64,000 nt of DNA from Hydrogenophaga sp. RAC07 (GTDB lineage Bacteria > Pseudomonadota > Gammaproteobacteria > Burkholderiales > Burkholderiaceae_C), in the NCBI RefSeq assembly GCF_001713375.1, contig NZ_CP016449.1:2542001-2606000 (forward strand). The letters are read 5' to 3'. Below the pieces are notes generated by a model, which made no database searches, was not told where the DNA came from, and saw only the letters and a list, made by a program, of their open reading frames with translations. The first letter of the stretch is position 1, and each line of letters starts with the position of its first letter. The position numbers and the translations under genes were made by a program. This document shows, piece after piece, positions 1-64,000 of this stretch.

Positions 1-349
1 CGAGGTGGTGCGCAGCGGCATCCAGTCGGTCAGCCGAGGGCAGGACGAAGCCGCCGCCGCGCTGGGCCTGAATCCGCGCCAGAAGATGAAGCTCGTCGTG
101 CTGCCACAGGCCATGCGGGTGATCGTTCCGCCCCTGACCAACCAGTACCTCAACCTCACCAAGAACTCGTCGCTGGCGGTGGCCATCGGCTACCCCGACG
201 TCGTCTCGATCGCCAACACCACCATCAACCAGAGCGGTCGCGCGGTGGAATGCATCGCCATCATCATGTTGGTCTATCTCACCACTTCACTCAGTACCTC
301 GCTGCTGATGAATTGGTACAACCAGCGCGTGGCGATCAAGGAGCGATGA
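1..349 (+). CDS. aapQ: amino-acid ABC transporter permease, C-terminal part (AapQ-like)
   Basis: The C-terminal part of an inner-membrane permease for polar or general L-amino acids; the start lies before the window, so only about 115 residues are visible. The EAA-type loop that contacts the ATPase is present (DEAAAALGLNPRQKMKLVVLPQA), followed by the usual final membrane segments. The stop codon overlaps the ATG of the next permease (ATGA), as is typical for paired aapQ-aapM genes. The binding protein aapJ would be expected just upstream. Assignment to Aap rather than another polar amino-acid system rests mainly on the paired large permease that follows. Confidence 0.85.
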   Translation, partial: EVVRSGIQSVSRGQDEAAAALGLNPRQKMKLVVLPQAMRVIVPPLTNQYLNLTKNSSLAVAIGYPDVVSIANTTINQSGRAVECIAIIMLVYLTTSLSTSLLMNWYNQRVAIKER

Positions 350-1455
350 ACATGTCCGACACGTTCACCCCCATTGCCCCCCGACCCTCCCCGATCAAGA
401 CCTCGGGCCTCATTCCCTGGATGCGGCGCAATCTCTTTGCCGACGTGCGCAGCACCCTGGTCACGGTGTTCGTGATCGGCCTGCTGGCCTGGGTGCTGCC
501 AGGCTTCATCCGCTGGTTCTTCATCGATGCCGTGGTGCGGGCCGATGCAGACGCCTGCCAGGCCGCGCGCGGCATCGGCGCCTGCTGGGGCGTGGTGACC
601 GAGAAGTACCGCATCATCCTGTTCGGCCGTTATCCGTTCGACGAACAGTGGCGCCCGCTGGTGGCGACCTCGCTCATGATGGGCGGCCTCATTCTGAGCT
701 GCGTGCGCTTTTTCTGGAAGCCGTGGCTGGCCATCATGTGGGTGGTCATCCTGGCGCTGTTCTTCACCCTGATGGGTGGAGGCGTGTTCGGCCTGGCCGA
801 CGTGCGCACCGACCTCTGGGGCGGCCTGCCGCTCACCGTGATGCTGGCCACCTTGTCCATCTTCCTGGCCTTTCCGCTGGCGGTGGTGGTGGCCCTGGGA
901 CGGCGCGGGCGACTGCCTGCGATCCGCACCGCCTGCATCGTCTATATCGAACTTATCCGCGGTGTGCCGCTGATCTCGGTGCTGTTCATGGCGTCCTTCA
1001 TGTTCCCGCTGTTCATGCCCCAGGGCGTGACGCTGGACGTGCTGGTGCGCGTGATTGCAGGCATCACGCTGTTCGCAGCCGCCTACATGGCAGAGATCAT
1101 CCGCGGCGGCCTGCAGGCGATTCCCAAGGGCCAGCTCGAAGCGGCGGACACGCTGGGTCTGACCTACTGGCAGACGCAGCGCAAGATCGTGTTGCCGCAG
1201 GCACTGGCCATGGTGGTGCCCAGCATCATGAACACCTTCATCTCGCTGTTCAAGGACACCTCGCTCGTCACCATCGTCTCGCTCTACGAACTCACCGGCG
1301 CGCTGGCCCTGGCGCTCAATGCGGATGTGAACTGGCGCCCGTTCAAGCTCGAGGCCTACCTCTTCATCACCCTCATTTACTTCACCGTCTGCTTCGCCAT
1401 GTCCCGCTACAGCCTGTGGGTCGAGAAGCAACTGAGTGCCAGCAAGGCGCGCTGA
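346..1455 (+). CDS. aapM: amino-acid ABC transporter permease (AapM-like)
   Basis: A 369-residue inner-membrane permease that would pair with the preceding AapQ-like subunit to import L-amino acids. It has a long N-terminal part with hydrophobic segments before the conserved permease core, a layout typical of AapM/YhdY proteins, which are longer than ordinary HisM-type permeases. The EAA loop is at about residues 260-285 (LEAADTLGLTYWQTQRKIVLPQA). The start at 346 overlaps the aapQ stop by four bases; a longer frame running back to 250 is only readthrough into aapQ sequence. An ATPase gene follows after 9 bases. Confidence 0.9.
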   Translation: MNMSDTFTPIAPRPSPIKTSGLIPWMRRNLFADVRSTLVTVFVIGLLAWVLPGFIRWFFIDAVVRADADACQAARGIGACWGVVTEKYRIILFGRYPFDEQWRPLVATSLMMGGLILSCVRFFWKPWLAIMWVVILALFFTLMGGGVFGLADVRTDLWGGLPLTVMLATLSIFLAFPLAVVVALGRRGRLPAIRTACIVYIELIRGVPLISVLFMASFMFPLFMPQGVTLDVLVRVIAGITLFAAAYMAEIIRGGLQAIPKGQLEAADTLGLTYWQTQRKIVLPQALAMVVPSIMNTFISLFKDTSLVTIVSLYELTGALALALNADVNWRPFKLEAYLFITLIYFTVCFAMSRYSLWVEKQLSASKAR

Positions 1456-1464
1456 GAGAACAAC

Positions 1465-2208
1465 ATGACCGAACCCATCATCCGTTTCGACAAAGTCAAC
1501 AAGTGGTACGGCAACGACTTCCACGTGCTGCGCGACATCGACCTCGACGTGGCCAAGGGAGAACGCATCGTGGTGTGCGGCCCGTCCGGCTCGGGCAAGT
1601 CCACGCTGATCCGCTGCATCAACCGGCTTGAGGAACACCAGCAAGGCCACCTCTTTGTTGACGGCATCGAGCTCACCGACGACATCAAGGCGATCGACCA
1701 GGTGCGCAAGAACGTGGGCATGGTGTTCCAGCAGTTCAACCTGTTCCCGCACCTGACCGTGCTGGAGAACCTCACGCTCTCGCCCATGTGGGTCGGCAAG
1801 ATGCCGAAGAAGGAGGCCGAGGAAAGAGCCATGGTCCAGCTGGAGCGCGTGCGCATTGCCGAGCAGGCCGGCAAGTACCCGCTGCAGCTCTCGGGTGGCC
1901 AGCAGCAGCGCGTGGCGATTGCGCGCGCGTTGTGCCTCACGCCCAAGATCATGTTGTTCGACGAGCCCACCTCGGCGCTCGACCCCGAGATGATCAAGGA
2001 AGTGCTCGACGTGATGGTGGAGCTGGCCAACCTGGGCATCACCATGATCTGCGTGACGCACGAAATGGGTTTTGCCAAAGCCGTGGCCGACCGCGTGATC
2101 TTCATGGACCAGGGTCAGATCGTGGAGCAGAACACGCCCACCGAATTCTTCAACAACCCGCAGAACGAACGCAGCCAGGACTTTCTCTCCAAGATCCTCG
2201 GCCATTGA
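1465..2208 (+). CDS. aapP: amino-acid ABC transporter ATP-binding protein (AapP/GlnQ family)
   Basis: A 247-residue cytoplasmic ATPase that would energise the AapQM permease. Walker A is [10 protein letters not shown] (about residues 39-48), the Q-loop lies in [13 protein letters not shown], the signature is [15 protein letters not shown], Walker B is [14 protein letters not shown] and the switch His is in VTHEMGFA. Length and motifs match the GlnQ/HisP polar amino-acid subfamily. It is the last gene of the operon; an 89-base gap with a different kind of gene follows. Confidence 0.93.
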
Positions 2209-2297
2209 TTCACAAGGCTTCTTTTCAACACAGGGTTATTGACTTGTGAGGGTCATGTGGCGCTGACACAATGCGCGGGTTTTCAAGGAGGCCCCAC

Positions 2298-3380
2298 ATG
2301 ACCACATCACCCCCGTTCACCGTCCAGCGGCTTTCCTGGCTGCGCTGGAGCTGCACCACGGCGCTGGGCCTGTCGATGTGGTGTGCCGGTGCAGCGCTGG
2401 CGTTTGACGCGCAGGGTCACCGCGGTGCCCGAGGGCTGGCGCCCGAGAACACGCTCGCGGGCATCGAGCAGGCGCTGTCGATCGGCGTGACCACGCTCGA
2501 ATTCGACGTGGTGCTCAGCGCCGAAGGCGTGCCCGTGGTCTCGCACGACACCGCGCCCAACCCCGACATCACGCGCGACGCGAGCGGCCAGTGGCTGCAA
2601 GCCCGCGGCAAACCTTTCAACCAGCTGAGCCTTGCTGAAATCTCCGCCCTGGATGTGGGGCGCATCAACCCGTCGAGCCGCTACGCACGCGACTTCTCCA
2701 ACCAGTCACCGGCCGATGGTGAACGCATTCCCACGCTGGCGTCCGTGTTCGAACGCATCAAGCGGCTGGGGGCCAGCCATGTGCGCTTCAACATCGAGCT
2801 CAAGCTCCATCCCCTGCGTCCAGCCGATTCTCCCGAGCCTGAAGCCTTCGTGCGCGCCGTCATGGCCGTGATCAACAGCCACGGCATGGGTTCGCGCACA
2901 ACGCTGCAGAGCTTCGACTGGCGCGTCCTGAAGGCAGGTCAGAGCATCGCTCCCCATCTGCCGCTGTCCTTCCTGTCAGCCCAGCTTCCGCGCTTCAACA
3001 CGCTCGCAGACGGCGCATGGACCACCGGCCTGAAGCTCGCCGATTTCGACGACGCACCGGGCATGGTCGCGGCCGCCGGTGGCAAGTTGTGGTCACCCCA
3101 TTTCAGCGACCTGAGCCAGGCCACCCTGTCCCGGGCCCGCGGGCTGAACCTGCGCGTGATCCCGTGGACAGTCAACGACATCAGCGACATGGCAAGGCTG
3201 ATCGACTGGGGTGTGGACGGCCTGATCACCGACTACCCGGACCGGCTGCGCGCGGTCATGCAGGAACGCGGCATGGTCTTGCCGCCTGCGGTCTCCACGC
3301 CGGTGAAGTCCGCACGTGCGGCAGCGCCAGCGCAGCAGCCAGAGCCCGTTCGTTTTGGTGTTGCCCCCGATATCCGCTGA
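2298..3380 (+). CDS. exported glycerophosphodiester phosphodiesterase
   Basis: A 360-residue enzyme that would hydrolyse glycerophosphodiesters to glycerol-3-phosphate and an alcohol, probably in the periplasm. Residues 1-36 form a signal peptide ending near GAALAFDAQ. The GDPD signature follows at once: His-Arg-Gly at 41-43, Glu-Asn-Thr at 50-52, the acidic pair in LEFDVV and the catalytic His in VSHD. The conserved C-terminal barrel strand (VIPWTVND...DGLITDYPDRL) is intact. The ATG at 2298 is preceded by AAGGAGG at ideal spacing; an in-frame ATG at 2271 lacks this and would spoil the signal peptide. A basic, Pro/Ala-rich tail of about 40 residues is extra to the family. Confidence 0.9.
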   Translation: MTTSPPFTVQRLSWLRWSCTTALGLSMWCAGAALAFDAQGHRGARGLAPENTLAGIEQALSIGVTTLEFDVVLSAEGVPVVSHDTAPNPDITRDASGQWLQARGKPFNQLSLAEISALDVGRINPSSRYARDFSNQSPADGERIPTLASVFERIKRLGASHVRFNIELKLHPLRPADSPEPEAFVRAVMAVINSHGMGSRTTLQSFDWRVLKAGQSIAPHLPLSFLSAQLPRFNTLADGAWTTGLKLADFDDAPGMVAAAGGKLWSPHFSDLSQATLSRARGLNLRVIPWTVNDISDMARLIDWGVDGLITDYPDRLRAVMQERGMVLPPAVSTPVKSARAAAPAQQPEPVRFGVAPDIR

Positions 3381-3476
3381 CACGGCAGCCCCCCGCTCCC
3401 GGAACCTCTCGTCGGGTCGCCTGTAAGCCCGCTGGCCCGGGCGCGACCAACCGCCATCTTTCATCGGGAGATGGTC

Positions 3477-4211
3477 ATGACCCCAACATCCAGCACGCTG
3501 ACGTGCCTCTTCGCACTGACGGGTGCGCTCACGGTTGCGAGCGCACAAGCCCGGACCTGCGAGGTCCGCTCCGGCCCCAGACCCCCGGCCGTGGTGGAGC
3601 TCTACACCTCGGAGGGCTGCAGCTCCTGCCCGCCGGCCGATCGCTGGCTGTCCACCCTGAAGACCGCCGACAACGTGCTGGCGCTGTCGTTCCACGTGAA
3701 CTACTGGAACCACCTGGGCTGGCGCGATCCATTCGCCACCACCGAAACGACGGCCCGGCAATACCGGCTGAAGGAAGCGCTGGGCGGCAAGTACGCCTAC
3801 ACCCCTCAAGTGGTGCTCAACGGGCGCGATCACCGCAACTGGAACGGTCAGCGCGCCGGCAGCCTGGGTGGCCTGCCCCCGGCCTCGGCGCCTGCCCTGC
3901 ACTTGCGCCGGGAAGGCCAGGTGGTCACCGCAACGATCGCAGCCGTCCCCGGCACCGACATCGCCGGCTACTGGGCAGTGTTGCAGGATGGACTGGTGAG
4001 CAAGGTCACGCGGGGCGAAAACGCGGGTGAAGATCTGCGTCACGATCACGTGGTGAGTCTGTACCAGCCCGTCGCGCCCTGGGCAGCCAGCCAGGGAGGC
4101 AGCGCCCGGCTCACCTTGCCCGCCGGTTCGGTGCAACGGGTGGCGTTTGTGGTCACCAACGCGGCGCTGACGCAACCGCTGCAGGCGCTGGTGCTGCAAT
4201 GCCCCGCCTGA
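3477..4211 (+). CDS. DUF1223 exported thioredoxin-like protein
   Basis: A 244-residue exported protein of the DUF1223 family, which has a thioredoxin-like fold and unknown function. A signal peptide covers about residues 1-26. The family signature VVELYTSEGCSSCPPAD follows, with a CxxC pair at 48 and 51, then the conserved stretch FHVNYWNHLGWRDPFA and a YTPQVVLNG segment. The ATG at 3477 is preferred over the one at 3471, because GGGAG at 3466-3470 is spaced for the former. It stands between the phosphodiesterase and the copper cluster; nothing in the sequence ties it firmly to either. Confidence 0.85.
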   Translation: MTPTSSTLTCLFALTGALTVASAQARTCEVRSGPRPPAVVELYTSEGCSSCPPADRWLSTLKTADNVLALSFHVNYWNHLGWRDPFATTETTARQYRLKEALGGKYAYTPQVVLNGRDHRNWNGQRAGSLGGLPPASAPALHLRREGQVVTATIAAVPGTDIAGYWAVLQDGLVSKVTRGENAGEDLRHDHVVSLYQPVAPWAASQGGSARLTLPAGSVQRVAFVVTNAALTQPLQALVLQCPA

Positions 4212-4272
4212 AAAGGTGCCATCTGCGGTCCTGAATGGAACCAATCCCTCGCCGTCCGTATCATTCCCTACC

Positions 4273-4635
4273 ATGCGCCATTGGTTCCTTGTCCTCATGA
4301 TCGCCCTGCTGCCCTTGCGCGGCTGGGTGGGCGATGCCATGGCGATGGAGATGCTGGCCCAGCCCGCACACGCCGGCATGGTGATGGACGGGCATGGCGC
4401 GGATCATGCCGACCATCACGCCGCGCACGACGAACAGTGCGATTGCAGCGGGCATGCATCAGCAGACCAGGCAGACCACCAGCACAAGGCCTGCGACGTG
4501 TGCAACGTGCCCGCGCTGGCCATGGCGGTGCCGGCCATCCAACCCCCACCCGCAGAGCACGGCCAGCTGACGCTGGCTGGCGAGCCGTTCGCGAGCAGCG
4601 AGGCCCAACGGGGCGTCAAACCACCCATTTCCTGA
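4273..4635 (+). CDS. small His/Cys-rich exported protein, probable metal binder (DUF2946-like)
   Basis: About 120 residues. It begins with a hydrophobic signal-like segment (MRHWFLVLMIALLPLRGWVGDAMA), then a Met- and His-rich stretch with many HxxH and DH pairs, and a Cys cluster (CDCSGH...CDVCN). The shape matches small DUF2946-type proteins found next to copper genes, but I recognise it only by composition. It precedes a TolC-like protein and a multicopper oxidase, so binding or sensing copper in the periplasm is the natural inference. The start is placed at 4273, where the signal-like segment begins; an upstream in-frame ATG at 4216 would add 19 polar residues. Confidence 0.6.
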   Translation: MRHWFLVLMIALLPLRGWVGDAMAMEMLAQPAHAGMVMDGHGADHADHHAAHDEQCDCSGHASADQADHQHKACDVCNVPALAMAVPAIQPPPAEHGQLTLAGEPFASSEAQRGVKPPIS

Positions 4636-4715
4636 GTTCACACACCACAGGTGCGTCCGCAGCAGCCCCACAGGGTGCGGCAGCGAACGCCGGTTCGTGA
4701 TTTCAGGAGATTCCC

Positions 4716-6113
4716 ATGATGGTTTTCCGGCGGTTGTCACCGCCTTTCAAGAGTACCCCTGCCCGCGCCGCGGCCCTGAGCCTTGCACTGTCGGCGGTCT
4801 GCTGGTCGGCCCAGGCTCAAACGTCCAGCGCCATGCAGGCCGCCCAACCCGACACCGCCACGTCCGCCGTCCCGCTGGTGCTGCCCGCCACCGGCTCGGC
4901 CACGCCCGAAGCGCGCCCGGCCGACCTGGCCCGCGCCCGGGAAATCTGGCAACGCGCGAACGAACGCGTGGCGGAGTTTCCAAGAGGTCATGTCGACCTG
5001 CTGCGCTGGGAGGCCAAAAACCCTGGCGACGCGCCCTCTGCGCCCGCCAGCAACGCCAAACCGGCCACGCTGGACCTCGCCCAGGCCCTGCGCCTTTCCT
5101 TGCGCCAGAGGCCTGATCTCTTCACCCGCGCCGGCATGAACGCGCTGGAACAAGGCGCCGTGCAGGTGGCCTACGCGAAACACGTGCGCGAGCTGCAGCG
5201 CGCCTGGGTGGACGCCGTGGCGGCACGCCAACGTTGGCGCCACGCCACCGAGGTGTGGGACGCCACACGCACCGGCAGCGAGCTCGGCCGTCGCATGGTG
5301 GTGGCCGGCAACTGGAGCCAGGCCAAGCTGATGCGCGAGCAGCTCACGCAAGCCAGCGCATGGCAAGCGGCGGTGGAGGCGCAGGGCGACGCGTTCCAGG
5401 CGCAGGAGCAGCTGGCGCAGATGCTCGGCCTGTGGGAGAGCGCCGCGGTCGAGCAGCTGGGCGAGCGCCTGCCCACGAGCCTGCCCGCCGTGCCGCCGCG
5501 CGCCACCCCCGGCGCGGGCATCACCGAGGCCACACTGGAAGCTGCGGTGCTGCGCGGCCATCCCCTGCTGGCGCTGCAACGGACCAAAGCAGCGCGCGAG
5601 TTCGCCGCCGTGAACGCGGGCAGACGACAGGCCTGGAACGATGCGGTGGAGGCCTCACTCGCTGCCCTGCCCGATCCGGGCACCACACCGACACCACCCC
5701 ACATCGCGGACCTGTCGCTGCTGCGCGACCACGCGCTGGAGCGGTCCACCCGCGCCGAAGCGGACCTGCTGCGCGCGGCCAGCGAGCGCCGCTCCATGGC
5801 GCGCCAGGCGTGGGCAAACCTGCAGGCACGCCACGCCAGCGCGTTGCACGCACAAACCGTGGTGGCCCAGTTGCACACCGCGCTGGAGCAAGAGACCCTG
5901 CTGCGCTACAACGGCATGCTGCAAAGCAGCTGGGAATTGCTGGCCAGCGCGCGCGAACGCATGCAATCGCTCGACGCGGCCTTGCAGGCCCGGCGCGACT
6001 ACTGGCGCGCCCATGCGGACCTCCAGGCTCTGCTCGCAGGCGCCGACTACGCCGGCCCCGACAGCCCTTCCAACGCTGGCGCTGGCTCGGCCAACGCCCC
6101 TGCAGGACACTGA
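4716..6113 (+). CDS. TolC-family outer-membrane efflux protein of the copper cluster
   Basis: A 465-residue protein with an Ala-rich signal peptide (to about residue 35) and a long helical body typical of TolC/CusC-like proteins, with a heptad-rich C-terminal half (residues 330-440). It sits two bases before the multicopper oxidase gene, with AGGAGA in front of its own start. No RND pump or adaptor is adjacent, so its partner is unclear; the RND operon at 21309-26871 has its own outer-membrane gene. Such TolC-MCO-cupredoxin groups are familiar in Burkholderiales copper islands, which is the basis for the copper link. Confidence 0.75.
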   Translation: MMVFRRLSPPFKSTPARAAALSLALSAVCWSAQAQTSSAMQAAQPDTATSAVPLVLPATGSATPEARPADLARAREIWQRANERVAEFPRGHVDLLRWEAKNPGDAPSAPASNAKPATLDLAQALRLSLRQRPDLFTRAGMNALEQGAVQVAYAKHVRELQRAWVDAVAARQRWRHATEVWDATRTGSELGRRMVVAGNWSQAKLMREQLTQASAWQAAVEAQGDAFQAQEQLAQMLGLWESAAVEQLGERLPTSLPAVPPRATPGAGITEATLEAAVLRGHPLLALQRTKAAREFAAVNAGRRQAWNDAVEASLAALPDPGTTPTPPHIADLSLLRDHALERSTRAEADLLRAASERRSMARQAWANLQARHASALHAQTVVAQLHTALEQETLLRYNGMLQSSWELLASARERMQSLDAALQARRDYWRAHADLQALLAGADYAGPDSPSNAGAGSANAPAGH

Positions 6114-6114
6114 C

Positions 6115-7521
6115 ATGAACAAAACAATGAACCGCCGAAACTGGCTCACCGGCGCTGCCGTGGGCGCCGTTGCCGCCAGCAGCGTGAGCCGCGTGGCGCT
6201 GGCCGCCATTCCCGAGCCGGTGCAACAAACCTCCGCCGACACCGCCCCGCCCTGGACGCCCCCGGGTGTCACGGGCGCGGGACGCCCCTACAACCCGGTG
6301 GTCACGCTCAACGGCTGGACCGCACCCTGGCGCATGAACGCGGGCGTGAAGGAGTTCCACCTCGTGGCCGAGCCGGTGGTGCGCGAGATGGCACCCGGCT
6401 TCATGGTCAACATGTGGGGCTACAACGGCCAGAGCCCGGGCCCGACCATCGAGGTGGTCGAGGGCGACCGCGTGCGCATCTATGTGACCAACCGCCTGCC
6501 CGAACACACCACCATCCACTGGCACGGCCAGCGCCTGCCCAACGGCATGGACGGTGTGGGCGGCCTGAACCAGCCGCAGATTCCGGTGGGCAAAACCTTT
6601 GTGTACGAGTTCACGGCGCGCCGCCCCGGCACCTTCATGTACCACCCGCACGCCGATGAAATGACGCAGATGGCCATGGGCATGATGGGTTTCTGGGTCA
6701 CGCACCCGAAGGCGAAGCACCCGCTCATTGAAGACGTGCAGCGCGACTACTGTTTCCTGCTCAACGCCTTCGACGTGGAGCCCGGCAGCATGACGCCGCA
6801 GGTCAACACCATGCTCGACCAGAACATCTGGAGCTGGAACAGCCGCGTGTTTCCGGGCATCACGCCGCTGGTGGCGCGCCTGGGCGAGCGCGTGCGCGTG
6901 CGGGTGGGCAACCTCACCATGACCAACCACCCGATCCACATCCACGGCATCGAGTTCGAGGTGAGCGGTACCGACGGCGGCCCCACGCCCAAGGGCTCGC
7001 GCTGGCCCGAGGTCACCACCGATGTGGCGGTGGGCCAGATGCGCCAGCTCGAGTTCATCGCCGACGAACCGGGCGACTGGGCGATGCACTGCCACAAGAG
7101 CCACCACACCATGGGCGCCATGGGTCACGGCGTGCCCACGATGATCGGCGTGGACCACCGAGGTCTGGTCAAGCCGCTGCAGCGCGCCGCGCCCGACTAC
7201 ATGGTGATGGGCGAACGCGGCATGGCCGACATGGGCGAGATGCAGATGGAGCTGCCCACCAACACCTTTCCCATGATGACGGGCACTGGACCTTATGGCG
7301 CCATCGAGATGGGCGGCATGTTCACCACACTCAAGGTGCGCGCCGACCAGAAGACCGGTGACTACAGCGACCCCGGCGCATACAAGATGCCACCGGGCAC
7401 GCAGGCGCGGCTGGTCGACACGGGAGCTGCGCCCGCAGCCGCCCGCCCTGCGGCGCCCACCCCGACAACCCCACCCGCCGCCACCGTCCGCAAGCCCGCG
7501 GGCGGCCACGGCAACCACTGA
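6115..7521 (+). CDS. multicopper oxidase, Tat-exported
   Basis: A 468-residue periplasmic multicopper oxidase, probably oxidising Cu(I) or metal-organic substrates with O2. The start MNKTMNRRNWLTGAA gives a twin-arginine-type signal (NRRNWL), consistent with export of a folded, metal-loaded protein. All four copper-ligand motifs are visible: HWHG near residue 137, HPHAD near 180, HPIHIHG near 275 and a final HCHKSHHTMGAMGHG near 324. The last differs from the classic HCHxxxHxxxGM/L in carrying extra His and Met. A region of 120 residues after it is unusually rich in Met and Pro/Ala. It starts two bases after the TolC-like gene, so translation is probably coupled. Confidence 0.9.
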   Translation: MNKTMNRRNWLTGAAVGAVAASSVSRVALAAIPEPVQQTSADTAPPWTPPGVTGAGRPYNPVVTLNGWTAPWRMNAGVKEFHLVAEPVVREMAPGFMVNMWGYNGQSPGPTIEVVEGDRVRIYVTNRLPEHTTIHWHGQRLPNGMDGVGGLNQPQIPVGKTFVYEFTARRPGTFMYHPHADEMTQMAMGMMGFWVTHPKAKHPLIEDVQRDYCFLLNAFDVEPGSMTPQVNTMLDQNIWSWNSRVFPGITPLVARLGERVRVRVGNLTMTNHPIHIHGIEFEVSGTDGGPTPKGSRWPEVTTDVAVGQMRQLEFIADEPGDWAMHCHKSHHTMGAMGHGVPTMIGVDHRGLVKPLQRAAPDYMVMGERGMADMGEMQMELPTNTFPMMTGTGPYGAIEMGGMFTTLKVRADQKTGDYSDPGAYKMPPGTQARLVDTGAAPAAARPAAPTPTTPPAATVRKPAGGHGNH

Positions 7522-7541
7522 GACCTCAACGGAGAACACGC

Positions 7542-8039
7542 ATGACCTTCAAGACACGACGCAGCCTGCTGGCCTTTCCTCTGGTGCTGGCCCTGCCGCG
7601 CGCCTTTGCCCACGGCGATCAGCACCCCAAGGCAGCAGCCCCGTTGGTGAAAGAGCAGAAGCCCTGGGGCATCGCAGCAGAACCTGCCAAGTCGAAGCGC
7701 ACGGTGGACATCCGCATGACCGACGACATGAAGATGAGTCCGAACCACATTGACGTGCGGGAAGGCGACACGCTGCGCATCCGCGCCGTCAACGCCGGCA
7801 AGATGCTGCACGAGATCGTGATCGGCACCGGCGACGAACTCAAGGCCCATGCCGAGATGATGAAGAAATTCCCCAAGATGGAGCACGACGAGCCCTACAT
7901 GGCACACGTGGCCGCCGGCCAGCGCGGCGAGATCGTCTGGACCTTCAACCGCCCCGGCGACTTTGAATTCGCCTGCCTGATCGCCGGCCACTTCGAAGCC
8001 GGCATGCGCGGCACCATCCGCGTCACCCCCAAAGCTTGA
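7542..8039 (+). CDS. cupredoxin-family copper protein
   Basis: A 165-residue exported protein with a signal peptide ending at AFAHG and a plastocyanin/azurin-like domain. The ligand pattern is visible: His in GKMLHEIVIG, Cys in FEFACLIAGHFEAGM, and the following His and Met. This domain type binds one type-1 copper and often acts as a periplasmic copper carrier. It follows the multicopper oxidase after 20 bases with GGAGA as binding site, so it may pass copper or electrons to that enzyme. Confidence 0.85.
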   Translation: MTFKTRRSLLAFPLVLALPRAFAHGDQHPKAAAPLVKEQKPWGIAAEPAKSKRTVDIRMTDDMKMSPNHIDVREGDTLRIRAVNAGKMLHEIVIGTGDELKAHAEMMKKFPKMEHDEPYMAHVAAGQRGEIVWTFNRPGDFEFACLIAGHFEAGMRGTIRVTPKA

Positions 8040-8056
8040 TTCCCCAGGAGACCACC

Positions 8057-8788
8057 ATGCAAAGACGTTCCCTCATCAGCGCAGCCGCCGCCTTCGCCGC
8101 CGCTGCAAGCCTGCCCGCCTGGGCACAAACACCCGCCGTCCTGCCGGTGCTGCAGGTCTGGAAAGACCCCAACTGCGGCTGCTGCCAGGACTGGGTGAAA
8201 CACCTGCAGGCCGACGGCTTCCAGGTGCAGGTGTTCGACACCGGCAACGCCGCCGTGCGCAAGCGCCTGGGCATGCCCGAGGCATTCGGCTCGTGCCACA
8301 CCGGCCTGATCGCCGGCTATGCGATCGAGGGCCATGTGAATGCGCGCGAGATCCGCCGCCTGCTGGCGGAGAAGCCCAAGGCCATCGGCCTGGCCGTGCC
8401 GGGCATGCCGGTGGGCAGCCCCGGCATGGACGGCGCCGTGTACGGCGAGCGCCGCGACGCCTACGACGTGGTGCTGGTTCAGTCCGACGGCACGGGCCGC
8501 GTGTACCAGCATTACGCCGGCAACTCGGCGGGCTTCAAGCGCACCGCCACCACGGACGAAACCTTGCCCATGGCCGAGGGTGAGGTGCGCAAGGTGGACA
8601 CGGCCGCCGGGAAGATCTCGCTCAAACACGGCGAGATCAAGAACCTGGACATGCCACCCATGACCATGGTGTTCCAGGTGAGCGACCCGTCGCTGCTGGG
8701 CAAGGTGAAGGCGGGCGACAAGGTGCGCTTCACCGCCAAGCAGATCAAGGGTGCCTACACCGTGATGAGCATCGAACCGGCGCCTTGA
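8057..8788 (+). CDS. DUF411-CusF fusion protein, exported copper binder
   Basis: A 243-residue exported protein made of two domains normally encoded apart. After a signal peptide (residues 1-24), residues about 30-150 match DUF411: WKDPNCGCCQDWVKHL, GSCHTGLIAGYAIEGHV and IGLAVPGMPVGSPGM. Residues about 175-243 match CusF: GEVRKVDTAAGKISLKHGEIKNLDMPPMTMVF, where the His, Trp-equivalent and Met positions bind Cu(I) in CusF. The start at 8057 has AGGAGA upstream; an in-frame codon at 8036 overlaps the cupredoxin stop and is less likely. It closes the copper operon. Confidence 0.85.
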   Translation: MQRRSLISAAAAFAAAASLPAWAQTPAVLPVLQVWKDPNCGCCQDWVKHLQADGFQVQVFDTGNAAVRKRLGMPEAFGSCHTGLIAGYAIEGHVNAREIRRLLAEKPKAIGLAVPGMPVGSPGMDGAVYGERRDAYDVVLVQSDGTGRVYQHYAGNSAGFKRTATTDETLPMAEGEVRKVDTAAGKISLKHGEIKNLDMPPMTMVFQVSDPSLLGKVKAGDKVRFTAKQIKGAYTVMSIEPAP

Positions 8789-8847
8789 AGCCGCCGCAAG
8801 GGCGCGCTGCAACAGGTGTTTGCATGGGGGCGTGCTAAGGTTCCGGC

Positions 8848-10173
8848 ATGCCCCAAACCCTTCGCTACACCCTCATCTCGCTGCGCGAGATGGTGATGTC
8901 ATTCGGCCCGTTCGCCCTGCTCACCATCGCCCTGTTGGGACTGGCCTACTGGTGGCTCGATCCCAACCCGCCCAAGAAAGTGGTGCTGGCCACCGGCCCG
9001 GACCAAAGCGCCTACGCGGAGTTCGGCAAACGCTACGCCGAGGCGCTCAAGCGCTACGGCATCACCGTCGAACTCCTGTCCTCCGAAGGATCGTCGGCCA
9101 ACCTCGAACTGCTGCGCACCGGCCGCGCCGATCTTGGCTTTGTGCAAGGCGGCACGGCCGACATCGGCTACGACGAGGAAGACACCATCACCTCGCTGGG
9201 CAGCCTGTTCGTGGAGCCGCTGTGGCTGTTCTACCGCGAAGACTCGGCCAGACGCCTGCGCAAATCCCCCACGGTGAACAACCTTGCCGAACTCAAAGGC
9301 TGGCGCGTCAACGTGGGCACGGCCGGCAGCGGTGTGCCGCGCCTGTTCTCCACCTTGCTGGACGTGAACCGGCTGGACGCCAAACAGATGACGCTGAGCG
9401 AGCTGGAGCAGACCCCGGCGACGGTGGCTTTTCTGGGTGGCGAGATCGACGCCGTGGTCTTCGCCTCGGCGCCGGAATCGCTGATGGTGCAGATGCTGCT
9501 GCAGACGCCGAGCGTGAAGCTGCTGGACTTCGCGCAAAGCGAAGCCTATTCCCGGCGCTTCGGCTACCTCACGCCGGTGGTGATGCCGCAGGGCGTGGTG
9601 GACCTCGCGCGCAACATCCCCACACGCGACGTGCGGCTCGTGGCCTCCACCACCAGCCTGCTGGCGCACAGCGACACCCACCCCGCCATCCTGCAGCTGT
9701 TCGCCCAAACGGCCACCGGCCTGCACGGCGGCTCGGGCTGGTTCAGCAAGGCGGGCCAGTACCCCAGCCTGGAACACAGCGAAGTGCCGGTCTCGGCCGA
9801 GGCCGCACGCGCCATCAGGAACGGCGCGCCTTTCCTGCAGCGCTACCTGCCCTTCTGGCTGGCCAACCTGATCGAACGCATGTGGCTGGCCATGGGCCTG
9901 ATCCTGGCACTCGCACTGCCGCTCTCGCGCATCGTGCCCCCGCTCTACACCTTCCGCATCCGCAAACGTGTGTTTCGCTGGTATGCCGAACTGCGCGACG
10001 TGGAGCAGCGCTTTGAAGCAGACGCCGACAAGGCCGCCGATCTGGTGGAACAGCTCGACGCCATGGAATCCAAAGTGGAGAAGGTGGTGGTGCCGTTGTC
10101 GTACACCGACGAGCTCTACGCGCTGCGCAACAACATCCACCTGGTGCGCAAGAAACTCCTCAGGAAGGTCTGA
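8848..10173 (+). CDS. membrane-anchored TAXI-family TRAP solute-binding protein
   Basis: A 441-residue protein with an N-terminal membrane segment (about residues 17-37, FGPFALLTIALLGLAYWWL) in place of a cleavable signal, then a TAXI solute-binding domain (VVLATGPDQSAYAEFGKRYAEAL, LRTGRADLGFVQGG). A second membrane segment lies near 340-365, followed by a charged helical tail predicted to face the cytoplasm (residues 380-441). No TRAP permease gene is adjacent. Membrane-anchored TAXI proteins without a permease are common in Burkholderiales; their role is unknown. The tail may act in signalling or assembly, which is speculation. Confidence 0.8.
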   Translation: MPQTLRYTLISLREMVMSFGPFALLTIALLGLAYWWLDPNPPKKVVLATGPDQSAYAEFGKRYAEALKRYGITVELLSSEGSSANLELLRTGRADLGFVQGGTADIGYDEEDTITSLGSLFVEPLWLFYREDSARRLRKSPTVNNLAELKGWRVNVGTAGSGVPRLFSTLLDVNRLDAKQMTLSELEQTPATVAFLGGEIDAVVFASAPESLMVQMLLQTPSVKLLDFAQSEAYSRRFGYLTPVVMPQGVVDLARNIPTRDVRLVASTTSLLAHSDTHPAILQLFAQTATGLHGGSGWFSKAGQYPSLEHSEVPVSAEAARAIRNGAPFLQRYLPFWLANLIERMWLAMGLILALALPLSRIVPPLYTFRIRKRVFRWYAELRDVEQRFEADADKAADLVEQLDAMESKVEKVVVPLSYTDELYALRNNIHLVRKKLLRKV

Positions 10174-10186
10174 GAGCACAGCAGCA

Positions 10187-10459
10187 GAGCGTGGGGGCGA
10201 CGAGCCAGCCGCCGGGCCGCCCCAAGGGCAGGCTCAACCCCCTCCGGGGGGGGGCAGCGGACCTCGCGCAGCGGGGGAGCGTGGGGGCGACGAGCAAGCC
10301 GCCGGGCCGCCCCAAGGCAGGCTCAGCCCCCTCCGGGGGCAGCGGACCTCGCGCAGCGGGGGAGCGTGGGGGCGACGAGCCAGCCGCCGGGCCGCCCCAA
10401 GGCAGGCTCAGCCCCCTCGGGGGGCAGCGGACCTCGCGCAGCGGGGGAGCGTGGGGGCG
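10187..10459 (+). repeat. tandem 85-90 bp GC-rich intergenic repeat, three copies plus a stub
   Basis: Three head-to-tail copies begin at 10187, 10277 and 10362, each opening with GAGCGTGGGGGCGACGAGC, and a 13-base remnant starts at 10447. The copies are 90, 85 and 85 bases; they differ mainly in the length of a G run after CCCCTCC. Each carries GC-rich blocks that could pair. The array fills almost the whole gap between the convergent TAXI and DUF1631 genes. It looks like a dispersed intergenic element of REP type, and all frames stay open through it by base composition. Confidence 0.85.
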
Positions 10460-10461
10460 CT

Positions 10462-12561
10462 TTAAATGCCTTCAGCCTTGATGCTGTTCAGCCAGGCTTG
10501 GCGCGTGACCTCATCCAAAGCCTCGTTCACGACACCCTGATCCGCCACCACCCGCAACTTGTCCTGCTCGATCAGGCGGTCCAGGCCGCGGCGGGTCATG
10601 GACAGCGAACGACCATGGGGGCCTGCAAAGAGAAACAGCGTGCCGTGCGGGCTGGCCCAGGTGATCTGGCAGCGCACGGCCTGACCCTCCTGCCACATGT
10701 CGACCCAGGTGCCCACGCTCAGCTGAGACACCGGTTGCTGCGCCGCCATCTCGGCCTTGAGTTCCACCCAGTCCCGCTGCAGGGGCTGCGTGTCCACAAA
10801 CGAGGGCTGGGTGTCGGGCTGGGACTCGGGCGAGATGTCGTCCAGGAAGCCGGTGTCGCGCGCCTCGGCCGGCTGCATCCACGGCTCCAGATCGATGTCG
10901 CCCTGCTGGCTGGGCGGTGAGTCTTGCGGCGGCTCGGCACGCTGGGTCTTGTAGGCGGCTTCGTGCAGGCCCATCAGGGCCTGGAAAAAGGACTCCGCCT
11001 GCTCCCTCGGGTAGTCGATGGAGTCCAGTCCCTCGCGCAGGGTGCGCAGGACGCCGGGAATGATCTTGACCAGGCGCGGACGGTTCAGGCTGGCCAGCGC
11101 GAGCTGGCTCGACCACAGCAGGTCGGGCAGGATGTCGGTGTAGCGCAGGGCCGGCACTTCGGAGGTGTCCATGCCGGTGGCGTTGGAGACCTCCAGCCGC
11201 GCCTGCGCCACGACCTGCGCCCAGGGGCCGGTGAGGAAACGCCGCACCACCCCAGGCGAACGGGTGAAGTCGTTGCGCGACCGGAACTCGGCGGCCACAC
11301 GCTCGGCGAGCAGGTTGCGTTGTTCGACCCGCACCAGCGTCTTGACAGCCAGTCCACGCGCCTGTACCTGCTCGGGTGCCATGGCTTCGGTTTGCGAACG
11401 GTTGAAGCCCTGCAGCAGGCCGGAGAAACGGTCGGTCAAGTCACCGCCCGGTTTCTGCAGTGCGTCGATGATGCTGCGCACCTGGCGCGAAAACCCGGCG
11501 TAGCCACGGTCCTGCTCGTTCGTGTAGGCCAGGCTGTGTTCGGTGATGGCATCGAGCAGGCGCCGCGCGGGGTTCTGCCGGTCGGCAAAAAAGCGCGGCT
11601 CGGTGCGGGCCACCTGCAGCAACGCAGGCTTCATGTCCTGCAACATTTCACGCACCGGCAGCAGCAAACGCTGGTCCGCGGAAATCTGCTTGAGCATGAG
11701 CGAAACCACCTCGCTGGCCAGCGTGCGCACCATCGCGTTTCCCGTGCCGGCACTGCCGGGCGCACGCGTGCTCTCCTCACCGGCCTGGTCGAGGTTGCCC
11801 ACCAGCAGCTGGTGCAGGTGGTCCAGGGTGAGCAGGGCCTCGGAGCCGGGCGCCGCTTCTTCCTGCGAAGCACCGCCCTGGCGAACCGGTGCGTCGCCCG
11901 TGAACGGGCGGGAATCGGGCGACTGGACCACGGCATAGCCTGCGGCCTGCACGCCCATGCGTTCGAGCAAGGCGCTCAGCCGCGTGTAGAGCCCCTGCAG
12001 TTCGTTGCCCAGGGAGATGGCGCCGGTCTGCAGCCACCGCGAGCGCACGGCCGGACCCACGTGCAGGCCCTTGAGCGTCTTCATCAAGGCGCTGACCACC
12101 ACGTCGGCGCGCAGGGGATTGGCGTCGGGATTGACCACCTGCATGCCCTGCGCCGTGCACAGGCGCGCGGTGAGGTCCACCACTTCGTGGTCCACCGTCA
12201 TGCTGACGATCTGCTGCACACGCGCCAGCTCCACCGTCTCCTGCACCTGGTCGTCGCCCATGAGTTCGAGCTCATCGAAGCTCACGCTTCTGGCGGTGCG
12301 CGCCTGGGTGTCGGTCGCGGGCAAGGCGTTGCCGACCGCGTCGGCAAGCGATTCGAGAAAACGGGTGGCCAACAGGTCGCGGTGGGATTCGAGCGCGGTT
12401 CGCGCCTCGACCAGGCCTTGTTTGTCGTTCAGGTGCCGGGCCGACAGCTCTTTGTCCTTGAGCGTCGCGTGCAGTTTGTCCAGCCAACGGGGCACCCACT
12501 CACGCGTCTGGACGAGGGCCTCCTTGAGGCAGGCGTCAAAGGCCTGGGGCTGGGCATCCAT
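10462..12561 (-). CDS. DUF1631 family protein
   Basis: A 699-residue cytoplasmic protein of the DUF1631 family, whose function is not established. The body is alpha-helical with no signal peptide. The C-terminal 110 residues hold the best-conserved part, with the segment TWVDMWQEGQAVRCQITWASPHGTLFLF and a later SMTRRGLDRLIEQ, which resembles a PilZ-like barrel by eye. It is a single-gene unit; the stop runs straight into the intergenic repeat. Confidence 0.8.
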   Translation of the reverse strand: MDAQPQAFDACLKEALVQTREWVPRWLDKLHATLKDKELSARHLNDKQGLVEARTALESHRDLLATRFLESLADAVGNALPATDTQARTARSVSFDELELMGDDQVQETVELARVQQIVSMTVDHEVVDLTARLCTAQGMQVVNPDANPLRADVVVSALMKTLKGLHVGPAVRSRWLQTGAISLGNELQGLYTRLSALLERMGVQAAGYAVVQSPDSRPFTGDAPVRQGGASQEEAAPGSEALLTLDHLHQLLVGNLDQAGEESTRAPGSAGTGNAMVRTLASEVVSLMLKQISADQRLLLPVREMLQDMKPALLQVARTEPRFFADRQNPARRLLDAITEHSLAYTNEQDRGYAGFSRQVRSIIDALQKPGGDLTDRFSGLLQGFNRSQTEAMAPEQVQARGLAVKTLVRVEQRNLLAERVAAEFRSRNDFTRSPGVVRRFLTGPWAQVVAQARLEVSNATGMDTSEVPALRYTDILPDLLWSSQLALASLNRPRLVKIIPGVLRTLREGLDSIDYPREQAESFFQALMGLHEAAYKTQRAEPPQDSPPSQQGDIDLEPWMQPAEARDTGFLDDISPESQPDTQPSFVDTQPLQRDWVELKAEMAAQQPVSQLSVGTWVDMWQEGQAVRCQITWASPHGTLFLFAGPHGRSLSMTRRGLDRLIEQDKLRVVADQGVVNEALDEVTRQAWLNSIKAEGI

Positions 12562-12668
12562 GCGGGCGTTCGCTTTCGTTCAAGTGGGCCAAAAGGGGGG
12601 GTTTGGACCATTGTGACGAAGCTCCGCCGTGTTCACAACGTGGAAAAGACGCAAAAAGCGCCGCCAGT

Positions 12669-13207
12669 TCAAACCTTCTGCATCAAGGCTTGCCAACCCT
12701 CGACACCGAGATCGCGCAAGGTTTGCAGGTTGCGTTCAACGATGGCATCGGCGTCTCCACCTTCGCTGGCCACCGCTCGTTCCACGCTCTCTTCGCGCAG
12801 CAGGTGCAGCGTGGGAAACGGCGCGCGGTTGGTGCAGTTGGTCACGTCGTCGGGCTCGGTGCCCTCGAATTGGAACAACGGGTGAAACGGCGCGACCTGG
12901 ATCACACCTTCCAGCTCGTGCTCGGCCACCACGTCGTCCACCACGTTGAGGAAGTCGTTGAAGACCTCGAAGTCGGGGAACAGCGTGGCGTGCACCAGCA
13001 GCGTGGTGTCGATCTCCTCGGCCGGCGTGTTCACCAGCAGCGTGAGCTCGCGGTCGAGGTCGTCGAGAAATGCATCGAGGTGGCGCGCCTGGCTCACCAC
13101 GATACGCACCTGGTTCTTCACATACACCGCCCGTGCGAACGGGCACAGGTTCAGGCCGATGACGGCCTTTTCCAGCCAGTGGCGCGTGGCGGCTTCGACG
13201 TCCTGCA

Positions 13208-13208
<1 letters not shown>
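12669..13208 (-). CDS. DUF1415 family protein
   Basis: A 179-residue soluble protein of the DUF1415 family (unknown function), recognised by GLNLCPFARAVYVKNQVRIVVS and the TTLLVHATLFPDFEVFNDFL stretch. Its ATG at 13208 overlaps the stop codon of ettA (TGATG), so the two are translationally coupled; a GTG one codon upstream is possible. The Cys in LCPFA is conserved in the family. Confidence 0.85.
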
Positions 13209-14869
<1,661 letters not shown>

Positions 14870-15120
14870 TGCTGTGTGCCTGAGGAATCTGCAGCCAGGA
14901 CGGCCGCGCAACCCCGGATTATCCCAGCATGCGACAATACGGCTCGTTGGGCACTTCAGTTGGCTCAACACCAGCCTTCCGCTGGGGTGCTGCCAACCAC
15001 TGGCCGACACCAAACCCCTGAATCCATCTGCCCCAGACTGGCCGGGTGCCGCTTCCAACACCGAAGCAGCGCACGGAGTGGCCGATGCCCCCAGCGCCCT
15101 GGACGGGCGCCTCCAAAAAA

Positions 15121-16980
<1,860 letters not shown>

Positions 16981-17006
16981 ACGGGTCGCTGAACTACAGT
17001 GCGGTC

Positions 17007-18080
17007 ATGCAAAACGACCGCACGCTCCCCTCTCCCGACGCCCCGTCTGCCTTCATCGGCAACGGGGCGTCGCCACGTTGGGCCACGCTCATGGTGGCCA
17101 CCTGCAACGTGCTCAACCTGGCACAACCGGGGCGCCACTTCTACGATGGGCAGGAGCCCTACTCCAACACCGAGTTCGATCGCAAGGTGGAGTGGCTGGG
17201 CAACCGCTTCAAGGCGCTCAACGCCGACGTGATCGCGGTGCAGGAGGTGTGGGACGAACTGGCCCTGCGCGCCGCCGTGGCACGCAGCGGCCTGCAATAC
17301 AGCTCGGTGGTGGTGCCGGGTGCCGAGAACGGCCCGGGACAGATCGGTGCCCAAGGCACACCGCGCGTGGGCATCGTCACGCGCCTGAAGCTGGAGTCGG
17401 TCGAGTCGATCGTCAACTTTCCCGCCGCGGCCGTGGTGCAGGTGCCCGGCCTGGGCGCGCACACCCGCTTCGAGCGCCCGCCGCTGGTGGCCACGCTGCG
17501 CCTGAAACACGGCCAGCCGCTCTGTGTGATCACCGCGCACCTCAAGAGCAAGCGGCCCAAGTACCTCGAAGACGCCAGCGGCAAGACCATCGAAGACACC
17601 GACGACCCTGCGGTGCAGGCGCTCGGCTCCATGCGTTCCTTGATCATGCGGGCCGGTGAAGCCCTGGCCCTGCGCCTGAAGGTGGTGGAACTGCTGCACC
17701 GCACGCGCCTGCCGCTGGTGCTCATGGGCGACCTCAACGACAGCCCGCACAGCGTGACCACGCAGCTGATTGCCGCCACCTCGCAGGTGGCCTGGGACAA
17801 GGGCGCGCGCGACAACGCGCTGTTCAGCGCCTGGGACGTGCAGGGCGAAGCCGCGCTGCGCCGCGATGTGGCGTATTCACACATCCACCAGGGCTACCCC
17901 GAGGTGCTTGACCAGGTGCTGGTGAGCGAGGAATTTGTGGCCGGGGGCCGTGGCGCCATCGGCGATGTGCGGCGCGTGGAGGTCTTCAACGACCACCTGT
18001 TTGAAGGCCGGGACCGCAGCCGCAGCGACCACGGTTTTGTGCGCGCGCTGCTCAGGCTGCGCTTGCCGGACGCGGTGTGA
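17007..18080 (+). CDS. endonuclease/exonuclease/phosphatase family protein
   Basis: A 357-residue protein of the EEP superfamily, which cleaves phosphodiester bonds in nucleic acids or phospholipids. Visible landmarks are the N-terminal VATCNVLNLA (metal-binding Asn), DVIAVQEVWDE (Glu), ITAHLKSKRP, the MGDLNDSPHS core and a final SDHGFVRALL with the catalytic Asp-His. No signal peptide is evident. It starts 26 bases after the helicase and may share its transcript; the substrate cannot be told from sequence. Confidence 0.82.
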   Translation: MQNDRTLPSPDAPSAFIGNGASPRWATLMVATCNVLNLAQPGRHFYDGQEPYSNTEFDRKVEWLGNRFKALNADVIAVQEVWDELALRAAVARSGLQYSSVVVPGAENGPGQIGAQGTPRVGIVTRLKLESVESIVNFPAAAVVQVPGLGAHTRFERPPLVATLRLKHGQPLCVITAHLKSKRPKYLEDASGKTIEDTDDPAVQALGSMRSLIMRAGEALALRLKVVELLHRTRLPLVLMGDLNDSPHSVTTQLIAATSQVAWDKGARDNALFSAWDVQGEAALRRDVAYSHIHQGYPEVLDQVLVSEEFVAGGRGAIGDVRRVEVFNDHLFEGRDRSRSDHGFVRALLRLRLPDAV

Positions 18081-18086
18081 GCAGCT

Positions 18087-18470
18087 TCAGACCTTGACGA
18101 ACGCGGTCACCAGCGGCTCGTCACCCACCTGCCGGCTCCAGTGGCCGTGCACCGCCGCGTCGAACGTGGCGCCCGCCGGCAATGTATCGGCCGAATAGAA
18201 GTGGTCGCCCGCGCCGAAGGTGCGCGAGCTGCCGTCCTGCAAACCGATCTCCATCTGGCCGCGCAGCACAAAGAGCCACTGCGGTGCATCGGTGCAGTGA
18301 AACTGGCTGCGAAACCCCACCGGGCTCTGACGCAACTGCAAACCGCTGGCGGGCAAGAGCGGCGACAGGCGCGCGGCTGGTGTTCCCTGGTCGAGATCAA
18401 CGGTTTCTTCGCGGAACCGGGCGCGGCCATCAACGTCGGTGAACAGCACGACCTTGAAGAATGGGTTCAT
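18087..18470 (-). CDS. small cupin-domain protein
   Basis: A 127-residue single-domain cupin. The beta-barrel pattern is visible (FHCTDAPQWLFVLRGQMEIGLQDGSSRTFGAGDHFYSADT), including a His, the Gly-rich turn and a later His-Trp near HGHW. The start at 18470 is preceded by AGGAGCC; an in-frame extension to 18575 overlaps a hairpin and lacks a binding site. Substrate unknown. Confidence 0.75.
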   Translation of the reverse strand: MNPFFKVVLFTDVDGRARFREETVDLDQGTPAARLSPLLPASGLQLRQSPVGFRSQFHCTDAPQWLFVLRGQMEIGLQDGSSRTFGAGDHFYSADTLPAGATFDAAVHGHWSRQVGDEPLVTAFVKV

Positions 18471-18524
18471 GGAGGCTCCTGAAAACGGGAGCCCGGTTTT
18501 ACCAGACAGCCACGACCAAAAGAC

Positions 18525-18558
18525 AGCGCCCGGGATCCTGTGAAGGACACCGGGCGCT
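18525..18558. repeat. inverted repeat between DUF4148 and cupin genes
   Basis: A 9-base stem AGCGCCCGG / CCGGGCGCT encloses an inner 4-base stem TCCT/AGGA. It lies between the stop of the DUF4148 gene and the start of the cupin gene, both on the minus strand. It has no following T run, so it is either a weak terminator or an mRNA-stabilising hairpin. Confidence 0.5.
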
Positions 18559-18603
18559 GGCGCCGCCAGCCTCATGGGCCAGCGGCGGTGCTCACAAACA
18601 GAC

Positions 18604-19179
18604 TCAGTTGGCGCGGACAGGGCTCGCGTTCACCAATTCAGCACGCACGTCTTCACGCGACTTGCCCTGGGCAACGACCGGCTGTGGGTAACGGTTGGGG
18701 TACAGCTGGTTGAAGCGCAGACCCGTTTCGCTGTCGGCAATCAGGTCGCCATTGCGCTGGGCTTCGGCCAGTTCGGCCTTCACTTCGGCGCGCGTCTTGC
18801 CTTGCGCAACCACTTCAACGGCGGGTGCCGAGGTGCGGGTGGCTGCGTATTGCTCGGGGTACAGCTGGTTCAGACGCTGACCGGTTTCGCCGTCGGCGAT
18901 CAGGTCACCATTGCGCTGGGCTTCGGCCAGTTCGGCTTTGACTTCGGCGCGGGTCTTGCCCACAACAGCCACGGTGGCCTGGGGGTAGAGGTTGGGGTAG
19001 AGCTGGTTGAAACGCAGACCCGTTTCCCCGTCGGCGATCAGGTCGCCGTTGCGCTGGGCTTCGATCAGTTCGGCGCGGACCTGCTCGCGGGTCTTGGCGG
19101 TGGAAGGATCGGCGGCCATGGCGTGGCCGGCAATGAGGGTGGAGAGGGCGATGGCAACAACAGACAGACGGGTTTTCAT
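18604..19179 (-). CDS. DUF4148 protein with tandem repeats, exported
   Basis: A 191-residue exported protein with a signal peptide (MKTRLSVVAIALSTLIAGHAMA) and three nearly identical DUF4148-type units of about 40-50 residues, each shaped K-[ST]-R-x-[EQ]-V-[RK]-A-E-L-x-E-A-Q-R-N-G-D-L-I-A-D-x-E-T-G followed by NQLYP. A fourth unit stops after GKSREDVRAELVNAS at the C-terminus. The family is frequent in Burkholderiales periplasms and has no known function. The start at 19179 follows GGAAACTG after CCTCCCAAA on the complementary reading; the 214-base gap to the divergent LysR gene holds its promoter. Confidence 0.8.
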   Translation of the reverse strand: MKTRLSVVAIALSTLIAGHAMAADPSTAKTREQVRAELIEAQRNGDLIADGETGLRFNQLYPNLYPQATVAVVGKTRAEVKAELAEAQRNGDLIADGETGQRLNQLYPEQYAATRTSAPAVEVVAQGKTRAEVKAELAEAQRNGDLIADSETGLRFNQLYPNRYPQPVVAQGKSREDVRAELVNASPVRAN

Positions 19180-19393
19180 GACAGTTTCCTTTGGGAGGGT
19201 TGAACATGCCGGTCGGTCCGTTGTGCGGTCTGGCCGGCTTCGATGCCTCTGCGGAGGGTTTGCATGCATCGATGGGTTGAACTGTAAAGTTTCTGATCCT
19301 GATGAAAAATAGCGCCACCATCGTTGCTGTGTTTCTATTTCAGCAACAATAGTGTCTTTCTCATCCGGGAAAACCCTTTCAAGGAGCCTCTTC

Positions 19394-20326
19394 ATGGACC
19401 GACTGGCCTCGATGCGTGTCTTTCAAAAAGTGATCGACGAGGGCGGCTTTGCGGCCGCCGGGCGTGCCGTGGACATGTCGCCAGCGGTGGTCACGCGGCT
19501 GGTGGCCGACCTGGAGGACCACCTGGGCACGCGCCTGTTGCACCGCACGACCCGGCGCGTCTCGCTCACCGACGCGGGCGAGGGTTACCTGGAACGGGTG
19601 CGCGTGATCCTGCAAGACCTGGACGAAGCCCACGCCCTGGTGAGTTCACAGACCAGCGAACTCGCGGGCGTGCTGCGCCTGCTGGCCCCCCCGGTGCTGG
19701 CCACGCACGTGCTCGCACCGCTGGTCAGCGGGTTCCGGCAGGCCTACCCCAAGATCCTGCTCGACATCGACGTGGAGTCGCACCGCGAGCCGCCAGTCGA
19801 GGACTACGACATCACGCTCATGGGCACCCGGGCCTCGTTCGACGCCAACGTGATCGCGCGCAAGGTGATCTCCAGCGTCACGGTCCTGCTGGCCTCGCCC
19901 GAGTACCTGCAGCGCAGGGGCACGCCCGCGCGCCCCGAAGACCTGGCACAACACGACTGCCTGCGCATCAAGCCGGCGGCCGGCCGCACCCGCGGCTGGC
20001 GCCTGCTGCACGAAACCGACGAAACACGTTTTGTGGACATCGAGGTGCAACCGGTGCTGTGGGCCAACCACACCGACACGCTGATGCACGCCGCACTCGA
20101 CGGCGCAGGCATCACCGCCACCACCATCGAGCTGGCCGCGCCGCTGATCCAGAACGGTGATCTGGTGCGCGTGCTCAATCCATGGATCACCGACCGCCTC
20201 ACCATGTACGCCGCCCTGCCCAGCCGCAAATTCATGCCAAGGCGCACCGAGGTGTTTCTGGACTACCTCATCACGCAGACCCGCGCACGTGTGGACAGCG
20301 CAATGGCCACCTGCAGCAGTTGCTGA
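19394..20326 (+). CDS. LysR-family transcriptional regulator
   Basis: A 310-residue LTTR. The N-terminal helix-turn-helix (MDRLASMRVFQKVIDEGGFAAAGRAVDMSPAVVTRLVADLEDHLGTRLLHRTTRRVSLTDAG segment, residues 1-62) has the typical Leu-Leu-His-Arg-Thr-Thr-Arg ending of the DNA-binding domain. A substrate-binding domain follows, shaped like the group that includes PA-type oxidative and efflux regulators. The start at 19394 has AAGGAGCC upstream. It lies 33 bases before an SDR gene in the same direction, its most obvious candidate target, with the efflux operon beyond. Confidence 0.88.
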   Translation: MDRLASMRVFQKVIDEGGFAAAGRAVDMSPAVVTRLVADLEDHLGTRLLHRTTRRVSLTDAGEGYLERVRVILQDLDEAHALVSSQTSELAGVLRLLAPPVLATHVLAPLVSGFRQAYPKILLDIDVESHREPPVEDYDITLMGTRASFDANVIARKVISSVTVLLASPEYLQRRGTPARPEDLAQHDCLRIKPAAGRTRGWRLLHETDETRFVDIEVQPVLWANHTDTLMHAALDGAGITATTIELAAPLIQNGDLVRVLNPWITDRLTMYAALPSRKFMPRRTEVFLDYLITQTRARVDSAMATCSSC

Positions 20327-20359
20327 AGTCCCGGTGAATTCCCGCCTTACCATGACCGC

Positions 20360-21148
20360 ATGAACACACCGACCACCCCCTCGTCCGTCCACTTTGGTCA
20401 CCAGGGCCGCGTCGTCATCGTCACCGGCGGTGCCCAGGGCATTGGTGAAGCCTGCGTGCGCCGCTTCGCGCGCGAAGGCGCCAGCCTGGTCATTGCCGAC
20501 GTGGCGGACGCGCCCGGCAGCGCGCTCGCACGCGAACTCGGGGCCACCTACAGGCACTGCGACGTGGGCGACAAGCTCGATGTGGACGCGGTGGTGGACA
20601 AAACCGTGGCCGCTTTCGGGCGCATCGACGTGCTCGTGAACAACGCCGGCATCTTCAAGGCGGCCGACTTTCTGGAAGTGACCGAAGACGACTTCGACGA
20701 GGTGCTGCGCGTGAACCTCAAAGGTTCCTTCCTCATGGGCCAGGCGGTGGCGCGCGTGATGGCCACACAGCGCGACGGTGCCATCGTCAACATGAGTTCG
20801 GTCAACGGCGTGCTCGCCATCCCCAGCATCGCCAGCTACAACGTGAGCAAGGGCGGCATCAACCAGCTCACCCGGGTGATGGCGCTGGCCCTGGCCGAGC
20901 ACGGCATCCGCGTGAACGCGGTGGCACCGGGCACCATCGCCACCGAGCTCGCGGCCCGCGCCGTGCTCACCAGCGACGAAGCCAGGAACAAGATCCTCAG
21001 CCGCACCCCCATGCGGCGCCTGGGCGAGCCCGACGAGATCGCCGACGTAGTGGCCTGGCTGGCCAGCGACGCGGCCAGCTACGTCACGGGTGAGATCGTC
21101 ACGGTGGACGGTGGGCGCATGACGCTGAACTACACGGTTCCGCTCTAG
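20360..21148 (+). CDS. SDR-family NAD(P)-dependent oxidoreductase
   Basis: A 262-residue classical short-chain dehydrogenase. The cofactor loop is TGGAQGIGEA, the NNAG motif is intact, and the catalytic Ser (NMSSVNG), Tyr and Lys (YNVSKGG) are in place. The C-terminus ends with the common YVTGEIVTVDGG. An acidic residue after the second strand (VIADVAD) suggests NAD rather than NADP preference. Substrate cannot be inferred; linkage to the LysR gene suggests induction by a small molecule. Confidence 0.88.
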   Translation: MNTPTTPSSVHFGHQGRVVIVTGGAQGIGEACVRRFAREGASLVIADVADAPGSALARELGATYRHCDVGDKLDVDAVVDKTVAAFGRIDVLVNNAGIFKAADFLEVTEDDFDEVLRVNLKGSFLMGQAVARVMATQRDGAIVNMSSVNGVLAIPSIASYNVSKGGINQLTRVMALALAEHGIRVNAVAPGTIATELAARAVLTSDEARNKILSRTPMRRLGEPDEIADVVAWLASDAASYVTGEIVTVDGGRMTLNYTVPL

Positions 21149-21308
21149 GTGGGCGGGCACACCCGTTCGTAAGTACGCCAACAAACTGGCACACAACGGG
21201 AACTCTGCGCTCCGAGCGCGTCTCCATCGTGGCTGACAGCGCCGCTGCACACGCGGCCCGCGCTGATGCCCGCCCGCACGATGCGGCTGTTTTTTCGAAG
21301 CCGACACC

Positions 21309-22358
21309 TTGCTGAAACAACGTCCTGCCTGGACCCTGGCCGCCCTGTTGCTGGCCTGCGGCCCCACCTTCGCCCAAACCCCCGCACGCGCGCCGGCAGC
21401 CGCGCCGGTGATCGTGGCCTCCAGCACGCAGGCCAACGACGACATCGTCCTGTCCGTGCTGGGCAACGGTTCGGCGCGCCAGTCGGTGGTGATCTTCCCG
21501 GCTGTGGCGGGCGAAGTGGCGCAGGTCAGCTTCCGCCCCGGGCAAGCGGTGCGCGCCCGGCAGGTGTTGTTGCGCCTGGAAGACCGCTCCGAGCGGCTGG
21601 CCGCCGATCTGGCGGCGGCCCGCGTGGACGCGGCCAAGGCGCTGGCCGTGCGCTACGAAGGTACACGCGGCACCGGCGCCGTGCCCGAAAGCGTGGTGGA
21701 CGAAGCGCGCGCCGCGCTGCGCGCCGCGAAGATCGAACTGGCCCAGGCGCGCGAGGCGGTGGCCGACCGCGTGGTCCGCGCCCCGTTTGCCGGCGTCGTC
21801 GGCCTGGCCACGGTCGAGCGTGGCGACCGCGTGACCGCCGACACCGCGCTCACCACGCTGGACGATCGCCGCGTGCTGTTCATCGACTTCGAGGTGCCCG
21901 AGGCCCATCTGGCCCGCGTGAAGCGCGGCCAAGCGGTCACGGCCACCAACCCGGCCTACCCGGGGCGCTCGTTCACAGGCGCTGTGGCCGAGATCGACAG
22001 CCGCATCGACCCGGTGTCGCGCAATGTGCGCATGCGGGCGACTGTCCCCAACCCCGACGACGTGTTGCGATCGGGCATGTCGTTCCAGGTGCAGCTGGAT
22101 TTGTCGGGCCAACCCCGCGTGAGCGTGCCCGAACTGGCCCTGCAATGGGACCGCGAGGGGTCGTTTGTGTGGGTGGTGCGCGAGGGCAAGGCGGTGCGTG
22201 TGCCGTCGCGCCCGGTGCGGCGCGCTGACGGACGTGTCTTGCTCGATGGCGACCTGAAACCCGGTGAATCGGTGGTGGTGGAGGGCGTGCAACGATTGCG
22301 CGCGGGCCTGGCGGTGCGGGTGGTCGGCAACGGCGGCGCTGCGCACACCCAGCCATGA
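21309..22358 (+). CDS. RND efflux periplasmic adaptor subunit
   Basis: A 349-residue membrane-fusion protein that bridges an inner-membrane RND pump to its outer-membrane channel. A signal peptide (LLKQRPAWTLAALLLACGPTFAQ) precedes a biotinyl-lipoyl-like hairpin (VIFPAVAGEVAQVSFRPGQAVRARQVL) and a short coiled coil, then the VRAPFAGVVG and beta-barrel segments. The start codon is TTG, chosen because it is the only one that preserves the signal peptide. The stop overlaps the pump ATG by four bases. Confidence 0.88.
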   Translation: MLKQRPAWTLAALLLACGPTFAQTPARAPAAAPVIVASSTQANDDIVLSVLGNGSARQSVVIFPAVAGEVAQVSFRPGQAVRARQVLLRLEDRSERLAADLAAARVDAAKALAVRYEGTRGTGAVPESVVDEARAALRAAKIELAQAREAVADRVVRAPFAGVVGLATVERGDRVTADTALTTLDDRRVLFIDFEVPEAHLARVKRGQAVTATNPAYPGRSFTGAVAEIDSRIDPVSRNVRMRATVPNPDDVLRSGMSFQVQLDLSGQPRVSVPELALQWDREGSFVWVVREGKAVRVPSRPVRRADGRVLLDGDLKPGESVVVEGVQRLRAGLAVRVVGNGGAAHTQP

Positions 22359-25300
22359 CCGAGGATCGCGCCAACGACCTGCCGGCGCTGGCGATCCGCC
22401 GGCCGTGGATGGTGATCGTGATCAACCTGCTGATCGTCATCGCCGGCATCGGCGCGTGGCTGGGTGTGGAAGTGCGCGAGTTGCCCAACATCGACCGCCC
22501 CATCGTGGCCGTGCGCGCCGACTGGCCTGGCGCGGCGCCCGAGACCCTGGACGCCGAAGTCACGCGTGTGATCGAAGGTGCGGCCGCGCGGGTGCCGGGC
22601 GTGTACCTCGTGCGTTCTGCCAGCGAAGAAGGCAACCTGCGCGTCATCATCGAATTCAACCCCGGGGTGGACCTGGTGACCGCCGCCAACGACGTGCGCG
22701 ACGCCATTGCGCGCGTGGAAGGCACGCTGCCCGATGGCGTGGAAGGCCTCGTTGTTGTGAAAGCCGACGCCGACGCCGAGCCAGTGATGCAGCTGTCGGT
22801 ATCGAGCAGGACGCTGGCGGTGGACGAGCTCTCGCGCGCGGTGGAAGAGCGCATCGAACCCGAGCTGATTTCGGTCGAAGGCGTGGCCGACATCACGCTC
22901 TTTGGCAACCGGCAGCGGGTCATGCGCGTACGCATCGACCCGCTCAAGCTCGCGGCGTACAACGTGTCGGTGAACGACATCGCCACGGTGCTGCGGAGCG
23001 CACGGGTCGACGTGCCGGCGGGCAGCCTGGAATCGGCCAACCAGGAGGTGCTGGTGCGCGCCAACGCGTCGGTGGCCACGCCCGAACAGATGCGTGCCTT
23101 GCGCGTGCGCGCCGACCTGGCACTGGGCACGGTGGCCGACGTGTACTACAGCCCGGCCGACGCCACCTCGTACGTGCGCCTGAACGGCTCGCCGGTGGTG
23201 AGCCTGGGCATCGTGCGCCAGGCACAGTCCAACAGCGTGGCCATTTCCACCGGGGTTCGCGCGGTCGTCGAGCGCATCAACCGCGACGGCGGTGACCTCC
23301 AGGTGACGGTGGTGTCGGACGACGCGTCCTTCATCAGCGGCGCCATCAGCGAGGTGCTGGTGAGTCTCTTGATGGCGGTGGTCATCGTGGTGGCGGTGGT
23401 GGGCATTTTCCTGGGCCAGTGGCGCGCCACCATGGTGCCGGTGGTGGCCATACCCATCTCGCTCATCGGCACGCTGGCGGCCATCTGGATGTTGGGCTTT
23501 TCCATCAACCTGCTCACGCTGCTGGCCTTGTTGCTCGCCACCGGCCTGGTGGTGGACGACGCCATCGTGGTGCTGGAGAACATCCAGCGCCGACGCGCCC
23601 AGGGCCTGGGCCCGCGCGCGGCCGCGGTGCTGGGCACGCGCGAGGTGTTCTTTGCGGTGGTGGCCACCACGGCCACGCTGGTGGCGGTGTTCCTGCCGAT
23701 CTCCTTTCTGCCCTCGGCGGCCGGTCGGCTGTTCGCCGAGTTCGGCATCGTGATGGCGATCTCGGTGGCGATCTCATCGTTTGTGGCGCTCTCGCTGGGC
23801 CCGATGATCGCTTCGCGCCTGCCCGCTGAACGCGAGCCCGGCCCGCTCTGGCGCCGGCTCACGGGCTGGGGGACACATGCCGAAACCACCTACAGCCGAT
23901 GGCTCGCCCGCGCGCTGCACCGGGCCTGGTGGGTGGCAGGCATCTGCGTTGTGCTTGCGGGTGCCGCTGTGTGGAGCTACACGCAGCTGACCCAGGAGCT
24001 CACACCGGTGGAAGACCGGGGCGTGCTGTCGATCAGCCTGGACGGCCCCGACGGCGTGGGCCTGGCCTACATGGACCGCCAGCTGGAAACCGCGCTGGCC
24101 GCCGTGACACCGCTGCAGGACGAAGGCCTGGTGGAGAACATCTTCACCATCACCGGACGCTACGACGCGAACCGCGCGCAGATCACCGCGCCGCTGGCCG
24201 ATTGGGGCGCACGCGAACTCACCCAGGCGCAGCTCACGGCGCGGTTGCAAGGCCTGTTGAACGACCTGCCCGGTGCGCGCGTTCGCATCCGTGGCGGCAA
24301 CAGCCTGGGAGTGGGCGGTGGCGACGGCAGCGTGCAGATGGCGGTCACCGGCGACGACTACAACCGCATCGCCGACGCGGCCTACGGCTTCGCCGCCGCG
24401 ATCGAACGCGACCTGCCCGGGCTGCGCGATGTGCGCGTGAACTACACCGCGTCGCAGCCGCAGATCACGCTGCGCATCGACCGCGAGCGAGCCACCGAAC
24501 TCGGTGTGTCGGTGGACGGGCTGGATGTGGTGCTGCGCTCGCTGGTGGACGGCACCGAGGTCACCGACCTCACGGTGGACGACCGCAACGTGCCGGTGAT
24601 CCTCGAATCGACCGCGCGCGGTGCCACCGACCCGCAAGCCCTCCTGGGCTACAGCGTTCGCGCCAGCACACCCGAGGGCGAGCGCCTGGTGCCGATGTCG
24701 CAGTTCGTGCGCTTCGAGGAAACGGCCATTCCGTCCGAACTCGAACGCCTGGGCCAACGCCGCGCGGTGCAACTCAGCGCCATCGCGGGCGAGGGCGTGC
24801 CGCTGCAGCAGGCGGTGGACGACCTGCGCACCCTCGCGCAAGCCGAGTTGCCTGACGGCATGGGCCTGCTGTTTCGCGGTGATGCCGCCACGCTGGAGCA
24901 AACCGGGCGCGACGTGGCCATCACCTTTGCCATCGCGCTGCTCGTGGTGTTCCTGGTGCTGGTGGCGCAGTTCGAGGGCCTCACCAGCGCGGCGGTGGTG
25001 ATCATCACCGTGCCGTTCGGGCTGGCGGCTGCCGTGTTTGCCATGGCCCTGAGCGGCACCTCGATCAACATCTACAGCCAGATCGGCTTGTTGCTGCTGG
25101 TCGGCGTGATGGCGAAAAACAGCATCCTGATGGTGGAGTTCGCCGACCAGTTGCGCGACGCCGGACGCAGCGTGCTGGAGGCGGCCCAAGAGGCCGCGTC
25201 GACCCGCCTGCGCCCGATCATGATGACCATGGCCTCCACCGTGCTGGGTGCGCTGCCGTTGGTGCTGGGCAGCGGGCCAGGCGCGGAGTCGCGCGCTTCG

Positions 25301-25474
25301 ATTGGCTGGGTGATCTTTGGCGGACTGTCGCTGGCGGCCGTCTTCACACTGTTCCTCACCCCCGTGGTCTACCTCGGTCTGGCGCGGTTTGCACCCCCTC
25401 GCGCCAGCCACGGCGAGCGCCTGGCGGCCGAAATGAAACAGGCCGCGGCGCGGCAAACCGGGGAGTTTTCATGA
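22355..25474 (+). CDS. RND-family multidrug efflux pump
   Basis: A 1039-residue inner-membrane proton antiporter of the hydrophobe/amphiphile efflux family. Twelve membrane segments and two large periplasmic loops are implied by the hydrophobicity pattern. The proton-relay Asp pair is in TGLVVDDAIVVLENI (near residue 404), and the relay Lys in GVMAKNSILMVEF (near 920). It overlaps both neighbours by four bases (ATGA), giving a tightly coupled adaptor-pump-channel operon. Substrates are unknown; biocides or aromatic compounds are typical. Confidence 0.93.
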   Translation: MTEDRANDLPALAIRRPWMVIVINLLIVIAGIGAWLGVEVRELPNIDRPIVAVRADWPGAAPETLDAEVTRVIEGAAARVPGVYLVRSASEEGNLRVIIEFNPGVDLVTAANDVRDAIARVEGTLPDGVEGLVVVKADADAEPVMQLSVSSRTLAVDELSRAVEERIEPELISVEGVADITLFGNRQRVMRVRIDPLKLAAYNVSVNDIATVLRSARVDVPAGSLESANQEVLVRANASVATPEQMRALRVRADLALGTVADVYYSPADATSYVRLNGSPVVSLGIVRQAQSNSVAISTGVRAVVERINRDGGDLQVTVVSDDASFISGAISEVLVSLLMAVVIVVAVVGIFLGQWRATMVPVVAIPISLIGTLAAIWMLGFSINLLTLLALLLATGLVVDDAIVVLENIQRRRAQGLGPRAAAVLGTREVFFAVVATTATLVAVFLPISFLPSAAGRLFAEFGIVMAISVAISSFVALSLGPMIASRLPAEREPGPLWRRLTGWGTHAETTYSRWLARALHRAWWVAGICVVLAGAAVWSYTQLTQELTPVEDRGVLSISLDGPDGVGLAYMDRQLETALAAVTPLQDEGLVENIFTITGRYDANRAQITAPLADWGARELTQAQLTARLQGLLNDLPGARVRIRGGNSLGVGGGDGSVQMAVTGDDYNRIADAAYGFAAAIERDLPGLRDVRVNYTASQPQITLRIDRERATELGVSVDGLDVVLRSLVDGTEVTDLTVDDRNVPVILESTARGATDPQALLGYSVRASTPEGERLVPMSQFVRFEETAIPSELERLGQRRAVQLSAIAGEGVPLQQAVDDLRTLAQAELPDGMGLLFRGDAATLEQTGRDVAITFAIALLVVFLVLVAQFEGLTSAAVVIITVPFGLAAAVFAMALSGTSINIYSQIGLLLLVGVMAKNSILMVEFADQLRDAGRSVLEAAQEAASTRLRPIMMTMASTVLGALPLVLGSGPGAESRASIGWVIFGGLSLAAVFTLFLTPVVYLGLARFAPPRASHGERLAAEMKQAAARQTGEFS

Positions 25475-26871
25475 GCCGCGTGCTTCACCGACTGGGCGCC
25501 TTGGCGATGGCAGCAGCCCTCGCCGGCTGCGGCAGCACCACCCTGCTCGATGCGCCACCCGCAGCCCCCACGCTGGGCATCACGGACACCGACAGCTTTG
25601 CCGCCGCACCCACCGGCGCCACCGCGCCCACCGAAGCCGACCTGCGTTGGTGGAACCGTTTCAACGACCCGGCGCTGACTGGCTGGGTCGAGCGCGCACT
25701 GGCCAACAGCCCCGACACCGCGATCGCGCGCGAACGCGTCGTGCAGGCGCAAGCCTTGCTGCGGGGCGCCAGCGCCCGACGCAGTCCGCTGATCGGCGCT
25801 GAAGCCAGCGTGGAAGCGCGCAGCCGCCGCGCCGCGGGCGAACGGCGGCTCGACCCCGGCGCCGCGCTCACGCTGGACTGGGACCTCGACCTCTGGGGCG
25901 GCCTGCGCCAGGCCGAACAGTCCGCTGCCGCCTCGGTGTTGCGGGCCGAAGACCTGGCCCAGGCCGCGCGCCTGTCCACCGCCGGCCTCACCGCCCGCGC
26001 TTACGTCGCCTGGCAAGAGGCCCTGCTCGACCAACAGCTGCTGGCCGATGGACTCCAGCTACAGCGCGAAGTGTTGCGGCTGGTGGATGTGCGGGTGAAC
26101 GCGGGCCTGGCGCCGAAGCTCGACCTGGACCGCGCGCAGACCGAAGCCGCCACGCTGGAAGCCGACGCGGCCGATGCGCGCGTGCGCGTGCGGCAGGCCG
26201 CGGCCGCGCTGCAGGTGCTGGCCGGTGAGCGTCCACAACCCATGGCCGCGCGGGTCGCGCAGCTGCCTGCGCTGCAGGGCAACCTGACTGTGGCGCGCCC
26301 GATCGACCTGCTGCGCCTGCGGCCCGACCTGCGCGCGGCCGAGCGCGGACTGGCGGTGGCCGCGGCCGACCTGGGCGTGGCGCGGGCCGACCTCTACCCG
26401 CGCCTGCGCCTGCCCGGCGCGATCACCCTCACCTCGGCCGGGCTGGGCGGTGGCGTGCTCGACATCGTGACCGCCACAATGGCCGCCGTGCTCGACGTGG
26501 CGCTGTTCGACGGCGGCGAGCGCAGCGCCAACGTGGACGCGGCGCGTTCGCGCGTGGCCGAAGCGGGCGAGGTGTACCGCCAGACCTTGCTGGAGGCCTT
26601 GCAACAGGCCGAAGCGGCGCTGGTGGCCAGCGAAGGCACGGCCACGCGCACCCGCGCACTGGAGCGCGGCAACACCGCCGCTCTCTCGGCCGTGGACCAG
26701 GCCCGAACGCTCTACACCAACGGTCTGACCGGCTTTCTCGATGTGATCGAGGCGCAGCGCAGTGCGCTGGCCACGCGCCGCAACCTGCTGCGCGCGCAGG
26801 CGGACGCGGCGCGCCAGGCCATTGCGGGCTTCGAGGCCATGGGCCTGATCGCGCCGGTGGCGCCGGTCTGA
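25471..26871 (+). CDS. RND outer-membrane channel lipoprotein (NodT/OprM-like)
   Basis: A 466-residue outer-membrane factor. The lipobox is LAGC at about residue 20 (ALAGCGST), so the N-terminus is lipid-anchored as in OprM. The rest matches the duplicated helical TolC fold, with TARAYVAWQEALLDQQL and the conserved NGLTGFLDVIEAQRSALATRRN near the C-terminus. It completes the efflux operon and is followed by a 141-base gap without a clear terminator. Confidence 0.9.
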   Translation: MSRVLHRLGALAMAAALAGCGSTTLLDAPPAAPTLGITDTDSFAAAPTGATAPTEADLRWWNRFNDPALTGWVERALANSPDTAIARERVVQAQALLRGASARRSPLIGAEASVEARSRRAAGERRLDPGAALTLDWDLDLWGGLRQAEQSAAASVLRAEDLAQAARLSTAGLTARAYVAWQEALLDQQLLADGLQLQREVLRLVDVRVNAGLAPKLDLDRAQTEAATLEADAADARVRVRQAAAALQVLAGERPQPMAARVAQLPALQGNLTVARPIDLLRLRPDLRAAERGLAVAAADLGVARADLYPRLRLPGAITLTSAGLGGGVLDIVTATMAAVLDVALFDGGERSANVDAARSRVAEAGEVYRQTLLEALQQAEAALVASEGTATRTRALERGNTAALSAVDQARTLYTNGLTGFLDVIEAQRSALATRRNLLRAQADAARQAIAGFEAMGLIAPVAPV

Positions 26872-27012
26872 CCACGCGGACCGAAGCCGTTTACACACGC
26901 TTACCTCGTTCACTGGAATACGAAACACGCTCACGGCGTTGTCGCATCAGACTCAGGCCGCGCCGGCGGCGGATGGCCTGGCTTCTTCAACCCCGATCTC
27001 AAAAGGACTGTC

Positions 27013-27525
27013 ATGAAAAACAACATTGGTGCCATCGTGACCGCAGTGGCCAGCGTGGTGGGCAGCCACGGCGCCCAGGCGCAAAGCCTGCCGCTCGTGA
27101 AGGAACTGAGCCAGGCGGCGCAAGGCGTGCTGGCCAGCGTGAACCCCCTCAAGATCAGCGCGGGCAACAGCAGTTCGAATTCGTCGAGCAACAGCAGCTC
27201 CAACGGCAGTTCGAACTCGTCCTCCAACTCATCGAGCAATTCGTCGAGCAACTCCTCCAGCAACAGCAGCTCGAACTCTTCTTCGAACTCCTCCAGCAAT
27301 TCGTCGGGCAACAGCAGCAGCAACTCGTCGAACAACAGCAGTTCGAACAGCAGCCGCGGCGCCCCGCGCGGCGACACCGCCGTGCACGGCTTCTTCAAGG
27401 GCTGGGAAAACGGCATGAATCGCGCTGCGCGCGCTGTGGGCATCGCGCCCGACCAGCCCACGCGTCGCTCCTCGAACAGCAGCTCCAACAGTTCGTCCAA
27501 CTCCAGCTCCAACAGCAGCCGCTGA
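27013..27525 (+). CDS. exported low-complexity Asn/Ser-repeat protein
   Basis: A 170-residue protein I do not recognise. It has a signal peptide (MKNNIGAIVTAVASVVGSHGAQAQ), a short helical segment (residues 25-50), a 63-residue tract of N-S-S-S and N-S-S units (52-114), a 39-residue ordinary segment (RGAPRGDTAVHGFFKGWENGMNRAARAVGIAPDQ region) and a second Asn/Ser tract to the C-terminus (148-170). Ser codons alternate among TCG, TCC, AGC and AGT, so the protein repeat is not simply a DNA microsatellite. An AAAAGGA site lies before the ATG. It may be a surface spacer, adhesin or matrix component; no function can be claimed. Confidence 0.65.
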   Translation: MKNNIGAIVTAVASVVGSHGAQAQSLPLVKELSQAAQGVLASVNPLKISAGNSSSNSSSNSSSNGSSNSSSNSSSNSSSNSSSNSSSNSSSNSSSNSSGNSSSNSSNNSSSNSSRGAPRGDTAVHGFFKGWENGMNRAARAVGIAPDQPTRRSSNSSSNSSSNSSSNSSR

Positions 27526-27541
27526 AGCGGTATCCTGCCCC

Positions 27542-27574
27542 CAGCATGCCGGCAGGGTCCCTGCCGGCATGCTG
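27542..27574. repeat. perfect 16-bp inverted repeat
   Basis: Arms CAGCATGCCGGCAGGG and CCCTGCCGGCATGCTG are separated by one T, in the gap between the Asn/Ser protein and the next gene. No T run follows. It could stop or stabilise transcripts, or be a protein-binding site. Confidence 0.7.
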
Positions 27575-27603
27575 TCGTCTGACCCTTTCAAGAAAGCCAA
27601 GGC

Positions 27604-28311
27604 ATGCCGGACACAGCGACCCCGCCGAAGATCGAATTCCTGTGCGCGCCCGAAGACCTGGGCGTGATCGCCGAGCCCGTGCCCGCGCGCGAGGCCCTGC
27701 CCGAGTGGTTCAAGCGGCTCGCGCCGGTGGACAAACAGCACCTTTCCACCACCGACAACGCGCTCACCGTCAAGCGCTGCATGCCGTTTCTCGACGCGCT
27801 CATGACCGGCTGGATCCTGCCGCTGGCGGCCACGGTGCGCATCGAGGTGCTGGACAACGGCCAGACCGTGAACACCGGCTGGGACTTCGACCGCACCATG
27901 GTGAGCAACCACCATCCCTACCAGATCGCCGGCCACCCGATGCAGCCGCGCCCGCCCAACAAATTCCACAACCACTGGACCATCCGCACGCCCCCGGGCT
28001 GGAGCTGCCTGTTCATCCCGCCGATGAACCAGCCCAACGGCGTGGTCGAAATTGCCTCCGGCGTGGTCGACACCGACGAGTACACCTCACTCATCCACTT
28101 TCCGTTTTTTGCCATTGCAGCCGATGGCCTTTACACGCTGGAGAAGGGCACACCGCTGGTGCAGGTGATCCCGTTTCGCCGCGACGACCAGCAGATCGCC
28201 GGTGAGGTGCGCGCCGAAACCCAGCAGGAAGCGGCCGAGCGACTGCGCATCCTGCGCGCCACCAGCGCGGGCGACGGCTGGTACCGCAAGGAAGCCCGCG
28301 AGAAACGCTGA
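27604..28311 (+). CDS. conserved protein of unknown function, family also seen in phages
   Basis: A 235-residue soluble protein with recognisable conserved blocks: ALPEWFKRLAP near residue 35, TVKRCMPFLDALMTGWILPL near 55-75, WTIRTPPGWSCLFIPPMN near 120-140, GVVDTDEY, HFPF and GTPLVQVIPFRRD near 185-200. From memory, proteins with these blocks occur in bacteria and tailed-phage genomes, with no described activity; this recall needs a database check. No signal peptide. The next gene starts one base after its stop, so the two are cotranscribed. Confidence 0.6.
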   Translation: MPDTATPPKIEFLCAPEDLGVIAEPVPAREALPEWFKRLAPVDKQHLSTTDNALTVKRCMPFLDALMTGWILPLAATVRIEVLDNGQTVNTGWDFDRTMVSNHHPYQIAGHPMQPRPPNKFHNHWTIRTPPGWSCLFIPPMNQPNGVVEIASGVVDTDEYTSLIHFPFFAIAADGLYTLEKGTPLVQVIPFRRDDQQIAGEVRAETQQEAAERLRILRATSAGDGWYRKEAREKR

Positions 28312-28312
28312 C

Positions 28313-29044
28313 ATGCGCGCGTTCACGGCCATCACCCTCACCGCTGTGACGCTGGCTGCCGGCTGTTCGCACCTGCCCTCGGGTGGTCTGCAGGACGCCG
28401 TCGACGCGCTCACGCCCACCGAGCGGGTGGCCGGTATTCCGCGCGCGCTGCCACCCGCTCCACGCCCGGCCGTGCGCGTGGGCGACACCTACGTGTTTGG
28501 CGCCGCCTCGGTGCGCCGCGTGGCGGCGGTGAGCCCCACGGCGCTGACCTGGACCACCACCGACGGGCAGAACATCCGCACCGGGCGCGACTTTTTCACC
28601 CCGGTGCTCGAGCAGACCTTGCCCGACCGGCGCATCACCAGCCAGCTCAGCGGCCAGCCCGGCGCGCTGTGGCCACTGAGCGTGGGCAAGAAAGTCAGCT
28701 TCGAAGAATCGCGCGTCACCACCATGAGGGTGTTCGACCGTGAGATCACCACGCCGCTGCGCTGGGACTGCGAGGTGGTCGACATCCGCGTGAGTCAGGT
28801 GCCGGCGGGGGATTTCGACACCTTCCATGTGGTCTGCAGCGCGCGGCGCAGCGGCTTCTTCCTGCCGCTGCAAACGGTCACCTGGGACTACGCGCCCTCG
28901 CTCGGCCACTACGTGCGCCGCACCTGGTTCGAAGGCGGCCAGCGCCGCCAGAGTGTGCTGGGTGCCGCGCTGCCAGGGCCGCTGGCCACCCCTGCGCGCC
29001 TGACTGCCACGCTGGAGCGGCTGCAGCAGATGCAGCAGCCCTGA
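28313..29044 (+). CDS. putative lipoprotein of unknown function
   Basis: A 243-residue exported protein with a lipobox ending in AAGC at residue 18 (TLTAVTLAAGCSHLPSGG). The mature part has alternating beta-rich stretches (VRVGDTYVFGAASVRRVAAV, TTTDGQNIRTGRDFF, WDCEVVDIRVSQVPAGDFDTFHVVC) and ends in a short helix. It resembles periplasmic beta-barrel or lipocalin-like proteins in texture, but I do not recognise a family. The start at 28313 is chosen for the signal peptide. Confidence 0.6.
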   Translation: MRAFTAITLTAVTLAAGCSHLPSGGLQDAVDALTPTERVAGIPRALPPAPRPAVRVGDTYVFGAASVRRVAAVSPTALTWTTTDGQNIRTGRDFFTPVLEQTLPDRRITSQLSGQPGALWPLSVGKKVSFEESRVTTMRVFDREITTPLRWDCEVVDIRVSQVPAGDFDTFHVVCSARRSGFFLPLQTVTWDYAPSLGHYVRRTWFEGGQRRQSVLGAALPGPLATPARLTATLERLQQMQQP

Positions 29045-29050
29045 CCCGCG

Positions 29051-30406
29051 TCAGCCGCAGCGCACCGCCACTTTGGGCAAGCCCCAGCCAAACACCGGGT
29101 CGCGCCCGGCCGCACCCAGATCGGTGACCGGCACGGCGCGCCCACCCTGCCAGTCGGCGCGCGAGAGCAGTCCCTCGTGCAGCGACTGCGAGAGCTGCGC
29201 CACCAGAAACGGCACGGCGTACGAGGTGCCGCTGCGCGGACGCACGATGCCTTCAGCGTCGGGCGCGGGCAAGGCCACGCCCGGCAGTGCAAAGTCCACC
29301 GTGTCGCCCTGGTTGGCGCGCCAGTAAATGCGCAGATCGGCCGACAGCGCGGTGGCGCCGAGCACACCGTCGAGCGCGGCCGGGTGCGCCGGCGCCGCGT
29401 TACGCCCGCCGTTGCCCACCGAGGCCACCACCAGCACGCCGCGCGCCTGCACCCGCTCGATGGCCGCCTGCAGCACACGGTTGGGCGGGCCGGTCAGGCT
29501 CATGCCGATCACGCCGGCACCGTTGCCCACCAGCCAGTCCAGGCTTTTCACCAAACCCAGCGCGTCGGCCACCAGCGTGCCCGATGGCAGGCGGAAAAAC
29601 GGCTCCGCCGCCCGCAGGCTGGCGCGCGGCAGCAGCCCCGGCAAACCGGCGCCGGGTTGGCCCACCAGCAGCGTGGCCACCGCGGTGCCGTGGGACGCGT
29701 CGGTGGTCGCGTTTGCGTCGGTCACGAAGCGGCGCACCCGCAGGTCGGCGCCGCGCAGCGCGGACAGCCCGGTGTTCACACCCGAATCGACGATGCCGAT
29801 GGTCTGGCCCCGACCACAGCGCGCGTTGGCCGCCGGCCAGTCCATGCGCTGCATGGGCTCGCAACTCGCGCCTTCGCAGCCGGCGGCCTCTGCCTGGTCC
29901 AACTGGTAGAAGTGGTGCAGGTCAAACACGCCCGGGTCGCGTTCGTTGGTCACGGCCAGCGCGGTTCGCGCGTCGATGCCCTGCGGCAAGCGCAGGCGCA
30001 CCACACGCACGCCCAGACCGGCTTGCACGCTGGTCTCCACCACGCGTGCACCCCACTGCGCGGCGCGCTGCAGTGCGGCGGGGCTGGGGTCGAGCGCGAT
30101 CAGCTCCGTGGCGCTGAAACCATCGGCCTGCACGGGCAGCTCGGGCACGCGCGGCCCGGGGTCGGTGTCCTGGCCGCCGGTGCCCGCATCGCTGCCCGCG
30201 GACGACGCGCCACCATCGCTGGCGCTGCCGTCATCTCCATCGCCGCCATCGTCTCCGTCGTCGGCGCGGGCCTGGCCCACCCAGGGCGCACCGTCCAGCG
30301 GCAGCCAGCCGATCGGAGGTGCGGCGTGCAGCAACAGCATCCACATCAACAACCACCACCCCCGGCGGTTCGGCCTCGAGCGGCGGGGATGAAAAAGCAG
30401 GGGCAT
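29051..30406 (-). CDS. exported subtilisin-like (S8) serine protease
   Basis: A 451-residue exported protease. A basic N-terminus and hydrophobic segment (GWWLLMWMLLLHAAP) form the signal. A 40-residue Asp/Gly/Ser-rich linker follows, then a proregion-like part and the catalytic domain: Asp in IGIVDSGVN, His in DASHGTAVATLLVG, oxyanion Asn in GNGGRN and Ser in GTSYAVPFLVAQL. No C-terminal sorting signal is seen. It is transcribed divergently from an ECF sigma/anti-sigma pair, and its promoter motif matches the sigma promoter (see 30486-30513). The ATG at 30406 is the one consistent with a signal peptide. Confidence 0.85.
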   Translation of the reverse strand: MPLLFHPRRSRPNRRGWWLLMWMLLLHAAPPIGWLPLDGAPWVGQARADDGDDGGDGDDGSASDGGASSAGSDAGTGGQDTDPGPRVPELPVQADGFSATELIALDPSPAALQRAAQWGARVVETSVQAGLGVRVVRLRLPQGIDARTALAVTNERDPGVFDLHHFYQLDQAEAAGCEGASCEPMQRMDWPAANARCGRGQTIGIVDSGVNTGLSALRGADLRVRRFVTDANATTDASHGTAVATLLVGQPGAGLPGLLPRASLRAAEPFFRLPSGTLVADALGLVKSLDWLVGNGAGVIGMSLTGPPNRVLQAAIERVQARGVLVVASVGNGGRNAAPAHPAALDGVLGATALSADLRIYWRANQGDTVDFALPGVALPAPDAEGIVRPRSGTSYAVPFLVAQLSQSLHEGLLSRADWQGGRAVPVTDLGAAGRDPVFGWGLPKVAVRCG

Positions 30407-30485
30407 GGTGGAATGGGTGGGCGCGGGTCGGGCGGTCAGGGTAAAACACCGCGGCCATCCCGTCAGCCGTGGGGTCTGTTTGCAC

Positions 30486-30513
30486 ACAACGCCGGGCCAG
30501 CACACTTTATTCC
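30486..30513 (-). promoter_or_regulatory. predicted ECF-type promoter of the S8 protease
   Basis: Read on the minus strand: GGAATAAA (30513-30506), a 14-base spacer, then CGTTGT (30491-30486). It fits the general ECF form with a GGAA-type -35 and a CGT-containing -10. It would give a leader of roughly 75 bases before the protease start. Confidence 0.6.
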
Positions 30514-30523
30514 ATGAAAGTCG

Positions 30524-30550
30524 GGAATAAAGCCGCCGCTGCGGCGTTGT
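30524..30550 (+). promoter_or_regulatory. predicted ECF-type promoter of the sigma/anti-sigma operon
   Basis: GGAATAAA (30524-30531), a 13-base spacer, then CGTTGT (30545-30550). It mirrors the protease promoter; the two -35 boxes face each other across a 10-base spacer as an 8-base inverted repeat. The predicted transcript would begin only a few bases before the sigma ATG at 30564. Confidence 0.6.
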
Positions 30551-30563
30551 CACCCCAACCACC

Positions 30564-31064
30564 ATGCTCGAGTCCGACCCCCGCGCCCAGATCATCAGCC
30601 TGCTGCCCCGCTTGCGCCGATTCGCCAGCGGGCTCACGCACGACGGCCACATGGCCGACGACCTGGTGCAGACCGCCTGCCTGAAGGCGCTGGAGCGCTG
30701 GCACCAGTACCAGGCCGACACCAGCCTGGCGAGCTGGATGTTCCGCATCGTGCAGACCACCTGGCTCGACGATTACCGCACCCGGCAACGCCAGAAAACC
30801 GACGCCGACACCGACGCGTTGCCCGACATGGAAGGCGAAGATGGACGCCAGGTGGTGGAGCGGCGCAGCGACCTGCGCGCGGTGCGCACAGCCCTGGCGC
30901 AGCTGCCGGACGACCAGCGTGCGGTGCTGATGCTGGTCACCGTGGACGGGATGTCGTACCAGGAGGCTGCGCTGGCGCTCGACATCCCCATGGGCACGGT
31001 GATGAGCCGGCTTTCGCGCGCCCGCATCAAGCTGGCCGACGCGCTGGGAAGGCAAGGAGGCTGA
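30564..31064 (+). CDS. ECF-family RNA polymerase sigma factor
   Basis: A 166-residue extracytoplasmic-function sigma factor. Region 2 shows DDLVQTACLKALERW and SLASWMFRIVQTTWLDDYR; region 4 shows LPDDQRAVLMLVTVDGMSYQEAALALDIPMGTVMSRLSRARIKL. Regions 1 and 3 are absent, as expected. The next gene, one base downstream, is its likely membrane anti-sigma. The mirrored motifs upstream predict that it activates itself and the divergent protease. Confidence 0.92.
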   Translation: MLESDPRAQIISLLPRLRRFASGLTHDGHMADDLVQTACLKALERWHQYQADTSLASWMFRIVQTTWLDDYRTRQRQKTDADTDALPDMEGEDGRQVVERRSDLRAVRTALAQLPDDQRAVLMLVTVDGMSYQEAALALDIPMGTVMSRLSRARIKLADALGRQGG

Positions 31065-31065
31065 G

Positions 31066-31848
31066 ATGACATTCAACGACGACACCCTGATCGCCTACCT
31101 CGACGGGCAGTTGCCCGACGCCGACTACGGCCCGTTGGAACAAGCCCTGAGAACGGACGAAGCCCTGCGCACGCGCCTGCAGGCGTTGGCCGACAGCAGC
31201 GAACTCGCGCGCCGCGCCTTCGACCCGGTGTTGCTGGAGCCAGTGCCCCCACCGCTCATCGCCGCGATCTGGCGCGCGCCCGATCCACGTGCGCGCAGCA
31301 GCACCGGCACCACACGGCCCACCGGCCTGCTGGCCTGGCTCGGCCTGACCTCGGGTCCTCGCGCCTGGCCGGCGCTGGCCTCGGTGGTGGTGCTCGGCCT
31401 GGGGGTGGTGCTGGGCTTGCAACTGCTGGCCCCGTCAAGCGATGCGCGCTGGGCGCTGCGCGAAGGCGCACCGGTGACCGACGAGGCGCTGGCGTTGGCG
31501 CTGGAGGTCTCGCCCAGCGGCCGCGTGCTGCGCACCGCCGGCGGGGCCGTGGAGATCCTGGCCAGCTTCGAGCAGATGGGCGGCGGACACTGCCGCGAGT
31601 TCAACCGCAGCAGCCCGGGCGGCACGCTGGACGAGCTGGGGATCGCCTGCCGCAACGCAGCGGGCGACTGGCAGCTCGAACTGCTCGTCGCCGAGGACCG
31701 CTCCCCGGAGGCCGGGCACACCAGCTACCAGACCGCCAGCGATGAACAGCACGACAAGGCCGACGCCTTCCTGCGCAACCGCGTCGCGGGGTGGCCGCTG
31801 GAAGAAGCCGAAGAACAAGCCCTGATCGACCGCGGCTGGACGCCCTGA
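31066..31848 (+). CDS. membrane-bound anti-sigma factor
   Basis: A 260-residue protein with an N-terminal helical domain (FNDDTLIAYLDGQLPDADYGPLEQAL) typical of cytoplasmic anti-sigma domains, one membrane segment at about 103-125 (WPALASVVVLGLGVVLGLQLL) and a periplasmic domain. The classic zinc HxxxCxxC motif is missing, so it is not a redox ZAS protein. It starts one base after the sigma gene. The divergent exported protease may act on its periplasmic part, or both may simply be coregulated; the sequence does not decide. Confidence 0.85.
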   Translation: MTFNDDTLIAYLDGQLPDADYGPLEQALRTDEALRTRLQALADSSELARRAFDPVLLEPVPPPLIAAIWRAPDPRARSSTGTTRPTGLLAWLGLTSGPRAWPALASVVVLGLGVVLGLQLLAPSSDARWALREGAPVTDEALALALEVSPSGRVLRTAGGAVEILASFEQMGGGHCREFNRSSPGGTLDELGIACRNAAGDWQLELLVAEDRSPEAGHTSYQTASDEQHDKADAFLRNRVAGWPLEEAEEQALIDRGWTP

Positions 31849-31850
31849 GT

Positions 31851-33074
31851 TCAGGCAGGCCGGGGCCACACCACCACCGCTTCGCGGATCGGCAGGTGGA
31901 TGAGTGCCGCGCCCACCGCGAGCACGATGTCGATGTACCAGACCCAGTCGTAGTTGCCGGTGGCCTCGAACACCTGACCACCCAGCCACGCGCCGAGGAA
32001 ACCACCGACCTGGTGCGACAGCATCACGAGTCCGAACAACATGGCCATGTTGCCGGTGCCGAAAAACTTGGCGACCAGCCCCACCGTGGGCGGAACGGTG
32101 GACAGGAAGGTCAGGCCCATCACGGCGGCGAAGGTGAGCATCACCGCTTCGGTCTTGGGTGCCAGCAGGAAGATCAACACAGCCACCGCGCGCGTGGCGT
32201 ACACCAGCGAGAGCAGCGACTTCATGCGCCAGCGGCCCACGGCCCAGCCCATGGCCAGGCTGCCGATGATGTTGAACAAGCCGATGATGCCGAGCGCCCA
32301 GGCGCCCACCGGTGCGGGCAGGCCGCACGCGGCCACCACACCGGGCAGGTGCGTGGCGAGAAAGGCCACGTGGAAACCGCAGACGAAGAAGCCGGCGGAG
32401 AGCAGCAGGTAGCTCGGGTTGGCCAGTGCCTTGCGGATGGCTTCGCCTGCGGGCAATGACACCGGCGCGGGCGCTGCGCCGGCGGTGGGCGCCGGGCCGG
32501 GCCCGCGCAACACCCAGGCGGCGGGCAGCGCCAGCAACACGATCAGCGCCAGCGCCTGCAGGGCGCCGGCCCAACCCAGACCCAGCGTGAGTGCCGCGGC
32601 CAGCGGCGCCATCAAGAACTGGCCGAACGAGCCGCCCGCGTTCACGATGCCGGTGGCCATGCCGCGCCGCTCGGCCGGCATCAGGCGCGTGGTCGCAGCC
32701 ATCAGCACCGAGGGTCCGGCCATGCCGGCGCCACCGGCCGAGAGCACACCGATGGCCAGGATCAGGCCCCAGGTGCTCGTCATGAGCGGCGTGATGAAAG
32801 TGCCCAGGGCCACCAGCATCACACCCGCGAGCAGCACACGCCCGGCACCGATGCGGTCGGCCACGGCGCCGGCGAACGGCTGCGTGAGCCCCCACCAGAG
32901 CTGACCGAAGGCGAACGCCAGGCTGATGCTGCCCACACCCAGTCCGGTGGCGGTGTTCAGCGGCGAGAGGAAAAAGCCCATGGTCTGGCGCGTGCCCATG
33001 GTGAGCGCAAAGGTGCCGGCGGCGGCCAACAGCACCAGCCACCACACGGCGTGTTTTTGAACATCAGTCTTCAT
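31851..33074 (-). CDS. MFS transporter
   Basis: A 407-residue major-facilitator permease with twelve predicted membrane segments. The loop 2-3 signature is present in degenerate form (WGLTQPFAGAVADRIGAGRVL), and segment 4-5 is Gly-rich (AGGAGMAGPSVLMAA). The N-terminal GTRQTMGFFLSPLNTATGLG resembles the cyanate/oxalate-formate type of MFS carrier. Its first 11 bases overlap the end of the upstream MarR gene, so the pair forms a repressor-transporter operon. Confidence 0.88.
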   Translation of the reverse strand: MKTDVQKHAVWWLVLLAAAGTFALTMGTRQTMGFFLSPLNTATGLGVGSISLAFAFGQLWWGLTQPFAGAVADRIGAGRVLLAGVMLVALGTFITPLMTSTWGLILAIGVLSAGGAGMAGPSVLMAATTRLMPAERRGMATGIVNAGGSFGQFLMAPLAAALTLGLGWAGALQALALIVLLALPAAWVLRGPGPAPTAGAAPAPVSLPAGEAIRKALANPSYLLLSAGFFVCGFHVAFLATHLPGVVAACGLPAPVGAWALGIIGLFNIIGSLAMGWAVGRWRMKSLLSLVYATRAVAVLIFLLAPKTEAVMLTFAAVMGLTFLSTVPPTVGLVAKFFGTGNMAMLFGLVMLSHQVGGFLGAWLGGQVFEATGNYDWVWYIDIVLAVGAALIHLPIREAVVVWPRPA

Positions 33075-33540
33075 GGTCGTCCTCCAGATGGAACGCGGCC
33101 AGCCCTTGATCGAGCAGGTCGTGCAGCGCGGCCACCTGGGCCACACCGAGTTTCTCGTTGAGCGCGAGCTGCGCCACCTTCCAGCGGCGCTGCGCCTGGC
33201 GCCGCAGTTCGCGCCCGGCCTCGGTGATGTGCACCAGGCGGCTGCGCGCGTCCACTCCCTCGCCCATCTCAATCCAGCCGGCCGCCACCAGCGGCTGCAG
33301 GTTGCGCGTGAGGGTGGAAGCGCCCATGTCCATGCGCCGCGCCAGTTCGCCGGGCGCCACCGGGCCGAGCTTGTCCACGTGCGCCAGCAAGGAGTACTGC
33401 GTGATCTTCAGCCCCGACCCGCTCAGGTGCTGGTCGTAGTGCTGGGTCACGCGCCGGGTGAGCTGGCGCAGCTTGAAGTTGGTACAACCCACCGGACTCG
33501 GGGCCGAAGTGGACGGTGACGCATGGGTGTCAGTGCTCAT
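33064..33540 (-). CDS. MarR-family transcriptional regulator
   Basis: A 158-residue winged-helix repressor (GCTNFKLRQLTRRVTQHYDQHLSGSGLKITQYSLLAHV..., residues 17-60; wing DMGASTLTRNLQPL at 75-90). A Cys near residue 18 resembles those in redox- or ligand-sensing MarR proteins. It is cotranscribed with an MFS transporter and divergent from a thioesterase. Two perfect palindromes lie in the 50-base divergent gap and are the likely operators. Confidence 0.88.
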   Translation of the reverse strand: MSTDTHASPSTSAPSPVGCTNFKLRQLTRRVTQHYDQHLSGSGLKITQYSLLAHVDKLGPVAPGELARRMDMGASTLTRNLQPLVAAGWIEMGEGVDARSRLVHITEAGRELRRQAQRRWKVAQLALNEKLGVAQVAALHDLLDQGLAAFHLEDDHED

Positions 33541-33546
33541 GATTCG

Positions 33547-33574
33547 ATTGTATCTACAATGATTGCAACTGCAA
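33547..33574. promoter_or_regulatory. candidate MarR operator, two adjacent palindromes
   Basis: ATTGTATCTACAAT (33547-33560; 6-base arms, 2-base centre) is followed after two bases by TTGCAACTGCAA (33563-33574; 5-base arms, 2-base centre). They sit between the divergent marR and thioesterase starts and are much more AT-rich than the surroundings. Confidence 0.65.
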
Positions 33575-33590
33575 ACGAAAAGGACACCAC

Positions 33591-34133
33591 ATGACCACGG
33601 AAGAAACCCAGGCACTCTGGATGCAGCAGTACGACGCCATCGTCGAGCGCATGAAAAACGGCGCCGGCGTGGGCCTGGCCAACCCGGCCGACATCGCGGG
33701 GCTCACCGGTCTGCAGCAGATGCAGGCCATGCTCGACGGCCAACTGCCTTACCCGCACATTGCCCACACGCTGGACTTTTCACTGGTCGAGGTGGGCGAA
33801 GGCCGCGCGGTGTTCCAGGGTCAGCCCCAGCTCAAGCACTACAACCCGCTGGGCAGCGTGCACGGTGGCTGGTACGCCACCCTGCTCGACTCGGCGCTGG
33901 GCTGCGCGGTGCACACCACGCTGCCGGTGGGCCGCGGCTACACCACGGCCGAACTGGGGGTGAACATCGTGCGCGCCGCGTCCCACAAGAGCGGTCCGCT
34001 GCGCGCCATCGGCACCGTGTTGCACGCGGGTCGCCAGTTGGCCACCGCCGAGGCCCGCATCGTCGGCGCCGATGGCAAGCTCTACGCCCACGCCACCACG
34101 ACCTGCCTGGTGTTCGAAGCGCCGGCGCGCTGA
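33591..34133 (+). CDS. PaaI-family hotdog thioesterase
   Basis: A 180-residue acyl-CoA thioesterase of the 4HBT hotdog type. The signature is GSVHGGWYATLLDSALGCAVHTTL near residues 87-107, with the catalytic Asp in LLDSA. The C-terminal ARIVGADGKLYAHATTTCLVF strand completes the fold. AAAGGAC precedes the ATG. Its position opposite marR-MFS suggests that one ligand controls efflux and thioester turnover. Confidence 0.88.
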   Translation: MTTEETQALWMQQYDAIVERMKNGAGVGLANPADIAGLTGLQQMQAMLDGQLPYPHIAHTLDFSLVEVGEGRAVFQGQPQLKHYNPLGSVHGGWYATLLDSALGCAVHTTLPVGRGYTTAELGVNIVRAASHKSGPLRAIGTVLHAGRQLATAEARIVGADGKLYAHATTTCLVFEAPAR

Positions 34134-34143
34134 GTCCAGGCGC

Positions 34144-34170
34144 AAAAAAGCCCGGCGAACCGGGCTTTCT
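34144..34170. terminator. bidirectional intrinsic terminator
   Basis: GCCCGG-CGAA-CCGGGC stem (34150-34165) with six A before and three T after. On the minus strand it ends in a run of six T, so it terminates the OmpA-like gene; on the plus strand it can end the thioesterase transcript. Confidence 0.85.
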
Positions 34171-34189
34171 GCCGGGGTGATACACAGGC

Positions 34190-34708
34190 TCAGCCGGCGA
34201 TCATCACCTCCACGCGGCGGGCTTCGGCGTCGTTGCCGGTGCCGGTGGTCTGCTCGGGTTTCTTGAGCTCCAAGCTGCTCTCGGCCACGCCGGCACCCAC
34301 CAGCGCATCGCGTACCGCCAGCGCACGCTTCTTGGCGAGCTCGGCGTTGAAGGCAGGGTCACCGGTGGCGTCGTGAAAACCCGAGAGCACCAGGCGTTTG
34401 CCAGCCTTGGCCGCCGCGATCGCGTCTCCGAGCGCCACCAGCGCGCCCGAAGCCAGGTCGGCCTTGCCGGAGGCAAAGTAGAACTTCACCACGCCGTTTT
34501 CCACCACCACGCTGGCGTCGTCGCTGGATGCGGCGGCCACGGCGGGAGCCGCGGGTGCGGCGGCCGGTGCGGCCATCTGGGTGGTGGGCGTGCCACCACG
34601 GGATTTGTGGATGCCCAGGCCCACGGCGAAGCCGGTCACCAGCACAATCACCGCCACCAGCAGCACCGCGACCACGCGGTACTCAACTTCGTTATCTTGG
34701 GAAGACAT
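34190..34708 (-). CDS. OmpA-family protein with N-terminal membrane anchor
   Basis: A 172-residue protein with an N-terminal transmembrane helix ([24 protein letters not shown], residues 10-33), an Ala/Pro-rich linker and an OmpA-like peptidoglycan-binding domain ([61 protein letters not shown]). The conserved Asp and Arg that hold diaminopimelate are present. The anchor means it probably sits in the inner membrane and reaches to peptidoglycan, unlike outer-membrane OmpA. GGAGT lies before the ATG. Confidence 0.85.
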
Positions 34709-34810
34709 GGGAAACACTCCGTGAAAATGGCTGTCAGTTCATCGACCTCCCGGGCGCAGCGCGCCGACCTGTCACAGCGGCGCAGCCCTTCGGGCGCTGC
34801 GGGATTGTAA

Positions 34811-35449
34811 ATGGCCCCCTCCTCCAGACCGCCCCGCACCGTGCGCCCCACCACCTGGGACCCGGCCCAGCGCAACGGCGTGCAGATGATGGCCGACACG
34901 CTGGCGCAGTGGAGGTCCCTTGGCCCACGCCCCGACCTCTGGGTGTTCGCCTACGCCTCGCTGGTGTGGCGCCCCGAGTTCACGGCCGCCGAGCAGCGCC
35001 TGGCGCGCGTGCATGGCCACCACCGCTGTCTCGAGATGTGGAGCCGCGTCAACCGGGGCACCTTCGAATGCCCCGGGCTCGTGTTCGCGCTCATGCCCGG
35101 CGGCAGCTGCACGGGTCTCGCGCTGCGGGTGCCGCACGACGAGGTGGAAACGCTGATGCCGCTGCTGTGGGCGCGCGAAATGCCCAACCCGGTCTACGAT
35201 CCCAAATGGCTGACCTGCCAGACCGACCGGGGCCCCGTGCATGCACTGGCGTTCACGCTGTCGCGCCGCAGCCCCAGCCACACCGGCACGCTGAGCGAGG
35301 AGCGTTACCGCGACATCTTCAGCCGATCCTGCGGGCGCTACGGCACCACACTCGACTACGCGCGCCAGACCTTCCACGGCCTGCTGCACCACGGCATCCA
35401 CGACCGCGCGCTGGGCAAGCTGCTGCAACTGGTCGACGGCACGGATTGA
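34811..35449 (+). CDS. ChaC-family gamma-glutamylcyclotransferase
   Basis: A 212-residue cytoplasmic enzyme of the ChaC type, which cleaves glutathione to 5-oxoproline and Cys-Gly. The signature [16 protein letters not shown] holds the conserved Tyr-x-Ser-Leu substrate loop, followed by [34 protein letters not shown] with the likely catalytic Glu, and [10 protein letters not shown]. No signal peptide. The pdxH gene follows after 44 bases in the same direction. Confidence 0.85.
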
Positions 35450-35493
35450 CCTGCCGCAAGACCAGGCAAGTGCCCCACTCCTATACTGAAATC

Positions 35494-36129
35494 ATGAACA
35501 TCGCCGACCTGCGCAAGAGCTATGAGAAGGCCGAACTCAGCGAGTCCGCCTCCAACGCCAACCCCCTCATGCAGTTCTCGAAATGGCTGGAAGAAGCCAT
35601 CAGCAGCGAGGTGCCCGAGCCCAACGCCATGACCGTGGCCACGGTGGGCTCAGACCTGCGGCCCAGCACCCGCGTGGTGCTGATCAAGGGCTATGACGAG
35701 CGCGGCATCGTCTGGTACACCAACTACGCCAGCCGCAAGGGCCAGGAACTCGCCGGCAACCCGTTCGCAGCACTCCAGTTCCACTGGGTGGAGCTCGAGC
35801 GTGTGGTGCGCATCGAAGGCGTGGTGGAAAAGGTGAGCGATGCCGAGAGCGACGAATACTTCCACAGCCGCCCGCTCGACAGCCGCATCGGCGCCTGGGC
35901 CAGCCCGCAAAGCCAGGTGATCGAAGGCCGCACCGTGCTGGTGACCAATGCTGCGAAGTACGGCGCGCAGTTCCTGCTGCAACCGCCCCGCCCGCCGCAT
36001 TGGGGTGGCTACCGCCTCAAGCCGGAGCGCTGGGAGTTCTGGCAGGGCCGCAAGAGCCGCCTGCACGACCGGCTGCGTTACACCGCGCAGGCCGACGGTG
36101 GCTGGCTGCGCGAGCGCCTGGCGCCCTAG
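35494..36129 (+). CDS. pdxH: pyridoxamine 5'-phosphate oxidase PdxH
   Basis: A 211-residue FMN enzyme that oxidises PNP and PMP to pyridoxal 5'-phosphate. The standard landmarks are there: [14 protein letters not shown] start, [35 protein letters not shown], the PFAALQFHW strand, [13 protein letters not shown] and the C-terminal [19 protein letters not shown]. Length fits the family. A longer open frame upstream to 34528 overlaps chaC and is not coding. It ends in a 4-base overlap with the convergent folK gene. Confidence 0.95.
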
Positions 36130-36593
36130 AGTTTTTCGATTGCCTGATCGGCTACCGCGCTGGACTGCGCGGCGCTGACCTGCGACGGCGCAATCTCGGC
36201 CAGTGGCACCAATACAAACGCGCGCTGCCGCATGCGCGGGTGAGGGACCGTCAAACGCGGTGAGTCGATGCGCGCCTCGCCAAACAGCAACAGGTCCAGA
36301 TCGAGCGTGCGCGGCGCGTTGCGGTAGGGGCGTTCGCGGCCTGCATGGTGTTCGATGGCCTGCAGGGCGTCCAGCAGGGCCATTGCGTTGAGGCTGGTCG
36401 AGACCTCGGCCACGGCGTTGACGTAGTCGGGCCCCGTGGACTGGATCGGTGCGGTGCGGTACAGGCTGGATGCCCGCACCACACGGATGCCGGGCGTCTC
36501 GTTCAAAGCTTCCAAGGCACCGCGCAGGGCCTGCGCGGCATGGCCCAGGTTGGCACCCAGCGCGACGAAGGCCGTGACGTCAGAACGGTCCAC
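36126..36593 (-). CDS. folK: 6-hydroxymethyl-dihydropterin pyrophosphokinase FolK
   Basis: A 155-residue HPPK that transfers pyrophosphate from ATP to 6-hydroxymethyl-7,8-dihydropterin in folate synthesis. Motifs: [27 protein letters not shown], the metal-binding [11 protein letters not shown] and [20 protein letters not shown]. It follows pcnB after 11 bases, the usual partner in proteobacteria. Its stop overlaps that of convergent pdxH. Confidence 0.93.
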
Positions 36594-36604
36594 GGACCAA
36601 GCGG

Positions 36605-38269
36605 TCAGACCGGTCCCGGCTCACCACTGGCGGCGGTGCCACCGGGTTTGCGGCGGCGACGGCGGCGTTTCTTGGCCGGGGCCGAGCCGTCGGTGGGTGC
36701 AGCGGATTCGGCACCGTCATCGGATTCGCCAGCGAGATCGTCATCCCGCTCGTCTCCACCGGCATCAACCGCGCGAAAACGGGGATCGGGGGCGAGTGCT
36801 TCGGTCGACGCGCCGGCGTTCGCCGGATGGTCGTCGTCGCTGCGCTTCACGCGCCGTGCCTTGCCGGCACCGGGCTTGGCCAGGTTGTCGCGGCGCTGTG
36901 CGTCCACCATGTCTTCGCGCATGTCGTCGCTGGCCATGCTGAAGGTTTCCCACCAATGGGCCAGCTCTTCTTCCACTTCGCCCACCTGCGCGCGCAGGCG
37001 CAGGAAGTCGAAGCCGGCGCGAAAGCGCGCCTGGTCCACCAGGCTGAACGGAGAGGTGCCCACGCGCTTGTCGAAGCGGGGCTGCATCATCCAGATCTCG
37101 CGCATGTCGGCGCCGAGCTTGCCGCGGCCCGACACATCGCCGATGCGCGCATCGAAGGCTTCGTCCACCGCGTCCTGCAGGGCCGCGAACGGGGGCGGCG
37201 GGCGTTGGCCCGGGCGGGCGTTCAGGCGCTGGCTCCATCCCTTGCGCACGTCGGCCCACAACACGCAGGCGAGCAGGAAACTCGGCGCCACCGGCTTGCC
37301 TTCGCCCACACGGCGGTCGGTGTCCTGCAGGGCGAGCTTCACAAATTCGTCGTCGGCGCGCTGCACCACCACGTCGAGCAGCGGGTAGATGCCGGTGTCC
37401 AGGCCCACGGCCTTGAGCTGCGCCACGCTGGCCAGCGCGTGACCGGTCTGCAGCAGCTTGAGCATTTCGTCGAACAGGCGGCTTTGCGGCACGTCCAGCA
37501 GCAGCTTGCGCGAGGACGCCAGCGGCTCCAGCGTCTTGGCATCAAACGTGAATCCCAGGCCACTGAGCTTGGCCGCAAAACGCACGGCGCGGATGATGCG
37601 CACCGGGTCTTCGCGGTAACGCGTGGCGGCATCACCGATCATGCGCAGCGTCTTCTTTTTCGCGTCGCGGATGCCGTGGTGGAAATCGACCACGGTCTGC
37701 GACTCGGGGTCGTAGTACATGGCGTTGATGCTGAAGTCCCGGCGCGCGGCGTCGTGCTCGATCGGGCCCCACACGTTGTCGCGCAGCACGCGCCCGCTGG
37801 CGTCCACCGCGTGTTTCATGCCGGCGAGTTCGCCCTTGCTGGTGCGCTCGTTGCCCGCCACCTGCTCGGCGTCGGCGCTGTCCAGGTAGGCGCGGAAGGT
37901 CGAGACCTCGATCATTTCGTGTTCACGGCCGCGGCCGTAGATCACGTGCACGATTCGAAAGCGCCGGCCGATGATGAAAGCGCGGCGGAACAGGCCCTTG
38001 ACCTGCTCGGGCGTGGCGCTGGTGGCCACGTCGAAGTCTTTCGGTCGCAGGCCCAGCAGCAGGTCGCGCACCGCGCCGCCCACGATGTAGGCGTCGAAAC
38101 CGGCTTGTTTGAGGGTGTGCACCACGTCGAGCGCACGCTGGTCGACCAGCTTGGGGTCAATGCCGTGCACCGAGACCGGCACGTCTTCGCGTTTGCCGAA
38201 AGGGCTGGCGCGGCGCGCGGGCGCCGCCGGCGATTTGCCGAGCAGCCTGTCAATGAATTTCTTGATCAT
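36605..38269 (-). CDS. pcnB: poly(A) polymerase PcnB
   Basis: A 554-residue polymerase that adds 3' poly(A) tails to RNAs and promotes their decay. The nucleotidyltransferase core has GGAVRDLLLGLRPKDFDVATSA with the Asp-x-Asp metal site (residues near 70), then ARRDFSINAMYYD and the RMIGDAATRYREDPVRIIRAVRFAAKL helix. A basic, acidic-patch tail (residues 470-554; RRVKRSDDDH, KKRRRRRRKPGG) is longer than in E. coli and may bind RNA. It overlaps the upstream HAD gene by four bases. Confidence 0.93.
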   Translation of the reverse strand: MIKKFIDRLLGKSPAAPARRASPFGKREDVPVSVHGIDPKLVDQRALDVVHTLKQAGFDAYIVGGAVRDLLLGLRPKDFDVATSATPEQVKGLFRRAFIIGRRFRIVHVIYGRGREHEMIEVSTFRAYLDSADAEQVAGNERTSKGELAGMKHAVDASGRVLRDNVWGPIEHDAARRDFSINAMYYDPESQTVVDFHHGIRDAKKKTLRMIGDAATRYREDPVRIIRAVRFAAKLSGLGFTFDAKTLEPLASSRKLLLDVPQSRLFDEMLKLLQTGHALASVAQLKAVGLDTGIYPLLDVVVQRADDEFVKLALQDTDRRVGEGKPVAPSFLLACVLWADVRKGWSQRLNARPGQRPPPPFAALQDAVDEAFDARIGDVSGRGKLGADMREIWMMQPRFDKRVGTSPFSLVDQARFRAGFDFLRLRAQVGEVEEELAHWWETFSMASDDMREDMVDAQRRDNLAKPGAGKARRVKRSDDDHPANAGASTEALAPDPRFRAVDAGGDERDDDLAGESDDGAESAAPTDGSAPAKKRRRRRRKPGGTAASGEPGPV

Positions 38270-38934
38270 TCGAATAGGTTCAATATGCGCCAGCCCCGTT
38301 CCTGGGCAATGGCTTGGAGCCGGGCGTCCGGGTTGGTGGCCACGGGCTCATGCACTTTTTCCAGCAGCGGCATGTCGTTCATGGAGTCGCTGTAGAAGAT
38401 GCTGTGCTGCACGCCGGCCCATGCCAGGCCACGCGCGGCCAGCCATTGTTCCACACGGGCGACCTTGCCCTCGCGAAACGACGGCGTGCCCCGGATTTCA
38501 CCCGTGGGCTCGCCGCGCTCATCGGTGGCCAGGTCGATGGCGATCAGCTCGTCCACACCAAACGCCTTGGCGATCGGGCGCGTGACAAATTCGTTGGTGG
38601 CGGTGACGATCACCACCGTGTCGCCCGCAGCCTGGTGGGCGCGCACCAGCGACAGCGCAGTGTCCTTGAGCGAAGGCAGCACCACCTCGGCCATGAAACG
38701 CGCGTGGGCCTCGCGCGCGGTTTTCAGGCCACGCTCGCGCACCGCCTCGATGGCAAAGCGCACATAGCGGTGGATGTCCAGCGTGCCGGCCTTGTAGTCG
38801 GCGTAGAAGCCGTCGTTGGCTTTGGAGAAGCTGTCGCCATCGCGCCAGCCCAGTTTCACGGTGAATTCGCCCCAGGCGTAGTCGGAATCGAACGGGATCA
38901 GGGTGTGGTCAAGGTCAAACAGGGCCAGTCTCAT
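38266..38934 (-). CDS. HAD-superfamily hydrolase, SerB-like (HAD-IB)
   Basis: A 222-residue phosphatase of the HAD-IB group. The nucleophile motif is LALFDLDHTLIPFDSDY, motif II is VIVTATNEFVTRPIA, and motif III/IV is HSIFYSDSMNDMPLLEKV. Such proteins act on phosphoserine, phosphohomoserine or similar small substrates; the exact one is not visible. Gene order hda - HAD - pcnB - folK is conserved in betaproteobacteria. The start at 38934 overlaps the hda stop by four bases. Confidence 0.88.
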   Translation of the reverse strand: MRLALFDLDHTLIPFDSDYAWGEFTVKLGWRDGDSFSKANDGFYADYKAGTLDIHRYVRFAIEAVRERGLKTAREAHARFMAEVVLPSLKDTALSLVRAHQAAGDTVVIVTATNEFVTRPIAKAFGVDELIAIDLATDERGEPTGEIRGTPSFREGKVARVEQWLAARGLAWAGVQHSIFYSDSMNDMPLLEKVHEPVATNPDARLQAIAQERGWRILNLFE

Positions 38935-39632
38935 TCGTCTTCCAACATGGATTTGATCAAGGGGATCGTGATGGCGCGCTGGGTGCGCAGGGCGTAGGCG
39001 TCGAGCTGGTCCAGCAACAGCATGAGGCTGGAGAGGTCGCGCGAGAAACGGCGCAGCATGAAGTCCATCACCTCGTCGCTGAGGAACACGCCCCGGTCGT
39101 CGGCGGCGCGGCGCAGCACGCCACGGCGTTCGGTTTCGCCCAGCGCGTGCAGCTGGAACACGTGGCCCCAGCCCAGCCGGGTGCGCAGGTCTTCGCGCAG
39201 GCGCAGGTCGGCCGGTGGGCAATTGGCCGCGGCCAGCACCCAGCGCGCCGGGCCGTGCGCCGGATTCTGTGCGTTCACGAACCAGTTGAAGGCCGCCGCC
39301 TGCTGCGTGGCTGTGTAGAGGTGGCAGTCGTCGAGCAGCACCGCGTCCCAGTGTTCGTCGAACTCGGGCGGGTCCAGCGTGTCCACATCGATCCAGCCCA
39401 CCCGGCTGCCCTGCTCGCGCAGGCTTTCGCGCACCGCGCGCAACAGGTGCGTCTTGCCACTGCCGCTTTCGCCCCACACAAACGTGGGCACGGGCGAGCG
39501 CAAGGGGTTGTGGGTCCAGAGCTTGAGGTGCTCCAGCGCGGCCTCGTTGCCGGCGGGCACGAAGTTGGCGAGGGTGGGCACGGGCGCCAGACCAATGTCC
39601 AGGGCCATCTGTTTCATGGGGCCGGTGCTCAT
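38931..39632 (-). CDS. hda: DnaA inactivator Hda
   Basis: A 233-residue AAA+ protein related to DnaA domain III, which stimulates DnaA-ATP hydrolysis together with the DNA-loaded beta clamp. Walker A is [12 protein letters not shown], Walker B is [10 protein letters not shown]. Near the N-terminus, QMALDI (residues 8-13) fits the clamp-binding QxxLxx type. The arginine-finger region is [17 protein letters not shown]. It lacks the DnaA DNA-binding domain, as expected. Start overlaps the AI-2E gene stop by four bases. Confidence 0.92.
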
Positions 39633-40726
39633 GGCTCGATGTTCCCGCGGTTGGCGTGCGGAACATCGCCGAGGTACATCTGGCTGGCCAGGTAGCCGCG
39701 CTTGGCACGGCGGATCGCCACCAGCAGCACGGCGCTGGCGGGCAGGGCGATCAGCACGCCCACGAATCCAAACAGGTGACCAAAAGCCAGCAAGGCAAAG
39801 ATGACAGCGATGGGGTGCAGGCCGATGCGCTCACCGAGCAGGCGCGGCGTGAGGTACAGACTCTCGACCACCTGGCCGAGCATGTACACACCGCCCACCA
39901 GCGCCACGCCCAGCACAGTCTGGAACTGCAGCAGCGCGGCAAACAGCGCCATCACCAGCCCAAGACCAAAACCGAGGTAAGGCACGAACACCGCAAGGCC
40001 GGTGAACACACCGATGGGCAGCGCAAGGTCGAGGCCGATCAGGGCCAGCGCCACGGTGTAGAACACCGCCAGCACGGCCATCACCAGCAGTTGCCCGCGC
40101 AGGTACTGGCCCAGCACCTCGTCGGTCTCGTTCAGAAAGCTCTGCACGCTGTCGCGCCAGCGGGGCGGGATCAGGTTCTTGGCACGGGTGATGAGGTTCG
40201 TCCAGTCCAGCAGCAGGTAGTACGCCACGATGGGCATGAGGAACAGGTTGCCCACCACCGCGGCCAGCGCGCTGCCGCCGATGCGCAGCGACGACAGCAA
40301 GCCGTTGATCAGCTCGCTCTCGTTGCCGGTGATCAGCGTGCGCAGCCATTCGCGCACCTGGCTCACGTCCACCTGCAGGTTGACGCCGAAGCGGTTGGCC
40401 AGAGGAAGCAGCGCGTCGTTCAGGCGAACCAGCAGCAGCGGTACCTGATCGCGCAAGAGCGGCACCTGCTTGGTGATCACCGGCACGATGAGCAGCATGA
40501 CGGCGGCCAGCACCAGCATGAGCAGAGCGATGGCCAGACCGGCGCCGAGCCAGCGCGGCACGCGCCGGGCGTGCAGCCGCTCCACCAGCGGGTGCAGGGC
40601 GTAGGCCAGCACGGCGGCCAGCAGAAAGGGCATGAGCACCGGTGCCAGCAGGGAGAGCAGCAAAGCACTCACCACAGCGATCAGGGCCCAGAGCAAGGCG
40701 CGGATCTGGTTGGAGGTCAGTGGCAT
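39629..40726 (-). CDS. AI-2E family transporter (PerM-like)
   Basis: A 365-residue inner-membrane protein with about eight membrane segments in the AI-2E exporter/PerM pattern: two N-terminal helices, a long loop with helix-forming segments (residues 90-200), then [28 protein letters not shown] and a final hydrophobic pair. Export of autoinducer is established only for some members; function here is unknown. It heads the hda operon and is divergent from purM, 163 bases away. Confidence 0.85.
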
Positions 40727-40889
40727 GGAGCGCGAGGGTCGATGAGGCCGCGAGGGCGACCCCTTAAAATCTGGGGCAAATTCTATCGGGCCACTCTCAG
40801 GGTACCCGAAAGCCCCCCCACCCGCCCAGCGTCCCGCTCCAACGACCGCGCCGCCCATCCCTCCCCACCACCACCGGGCCAGCATTCTC

Positions 40890-41926
40890 ATGACCTCTCC
40901 CACCACCCCCTTTCGTACAAAGACGCCGGCGTTGACATCGTTGCCGGCGACGCGCTGGTCGAGCGCATCAAGCCGCTGGCCAAAAAAACCATGCGCGAAG
41001 GCGTCCTGGCCGGCATTGGCGGATTTGGCGCGCTGTTCGAGGTGCCCAAGCGCTACAAGGAGCCGGTGCTGGTGAGCGGCACCGATGGCGTGGGCACCAA
41101 GCTCAAGCTGGCCTTCGAATGGAACATGCACGACACGGTGGGCATCGACCTGGTGGGCATGAGCGTGAACGATGTGCTGGTGCAGGGTGCCGAGCCGCTG
41201 TTCTTTCTGGATTACTTCGCCTGCGGCAAGCTCGACGTGGACACGGCTGCGGCCGTGGTGGGCGGCATTGCCCAGGGCTGCGAACTCAGCGGCTGCGCAC
41301 TCATCGGTGGTGAAACCGCCGAAATGCCGGGTATGTACCCGGCGGGCGAATACGACCTGGCCGGCTTCTGCGTGGGCGCGGTTGAAAAATCCAAGATCCT
41401 CACCGGCCAGAGCGTCAAACCTGGCGACGTGGTGCTCGGCCTGGCCTCGCACGGTGTGCACTCCAACGGCTTTTCGCTGGTGCGCAAGTGCATCGAGCGC
41501 GCGGGATCTGATCTGCCCGCCACGCTGGACGGCCAGCCCTTCAAGCAGGCCATCATGAAGCCCACCCGGCTCTACGTGAAGAACGTGCTGGCCGCACTCG
41601 CCACACACCCCATCAAGGCTCTGGCCCACATCACGGGTGGCGGCCTGCTGGAAAACATCCCGCGCGTGCTGCCCGAGGGCACGGCGGCGCACCTGGTCAA
41701 GGGCAGCTGGCCACAAACCGAGCTGTTCGCCTGGTTGCAGAAGACCGCGGGCATCGACGACATCGAGATGAACCGCACGTTCAACAACGGCATCGGCATG
41801 GTGGTCGTGATCGACGCCGCCGAGTCTGCGGCCTGCGCTGCCACGTTGCGCGGCCTGGGCGAAACCGTGTTCGAGATTGGCCGAATCGCCGAACGCGGCG
41901 ACGGCGCAGCGGTGGTCGTGGCCTGA
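40890..41926 (+). CDS. purM: phosphoribosylformylglycinamidine cyclo-ligase PurM, apparent frameshift near the start
   Basis: AIR synthetase (ATP-dependent ring closure of FGAM in purine synthesis). From residue about 8 the protein is fully normal: [70 protein letters not shown] and [14 protein letters not shown]. But this frame has no start codon nearby. The ATG at 40890 reads MTSPTTP in the other frame and meets the PurM frame only if one base is added in the C5 run at 40906-40910; the result, [14 protein letters not shown], looks like a typical betaproteobacterial start. A sequencing error or a recent deletion are the main explanations. Confidence 0.9.
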
Positions 41927-41930
41927 GGCT

Positions 41931-42563
41931 CTACAACAGGGTTTCTGACGGCAGGACGTGCACACCCGGCGCGGCCACCATGGCCGCCTGCAGCAGGTGG
42001 TGTGCAATGCGCTCGGCCGGCACCACGCGGTAGCGCCGCGGCAGCAGCGGCCCCGCCCAGCCTGAGACCATCACGGCCAGTTGTTCCGCCGGGCGGTTCT
42101 GATCGCGGTGGCCGCCGATCAAACCAGGGCGCACAAACGTCAACGAGGGGTAACCCACCGCCTGCAGGTCGCGCTCGGTCTCGCCCTTGGTGCGCGAATA
42201 GAACACACGCGATCCCACGTCGGCGCCCAACGCCGAGTTGAAGGCAAAAGCCTGCGCGCCGTACCCTCGCGCCAGCCTGGCAACAGTCAGAGGATGGTCG
42301 TGGTCAACCTTGTAGAACGCGGCCTGGGAGCCCGCCACCCGGATGGTGGTGCCCAGCGTGCAGATGACCGCGTCCACCGCCCACCAGTCGGCGGCTTCAG
42401 GCAAGCGCTCGAAGTCCACCAGCGGGTTGAGCAGCTTGGGGTGCGGCACCAGCGAACGGCGCGTGGGGGCGACCACGCGGTCCACCGCCGGATCGGCCAG
42501 GGCTTGCTGCAGCACCTGGCCGCCCACCAGCCCGGTGGCGCCCACCAGCAAGAGTTGTTTCAT
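41931..42563 (-). CDS. NAD(P)-binding oxidoreductase, YbjT/HTATIP2-like
   Basis: A 210-residue Rossmann-fold protein with the dinucleotide loop LLLVGATGLVGGQVL at the very start and a degenerate active-site stretch VFYSRTKGETERDL (Tyr-x-x-x-Lys). It resembles atypical SDR proteins such as oxidoreductase HTATIP2. Its ATG overlaps the stop of the upstream PA2778-type gene (TGATG). Substrate unknown. Confidence 0.8.
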   Translation of the reverse strand: MKQLLLVGATGLVGGQVLQQALADPAVDRVVAPTRRSLVPHPKLLNPLVDFERLPEAADWWAVDAVICTLGTTIRVAGSQAAFYKVDHDHPLTVARLARGYGAQAFAFNSALGADVGSRVFYSRTKGETERDLQAVGYPSLTFVRPGLIGGHRDQNRPAEQLAVMVSGWAGPLLPRRYRVVPAERIAHHLLQAAMVAAPGVHVLPSETLL

Positions 42564-43543
42564 CAGCGGGTCCCTGGGGTCGATGTATCGAGCTTGCTGT
42601 CGATGCTCTGCAGCAAGCTCTGGTAGCTTGCCTGACGCACACCGCCCAACGCCACCGCCTGGCGGGCCGCCTGTTGAGCGGCGGGCAACTGGCCGAGCTC
42701 CAAGCGCACCTGTGCCAGGTTGTTCCAGGCATCGGCGAAATCGGGGTGGGCGCGTGTGGTGGCCTCGAAGGCTTGTGCGGCCTCTTCGCGTTGGCCGAGC
42801 GCATACGCCGTGTTGCCCAGACCCAGCAGGCTGATGCGGTGCTGCGGCCATTGTTGCAAGCCGGTGGCGTAGGCCGTCAGGGCGGCCTTCGGGCTGGACC
42901 TCTCCAGCGCCGACACCGCCACCGCCCAATCGTCGGGCCGGGCCGTCACCGGCAACTGGTCGGGTCGGCTCGCGCGCATGGCCCAGTGTGACGAACGCGC
43001 CCAGGTGTTCTCGAACGTGCTCATGGGCATGACCAGGCGCGCCGTGGTGCCCGAATGGAGCACCACTTCTCGGGCAGCGCGGTCGTAGCCGACGACCACC
43101 GCGTAGTGCCACATGGGCGAAAACGGCAGGGAGAGGTTTTGCAGCACCAGCACCGGGTGGCCGCTGGCGACCTCGGTCAACACGGTTTGCAGATCGGGCG
43201 CCAGCGGGTAGGCCACCAGACCCTGGCGGCGCGTGGCGGCCAGCATCTCGGTTTGCAGCGCGCCCTGGCGACCGGGCAGGTAGACCTGCGGCGTGAGTTG
43301 CTCGGGCGTGACGCTGGCCCCTGCGGACTGCGCCACCATGGCCAGCGTGGCCGGGCCACACAGCAGGTCCTCCTGCGGGTGAAACGGCACCTGCTCCAGC
43401 AGCACGGCCTGTGGCAATTGCGCCGGCCAGGTGCGCTGCAGCGCGGCCGACTGCGGCGGCGTGGCGCAGCCCGTCAAGAGCAGGCCACAAAGAACAACCC
43501 CCGCCAGGGCGGGGGTCGAACAGCGAAGTCGCCAGGACTTCAT
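42563..43543 (-). CDS. PA2778-family cysteine peptidase lipoprotein with TPR tail
   Basis: A 326-residue lipoprotein (lipobox LLTGC near residue 25) with a C39-like peptidase domain: catalytic Cys in QEDLLCGPATLAMVAQ near 62, His in MWHYAVVVGYD near 145. The C-terminal half contains TPR repeats (ISLLGLGNTAYALGQREEAAQAFEAT, AWNNLAQVRLELGQLPAAQQAA). It pairs with a PA2779-type gene overlapping by four bases. The pair is conserved in proteobacteria and of unknown role; periplasmic processing of a substrate is inferred from the peptidase domain. Confidence 0.85.
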   Translation of the reverse strand: MKSWRLRCSTPALAGVVLCGLLLTGCATPPQSAALQRTWPAQLPQAVLLEQVPFHPQEDLLCGPATLAMVAQSAGASVTPEQLTPQVYLPGRQGALQTEMLAATRRQGLVAYPLAPDLQTVLTEVASGHPVLVLQNLSLPFSPMWHYAVVVGYDRAAREVVLHSGTTARLVMPMSTFENTWARSSHWAMRASRPDQLPVTARPDDWAVAVSALERSSPKAALTAYATGLQQWPQHRISLLGLGNTAYALGQREEAAQAFEATTRAHPDFADAWNNLAQVRLELGQLPAAQQAARQAVALGGVRQASYQSLLQSIDSKLDTSTPGTR

Positions 43544-43932
43544 CGAATGCTGCGGGTGAACGGGAACACCGAGGTCAGGCCCAGGATGTCGGTGACCAGC
43601 AGCACCAGGAACACGGTGAACAGGATCCCGATCACGCCGGCACCGGCGGGGGCCTGGTCCACACGGTCGGCCAGCTGGGCCACTTCCACGTCGGACATGG
43701 CTTGCACACGCTCGATGGCGGCGTTGGCGTCCACACCCTGGGCTTGCAGTGCGGTCTGCACGTCGGCACGGTTCAGGAAGGTGCTCACGTGTTCACGGTC
43801 GGCGTTGCCTGCCGGGGTCACCATGGCCTGTTCGGTCGACACCATGGCAGCTTGTGCCGTCAGCGGTACGCCAGCAAAGGCCATGCAGGGAATCAGGGCG
43901 GTGGCAATCAGGCGTTTGAGGGTTTTCATCAT
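43540..43932 (-). CDS. PA2779-family membrane protein
   Basis: A 130-residue protein: signal peptide (MMKTLKRLIATALIPCMAFAGVPLTAQA), a helical periplasmic segment (EHVSTFLNRADVQTALQAQGVDANAAIERVQAMSDVEVAQLADRVDQ) and a C-terminal membrane helix (GVIGILFTVFLVLLVTDILGLTSVF). It is the standard partner of PA2778-type peptidases; the helical part could be the peptidase's substrate, which is inference. Start at 43932 or the next codon. Confidence 0.85.
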   Translation of the reverse strand: MMKTLKRLIATALIPCMAFAGVPLTAQAAMVSTEQAMVTPAGNADREHVSTFLNRADVQTALQAQGVDANAAIERVQAMSDVEVAQLADRVDQAPAGAGVIGILFTVFLVLLVTDILGLTSVFPFTRSIR

Positions 43933-44087
43933 GGTGTGGGTCTCGATGTGGGGTGGTCGCGGCAGCAAAAGTGTCACTGCCTGAACGTCATCCTCATGGT
44001 GCGCGAACGACGCGTCAACCGCCTTTACAAGGCGACACACAACCACCCGGTTTTGCCCTGTGTTGTGTGCGCCAGGGAACAGACGCG

Positions 44088-44945
44088 TCAGTTGAGTGCG
44101 CGCCTCAATTCCTGCACACGCTGCGCGATGGCTTCGCGGTCCAGCGTCTCGTCGGAGTGTTCGACGTAGATCTCGAGGTCCTTCACCGCCAGCCGCAGGT
44201 CGCCCATCTCGGCCCAGGCCAGGCCCCGGTCGCGGTACTCGGCCCACGCGTCGGGCAGCAGGATGAGCAGTCGATCCTGCACCGCAATCAGTCGCAGCCA
44301 GTCCTCTTGCGTGCGGTGAATTTCTTTCAGGTTGCGCAGCAGCCGGGCCACGATGTCGCGCGGCGTGGCGGCCTGCAGGTACAGGCCCACCGGCACATCG
44401 AAGTCGTCCACCAGACCATTGCGCCGCTTGTAGGGCTCCAGCCGTTCGGAGAGGTCTTCGCGGCTGAGCGACTGGCCGGTGAAGGGGTCGATCACCACCT
44501 GCCCGTTGGGGAGGTTCACCTTGACCATGAAGTGGCCGGGAAAGTTGACGCCGCGCGCCTTCAGGCCCAGCCCTTGCGCGAGCTCCAGCCACAGCACCGC
44601 AAGCGAGATCGGAATGCCGCGGCGCGTGCGCAGCACTGCGTTGATGTAGCTGTTGTCGGGGTCGTAGTAGTTGTTGACGTTGCCGCCGAACCCCATGTCT
44701 CGAAAGAAAAACTGGTTGAGCGTGCGCAAGCGTTGCAGCGGGCCCGCATCGGAGTTGCAGCGCCGCTTCACGCGAGAGAGCATCTGGTCGACGTCGCCCA
44801 GCACCTGCTGAACGTCCAGATCGGGGTACTCGTCCTGCGCAATGGAAGTTGCCGCCTCGAACAGGGGGAACGCGTCCTCTTCCCCGACCAGGGCCGCAAA
44901 GTAGCCCAGCGGAGTGGGTGCAGAAAATTCGTAGGCGGTGGACAT
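44088..44945 (-). CDS. SirB1-family transglutaminase-like protein with TPR
   Basis: A 285-residue cytoplasmic protein of the SirB1/YchA family. The transglutaminase-like part shows YYDPDNSYINAVLRTRRGIPISLAVLWLELAQGLGL and VNFPGHFMVKV, then IDPFTGQSLSREDL; the usual catalytic Cys position is not Cys, as in most SirB1 proteins. C-terminal TPR-like helices follow (WAEYRDRGLAWAEMGDLRLAVKDLEIYVEHS). Function unknown. It lies downstream of murJ with a 32-base gap. Confidence 0.85.
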   Translation of the reverse strand: MSTAYEFSAPTPLGYFAALVGEEDAFPLFEAATSIAQDEYPDLDVQQVLGDVDQMLSRVKRRCNSDAGPLQRLRTLNQFFFRDMGFGGNVNNYYDPDNSYINAVLRTRRGIPISLAVLWLELAQGLGLKARGVNFPGHFMVKVNLPNGQVVIDPFTGQSLSREDLSERLEPYKRRNGLVDDFDVPVGLYLQAATPRDIVARLLRNLKEIHRTQEDWLRLIAVQDRLLILLPDAWAEYRDRGLAWAEMGDLRLAVKDLEIYVEHSDETLDREAIAQRVQELRRALN

Positions 44946-44977
44946 CGCAATCGGGCTCGTGTATGCCGCAGATTACG

Positions 44978-46537
<1,560 letters not shown>

Positions 46538-46580
46538 GGCGCGAGTGTAGCGACGCCCTGCCCGGCCAGCGCCAGCAGGC

Positions 46581-46608
46581 TTGCCGGCGTTTCAGCCCGT
46601 GCTAAAAT
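46581..46608 (+). promoter_or_regulatory. predicted sigma-70 promoter of rpsT
   Basis: TTGCCG (46581-46586), a 16-base spacer and TAAAAT (46603-46608). The predicted start is about 40 bases upstream of the rpsT ATG. Confidence 0.65.
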
Positions 46609-46654
46609 CGCGGGCTTTGCTGGCATCATCCCCAAACATTGAAGGAATCACACC

Positions 46655-46954
46655 ATGGCAACCAAGCCGAAGAAAAAGAACCCCCGTCTGGCGTCTGGCC
46701 GCAAGCGCGTACGCCAGGACGTCAAGATCAACGCCGCGAACACTTCGCTGCGTTCCAAGTACCGCACCGCTGTGAAGAACGTGGAAAAAGCCGTTCTGGC
46801 CGGTGACAAGGACAAGGCGACCGAATTGTTCGCCAAGATGCAAAAAGTGGTGGACATCGTTGCCGACAAGGGCATCTTCCACAAGAACAAGGCCGCTCGC
46901 GACAAGAGCCGCCTGTCGACCAAAGTCAAGGGCCTCGCAGCAGCCGCTGCCTGA
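46655..46954 (+). CDS. rpsT: 30S ribosomal protein S20
   Basis: A 99-residue S20 that binds 16S rRNA early in small-subunit assembly. The Lys/Arg-rich start ([21 protein letters not shown]), the [21 protein letters not shown] helix and [18 protein letters not shown] all match. Length is slightly above the usual 87-90, due to the N-terminal KPKKKN and C-terminal Ala-rich ends. GAAGGAA precedes the ATG and a strong terminator follows. Confidence 0.95.
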
Positions 46955-47038
46955 ACCCCACCGGTCTGGCCCCGCCAGACCACCAGCCCGGACCTGAAAG
47001 GGTCTGCCGTTTGAAACGGGTGCGCTGCCAGCAAAAGC

Positions 47039-47066
47039 AAAAAAGCCGTCGAAAGACGGCTTTTTT
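47039..47066 (+). terminator. intrinsic terminator after rpsT
   Basis: GCCGTC-GAAA-GACGGC stem with six A before and six T after; symmetrical, so it also terminates the convergent DUF3579 gene at 47184. Confidence 0.92.
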
Positions 47067-47183
47067 GCGTCCGGCTTCTACTTTCCTGCGTGTTTCGAAG
47101 ACTTTGTGCCTGAACCTCGAGGGTTCGTGAGCGAGCGGCGCTCTGCTCCGCGGCTGCCGATGACCGAACCAGCCGGAAAAAAA

Positions 47184-47504
47184 TCAGGAAGAACGAGGCG
47201 GGTCGGGCAACAAACAAGCCTCGGCCACCTGCAGATCGTTGTCCCGCGCAAAATTCATGCAGAAGTCCCAGGCCATGGGTTCGGCTTCGCGCAGGTCCAC
47301 ATGGACCACCACGCACTTGACACCGTTGATGGTGTTGGGAACGCACCAGGGGGAATAGCTCAGGTGGCTGCCGGGCTGGGCGCCGCCCGGGCGAAACGGG
47401 CTCATGACGCCGGCCAGACGCTCGGCCCAGTCGCTCGGCCGGAAGGTGCGGCCGTTCTGGGTGATGCCCTGGATGAAGACTTGTTTGGCTGTCGGTGAAA
47501 CCAT
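47184..47504 (-). CDS. DUF3579 family protein
   Basis: A 106-residue cytoplasmic protein of the DUF3579 family, restricted largely to betaproteobacteria and of unknown function. Conserved text: VFIQGITQNGRTFRPSDWAERLAGVM, the SYSPWCVPNTINGVKCVVV strand and the FCMNFARDNDLQVAEACLLPD end. The start at 47504 aligns with the family; the open frame continues upstream only by chance. Confidence 0.85.
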   Translation of the reverse strand: MVSPTAKQVFIQGITQNGRTFRPSDWAERLAGVMSPFRPGGAQPGSHLSYSPWCVPNTINGVKCVVVHVDLREAEPMAWDFCMNFARDNDLQVAEACLLPDPPRSS

Positions 47505-47699
47505 CGGGAGAAGCCTTCGGATGGAGGGCCGTGCAGAGGAGAAAACCGCCACGGCAACGAGGATCGCTCGACCGCAGAAGCGTCAGGTATTCTATCTTAT
47601 ATAAGACTTGAAACGAGGGATAACCCGGGGTCCGGAGACCCGGTCGCCGCGCATTTCAGCGATGCCCAACAAGCAATGATGATGCCCGGGCGCTGCGCC

Positions 47700-47747
47700 T
47701 AAAATCGCGCTTCGACGGCTCAACCTTCGTTGAGCCGCTTTCTTTTT
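47700..47747 (+). promoter_or_regulatory. argD promoter -10 box followed by a leader hairpin with T tract
   Basis: A TAAAAT box (47700-47705) resembles the rpsT one. Only ten bases later comes a perfect 9-base stem CGGCTCAAC-CTTC-GTTGAGCCG (47716-47737) followed by CTTTCTTTTT. On the plus strand this has the form of an intrinsic terminator, but there is no upstream plus-strand gene to terminate. It lies 56 bases before the argD ATG and may act as an attenuator or 5' stabiliser. Confidence 0.6.
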
Positions 47748-47793
47748 GGCCTCTCCAGCGCATTTCAGCGCCCCCATTTCCCGGAGTCACCGC

Positions 47794-49005
47794 ATGAACG
47801 CCGCCCTCAATCCCGTCGCCTCGCCCCATGTGATGAACACCTACGGCCGCCTGCCGATCGCGATGTCGCACGGCAAAGGCGTGCGCGTGTGGGATGTCAA
47901 CGGCAAGGAGTACATCGACGCGCTGGCCGGCATCGCGGTGAACACCCTGGGCCACGGCCACCCCAAACTGGTGCCTGCCCTGCAGGACCAGGTGGCCAAG
48001 ATGATCCATTGCTGCAACTACTACCACGTGCCCGACCAGGAACGCCTGGCGCAGATGCTGGTGGAGCGTTCGGGTCTGACCAACGTGTTCTTCTGCAGCA
48101 CCGGTCTGGAAGCCAACGAAGCCGCCCTGAAACTGGCGCGCAAGTACGGCCACGACAAGGGCATCGAGCGCCCGGAAATCGTGGTGTACGAGAAGGCCTT
48201 CCACGGCCGCAGCATCGCCACGCTCTCGGCCACCGGCAACCCCAAGGTGCAGGCCGGCTTCGGTCCGCTGGTGGAGGGTTTCATCCGCGTGCCGGCCAAC
48301 GACATCGAGGCGCTCAAGAAGGCCACGGTGGGCAACCCCAACGTGGTGGCCGTGTTCTTCGAAACCATCCAGGGCGAAGGCGGTGTGAACCCGATGCGCG
48401 CGCAGTACCTGAAAGACGTGCGCGCCCTGTGCGATGCCCAGGACTGGCTGCTCATGATCGACGAGGTGCAGTGCGGCATGGGCCGCACCGGCAAATGGTT
48501 CGCCCACCAGTGGGCGGGCATCCTGCCAGACGTGATGCCACTGGCCAAGGGCCTGGGCTCGGGCGTGCCCATCGGCGCGGTCGTGGCCGGCCCCAAGGCC
48601 GCGAACATCTTCCAGCCGGGCAACCACGGCACCACCTTCGGCGGCAACCCGCTGGCCATGCGCGCCGGTGTGGAAACCATCCGCATCATTGAGGAAGATG
48701 GCCTGCTGGCCAACGCCGAGCGCGTGGGTGAACACATGCGCGCCGCACTGGAAAAAAGCCTGGGCGGTCACCCTGGCCTGAAAGAGATCCGTGGCCAGGG
48801 CCTGATGATCGGCGTCGAGCTCACCCAGCCCTGCGGCGCCCTCACCCAACGCGCCGCCGACGCCGGCCTGCTGATCAGCGTCACCGCCGACAGCGTGATC
48901 CGCCTGGTGCCGCCGCTCATCATGACCATTGCCGAGGCCGACGAGGTGCTCGCCATCCTGCTGCCGCTGATCCACGCCTTCTTTGCCGAGCAGAGCCCGA
49001 CATGA
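47794..49005 (+). CDS. argD: acetylornithine/ornithine-type aminotransferase (ArgD family)
   Basis: A 403-residue class-III PLP aminotransferase, most likely N-acetylornithine transaminase in arginine synthesis. The start NTYGRLPIAMSHGKGVRVWD, the YHVPDQERLAQ segment, FFCSTGLEANEAALKLARKYG, the cofactor Asp in LLMIDEVQCGMGRTG and the PLP-binding Lys in DVMPLAKGLGSGVPIG are present. It overlaps argF by four bases. A transaminase of broader specificity cannot be excluded. Confidence 0.9.
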   Translation: MNAALNPVASPHVMNTYGRLPIAMSHGKGVRVWDVNGKEYIDALAGIAVNTLGHGHPKLVPALQDQVAKMIHCCNYYHVPDQERLAQMLVERSGLTNVFFCSTGLEANEAALKLARKYGHDKGIERPEIVVYEKAFHGRSIATLSATGNPKVQAGFGPLVEGFIRVPANDIEALKKATVGNPNVVAVFFETIQGEGGVNPMRAQYLKDVRALCDAQDWLLMIDEVQCGMGRTGKWFAHQWAGILPDVMPLAKGLGSGVPIGAVVAGPKAANIFQPGNHGTTFGGNPLAMRAGVETIRIIEEDGLLANAERVGEHMRAALEKSLGGHPGLKEIRGQGLMIGVELTQPCGALTQRAADAGLLISVTADSVIRLVPPLIMTIAEADEVLAILLPLIHAFFAEQSPT

Positions 49006-49949
49006 CGATTCGCCACTACCTGCAGTTCAAGGACCTGAGCGCGGCCGAATGCGCCCACGTGCTGGAGCGCGCCGCCCACATCAAGAAGAAGTTCAAGGCC
49101 TTCGAGAAGTACCAGCCCTTCGCCGACCCCGACCGCACGCTGGCCATGATCTTCGAGAAGGCCAGCACGCGCACCCGCGTGAGCTTTGAGGCCGGCATGT
49201 ACCAGATGGGTGGCTCGGTGGTGCACCTGACCACCGGCGACAGCCAGCTCGGCCGCGCCGAACCCATTGAAGACAGCGCCAAGGTCATCAGCCGCATGGT
49301 CGACCTGGTGATGATCCGCACTTACGAGCAGAGCAAGATCGAAGCGTTTGCCGCGCACTCGCGCGTGCCCGTGATCAACGGCCTGACCAACGAGTTCCAT
49401 CCCTGCCAGATCCTGGCCGACCTCTTCACCCTGGTCGAATACCGGCCCGCCGCCAGTGGCCAGCCGCTGGACGCCATCAAAGGCAAGGTGGTGGCCTGGG
49501 TGGGCGATGGCAACAACATGGCCAACACCTGGCTGCAGGCGGCCGAGTTGCTGGGCTTCACGGTGCACGTGAGCACGCCGAGCGGCTACGAGGTCGACCC
49601 GGTGCTCGCCGGCATCAGCAACCGCGACTGCTACAAGGTGTTCAAGGACCCGCGCGAAGCCTGCGCCGGTGCCGACCTGGTCACCACCGACGTGTGGACC
49701 AGCATGGGCTTCGAGTCCGAAAACGAGGTGCGCCGCGAAGCCTTCAAGCGCTGGTGCGTGGACGAGGACATGATGCGCCAGGCCAAGCCCGACGCGCTCT
49801 TCATGCACTGCCTGCCCGCGCACCGCGGCGAAGAGGTGAGCGCCGAGGTGATCGACGGCCCGCAGTCGGTGGTGTGGGACGAGGCCGAGAACCGCATGCA
49901 CGCGCAGAAGGCGCTGATGGAATTCCTGCTGCTCGGCCGTCTGGCCTGA
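49002..49949 (+). CDS. argF: ornithine carbamoyltransferase ArgF
   Basis: A 315-residue enzyme that makes citrulline from ornithine and carbamoyl phosphate. Carbamoyl-phosphate loop FEKASTRTRVSF, ornithine-binding VINGLTNEFHPCQILADLFT (HPxQ), the WVGDGNNMANTW segment and MHCLPAHRGEEV (HCLP) are all intact. It shares an operon with argD and the methyltransferase, with overlapping starts. Confidence 0.95.
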   Translation: MTIRHYLQFKDLSAAECAHVLERAAHIKKKFKAFEKYQPFADPDRTLAMIFEKASTRTRVSFEAGMYQMGGSVVHLTTGDSQLGRAEPIEDSAKVISRMVDLVMIRTYEQSKIEAFAAHSRVPVINGLTNEFHPCQILADLFTLVEYRPAASGQPLDAIKGKVVAWVGDGNNMANTWLQAAELLGFTVHVSTPSGYEVDPVLAGISNRDCYKVFKDPREACAGADLVTTDVWTSMGFESENEVRREAFKRWCVDEDMMRQAKPDALFMHCLPAHRGEEVSAEVIDGPQSVVWDEAENRMHAQKALMEFLLLGRLA

Positions 49950-50881
49950 TGCAAGCGCTGCTCGACGCGATCGCGCGCATCGAACCCGGCACCGACGCGC
50001 GCCGGGTCTTCCACGGCCGCGGCGGCCTGCACCCGGGCAACGAGCAGTGGACGTTGGACGCGTTTCCACCAGTCTGGCTGCTCACCAGCTTCCAGCCGGT
50101 GGCCGACGACACCCTTGCCGTGATTGGTGAAGCGCTGCAAGCACGCTGGAGCCAGATCGCACCGGGCGAAGCTTTGAACTGGGTCTTCCAGTGCCGCGGC
50201 GAAGGCCAGGTCAACACCCGTCTGATGGCAGGCAGCGTGCCCGAACCGCATGTGGTCAGCGAGCGCGGCGCGCGTTACCTGGTGCACGTGCTCAAAGGCC
50301 AGAACCACGGCCTCTTTCTCGACATGGCCGAAGGCCGCCAGTGGGTGCGCGAACACGCAGCGGGCCACAAGGTGCTCAACCTGTTCGCCTACACCTGCGC
50401 GTTTTCGGTGGTGGCCTTGCAAGGCGGCGCGAAGCAGGTGGTCAACGTGGACATGAGCGCCGGTGCCATGGCCATTGGCCAGCAAAACCACCCTTTGAAC
50501 GCCCTGAAGGAAGGTGCGAGTTTTCTCGTGCACGACATCTTCAAGACCTGGGGCAAGATCACGCGCGGCGGCCCCTACGGCCTGGTGATCATCGATCCAC
50601 CGAGCCACCAGAAGGGCAGTTTCGTCGCCACCCAGGACTACATCAAGCTCATCCGCCGCCTGCCCGATCTGCTGCGACCCGAAGGCCGCGTGCTGCTGTG
50701 CCTGAATGCGCCACAGCTCAGCCCGGCTTTCCTGATGGACCAGATGCAGGAGGCCGCGCCCGAACTGGTATTTGAGGAACGCCTGGCCAACCCGGCGGTG
50801 TTCGCCGATGTGTCGGACGAGCGTTCGCTCAAGGTGCTGCTGTACCGGGCGCCTGCCGTCGCCAAAGCCACCACACCGTGA
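49949..50881 (+). CDS. SAM-dependent methyltransferase, RlmI-like
   Basis: A 310-residue Rossmann methyltransferase. Motif I is VLNLFAYTCAFSVVALQGGAKQVVNVDMS, motif IV is GLVIIDPPSHQKGSF (DPPS, typical of RNA cytosine-5 methyltransferases), and a helical part precedes. Lacking the N-terminal PUA domain of RlmI, it is a shorter relative; rRNA is the likely substrate. Its ATG overlaps the argF stop (TGATG). Confidence 0.82.
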   Translation: MQALLDAIARIEPGTDARRVFHGRGGLHPGNEQWTLDAFPPVWLLTSFQPVADDTLAVIGEALQARWSQIAPGEALNWVFQCRGEGQVNTRLMAGSVPEPHVVSERGARYLVHVLKGQNHGLFLDMAEGRQWVREHAAGHKVLNLFAYTCAFSVVALQGGAKQVVNVDMSAGAMAIGQQNHPLNALKEGASFLVHDIFKTWGKITRGGPYGLVIIDPPSHQKGSFVATQDYIKLIRRLPDLLRPEGRVLLCLNAPQLSPAFLMDQMQEAAPELVFEERLANPAVFADVSDERSLKVLLYRAPAVAKATTP

Positions 50882-51192
50882 GTGCGTGCACCTTGTGCGG
50901 CGCCTGCTGCGCCTGCTTCCGTGTCGACTTCTCGGTGCACGAGATGCAGGACCTGGGCGGCTCGGTCCCTTCGGGTCTGGCGGTGGAGGTCACCGACAAC
51001 ACCATGCGCATGCGCGGCACCGACCACTCACCACCGCGCTGCGCCGCCCTCAACGGCCAGCTCGGCGTCAAGATCGGCTGCGGCATCTACGAGTGGCGCC
51101 CATCGCCCTGCCGCGAGTTCGAAGAAGGCAGCCAGGCTTGCACCCGCGCCCGCCAGCGCCACGGCATGCCGCCGGTCGACGGCGCGGACTGA
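50878..51192 (+). CDS. YkgJ-family cysteine-cluster protein
   Basis: A 104-residue protein with the YkgJ Cys cluster: CTLCGACCACFRVDF at the start, CAALNGQLGVKIGCGIYEWRPSPCREF near the middle and QACTRAR near the end. These Cys residues probably bind zinc or an Fe-S cluster. The start codon is GTG at 50878, overlapping the methyltransferase stop. Function unknown. Confidence 0.85.
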   Translation: MSACTLCGACCACFRVDFSVHEMQDLGGSVPSGLAVEVTDNTMRMRGTDHSPPRCAALNGQLGVKIGCGIYEWRPSPCREFEEGSQACTRARQRHGMPPVDGAD

Positions 51193-51206
51193 GCATCCAG
51201 TTACTT

Positions 51207-51232
51207 CAAACCTCAAGCATTTTTGAGGCTTG
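51207..51232. promoter_or_regulatory. candidate operator upstream of kynBUA
   Basis: CAAACCTCAA (51207-51216), a 6-base centre and TTGAGGCTTG (51223-51232): 10-base arms with one mismatch, AT-rich and 53 bases before the kynB ATG. Kynurenine operons are often controlled by the Lrp-type KynR; no such gene is in view. A second, shorter repeat AACCG-N6-CGGTT with a T run lies at 51241-51263. Confidence 0.5.
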
Positions 51233-51284
51233 TTGGGATTAACCGACACCACGGTTTTTTTCACGGTGCTACCTTCAGCGCACC

Positions 51285-51914
51285 ATGAAAAAACGCTGGG
51301 ACATCTCCCCACCCATACACGCCCATGCCCCGGTGTTTCCGGGCGACACGGCCTACACCCAGACCTGGGCCGCCACCATCGGCCCGGGCTGCCCGGTCAA
51401 TGTGAGCGCCATCACGCTCTCGCCCCACGTGGGCGCCCACGCCGACGCGCCGCTGCACTACGACGCCAACGGCGCGGCCATCGGCGAGGTCTCGCTCGAC
51501 GCCTTTCTCGGCCCCTGCCGCGTGATCCACGCCATCGGCTGTGGCCCGCTCGTGAAGCCAGAGCACATCGCGCACGCGCTCACCGACCTGCCGCAACGCG
51601 TGCTGCTGCGCGTCTATGAACACCAGCCACAAGACGCCTTCGACAACGACCTGCCCGCCTTCGCGCCCGAAACCGTGGAGCAACTCGCCGACCTTGGCGT
51701 GCTGCTGATCGGCATCGACAGCGCCAGCATCGACCCGGCCAACAGCAAGACGCTGGACAGCCACCAGACCATCCGCCGCCGCGGCCTGCGCGTGCTGGAA
51801 AACCTGCTGCTCGACGACGTGCCCGAGGGCGACTACGAGCTGATCGCACTGCCCCTGAAACTCACCACCGCCGACGCCAGCCCCGTGCGCGCCATCCTCC
51901 GGGAACTCCCATGA
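51285..51914 (+). CDS. kynB: kynurenine formamidase KynB
   Basis: A 209-residue enzyme that removes formate from N-formylkynurenine. The metal-binding signature is HVGAHADAPLHYDANG (near residues 48-63), with WDISPPIHAHAPVFPGDT at the start and the VPEGDYELIALPLKLTTADASPVRAIL ending seen in bacterial KynB. Its stop overlaps kynU by four bases. Confidence 0.95.
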   Translation: MKKRWDISPPIHAHAPVFPGDTAYTQTWAATIGPGCPVNVSAITLSPHVGAHADAPLHYDANGAAIGEVSLDAFLGPCRVIHAIGCGPLVKPEHIAHALTDLPQRVLLRVYEHQPQDAFDNDLPAFAPETVEQLADLGVLLIGIDSASIDPANSKTLDSHQTIRRRGLRVLENLLLDDVPEGDYELIALPLKLTTADASPVRAILRELP

Positions 51915-53188
51915 CCACCACCCTCCAAGACTGCCGCGCACTCGATGCGCAAGACCCGCTGCGCGCCCTGCGCGACCTGTTCCTGTTGCCTGAAGGCACC
52001 ATTTACCTCGACGGCAACTCGCTCGGCGTGATGCCGCGCAGCGCCCCCGCCCGCGTGGCCGACGTGGTCACCCGCGAATGGGGAGTCGACCTGATCCAGA
52101 GCTGGAACAAGAACGGCTGGTTCGCCATGCCCGGCACAGTGGGCGACAAGATCGCACGCCTGATCGGCGCGGCACCCGGCACCGTGGTGGCCACCGACAG
52201 CACCTCCATCAACCTCTTCAAGGTGCTTTCCGCCGCGCTGAACCTGAGCACCGCCGACCACCCGCAGCGCAAACGCATCGTGAGCGAGCGCAGCAACTTC
52301 CCGACCGACCTCTACATCGCCGAGGCGCTGTGCAAGGAGCGCGGATTTGAACTGGTGCTGGTCGAGCCCGACGAGATTGCATCCGCCCTCACACCCGAGG
52401 TCGCTGTGCTCATGCTCACCCACGTGAACTACCGCACCGGCGCCATGCACGACATGCCCGCCATGACCGCCGCCGCCCACGCCGCCGGCGCGCTGATGCT
52501 CTGGGACCTCGCGCACAGTGCGGGCGCGGTGCCGGTGGACCTGAGCGGCGCGGGCGCCGACTACGCCGTGGGCTGCGGCTACAAGTACCTCAACGGTGGC
52601 CCGGGCGCACCGGCCTTCGTCTGGGTGAACCCCCGCCACACCGACCGCTTCTGGCAACCGCTCGCCGGCTGGTGGGGCCACGCCACACCCTTCGCGTTCA
52701 CACCCGACTACCAGCCCGCGCCTGGCATCACGCGCTACCAATGCGGCACACAACCCATGATCAGCCTGGCCGCGCTCGACTGCGGCGTGGACACGCTGCT
52801 GGCCGCCGAAGCCCTCGGTGGCATGGCCGCGCTGCGCACCAAGTCGCTCGCGCTCACCGACCTCTTCATCTCGCTGGTGGACGAACGCTGCCAGGGCCAC
52901 GGCATTGGTCTGGCCACACCGCTGGACCATGCACAACGCGGCTCGCAGGTCTGCTTGACACGGGATGAAGGCGCGTATGCCATCGTGCAGGCCCTCATCG
53001 CACGCGGCGTGGTCGGCGACTTCCGCGCGGGCGATTCCGGCCAGCACAAGGACATCCTGCGCTTCGGCTTCACACCGCTCTACATCGGCTTCGAAGACGT
53101 GTGGCACTCGGTCGAACACCTGAAACAGGTGCTGGAGAGCGGCGAGTGGCGGCGCGACGAGTTCAACCAGAAACACGCGGTGACCTGA
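51911..53188 (+). CDS. kynU: kynureninase KynU
   Basis: A 425-residue PLP enzyme that cleaves kynurenine to anthranilate and alanine. [16 protein letters not shown] at the start, the [18 protein letters not shown] segment, [15 protein letters not shown] and the PLP-Lys in [22 protein letters not shown] match the family. Second gene of kynBUA, overlapping kynB; two bases separate it from kynA. Confidence 0.95.
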
Positions 53189-53190
53189 CC

Positions 53191-54054
53191 ATGTGCCCGC
53201 ACAACCACTCCGAACCGCAGAAGCCCGAAGACATCGTGCGCGAGGAAGGCGCGCAGCTCGACTTCAGCCGCGACATGAGCTACGGCGACTACCTGCAGCT
53301 GGACAGCATCCTCAGCGCACAAAAGCCGCTCTCGCCCGCGCACGACGAGATGCTCTTCATCATCCAGCACCAGACCAGCGAACTCTGGATGAAGCTCATG
53401 CTGCACGAACTGCACGCAGCCATCCGCCACATCGCGGCCGACGAACTGCAACCCGCGTTCAAGATGCTCGCGCGTGTTTCAAAAATCATGGAGCAACTCG
53501 TGCATGCCTGGGACGTGCTCGCCACCATGACACCGCCCGAGTACAGCGCGCTGCGCCCCTACCTCGCGCAGTCCAGCGGCTTCCAGAGCCACCAGTACCG
53601 CTGCATCGAATTCGCCATGGGCAACAAGAACGCGGCCATGCTGAAACCGCATGCCCACAGCCCCGAGCGGCTGGCCGTGGTGCAGGCCGCGTACGCAGCC
53701 CCGTCGCTGTACGACGAAGCCCTGCGCCTGCTCGCGCGCCGCGGCATTGCCGTGCCCACGAGCCACACCCAACGCGACTGGACCCAGCCCTACGAGGCCA
53801 GCGACGCGGTCGAACAAGCCTGGCTGCAGGTGTACCGCAACCCCAAGGAACACTGGGATCTGTACCAGCTCGGCGAAGAGCTCACCGACCTCGAAGACAC
53901 CTTCCGCCTCTGGCGCTTCCGCCACGTGACCACGGTGGAACGTGTGATCGGCTTCAAGCGCGGCACCGGTGGCACCGGTGGCGTGAGCTATTTGCGCAAG
54001 ATGCTGGACGTGGTGCTGTTTCCCGAAATCTGGCGGCTGCGCACCAACCTCTGA
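53191..54054 (+). CDS. kynA: tryptophan 2,3-dioxygenase KynA
   Basis: A 287-residue haem enzyme that opens the indole ring of tryptophan to N-formylkynurenine. Landmarks: [44 protein letters not shown] with the distal His, [17 protein letters not shown], and the haem-ligating His in [31 protein letters not shown]. The start at 53191 is the family start. The order kynBUA is common in Burkholderiales. Confidence 0.95.
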
Positions 54055-54081
54055 GCACCTGTTGCCCGCCCTGCGCGATCA

Positions 54082-55530
54082 TCAATCGCGTTGCAACAGC
54101 ACAGGGCGCAACAGCGCGAGCCCATCGGCGGGCTGCACCTGGCTGGGCAAAGGGCCACAGCGGCACACATCTCCAGTGGAATCGACAGCCCACTCCGCGT
54201 GCTCGCCATGGCCCCAGGTGCCCCAGGGGCCGGGACACTGCGCTGCATCGTGCTGCCACCCGTTGCCCCAGGGGTACAGGCGCCCGTCGTTGCCGCGCAC
54301 GGTGCCCAACCATTCCGCCACGCTGGGCAGGCGCCACCGCCCCGCCTCGCCATCCAGCCAGGCTTGCACAGCCGCCGCGCTGAACAGCCGCGCGCCAGTG
54401 TCTGCCTGGACCGGATCGACAGCCACATGAAAGCCCGCCACCTGCAGCAGCTCGATGGGCCCGGACAGACCATCGCCCCGAAATGCCGGCCCGTCCGGCA
54501 CCCACACCGTGGACAAGGACGGCGCTCCGTCGCACGGCTGCGGCGGCACCGACGGCACGGGCGTGGTCAGTGCGTGCACCATCAACGCAATGTGGTCGGT
54601 CACGTCCTGTGCAGCCAGAGGCACCTGCAGACACTGAGCCAAACGGTCCATCACCTGCAGCTTTGGCGAGGCATGTTCATCCAGCACAGGCGGCACCCGG
54701 CCCGCCAGCAAGGCGCAAGCCACCCGCCGCAGTTCGCACAGCAAAGCACGGTCTTGCACGTCCGGCCCATCGCGACTCACCGATGGCAGCGCACAGTGTT
54801 CCACCAGCCCGGCCAGTGGCCGAACCCGCCACCGTGTGACCCCGATGATGGCGCCCACGCGCACCTCCCAGTCGGGGTCGGCCAGCGCAGCGCGCAGCAC
54901 CGATGCCACACCCGGCGAGGCGCCCGTGTTGTCATTCAACAGCCAGCGAAGGATTTGCCGCCGCAACCACGCGGGGCCGAAGGCGCTCCACAGCGGATGC
55001 GCGCCCTGCCGCTGCGCTGCGGCTTCGCGCATCCATCGGCTGCCCTCGCTCAACAGACCGGGCAACAGGTGCTGCATGGCCGCCACGGCCTCGACCCCTA
55101 TCGCTTCCTCGGCGCGGTGACGCAGGTGTGCCAGCGGCGCAAACAGCGCGGGGTCGCGCATCAGGGCGGCGGCGCGGATGCCTTCGATGACCACCCTCGC
55201 ATCGACCGCCGCCAGCCGCTGCGCCACCGCCTCGCTCGTCCAGGCCGGCAGTTGCGCCAGGCTGGTCAGCTCGGCCTGCTCCGCGTCACCGACATGCAGG
55301 ATCAGGATGAAGCCGTCATCGACCAGCTCGGCATGCCCGCCGCGCCGATTCGTCCACTGGCCGACCAGGCGTTCGTCGACTGGTTGGGATGCCGGGGCTG
55401 GCAGGTCCTCGATCGTCTGCCAGCCAAGGGATTCGAAGACCTTGGACAGGCGCTCCGGCGGGGTGCTCCGTTCCAGCACAAAGACCCTCTCGGTGGTCCC
55501 CGCGGGTGGGTCGGTGGCCATGGCGTTCAT
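54082..55530 (-). CDS. HEAT-like and formylglycine-generating-enzyme-like protein of the accessory operon
   Basis: A 482-residue soluble protein that I cannot assign to a named family. The N-terminal third is unrecognised; a HEAT-like helix pair (LRAALADPDWEVRVGAIIGVTRW) lies near 220-245. The last 90 residues look like an FGE/SUMF1-type domain (RWRLPSVAEWLGTVRGNDGRLYPWGNGW, then GEHAEWAVD), but the RGGSW block and the catalytic Cys pair of true FGE are missing, so it is probably a binding module. It overlaps the preceding small gene by four bases (ATGA) and ends the operon of the giant protein. Confidence 0.65.
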   Translation of the reverse strand: MNAMATDPPAGTTERVFVLERSTPPERLSKVFESLGWQTIEDLPAPASQPVDERLVGQWTNRRGGHAELVDDGFILILHVGDAEQAELTSLAQLPAWTSEAVAQRLAAVDARVVIEGIRAAALMRDPALFAPLAHLRHRAEEAIGVEAVAAMQHLLPGLLSEGSRWMREAAAQRQGAHPLWSAFGPAWLRRQILRWLLNDNTGASPGVASVLRAALADPDWEVRVGAIIGVTRWRVRPLAGLVEHCALPSVSRDGPDVQDRALLCELRRVACALLAGRVPPVLDEHASPKLQVMDRLAQCLQVPLAAQDVTDHIALMVHALTTPVPSVPPQPCDGAPSLSTVWVPDGPAFRGDGLSGPIELLQVAGFHVAVDPVQADTGARLFSAAAVQAWLDGEAGRWRLPSVAEWLGTVRGNDGRLYPWGNGWQHDAAQCPGPWGTWGHGEHAEWAVDSTGDVCRCGPLPSQVQPADGLALLRPVLLQRD

Positions 55531-56156
55531 GGTGCCCTCGCGCGCAAACCAGCCACCACCGCTTCGAACCTTGGCACCAGGCGCTGCGGGTCCCAGGCCT
55601 TCACCCAATGCACGCGGTAGGCATCGACCAGCCTGTCCAGCCCCGCCGGGTCGTGCAGGCTCGCCAGGGTGACGCCGCGCAGCACCCGGCGCACTTCGTT
55701 GCGGCAGTGGACGCACGGCGCCGCAGGGTCGGCGTTGAACGCCCGCTCCATGGCCACGGGGTCGCGCAGGCGGCTGAAATGCGTGGCGCCCGCATCGCGC
55801 AAAAAGGCCACGAAATCGTCCAACGCGGCCACGAGCGCTTCGGGCGAGTGGAGCCGGCGGCGGAGGTCGCCCGTGATGCCGCGTGGCCGGATGTCCCCCA
55901 TGTGCGTGATGGTGGTGGGCGTGTCCAGCCCCGGCCCTCTGCTGGCGGGGTCCAGGCGCGCCAGCAGGCGTTCGACAGCGTCCTGGCGGATATTGAGCGA
56001 AAAATCGAGCTGGGTCTCGCCGGGGTGCTCCACCGTCATCGGCACGATGGCGTCAAAACCGCCGCGCCAGTCGCGCCGGTACACCGCCGGACCGGCACGA
56101 GTGAAGCCATGCGGCAACAGCAGCTCGTCGAGTCGGGCCAGGAAGGCGTGGTTCAT
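55527..56156 (-). CDS. small protein downstream of the giant protein, DUF4304-like texture, candidate immunity protein
   Basis: A 209-residue cytoplasmic protein, unrecognised with certainty. Its start (FLARLDELLLPHGFTRAGPAVYRRDW) and the following DFSLNIRQDAV recall DUF4304-type proteins. It lies ten bases after the stop of the 2588-residue giant and overlaps the next gene by four bases. A small, soluble protein directly after a modular toxin-like gene is the usual place for an immunity protein, but nothing in its sequence proves that. A TTG two codons upstream is an alternative start. Confidence 0.6.
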   Translation of the reverse strand: MNHAFLARLDELLLPHGFTRAGPAVYRRDWRGGFDAIVPMTVEHPGETQLDFSLNIRQDAVERLLARLDPASRGPGLDTPTTITHMGDIRPRGITGDLRRRLHSPEALVAALDDFVAFLRDAGATHFSRLRDPVAMERAFNADPAAPCVHCRNEVRRVLRGVTLASLHDPAGLDRLVDAYRVHWVKAWDPQRLVPRFEAVVAGLRARAP

Positions 56157-56166
56157 GGGCAATTGC

Positions 56167-59100
56167 TCAAGGCGGGGGCGCGTAGGGCATCACCCGCACC
56201 GAGCCATCCGGGTTGTTGGTGTGGATTTCAATGTGGGTGTCGAGCTGGATGTCGTCGCCGTCGGACAAGCCGATCTTGTTGGCCGAATTCTCACTGACCA
56301 CCCTCACCGACCGGATGTCGCCATTCGCGATCTCGGGGTAGGCCAGTGCCTGGCCGCGGGTGTAACCCGGTGTGCTGCCATGGCGCGCGATGCTGGCGCT
56401 CTCCGAGAACTTGGCGTCCACGATGCGGAAGGTGTCGGGGCCGGTCTGCACCAGATTGTCCGGGACGATGAGCACCCTGCGCCCATCGCTCAGCGTCACT
56501 TCCAGCCGCACCTGCTCGGCCACCACGGTCCCCGGGTTCTGCTCGCGCAGACTGGCACTCACAAAGCCTTCGTGGGTGCGCCAGGTCGCCAGGTTCTCCG
56601 CCAGAGTGACCTGCTGGCGCATGCGGGCCTGCAGGCCCTCGATCTGCGCATCCAGCGCCCTGATGCGGGCATGGTCGGGGTGGCTGGTGGGCGGGGTCAT
56701 CCAGCCGTGTTGCGCGAGGATGCGGCTTCGCTCTGCGTCGATCCGGGCGATCTCGCTGTGGGTGGCGCGGATGGCGGCGTGCTCGCCGCGCGCCGCGCTG
56801 GCCTCCGACAGCGCACGTTGAAGGTCCTCGCCGGCCCGAGCAGCCTCCGCGCGTGCACGGCCCACGGTCTTGCGGGCCTCGTTGAGTTCGTGCGCTGCGC
56901 GCCGACGGGCGAGATCCGCTTCCGCACGACGTGCCGCGGGTGCCGTTGCGAGGTCTTCGCCGGCCGCGCGCCGGCGTGCTTCGAGCTCGGGCAGCGAGGC
57001 GCGTGCATCGGCAGCAGCCACGCGCTGGCGCGCCGATTCCACGCGTGCGTCGGCCGCCTGAACGCGTTGCTCGGCGGTGCGCAGATGGCCTTCGCGACCC
57101 TCGCGGCTGCGCACACGCGGTTCGGCGACCGTGCGCCCGTCAGGCACCGTTGGCGTGTTGCCCGCTTCACCAGCCATCGTGTGCGGTGCAGCCGGTATGC
57201 CCGCATGCTCCGGCGCGCCGGCCTCGATGCGGCTGGCCAGTTCCGGGTCTCCCACGGTGCGCGCCGCACTGCGCATCAGGTCCCGGTAAGCCTGGCTTTC
57301 CGGCGGAACCCAGCGGTCCTCTGTCGGGTCCCGCCGGGCCACCGGCGTGCCTTCGTGCTGGGTACGCCACCACACGAGGTAGTCGTCGAGCGTACCGATG
57401 GGCACCACCTCGGAGACCGCAACCGGGCCATCCACGCCCCCGGCCCCGCGCCCGATCTCCAGATGCATGCCGTGCGCGTCGACGACGATGGCGACCCGCG
57501 TGCGCTCGCCGTTGATGATCGATTCGACAAACTCGACGTGGGGTGTACCGCCCGGATGGGCATCGGCAAATAGCGCCATCATCGCGAGGTGAAGGTCCTG
57601 CTGCGCAGGCAAGGTGTAGCGCAGTGCACCTTCCGCGTTGGGATGGAAGTGCATCACCGTTTCCCAGGATCGGCCGGCGCCACCGGCGGGCGGAGCCACC
57701 GAGTTTTCGCGTCCCAGCATCACGTGGTATTCGCCGGTCATGCGGTCGCGGGTCAGGATCGCTTCGTACTGGTTGCCGCCTTCGCTCAAGGCCCTGCGGT
57801 AGGCCGCGTAGGCCTCAGCCGGGTCGTGACCGCGCCAGGTGCCCTGGGCGTCGAGCTGCGGCTCCGGCCCACGCCATGGCAACGGCGGCGGCCCTTCGCC
57901 ACGGATGGCCGCGCGCATCTGGTCCAGCCAGCGCTGGTGGGCAGCGTCGAGTTCGGCGCGCGGTGGAACCACACGGCCCTCGGCCGCCACGAAACCCCGC
58001 CCCGGGCTGAGGTCCATCTCGGCCAGCGTGCGCGTGTGGGTGGCCAGTTGCTCGCGCAGGTGAGCCACGTCCGCCTCGATGTCGGTGCGCTGGCGGATCG
58101 TGAGGTCCGGGCTCGATGCCTCGCGCATGCGCGCTTCAATGATGTCGGGCAGCTTGCGCAGCTCTTGCCGGGCCTCCCACGCACGGGTGCCGGGCGTGGG
58201 CTCACCGTGCAGGAAGGCCCAGTCGGCGAAACCGTCCAGCAGGTGGCGCACACGACCGTAAGCGCCATGCAGTTGCAAGACATTGCGCGCGGTCTCGACG
58301 TGCAGACGGATGTCCGCCGCGCGCGCGCCCGGACCGACCACGATGCGGGGCAAGGGGTCGTGCTCGACGCGCACGGTGCGGGGCGGCAACTCGGGATCGA
58401 TTTCCACCGGCAGGCGCCCGCGCAGGTCGCGCGGCAAGGCGGCGCGTGGATCACCCACCCGGCCGCCACTGCCGGGCTCCACGTTGCGCAAGGTGGCCAT
58501 GTGCGCTTCCAGCTGCGCCCGCACCGCGTGCGGGGAAGCACCTTCGCGAACCACCACATGCACCTGACCATCGCGCACCACCACCGTCGCGTCACCAGTG
58601 CGCCATTGGTTGACGCGACGGAACTCGAGGTCGCTGACCACCGTCACCGGCAGCTCGGCCGCCAGCGCGCGATCACCGGGGGGCAGGGCATCTTCGAGTT
58701 GCGTGGCCACCTCGCGCCGCACGGCCTGCTGGTATTCCGCTTCGCGCATGGCACTGTGGAACTCGCGGTCGATGTGGGCCTGGAACTCGGCCTCGGGCCG
58801 CCCCGGGTGCGTGACCTGCCATTCGGTCATGCGGGCGTGGTACTCGGGCGAGCCCGGCGCCACCCGCTCGGGCAGGCGCAGGTGGGTGTCCACCCCCAGG
58901 CGCGGCATGGCCAGGGCGCCGCGGATGTGTCCAAAGCCTGCACTCGCACCCGAGAAGCCCAGCCCCATGACCAGACCCGGCCCCAAACCCTGGGCGGTGC
59001 CGGAGATCAGGTTGAGCAGCGGATTGCCGGGGCCGCTCCAGGTGTTGTCGTCCAGCGCCACGGCCATCGCCGTGCTGGGCAGGGACTGTACAAAATTCTC

Positions 59101-62100
59101 TGCTGTCTGCGCCATGGCGTGCGCGGCACCGCGGCTGAGCAGCGAGGCTTCTTCGGACACCATGCGCTGCAGGAAACCGCTGGGCCGCAAGCCGCGCGTG
59201 ACCAGGCCTTGCTCGCCCAGATGCGCAGCACCCCGGTTGAGCGCGCCCACGCCGCGTTGCCAGGCGCCGCGCAAACCGGTGGCCGTGGCGCTGCGCACCG
59301 CGCCGGCGCCCGCAGGCCGCGCCAGACCCAGCAGCCGGTCACCCATGCCGGCGGTCAGCGCGGCCACCACCGCATCCACCAGGCCGACCCCGATGTCGAC
59401 CGCGATGTCCTCCCAGCCGTAGGCGTTGCCCTTGAGCAAGGCCTTGGTGCCCATGGTGGCGGCGGTGGAACAGAGCGACGCAATGATGGCCAGCGCCACC
59501 GCACCTGCGGCGCCGCCGGTGAAGATCGAGCCCACCGCACCGACCACCACCGCCACCACGATGCCGACCACGGTGGTGATCGAATCGACCATCGCGTCGC
59601 TGCGCTGGCGGTGGTGCTCGATGGTCTCCTGCATCAGCGCGTTCTGCGTGTCGAAGTCGGCCAGCATGCCGTCGCGGGCACGCCGCTGGGCTTCTGCGTC
59701 GCTGCCGGGTGGCGGCGCCCGCATGCGCGCGGCCATGGCTTCCAGATGCGCGAGTTGCGCCTCCATCACGGCGCGCTCTTCGGTGGCCAGCAAGGCCCCC
59801 ACCCCGTTGGTGGGGCGCTCGAATTCGACCCGGCGGCGCATCTGGGCAATCTGGTCGTCGATGGTCTCAGCCGCACCGTCCAGCGCGATGTCCACGTCCA
59901 GCCACTCGCGCCCGCTCATCTCGGAGGCGGCAGCCTCGCGCAGGGTTTCGCCGTCGTGCTCGCGCTGCCAGCGCGCATCCAGCTCGGCGATCTCCGCGCG
60001 TGTGAGGCCGGCAAATGCCCGCGTTGCAGCACCTTCGTTGGTCCCCACCCCCCGCGTGGCGTAGTCGAACGTCTGGTAGGGGTCGAGGTACCCGCCCTGG
60101 GCGAGCAGGGTCTTCGCCTGATCGTTGGACACGCCACTGGTGCTCTCCAGAATGGCGGTGCGCGCGGATTCGCCGTAGCGGTCGCTGTACTCGCTCTCCA
60201 TGCGATCCAGATTCGTGCTCGCCACGTCACGTGCACGCGCGATCATTTCGCGCTCGATCGTGCGCTCTATCTCCTGCTGCTCGGCCCAACGCTCGGCGGC
60301 GGTCATCACGCGCCCACTTGCACGCTCGCGCGCATCAAGCTCGGCCATCAGGGCACGGCGCCTCTCCGGTGCGTAGTCCAGGCGTTCGGCCACCAGCGCG
60401 CGGTCGTACTGCGAACCGACGGTTGCGTTGATGACGTCGTCGTCGGCATAGGTCAGCGAGGTGCGTTCGATGCGGATGCGCGCCGCATCGGCCGTGGCCA
60501 TGTCGTTGCGCGACAAGGCGTGCAGATAGTCCGCACTGGCGCGTTCGTTCTCCGGCGTGCTGCCCCAGAACAAGCGCTCGGACCGCGTGCCGGCGTCGAT
60601 GGCCTCGTCGAGCGTGCCGGAGGTCTCGGCGTAGCGGCCGTTGTATTCGCGCTCGATGCCCGCCGTGCGGCGCGAGATCTCTGCCTCCATCCAGGCGCTG
60701 TCGCGGTTCTCGCGCGTCGCCTGCGCCTGAACCTCGCGGCGCACGCGCTCGTACACCGAGGCCACGGTGGTCGTGGTCGACGAGTGAAACCAGGAGCCAC
60801 TCAGTTCCTGATCGATCTCGATGGCATCGGCCAGTTGCAGGTTGCCCGCCAGCTCGGCCTCGGCGCGATCGGCCTCCCAGGTGCCCACGGTCGCCCAGTC
60901 GTCCAGCTCACCGCGGGTGTCGGTTGCCAGCTCACGCCCATAGCGCTCGCGGTAGATGCGTGTGACTTCGGCGCGCTCTTCGGCGTTCAGCCCGCGCAGG
61001 GTGTTGTGGATCGTGTCTTCATCGGTGCCCGCGCCTGTGCCCAGAAAGGTTTCGTGCATGGCGCTGTAGAGCGCCGCCGCAGCGGCCTCGGCCCGGTTGC
61101 CCGACAGCAGGGCTTCGGCGCGGTCCCGCTCGCCACCCGACAACTCGTCGCGAACCTCCGAGTCGAGTGACACGCCATAGCGCCGCCGGTAGACGTTGCG
61201 CAGCGCCAGCGACTGCACGCGGTTGAGGCCATCGAGTGCGGCATACACCGCGTCTTCGTCGGTGCCGGCTTCGCTGAGCCAGCCCCAGTTGCCGTGGAAG
61301 GCCGCATACAGGTTGCTGGCCAGGCCGTGCACATCGCGCCCGACCACCTGGCCGATGGTGGCGTACGGAACCTCGTTGTCGGCCAGAAACGTGTCTTCGA
61401 TGCGCGAGATGAGGTTGGCACGGCGCTCGTTCCAGATGCGTGCGCGCGTGAGGTCCGCGACCATGGTGATGGGATCGACGCTGCGCCCTTCGGATTGGGC
61501 GCGAAAGAACGCCTGCACGATCTGCCGCTGATCGCCGGTGAGGCTGTTGAGCTGGGTTTCCTGCTCGGCGGTGATGCCGCGATCGGCGGCGCGCGAGAGC
61601 CGGTCGATCAGGTTCAGGTCCGTGACCACCTCGCTGGCGTGCTGCTGGTTGAGCTGGGACTGCCAGGCCTCGGTGTTGGCGTGGGCCTGGTCGACCCAGT
61701 CGTTGACCATGTTCCAGAGATCGTCCCACCACGAACGAGTCTCGCCGCTCTCGGATTCGTCCCAGCGGCGGATCTCCTCGCGCGAAGCTTCAGCGGCGTC
61801 GCTGGTGGCCGTGCGCCAGCCGTTGGTGTTCTCGGTGACAGTCTGCTTGAAGCCGCGCACCGCGGTGCGCACCATCACCGCACGCTCGTCGGCCCAGGTG
61901 TTGCTGGCAGCCACCAGGGTGTTGATCTCGATCTGCGACAGACCACTCTCCTGCACCGGTGCCGATCCGGTCTGCGTGGTGTAGATCTCGCGCAGCCGCG
62001 TCTGGCGCTCGGCGGGCAAGGCGGCCATGGCGTTCAACTGAAAATCGTCGACCTGCGCCGCCGCCCGGTAGGCGTCGATGCGCTGGGTCTGCGTGTTGTC

Positions 62101-63933
62101 CAGTTCGCGGTCGCGGTCCTCCTTGGCGCGCCGGTAGGCGGCATCGATTTCGGCCGTGCGCCGTGTCACCTGCCCCAACAAGCGGTCGCGTGTGGCGTGG
62201 ATGTGATCGGTGTGGGACTCGCCGGTGCTGGAGGCAGACACCGCATCGGCGGTGGTGTTGATGCGCTCTGCCTCGCTGGCGATGGTGGACGACAGGCCGT
62301 CGTGCGCGGTGCACACCAGCGTGCTGGCGTCGGTGGTGCTGCTCATCAGCTCTTCGCGGGCGGCCAGCTCCTCCTCTTCCAGCACCGCGTGGCGTTGCGC
62401 AATGGCTTGGTCCAGGTCGCCAGCGGCCACCCCCGCCTGGCGCGCGATGTCGCGGTACTGGGTGTTCAGTTCCTCGGCCAGGTTGGCCACATGGGGATCG
62501 TCCCCGTACCCGGGCAGCTCGCGGTCCAGCGCGCCACCCGGAAACGCGGCCGTGCGGGCGCGCCCCACCATGTCCTGCGCTTCGCTCTGCGGTCGGGCCA
62601 GCAGCCGTGCGAACACATGCGCCATCTGGGTGCGCGCAGCCGGAGTCGGCGTGGGCACCGGCGCGGGCGGGTGCGGCACCAGGGTGGTTTCGCCGGATGC
62701 CGTGGGCGCCACTGGCTCGGGGTTGAGCATGCGTTCGCGCAGATCGATCAGCGGCTGGCGCGGATCGTCCGGCATGGACATTTGCGGGCCCTCGTCCAGC
62801 ACCTGGTGCGCCGCGCGCAACTGCTCGGCGGACACCGGTCGTGCGCCCAGGCGCGGCGTGTTGCCCAGCGGGGTCTGGTACAGCACCACGAAGCCTTGCT
62901 CGGGCAGCGTGTGGCCCGCAGTTTCTTCTACGCGCTCGATGGCCTGCGGCACCGGGTTGTCCTCGGCCACCTCGGGCGGCAGGGTCATGCCCTCGGGCAC
63001 CGGTGGCATCAGTTCGGCAGCGGCGTCGGGCACCGTGCTTTCGGTGAAGCGGATCTCTTCTTCGCGGGTCGCTGCGGCGGTGGCCACAGCACCGCCGCCC
63101 CGCGCGATGGCCGGGCGCGGCACCGCTGCTGCGCGCGCGCTCACGGCGGCCTGGAAGTCCGCCATTGAGGTGGCCTCGGCAGGCTCCGCACCACCCGCTT
63201 CGGCTGCAGCATCGCCCTCGGCCATCGGGTCCACTTCGCCCGGCACGTCTTCGGCAGGCGCGTCCTCCCATGCAAACTCTTCATCCGCCACGGCCAGCGC
63301 TTCATCGAGCTCGGGCTCGCCTCCGTCGTCCAGCACCGCCTCCGTGTCAGGTGCCAGGCCGAGATCGGGGTTGTCAACGTCACCAGGCTCTGCGGCATCG
63401 CCCACCGCGTCGGTCGGTGCGGCGTCGGTCGGCACAGCATCGGTGGCCGGTGCGTCGCCGTCAGCGGCATCGGTGCGGGAGACATCGTCGGTGGCCACGG
63501 CAACCGGCTCGTGATCGGGCCCCGGGGTGTCGGCCACGGGCGCTGCCGGGTCGCTGCCGGCATCGACACGCGCAGATGCCGAGGGTGCGTCGACCAACGT
63601 TGCCACGTCGGCGGGAGCCTCCACATCCACATCAACGTCCGGGATCGGCGCTGCATCCAGCCCCGCCTCCAGCCGTGGCATTTGCTCCAGCGGTGAAAAC
63701 CCGCCCTCCTTGCGCGCGCCCGGAATCTCCACCACCCGGGCATCCGCCAGCGTGCCCTGCATGACCAGATAGGGGGGCAACGCGGCGCGGGTGTCCGCCA
63801 GCGCGGCCTCCAGTTCCGCGTCCAGGCGGGAGCGCAGCAACGCACGTTCGTGTTCTGCGGCCGGGTCGGCAGCGCCCCGGCGGCGGCGGCGCGAGGGGTC
63901 GCGCTCGCGCCGCCCCGTCGCGTGCTCGGCCAT
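56167..63933 (-). CDS. giant modular protein with annexin-like repeats and a nuclease-like C-terminus, putative polymorphic toxin
   Basis: A 2588-residue protein, unrecognised as a whole. In order: a basic N-terminus without signal peptide; a Pro/Ala/Asp linker (about 98-257); a helical region (300-850); annexin-like repeats with GTDED near 890 and GTDEDT near 969, each ending D-E-L-x-G, and a third with GTNEG near 1297; a Gly/Ala/Val hydrophobic part (about 1447-1535) that may insert in membranes; helical regions; HFHPNAEG near 2094, which resembles a JAB/MPN metal motif; an Arg/Ala/Glu coiled coil (2273-2411); and a C-terminal LIVPDN...IVDAKFS with Pro-Asp at 2491-2492 and Asp-Ala-Lys at 2506-2508, as in PD-(D/E)xK nucleases. 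The ATG overlaps the stop of an upstream gene (TGATG). Secretion route unknown. Confidence 0.8.
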   Translation of the reverse strand: MAEHATGRRERDPSRRRRRGAADPAAEHERALLRSRLDAELEAALADTRAALPPYLVMQGTLADARVVEIPGARKEGGFSPLEQMPRLEAGLDAAPIPDVDVDVEAPADVATLVDAPSASARVDAGSDPAAPVADTPGPDHEPVAVATDDVSRTDAADGDAPATDAVPTDAAPTDAVGDAAEPGDVDNPDLGLAPDTEAVLDDGGEPELDEALAVADEEFAWEDAPAEDVPGEVDPMAEGDAAAEAGGAEPAEATSMADFQAAVSARAAAVPRPAIARGGGAVATAAATREEEIRFTESTVPDAAAELMPPVPEGMTLPPEVAEDNPVPQAIERVEETAGHTLPEQGFVVLYQTPLGNTPRLGARPVSAEQLRAAHQVLDEGPQMSMPDDPRQPLIDLRERMLNPEPVAPTASGETTLVPHPPAPVPTPTPAARTQMAHVFARLLARPQSEAQDMVGRARTAAFPGGALDRELPGYGDDPHVANLAEELNTQYRDIARQAGVAAGDLDQAIAQRHAVLEEEELAAREELMSSTTDASTLVCTAHDGLSSTIASEAERINTTADAVSASSTGESHTDHIHATRDRLLGQVTRRTAEIDAAYRRAKEDRDRELDNTQTQRIDAYRAAAQVDDFQLNAMAALPAERQTRLREIYTTQTGSAPVQESGLSQIEINTLVAASNTWADERAVMVRTAVRGFKQTVTENTNGWRTATSDAAEASREEIRRWDESESGETRSWWDDLWNMVNDWVDQAHANTEAWQSQLNQQHASEVVTDLNLIDRLSRAADRGITAEQETQLNSLTGDQRQIVQAFFRAQSEGRSVDPITMVADLTRARIWNERRANLISRIEDTFLADNEVPYATIGQVVGRDVHGLASNLYAAFHGNWGWLSEAGTDEDAVYAALDGLNRVQSLALRNVYRRRYGVSLDSEVRDELSGGERDRAEALLSGNRAEAAAAALYSAMHETFLGTGAGTDEDTIHNTLRGLNAEERAEVTRIYRERYGRELATDTRGELDDWATVGTWEADRAEAELAGNLQLADAIEIDQELSGSWFHSSTTTTVASVYERVRREVQAQATRENRDSAWMEAEISRRTAGIEREYNGRYAETSGTLDEAIDAGTRSERLFWGSTPENERASADYLHALSRNDMATADAARIRIERTSLTYADDDVINATVGSQYDRALVAERLDYAPERRRALMAELDARERASGRVMTAAERWAEQQEIERTIEREMIARARDVASTNLDRMESEYSDRYGESARTAILESTSGVSNDQAKTLLAQGGYLDPYQTFDYATRGVGTNEGAATRAFAGLTRAEIAELDARWQREHDGETLREAAASEMSGREWLDVDIALDGAAETIDDQIAQMRRRVEFERPTNGVGALLATEERAVMEAQLAHLEAMAARMRAPPPGSDAEAQRRARDGMLADFDTQNALMQETIEHHRQRSDAMVDSITTVVGIVVAVVVGAVGSIFTGGAAGAVALAIIASLCSTAATMGTKALLKGNAYGWEDIAVDIGVGLVDAVVAALTAGMGDRLLGLARPAGAGAVRSATATGLRGAWQRGVGALNRGAAHLGEQGLVTRGLRPSGFLQRMVSEEASLLSRGAAHAMAQTAENFVQSLPSTAMAVALDDNTWSGPGNPLLNLISGTAQGLGPGLVMGLGFSGASAGFGHIRGALAMPRLGVDTHLRLPERVAPGSPEYHARMTEWQVTHPGRPEAEFQAHIDREFHSAMREAEYQQAVRREVATQLEDALPPGDRALAAELPVTVVSDLEFRRVNQWRTGDATVVVRDGQVHVVVREGASPHAVRAQLEAHMATLRNVEPGSGGRVGDPRAALPRDLRGRLPVEIDPELPPRTVRVEHDPLPRIVVGPGARAADIRLHVETARNVLQLHGAYGRVRHLLDGFADWAFLHGEPTPGTRAWEARQELRKLPDIIEARMREASSPDLTIRQRTDIEADVAHLREQLATHTRTLAEMDLSPGRGFVAAEGRVVPPRAELDAAHQRWLDQMRAAIRGEGPPPLPWRGPEPQLDAQGTWRGHDPAEAYAAYRRALSEGGNQYEAILTRDRMTGEYHVMLGRENSVAPPAGGAGRSWETVMHFHPNAEGALRYTLPAQQDLHLAMMALFADAHPGGTPHVEFVESIINGERTRVAIVVDAHGMHLEIGRGAGGVDGPVAVSEVVPIGTLDDYLVWWRTQHEGTPVARRDPTEDRWVPPESQAYRDLMRSAARTVGDPELASRIEAGAPEHAGIPAAPHTMAGEAGNTPTVPDGRTVAEPRVRSREGREGHLRTAEQRVQAADARVESARQRVAAADARASLPELEARRRAAGEDLATAPAARRAEADLARRRAAHELNEARKTVGRARAEAARAGEDLQRALSEASAARGEHAAIRATHSEIARIDAERSRILAQHGWMTPPTSHPDHARIRALDAQIEGLQARMRQQVTLAENLATWRTHEGFVSASLREQNPGTVVAEQVRLEVTLSDGRRVLIVPDNLVQTGPDTFRIVDAKFSESASIARHGSTPGYTRGQALAYPEIANGDIRSVRVVSENSANKIGLSDGDDIQLDTHIEIHTNNPDGSVRVMPYAPPP

Positions 63934-64000
63934 CAGCCACCTCCCGGGCGTTCGCTCAACCCGGCGGGCAGCTGCTTGCCCAGCTTGCGGTACTCGGCCG
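63933..64000 (-). CDS. end of an upstream gene in the giant-protein operon (partial)
   Basis: The last 21 residues of a protein (ending RKLGKQLPAGLSERPGGG) and its TGA, which overlaps the ATG of the giant gene. The frame is open to the window edge. Too short to identify, but it shows that the giant is not the first gene of its operon. Confidence 0.7.
   Translation of the reverse strand, partial: AEYRKLGKQLPAGLSERPGGG

Follow-up and report, generated by a model that had tools for sequence, protein, structure and literature searches.

What is the 2588-residue protein encoded at the end of this DNA, how would it be delivered, and which cells would it act on? The stretch analysed here (the window, 64,000 nucleotides) corresponds to C1:2542001-2606000 of a single-contig 4.67-Mb genome. 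A preliminary description of its letters had taken the protein for a large polymorphic toxin or contractile-system effector in a multi-gene accessory operon. In our best explanation, which we consider quite probable, the protein (referred to as the giant) is the payload of an extracellular contractile injection system (eCIS), a machine resembling a phage tail. It combines a membrane-binding carrier with an exchangeable toxin tip, is accompanied by a cognate immunity gene and acts mainly on bacteria. This explanation builds on two observations: the giant lies directly behind an eCIS ATPase gene, and its carrier belongs to a family with exchangeable C-terminal tips.

The giant ORF follows an eCIS ATPase gene

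The ORF of the giant, carrier and toxin tip together, occupies positions 56167-63933 of the minus strand, starts with ATG and encodes 2588 residues without an internal stop. The position-specific GC of the open frame, counted to the window edge, is 0.75/0.52/0.84. The length of the ORF is weak evidence, because long spurious frames occur at the GC content of 67.8%, such as an antisense frame of 1193 aa at 57589-61170. We take the ORF to be real because the protein is conserved in other genomes, so the single 7.8-kb frame first reported stands.

The ATG of the giant shares one base with the stop codon of the preceding gene (TGATG). This gene encodes an AAA ATPase (63933-65879, minus strand; PF00004, E 2.3e-23), and its 3' end, 63933-64000, lies in the window. 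Inspection of the genes upstream of position 64000, a check suggested earlier, revealed an eCIS cluster on the minus strand from window position 63933 to approximately 91565, beyond the window end. The cluster contains a Pvc16_N (DUF4255) cap protein (3.6e-39), a sheath (2.7e-23), two gp19 tube proteins (3.6e-33 and 3e-34), CIS_tube (6.1e-21), Phage_GPD (2.6e-12) and a spike OB domain (2.1e-23). Further genes match gp25 (2.7e-23), Baseplate_J (1.7e-12) and Tail_P2_I (1.3e-10). Sheath, gp19, Baseplate_J, gp25, spike, Pvc16 cap and ATPase, the genes by which we define an eCIS locus, are thus present in one cluster. The core matches exceed the Pfam cut-offs, except a second sheath-like protein, matched in its C-domain (1.9e-5), which falls just below (25.1 versus 26.9 bits). 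A Pfam scan of 18 proteins encoded in the upstream cluster found no capsid or terminase gene such as a prophage would have. The accessory operon is therefore confirmed as an eCIS, and the sheath, tube, baseplate, spike and ATPase genes directly upstream support the reading of the giant as a contractile-system effector.

Proteins of 316, 754 and 1612 aa sit between Tail_P2_I and a 544-aa gene; of these, the 316-aa and 754-aa proteins show a weak resemblance to CIS13 (8.1e-9 and 0.0057, both far below the cut-off). The 544-aa gene stands directly before the ATPase gene. It has no family match of its own, related genes occur in 17 of the 17 same-family ATPase loci compared, and no relative was found in the Roseomonas locus discussed below. 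A PHROGs search at E 0.01 returned no match for the giant or for five other unnamed cluster proteins. Domains of the eCIS_core, DUF4157 or PVC-metallopeptidase type were found neither in the giant and the two proteins encoded behind it at E 1, nor in the upstream cluster at 0.01. DUF4157 is frequent and not universal, being absent for 5 of the 13 toxins in Table 1 of PMC8213781.

Two further genes follow on the minus strand. A 209-aa gene (55527-56156), which by its position is the candidate immunity gene, lies 10 bases downstream of the giant. It is overlapped by ATGA with a 482-aa gene (54082-55530), which has a weak FGE-sulfatase-like end (E 0.029, below the cut-off). This spacing suggests that the genes for the ATPase, the giant and the 209-aa and 482-aa proteins are transcribed together. 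Genes for arylformamidase, kynureninase and tryptophan 2,3-dioxygenase (kynA) adjoin the operon on the plus strand (51285-54054). We notice that a kynA gene is also located beside the eCIS ATPase loci L042, L073, L075 and L076.

The carrier contains annexin repeats and a hydrophobic hairpin

The N-terminal region of the giant (residues 1-330; 62944-63933, minus strand, as are all features below) is acidic and Pro/Ala-rich. Judged by composition and not by a disorder program, it is probably disordered, in keeping with the disordered linker noticed before. The conserved carrier covers residues 250-2003 (57925-63186) and shows 77% identity to a protein of genome G522 and 30-34% to a Roseomonas plasmid protein.

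Annexin is the single Pfam family above its cut-off in the giant (5.2e-11; 42.9 bits against a cut-off of 25). It matches two stretches, the better at residues 966-1010, and the annexin slice searched alone gives 1.3e-13. A profile built from three carrier sequences matches PDB chains of annexins with E values as low as 6.4e-21, which bears out the annexin-like repeats of the preliminary description. The same profile locates repeat 1 at residues ~876-940 (61114-61308), with GTDE at 890-893. Repeat 2, residues ~955-1012 (60898-61071) with GAGTDED, is supported by Pfam and by the profile. A further repeat, residues ~1285-1345 (59899-60081) with GVGTNE, rests on a profile match to annexin VI and is weak in the domain search.

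A canonical annexin has four repeats with type II Ca2+ sites, each composed of GxGT and an acidic residue. In the giant we found three repeats and detected no fourth one. GxGT is present in two of them, and repeat 1 has EAGT instead. The acidic residue after GT lies at T+39 in repeats 1 and 2 and at T+40 in the third. In the annexin A5 repeat used for comparison, the acidic Ca2+-ligand residue is at T+39. When the order was searched for annexin, 1 of 399 genomes matched, which was the genome studied here, in a sample drawn without G522. Bacterial annexins form a patchy family without an agreed role, and the giant ties them to the payload slot of an eCIS.

A hydrophobic hairpin follows at residues 1448-1535 (59329-59592; KD 2.35 over 21 residues), which confirms the hydrophobic segment of the preliminary description. 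Residues 1843-1961 (58051-58407) are 37% identical to a DUF4781/endonuclease protein of Bosea. From approximately residue 1987 onwards a variable C-terminal module begins (56170-57975), since the alignment with the G522 protein ends near GRGFVAAEG / residue 2003. Within this module, an HxH...D stretch at residues 2060-2160 (57454-57756) looks JAB-like by eye only and has no Pfam match at E 10. The coiled coil, residues 2277-2466 (56536-57105), is taken from a single-sequence structure model. The earlier assignment of a coiled coil is supported in so far as long helices are modelled from residue 2277 on. Blocks of 10 residues reach pLDDT 59-94 for residues 2279-2448, and approximately 40 for the last 20.

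Relatives keep the carrier and exchange the tip

The nearest relative, in the G522 locus L040, has 77% identity to the giant over residues 250-2003. Their alignment stops shortly after a conserved GRGF[VI]AAEG. The G522 protein contains annexin and ends in Colicin_D (2.3e-21), and the genes are ordered as effector, then Colicin_immun (8.8e-12), then a homologue of the 482-aa gene (45% identity). Colicin_immun occupies the same place there as the 209-aa gene does here. Between the two loci, the carrier and the 482-aa gene are kept, whereas the tip is exchanged along with the gene that separates the effector from the 482-aa gene.

Searching with the giant by tblastn gave two matches in 72,556 plasmid records and none in 50,697 phage records. 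The first is WP_207448902.1, a 2315-aa protein annotated as hypothetical on plasmid p1318-4 of Roseomonas marmotae. It is 30% identical to the giant over residues 319-1984 and lies directly behind its own eCIS cluster and the ATPase of that cluster. It matches Annexin (5.5e-14), reaches 27.0 bits for PT-HINT where the cut-off is 27.7, and has a tail that looks GIY-YIG-like by eye. The neighbouring 305-aa gene has no family match. The second match, in Bosea vestrisii, is a DUF4781 protein with an endonuclease end, which has only residues 1843-1961 in common with the giant. This protein (L039 17775-21089) is found beside a type III secretion locus, and a YezG-like gene, below the cut-off, follows it (L039 21092-21487).

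The annexin-hairpin slice matches in 7 of 399 family genomes at <=1e-6, namely the genome itself, G522 at 84% and five at 28-34%. Four of these five (L041, L043, L059, L060) belong to a second eCIS carrier family, and the fifth, G564, is represented by a 3.1-kb contig only. The second family also includes L073. Its members are 2836-3069 aa long where complete (L059 is cut) and have a hairpin similar in sequence to that of the giant. L041 has ~1800 residues in common with L043, L059, L060 and L073, but not their end. By eye, we observed in these four a common VPDL...EAKG end of a restriction-nuclease-type look. Pattern scans of genome contigs gave 5 matches for the giant and 140 for the carrier alignment, none of them confirmed.

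The operon itself is found in other genomes, so the concern raised earlier that it might be conserved nowhere else is removed. An ATPase match at <=1e-40 is present in 40 of 250 same-family genomes (own included), not all of which need be eCIS.

On these sequence comparisons, the giant is a polymorphic toxin, because the tip and the neighbour gene change while the carrier stays. The first suggestion of a large polymorphic toxin is thereby upheld. The signature of a toxin with its immunity gene is seen among the relatives, and by analogy it would extend to the giant and its 209-aa neighbour. The carrier has three observed natural ends (that of the giant, Colicin D and a HINT-like one), and delivery could be studied on it.

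The tip is a putative nuclease with a candidate immunity gene

The C-terminal tip, residues ~2466-2588 (56170-56538), is a putative PD-(D/E)xK nuclease, as judged by residues picked out by eye and one remote match. P2491-D2492 (in VPD), D2506-x-K2508 (DAK) and Q2528 follow one another as they do in PD-(D/E)xK enzymes. Among 300 genomes from the order and 321 from the class, the search for the tip gave one convincing homologue besides the genome itself. This homologue in G120 (2.2e-4) has 38% identity over 68 residues in a disrupted frame, with PD and DAK kept. It is located at L063 4904-5101 near repeats that look haemagglutinin-like by eye, which is a CDI-like setting.

Two other matches were rejected. 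The alignment of G810 (1.1e-4) lacks PD and DAK and falls in an apparent efflux adaptor gene by eye. That of G804 (0.0073) stops before the DAK position, and this match also lies in a frame opposite apparent secretion pseudopilin genes (by eye). Plasmids and phages gave no match to the tip at E 0.01. No Pfam family was matched by the tip, as whole protein or as slice, and none in NCBIfam either. Neither slice 2004-2261 nor slice 2412-2588 has a match at 1e-4 among the 41 loci that were fetched, a set which includes two non-eCIS loci (L077, L078) and leaves out the G120 locus that matches the tip.

In a model of the last 380 residues, the strand order of the tip fits PD-(D/E)xK, at pLDDT ~47-60 over the key strands. 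When the tip was folded alone, mean pLDDT was 38 and this strand order did not appear. A Foldseek search with the C-terminal model was not used: the best of its 352 matches has E 0.065, and the best 50 are mostly long-helix proteins, e.g. BAR domains. The nuclease-like end of the preliminary description is plausible, on its PD...DxK...Q residues and a single remote homologue; it has neither a Pfam match nor a confident model.

The 209-aa protein matches nothing in Pfam or NCBIfam, and nothing at 1e-4 in the same 41 loci. Compared with the pieces beside the G120 tip homologue it scores 35, where shuffled sequences have a mean of 26.3, an sd of 4.4 and a maximum of 44. By analogy with G522, the 209-aa gene is a probable cognate immunity gene of the tip. 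Tip and gene are thus a candidate toxin-immunity pair unmatched in Pfam and NCBIfam.

Whole effectors also differ behind the ATPase

In all 18 nearer loci that allowed a judgement (that of the giant and 17 others), a large ORF of 1102-3069 aa lies <=300 bases behind the ATPase. This count left out L044 and L079, in which the ATPase is present but the sequence ends too soon after it, L059 and L057, where the carrier is on a short piece and the ATPase was not seen, and 19 more distant eCIS-type loci. The latter do not generally have one giant ORF behind the ATPase, and several of them have smaller ORFs with an HExxH motif or structural genes at this place.

Within the genus, an ATPase match is present in 10 of 60 genomes (own included). 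We looked at six same-genus loci, of which L042, L073, L075 and L076 have kynA at 93-97% identity, the gene being only partly contained in the L075 and L076 pieces. L074 has no kynA, and the L079 piece is, at 3 kb, too short to show whether the gene is there. At the four loci with kynA, the ORFs behind the ATPase are unlike the giant, except for residues 1297-1534 in L073. Because these ORFs are otherwise without similarity to the giant, eCIS ATPases beside the same kynA gene have different payload genes behind them. This exchange is read from the ATPase loci and not from a comparison of whole eCIS clusters.

A short motif is common to otherwise unrelated eCIS effectors of this lineage. The pattern [LMW]P[RPSN][YF][LM] occurs within the first 220 residues of 14 of the 18 effector-slot proteins and zero times in the 30,202 residues after the first 220. 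It was made and adjusted after seeing these proteins, several of which are close relatives. An earlier, looser pattern occurred in 10 of 14 slot proteins, plus once more each in L043 and L060. In the giant, the motif is LPPYL at residues 52-56 (63766-63780), a possible loading signal. As a general eCIS signal the motif was rejected, as it is absent from the listed ORFs of the 19 more distant loci (those on the ATPase strand with >=250 aa). A loading signal specific to this lineage is a possible role for it, and signal peptides of eCIS are described as falling into groups by sequence (PMC11495950).

Proposed mechanism and alternative explanations

We infer loading of the giant by its own ATPase, Ca2+ docking, membrane passage, nuclease activity, immunity and a bacterial target as follows. 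The ATPase would recognise the disordered N-terminus, unfold the chain and load it into the tail tube; the Pvc15 ATPase is reported to be needed to load payloads that bear N-terminal signals (PMC11495950). Once the tail has contracted, the annexin repeats would dock on a phospholipid membrane, possibly in a Ca2+-dependent manner because GT and the acidic ligand positions of the Ca2+ site are retained. Next, the hydrophobic hairpin would insert into this membrane. The C-terminal tip, probably a PD-(D/E)xK nuclease, would then reach the cytosol and cut nucleic acid. The 209-aa gene would be the cognate immunity gene, and the main targets would therefore probably be other bacteria.

Several points count against this explanation. 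The tip has no family match and poor models, the 209-aa protein is unmatched, and its comparison with G120 does not rise above the shuffles. The usual marker eCIS_core is absent, and repeat 1 has EAGT. More distant eCIS-type loci do not, as a rule, have a single giant behind the ATPase. Moreover, annexin is among the eCIS domains for which Geller et al. predicted an anti-eukaryotic role (PMC8213781).

That prediction leads to the strongest alternative, in which the delivery part of our explanation is kept and the target differs. The annexin would act in or on a protist or invertebrate cell, and the neighbour gene would only protect the producer. The eCIS of Serratia and Photorhabdus do act on insects (PMC3482391). 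However, the nearest relative of the giant has a Colicin D end and is followed by a colicin-immunity gene, which makes an antibacterial pair, and the CDI-like surroundings of the remote tip homologue, as seen by eye, also speak against a eukaryotic target. We regard this alternative as unlikely. The Colicin D and immunity gene on the nearest carrier point to bacterial targets, against the published guess of anti-eukaryotic annexin effectors.

An effector related to tape measures (Tme/Sle1 type) is less likely still. In this alternative, which overlaps with our explanation as the giant is an effector in both, it would also set or template the tail length and occupy the tube, with the enzyme last. 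The giant is indeed the largest ORF of its locus and has a coiled coil, a hydrophobic hairpin and a nuclease-like end, as in Tme (PMC11126660). On the other hand, the whole protein has no PHROGs match at E 0.01, a result that, at the level of the whole protein, also speaks against the earlier reservation about a phage tail-length family. The tme gene lies directly upstream of baseplate genes, whereas the giant is behind the ATPase, and a range of 1102-3069 aa for the slot ORF in related eCIS loci would be odd for a ruler. In PVC clusters the tape measure directly precedes the ATPase. That place is occupied here by the 544-aa gene, to which related genes are found in 17 of 17 loci.

Finally, a role as a fibre or other large structural component of the particle, without injection, is very improbable: annexin repeats and coiled coils in so large a protein could serve attachment, but the tip is exchanged together with the neighbour gene, as is typical of toxins, and unrelated large ORFs fill the slot at eCIS ATPases beside the same kynA.

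Within our preferred reading of the giant as an eCIS payload, we put forward a bolder proposal tentatively, and think it somewhat more likely wrong than right. To date, the multi-repeat annexin module is known from its action on eukaryotic membranes. Here it might be a Ca2+-triggered dock on the bacterial membrane that pulls interchangeable antibacterial toxins across, and the particle would be re-armed by exchange of tip and immunity gene or of the whole effector.

Relation to known systems

The giant most likely belongs to a known kind, the annexin-bearing polymorphic effectors of eCIS. Annexin is listed among the domains associated with eCIS (PMC8213781), and annexin-bearing PVC/eCIS toxins, from Haliangium among others, had been published by 2012 (PMC3482391). 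The latter resemble the giant in PVC/eCIS delivery and in the order of annexin and then enzymatic tip, and a part for annexin in breaching the membrane of the target was proposed for them. They are described with a single annexin domain, whereas the giant has at least 3 repeats. The Ntox3 toxins of PVC are listed there with PVC-metallopeptidase, and the giant is without an eCIS_core match. A notable share of PVC systems is reported there to have no adjacent immunity gene, whereas the giant has a candidate one.

An annexin protein with Colicin D from the Burkholderiales bacterium JOSHI_001 was in print in 2014 (PMC3894181). It is described with at least 3 annexin domains beside a membrane anchor, followed by a bacteriocin-type Colicin D. 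The G522 protein likewise combines annexin and Colicin D; the giant has another tip and another neighbour gene. The text of that paper contains neither 'contractile' nor 'phage tail'. Tme of the Streptomyces davawensis CIS is similar in its size of 2247 aa, hydrophobic regions, coiled coils, disorder and C-terminal endonuclease (PMC11126660). According to the same source it has DUF4157, an EndA-like nuclease and tape-measure homology, whereas the giant has annexin repeats and no DUF4157 or PHROGs match. Reconfigurable Sle1 effectors are described in PMC13277306.

Among the papers listed in literature searches on annexin, eCIS, polymorphic toxin and colicin D, none was seen to join the carrier family, exchanged tips and eCIS loci. 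We regard as new parts the tip of the giant, its neighbour gene and a carrier without eCIS_core. The Roseomonas marmotae p1318-4 protein is alike in its carrier (30% identity) and its place directly behind an eCIS ATPase. It differs by the sub-cut-off PT-HINT, the tail that looks GIY-YIG-like by eye and the 305-aa neighbour.
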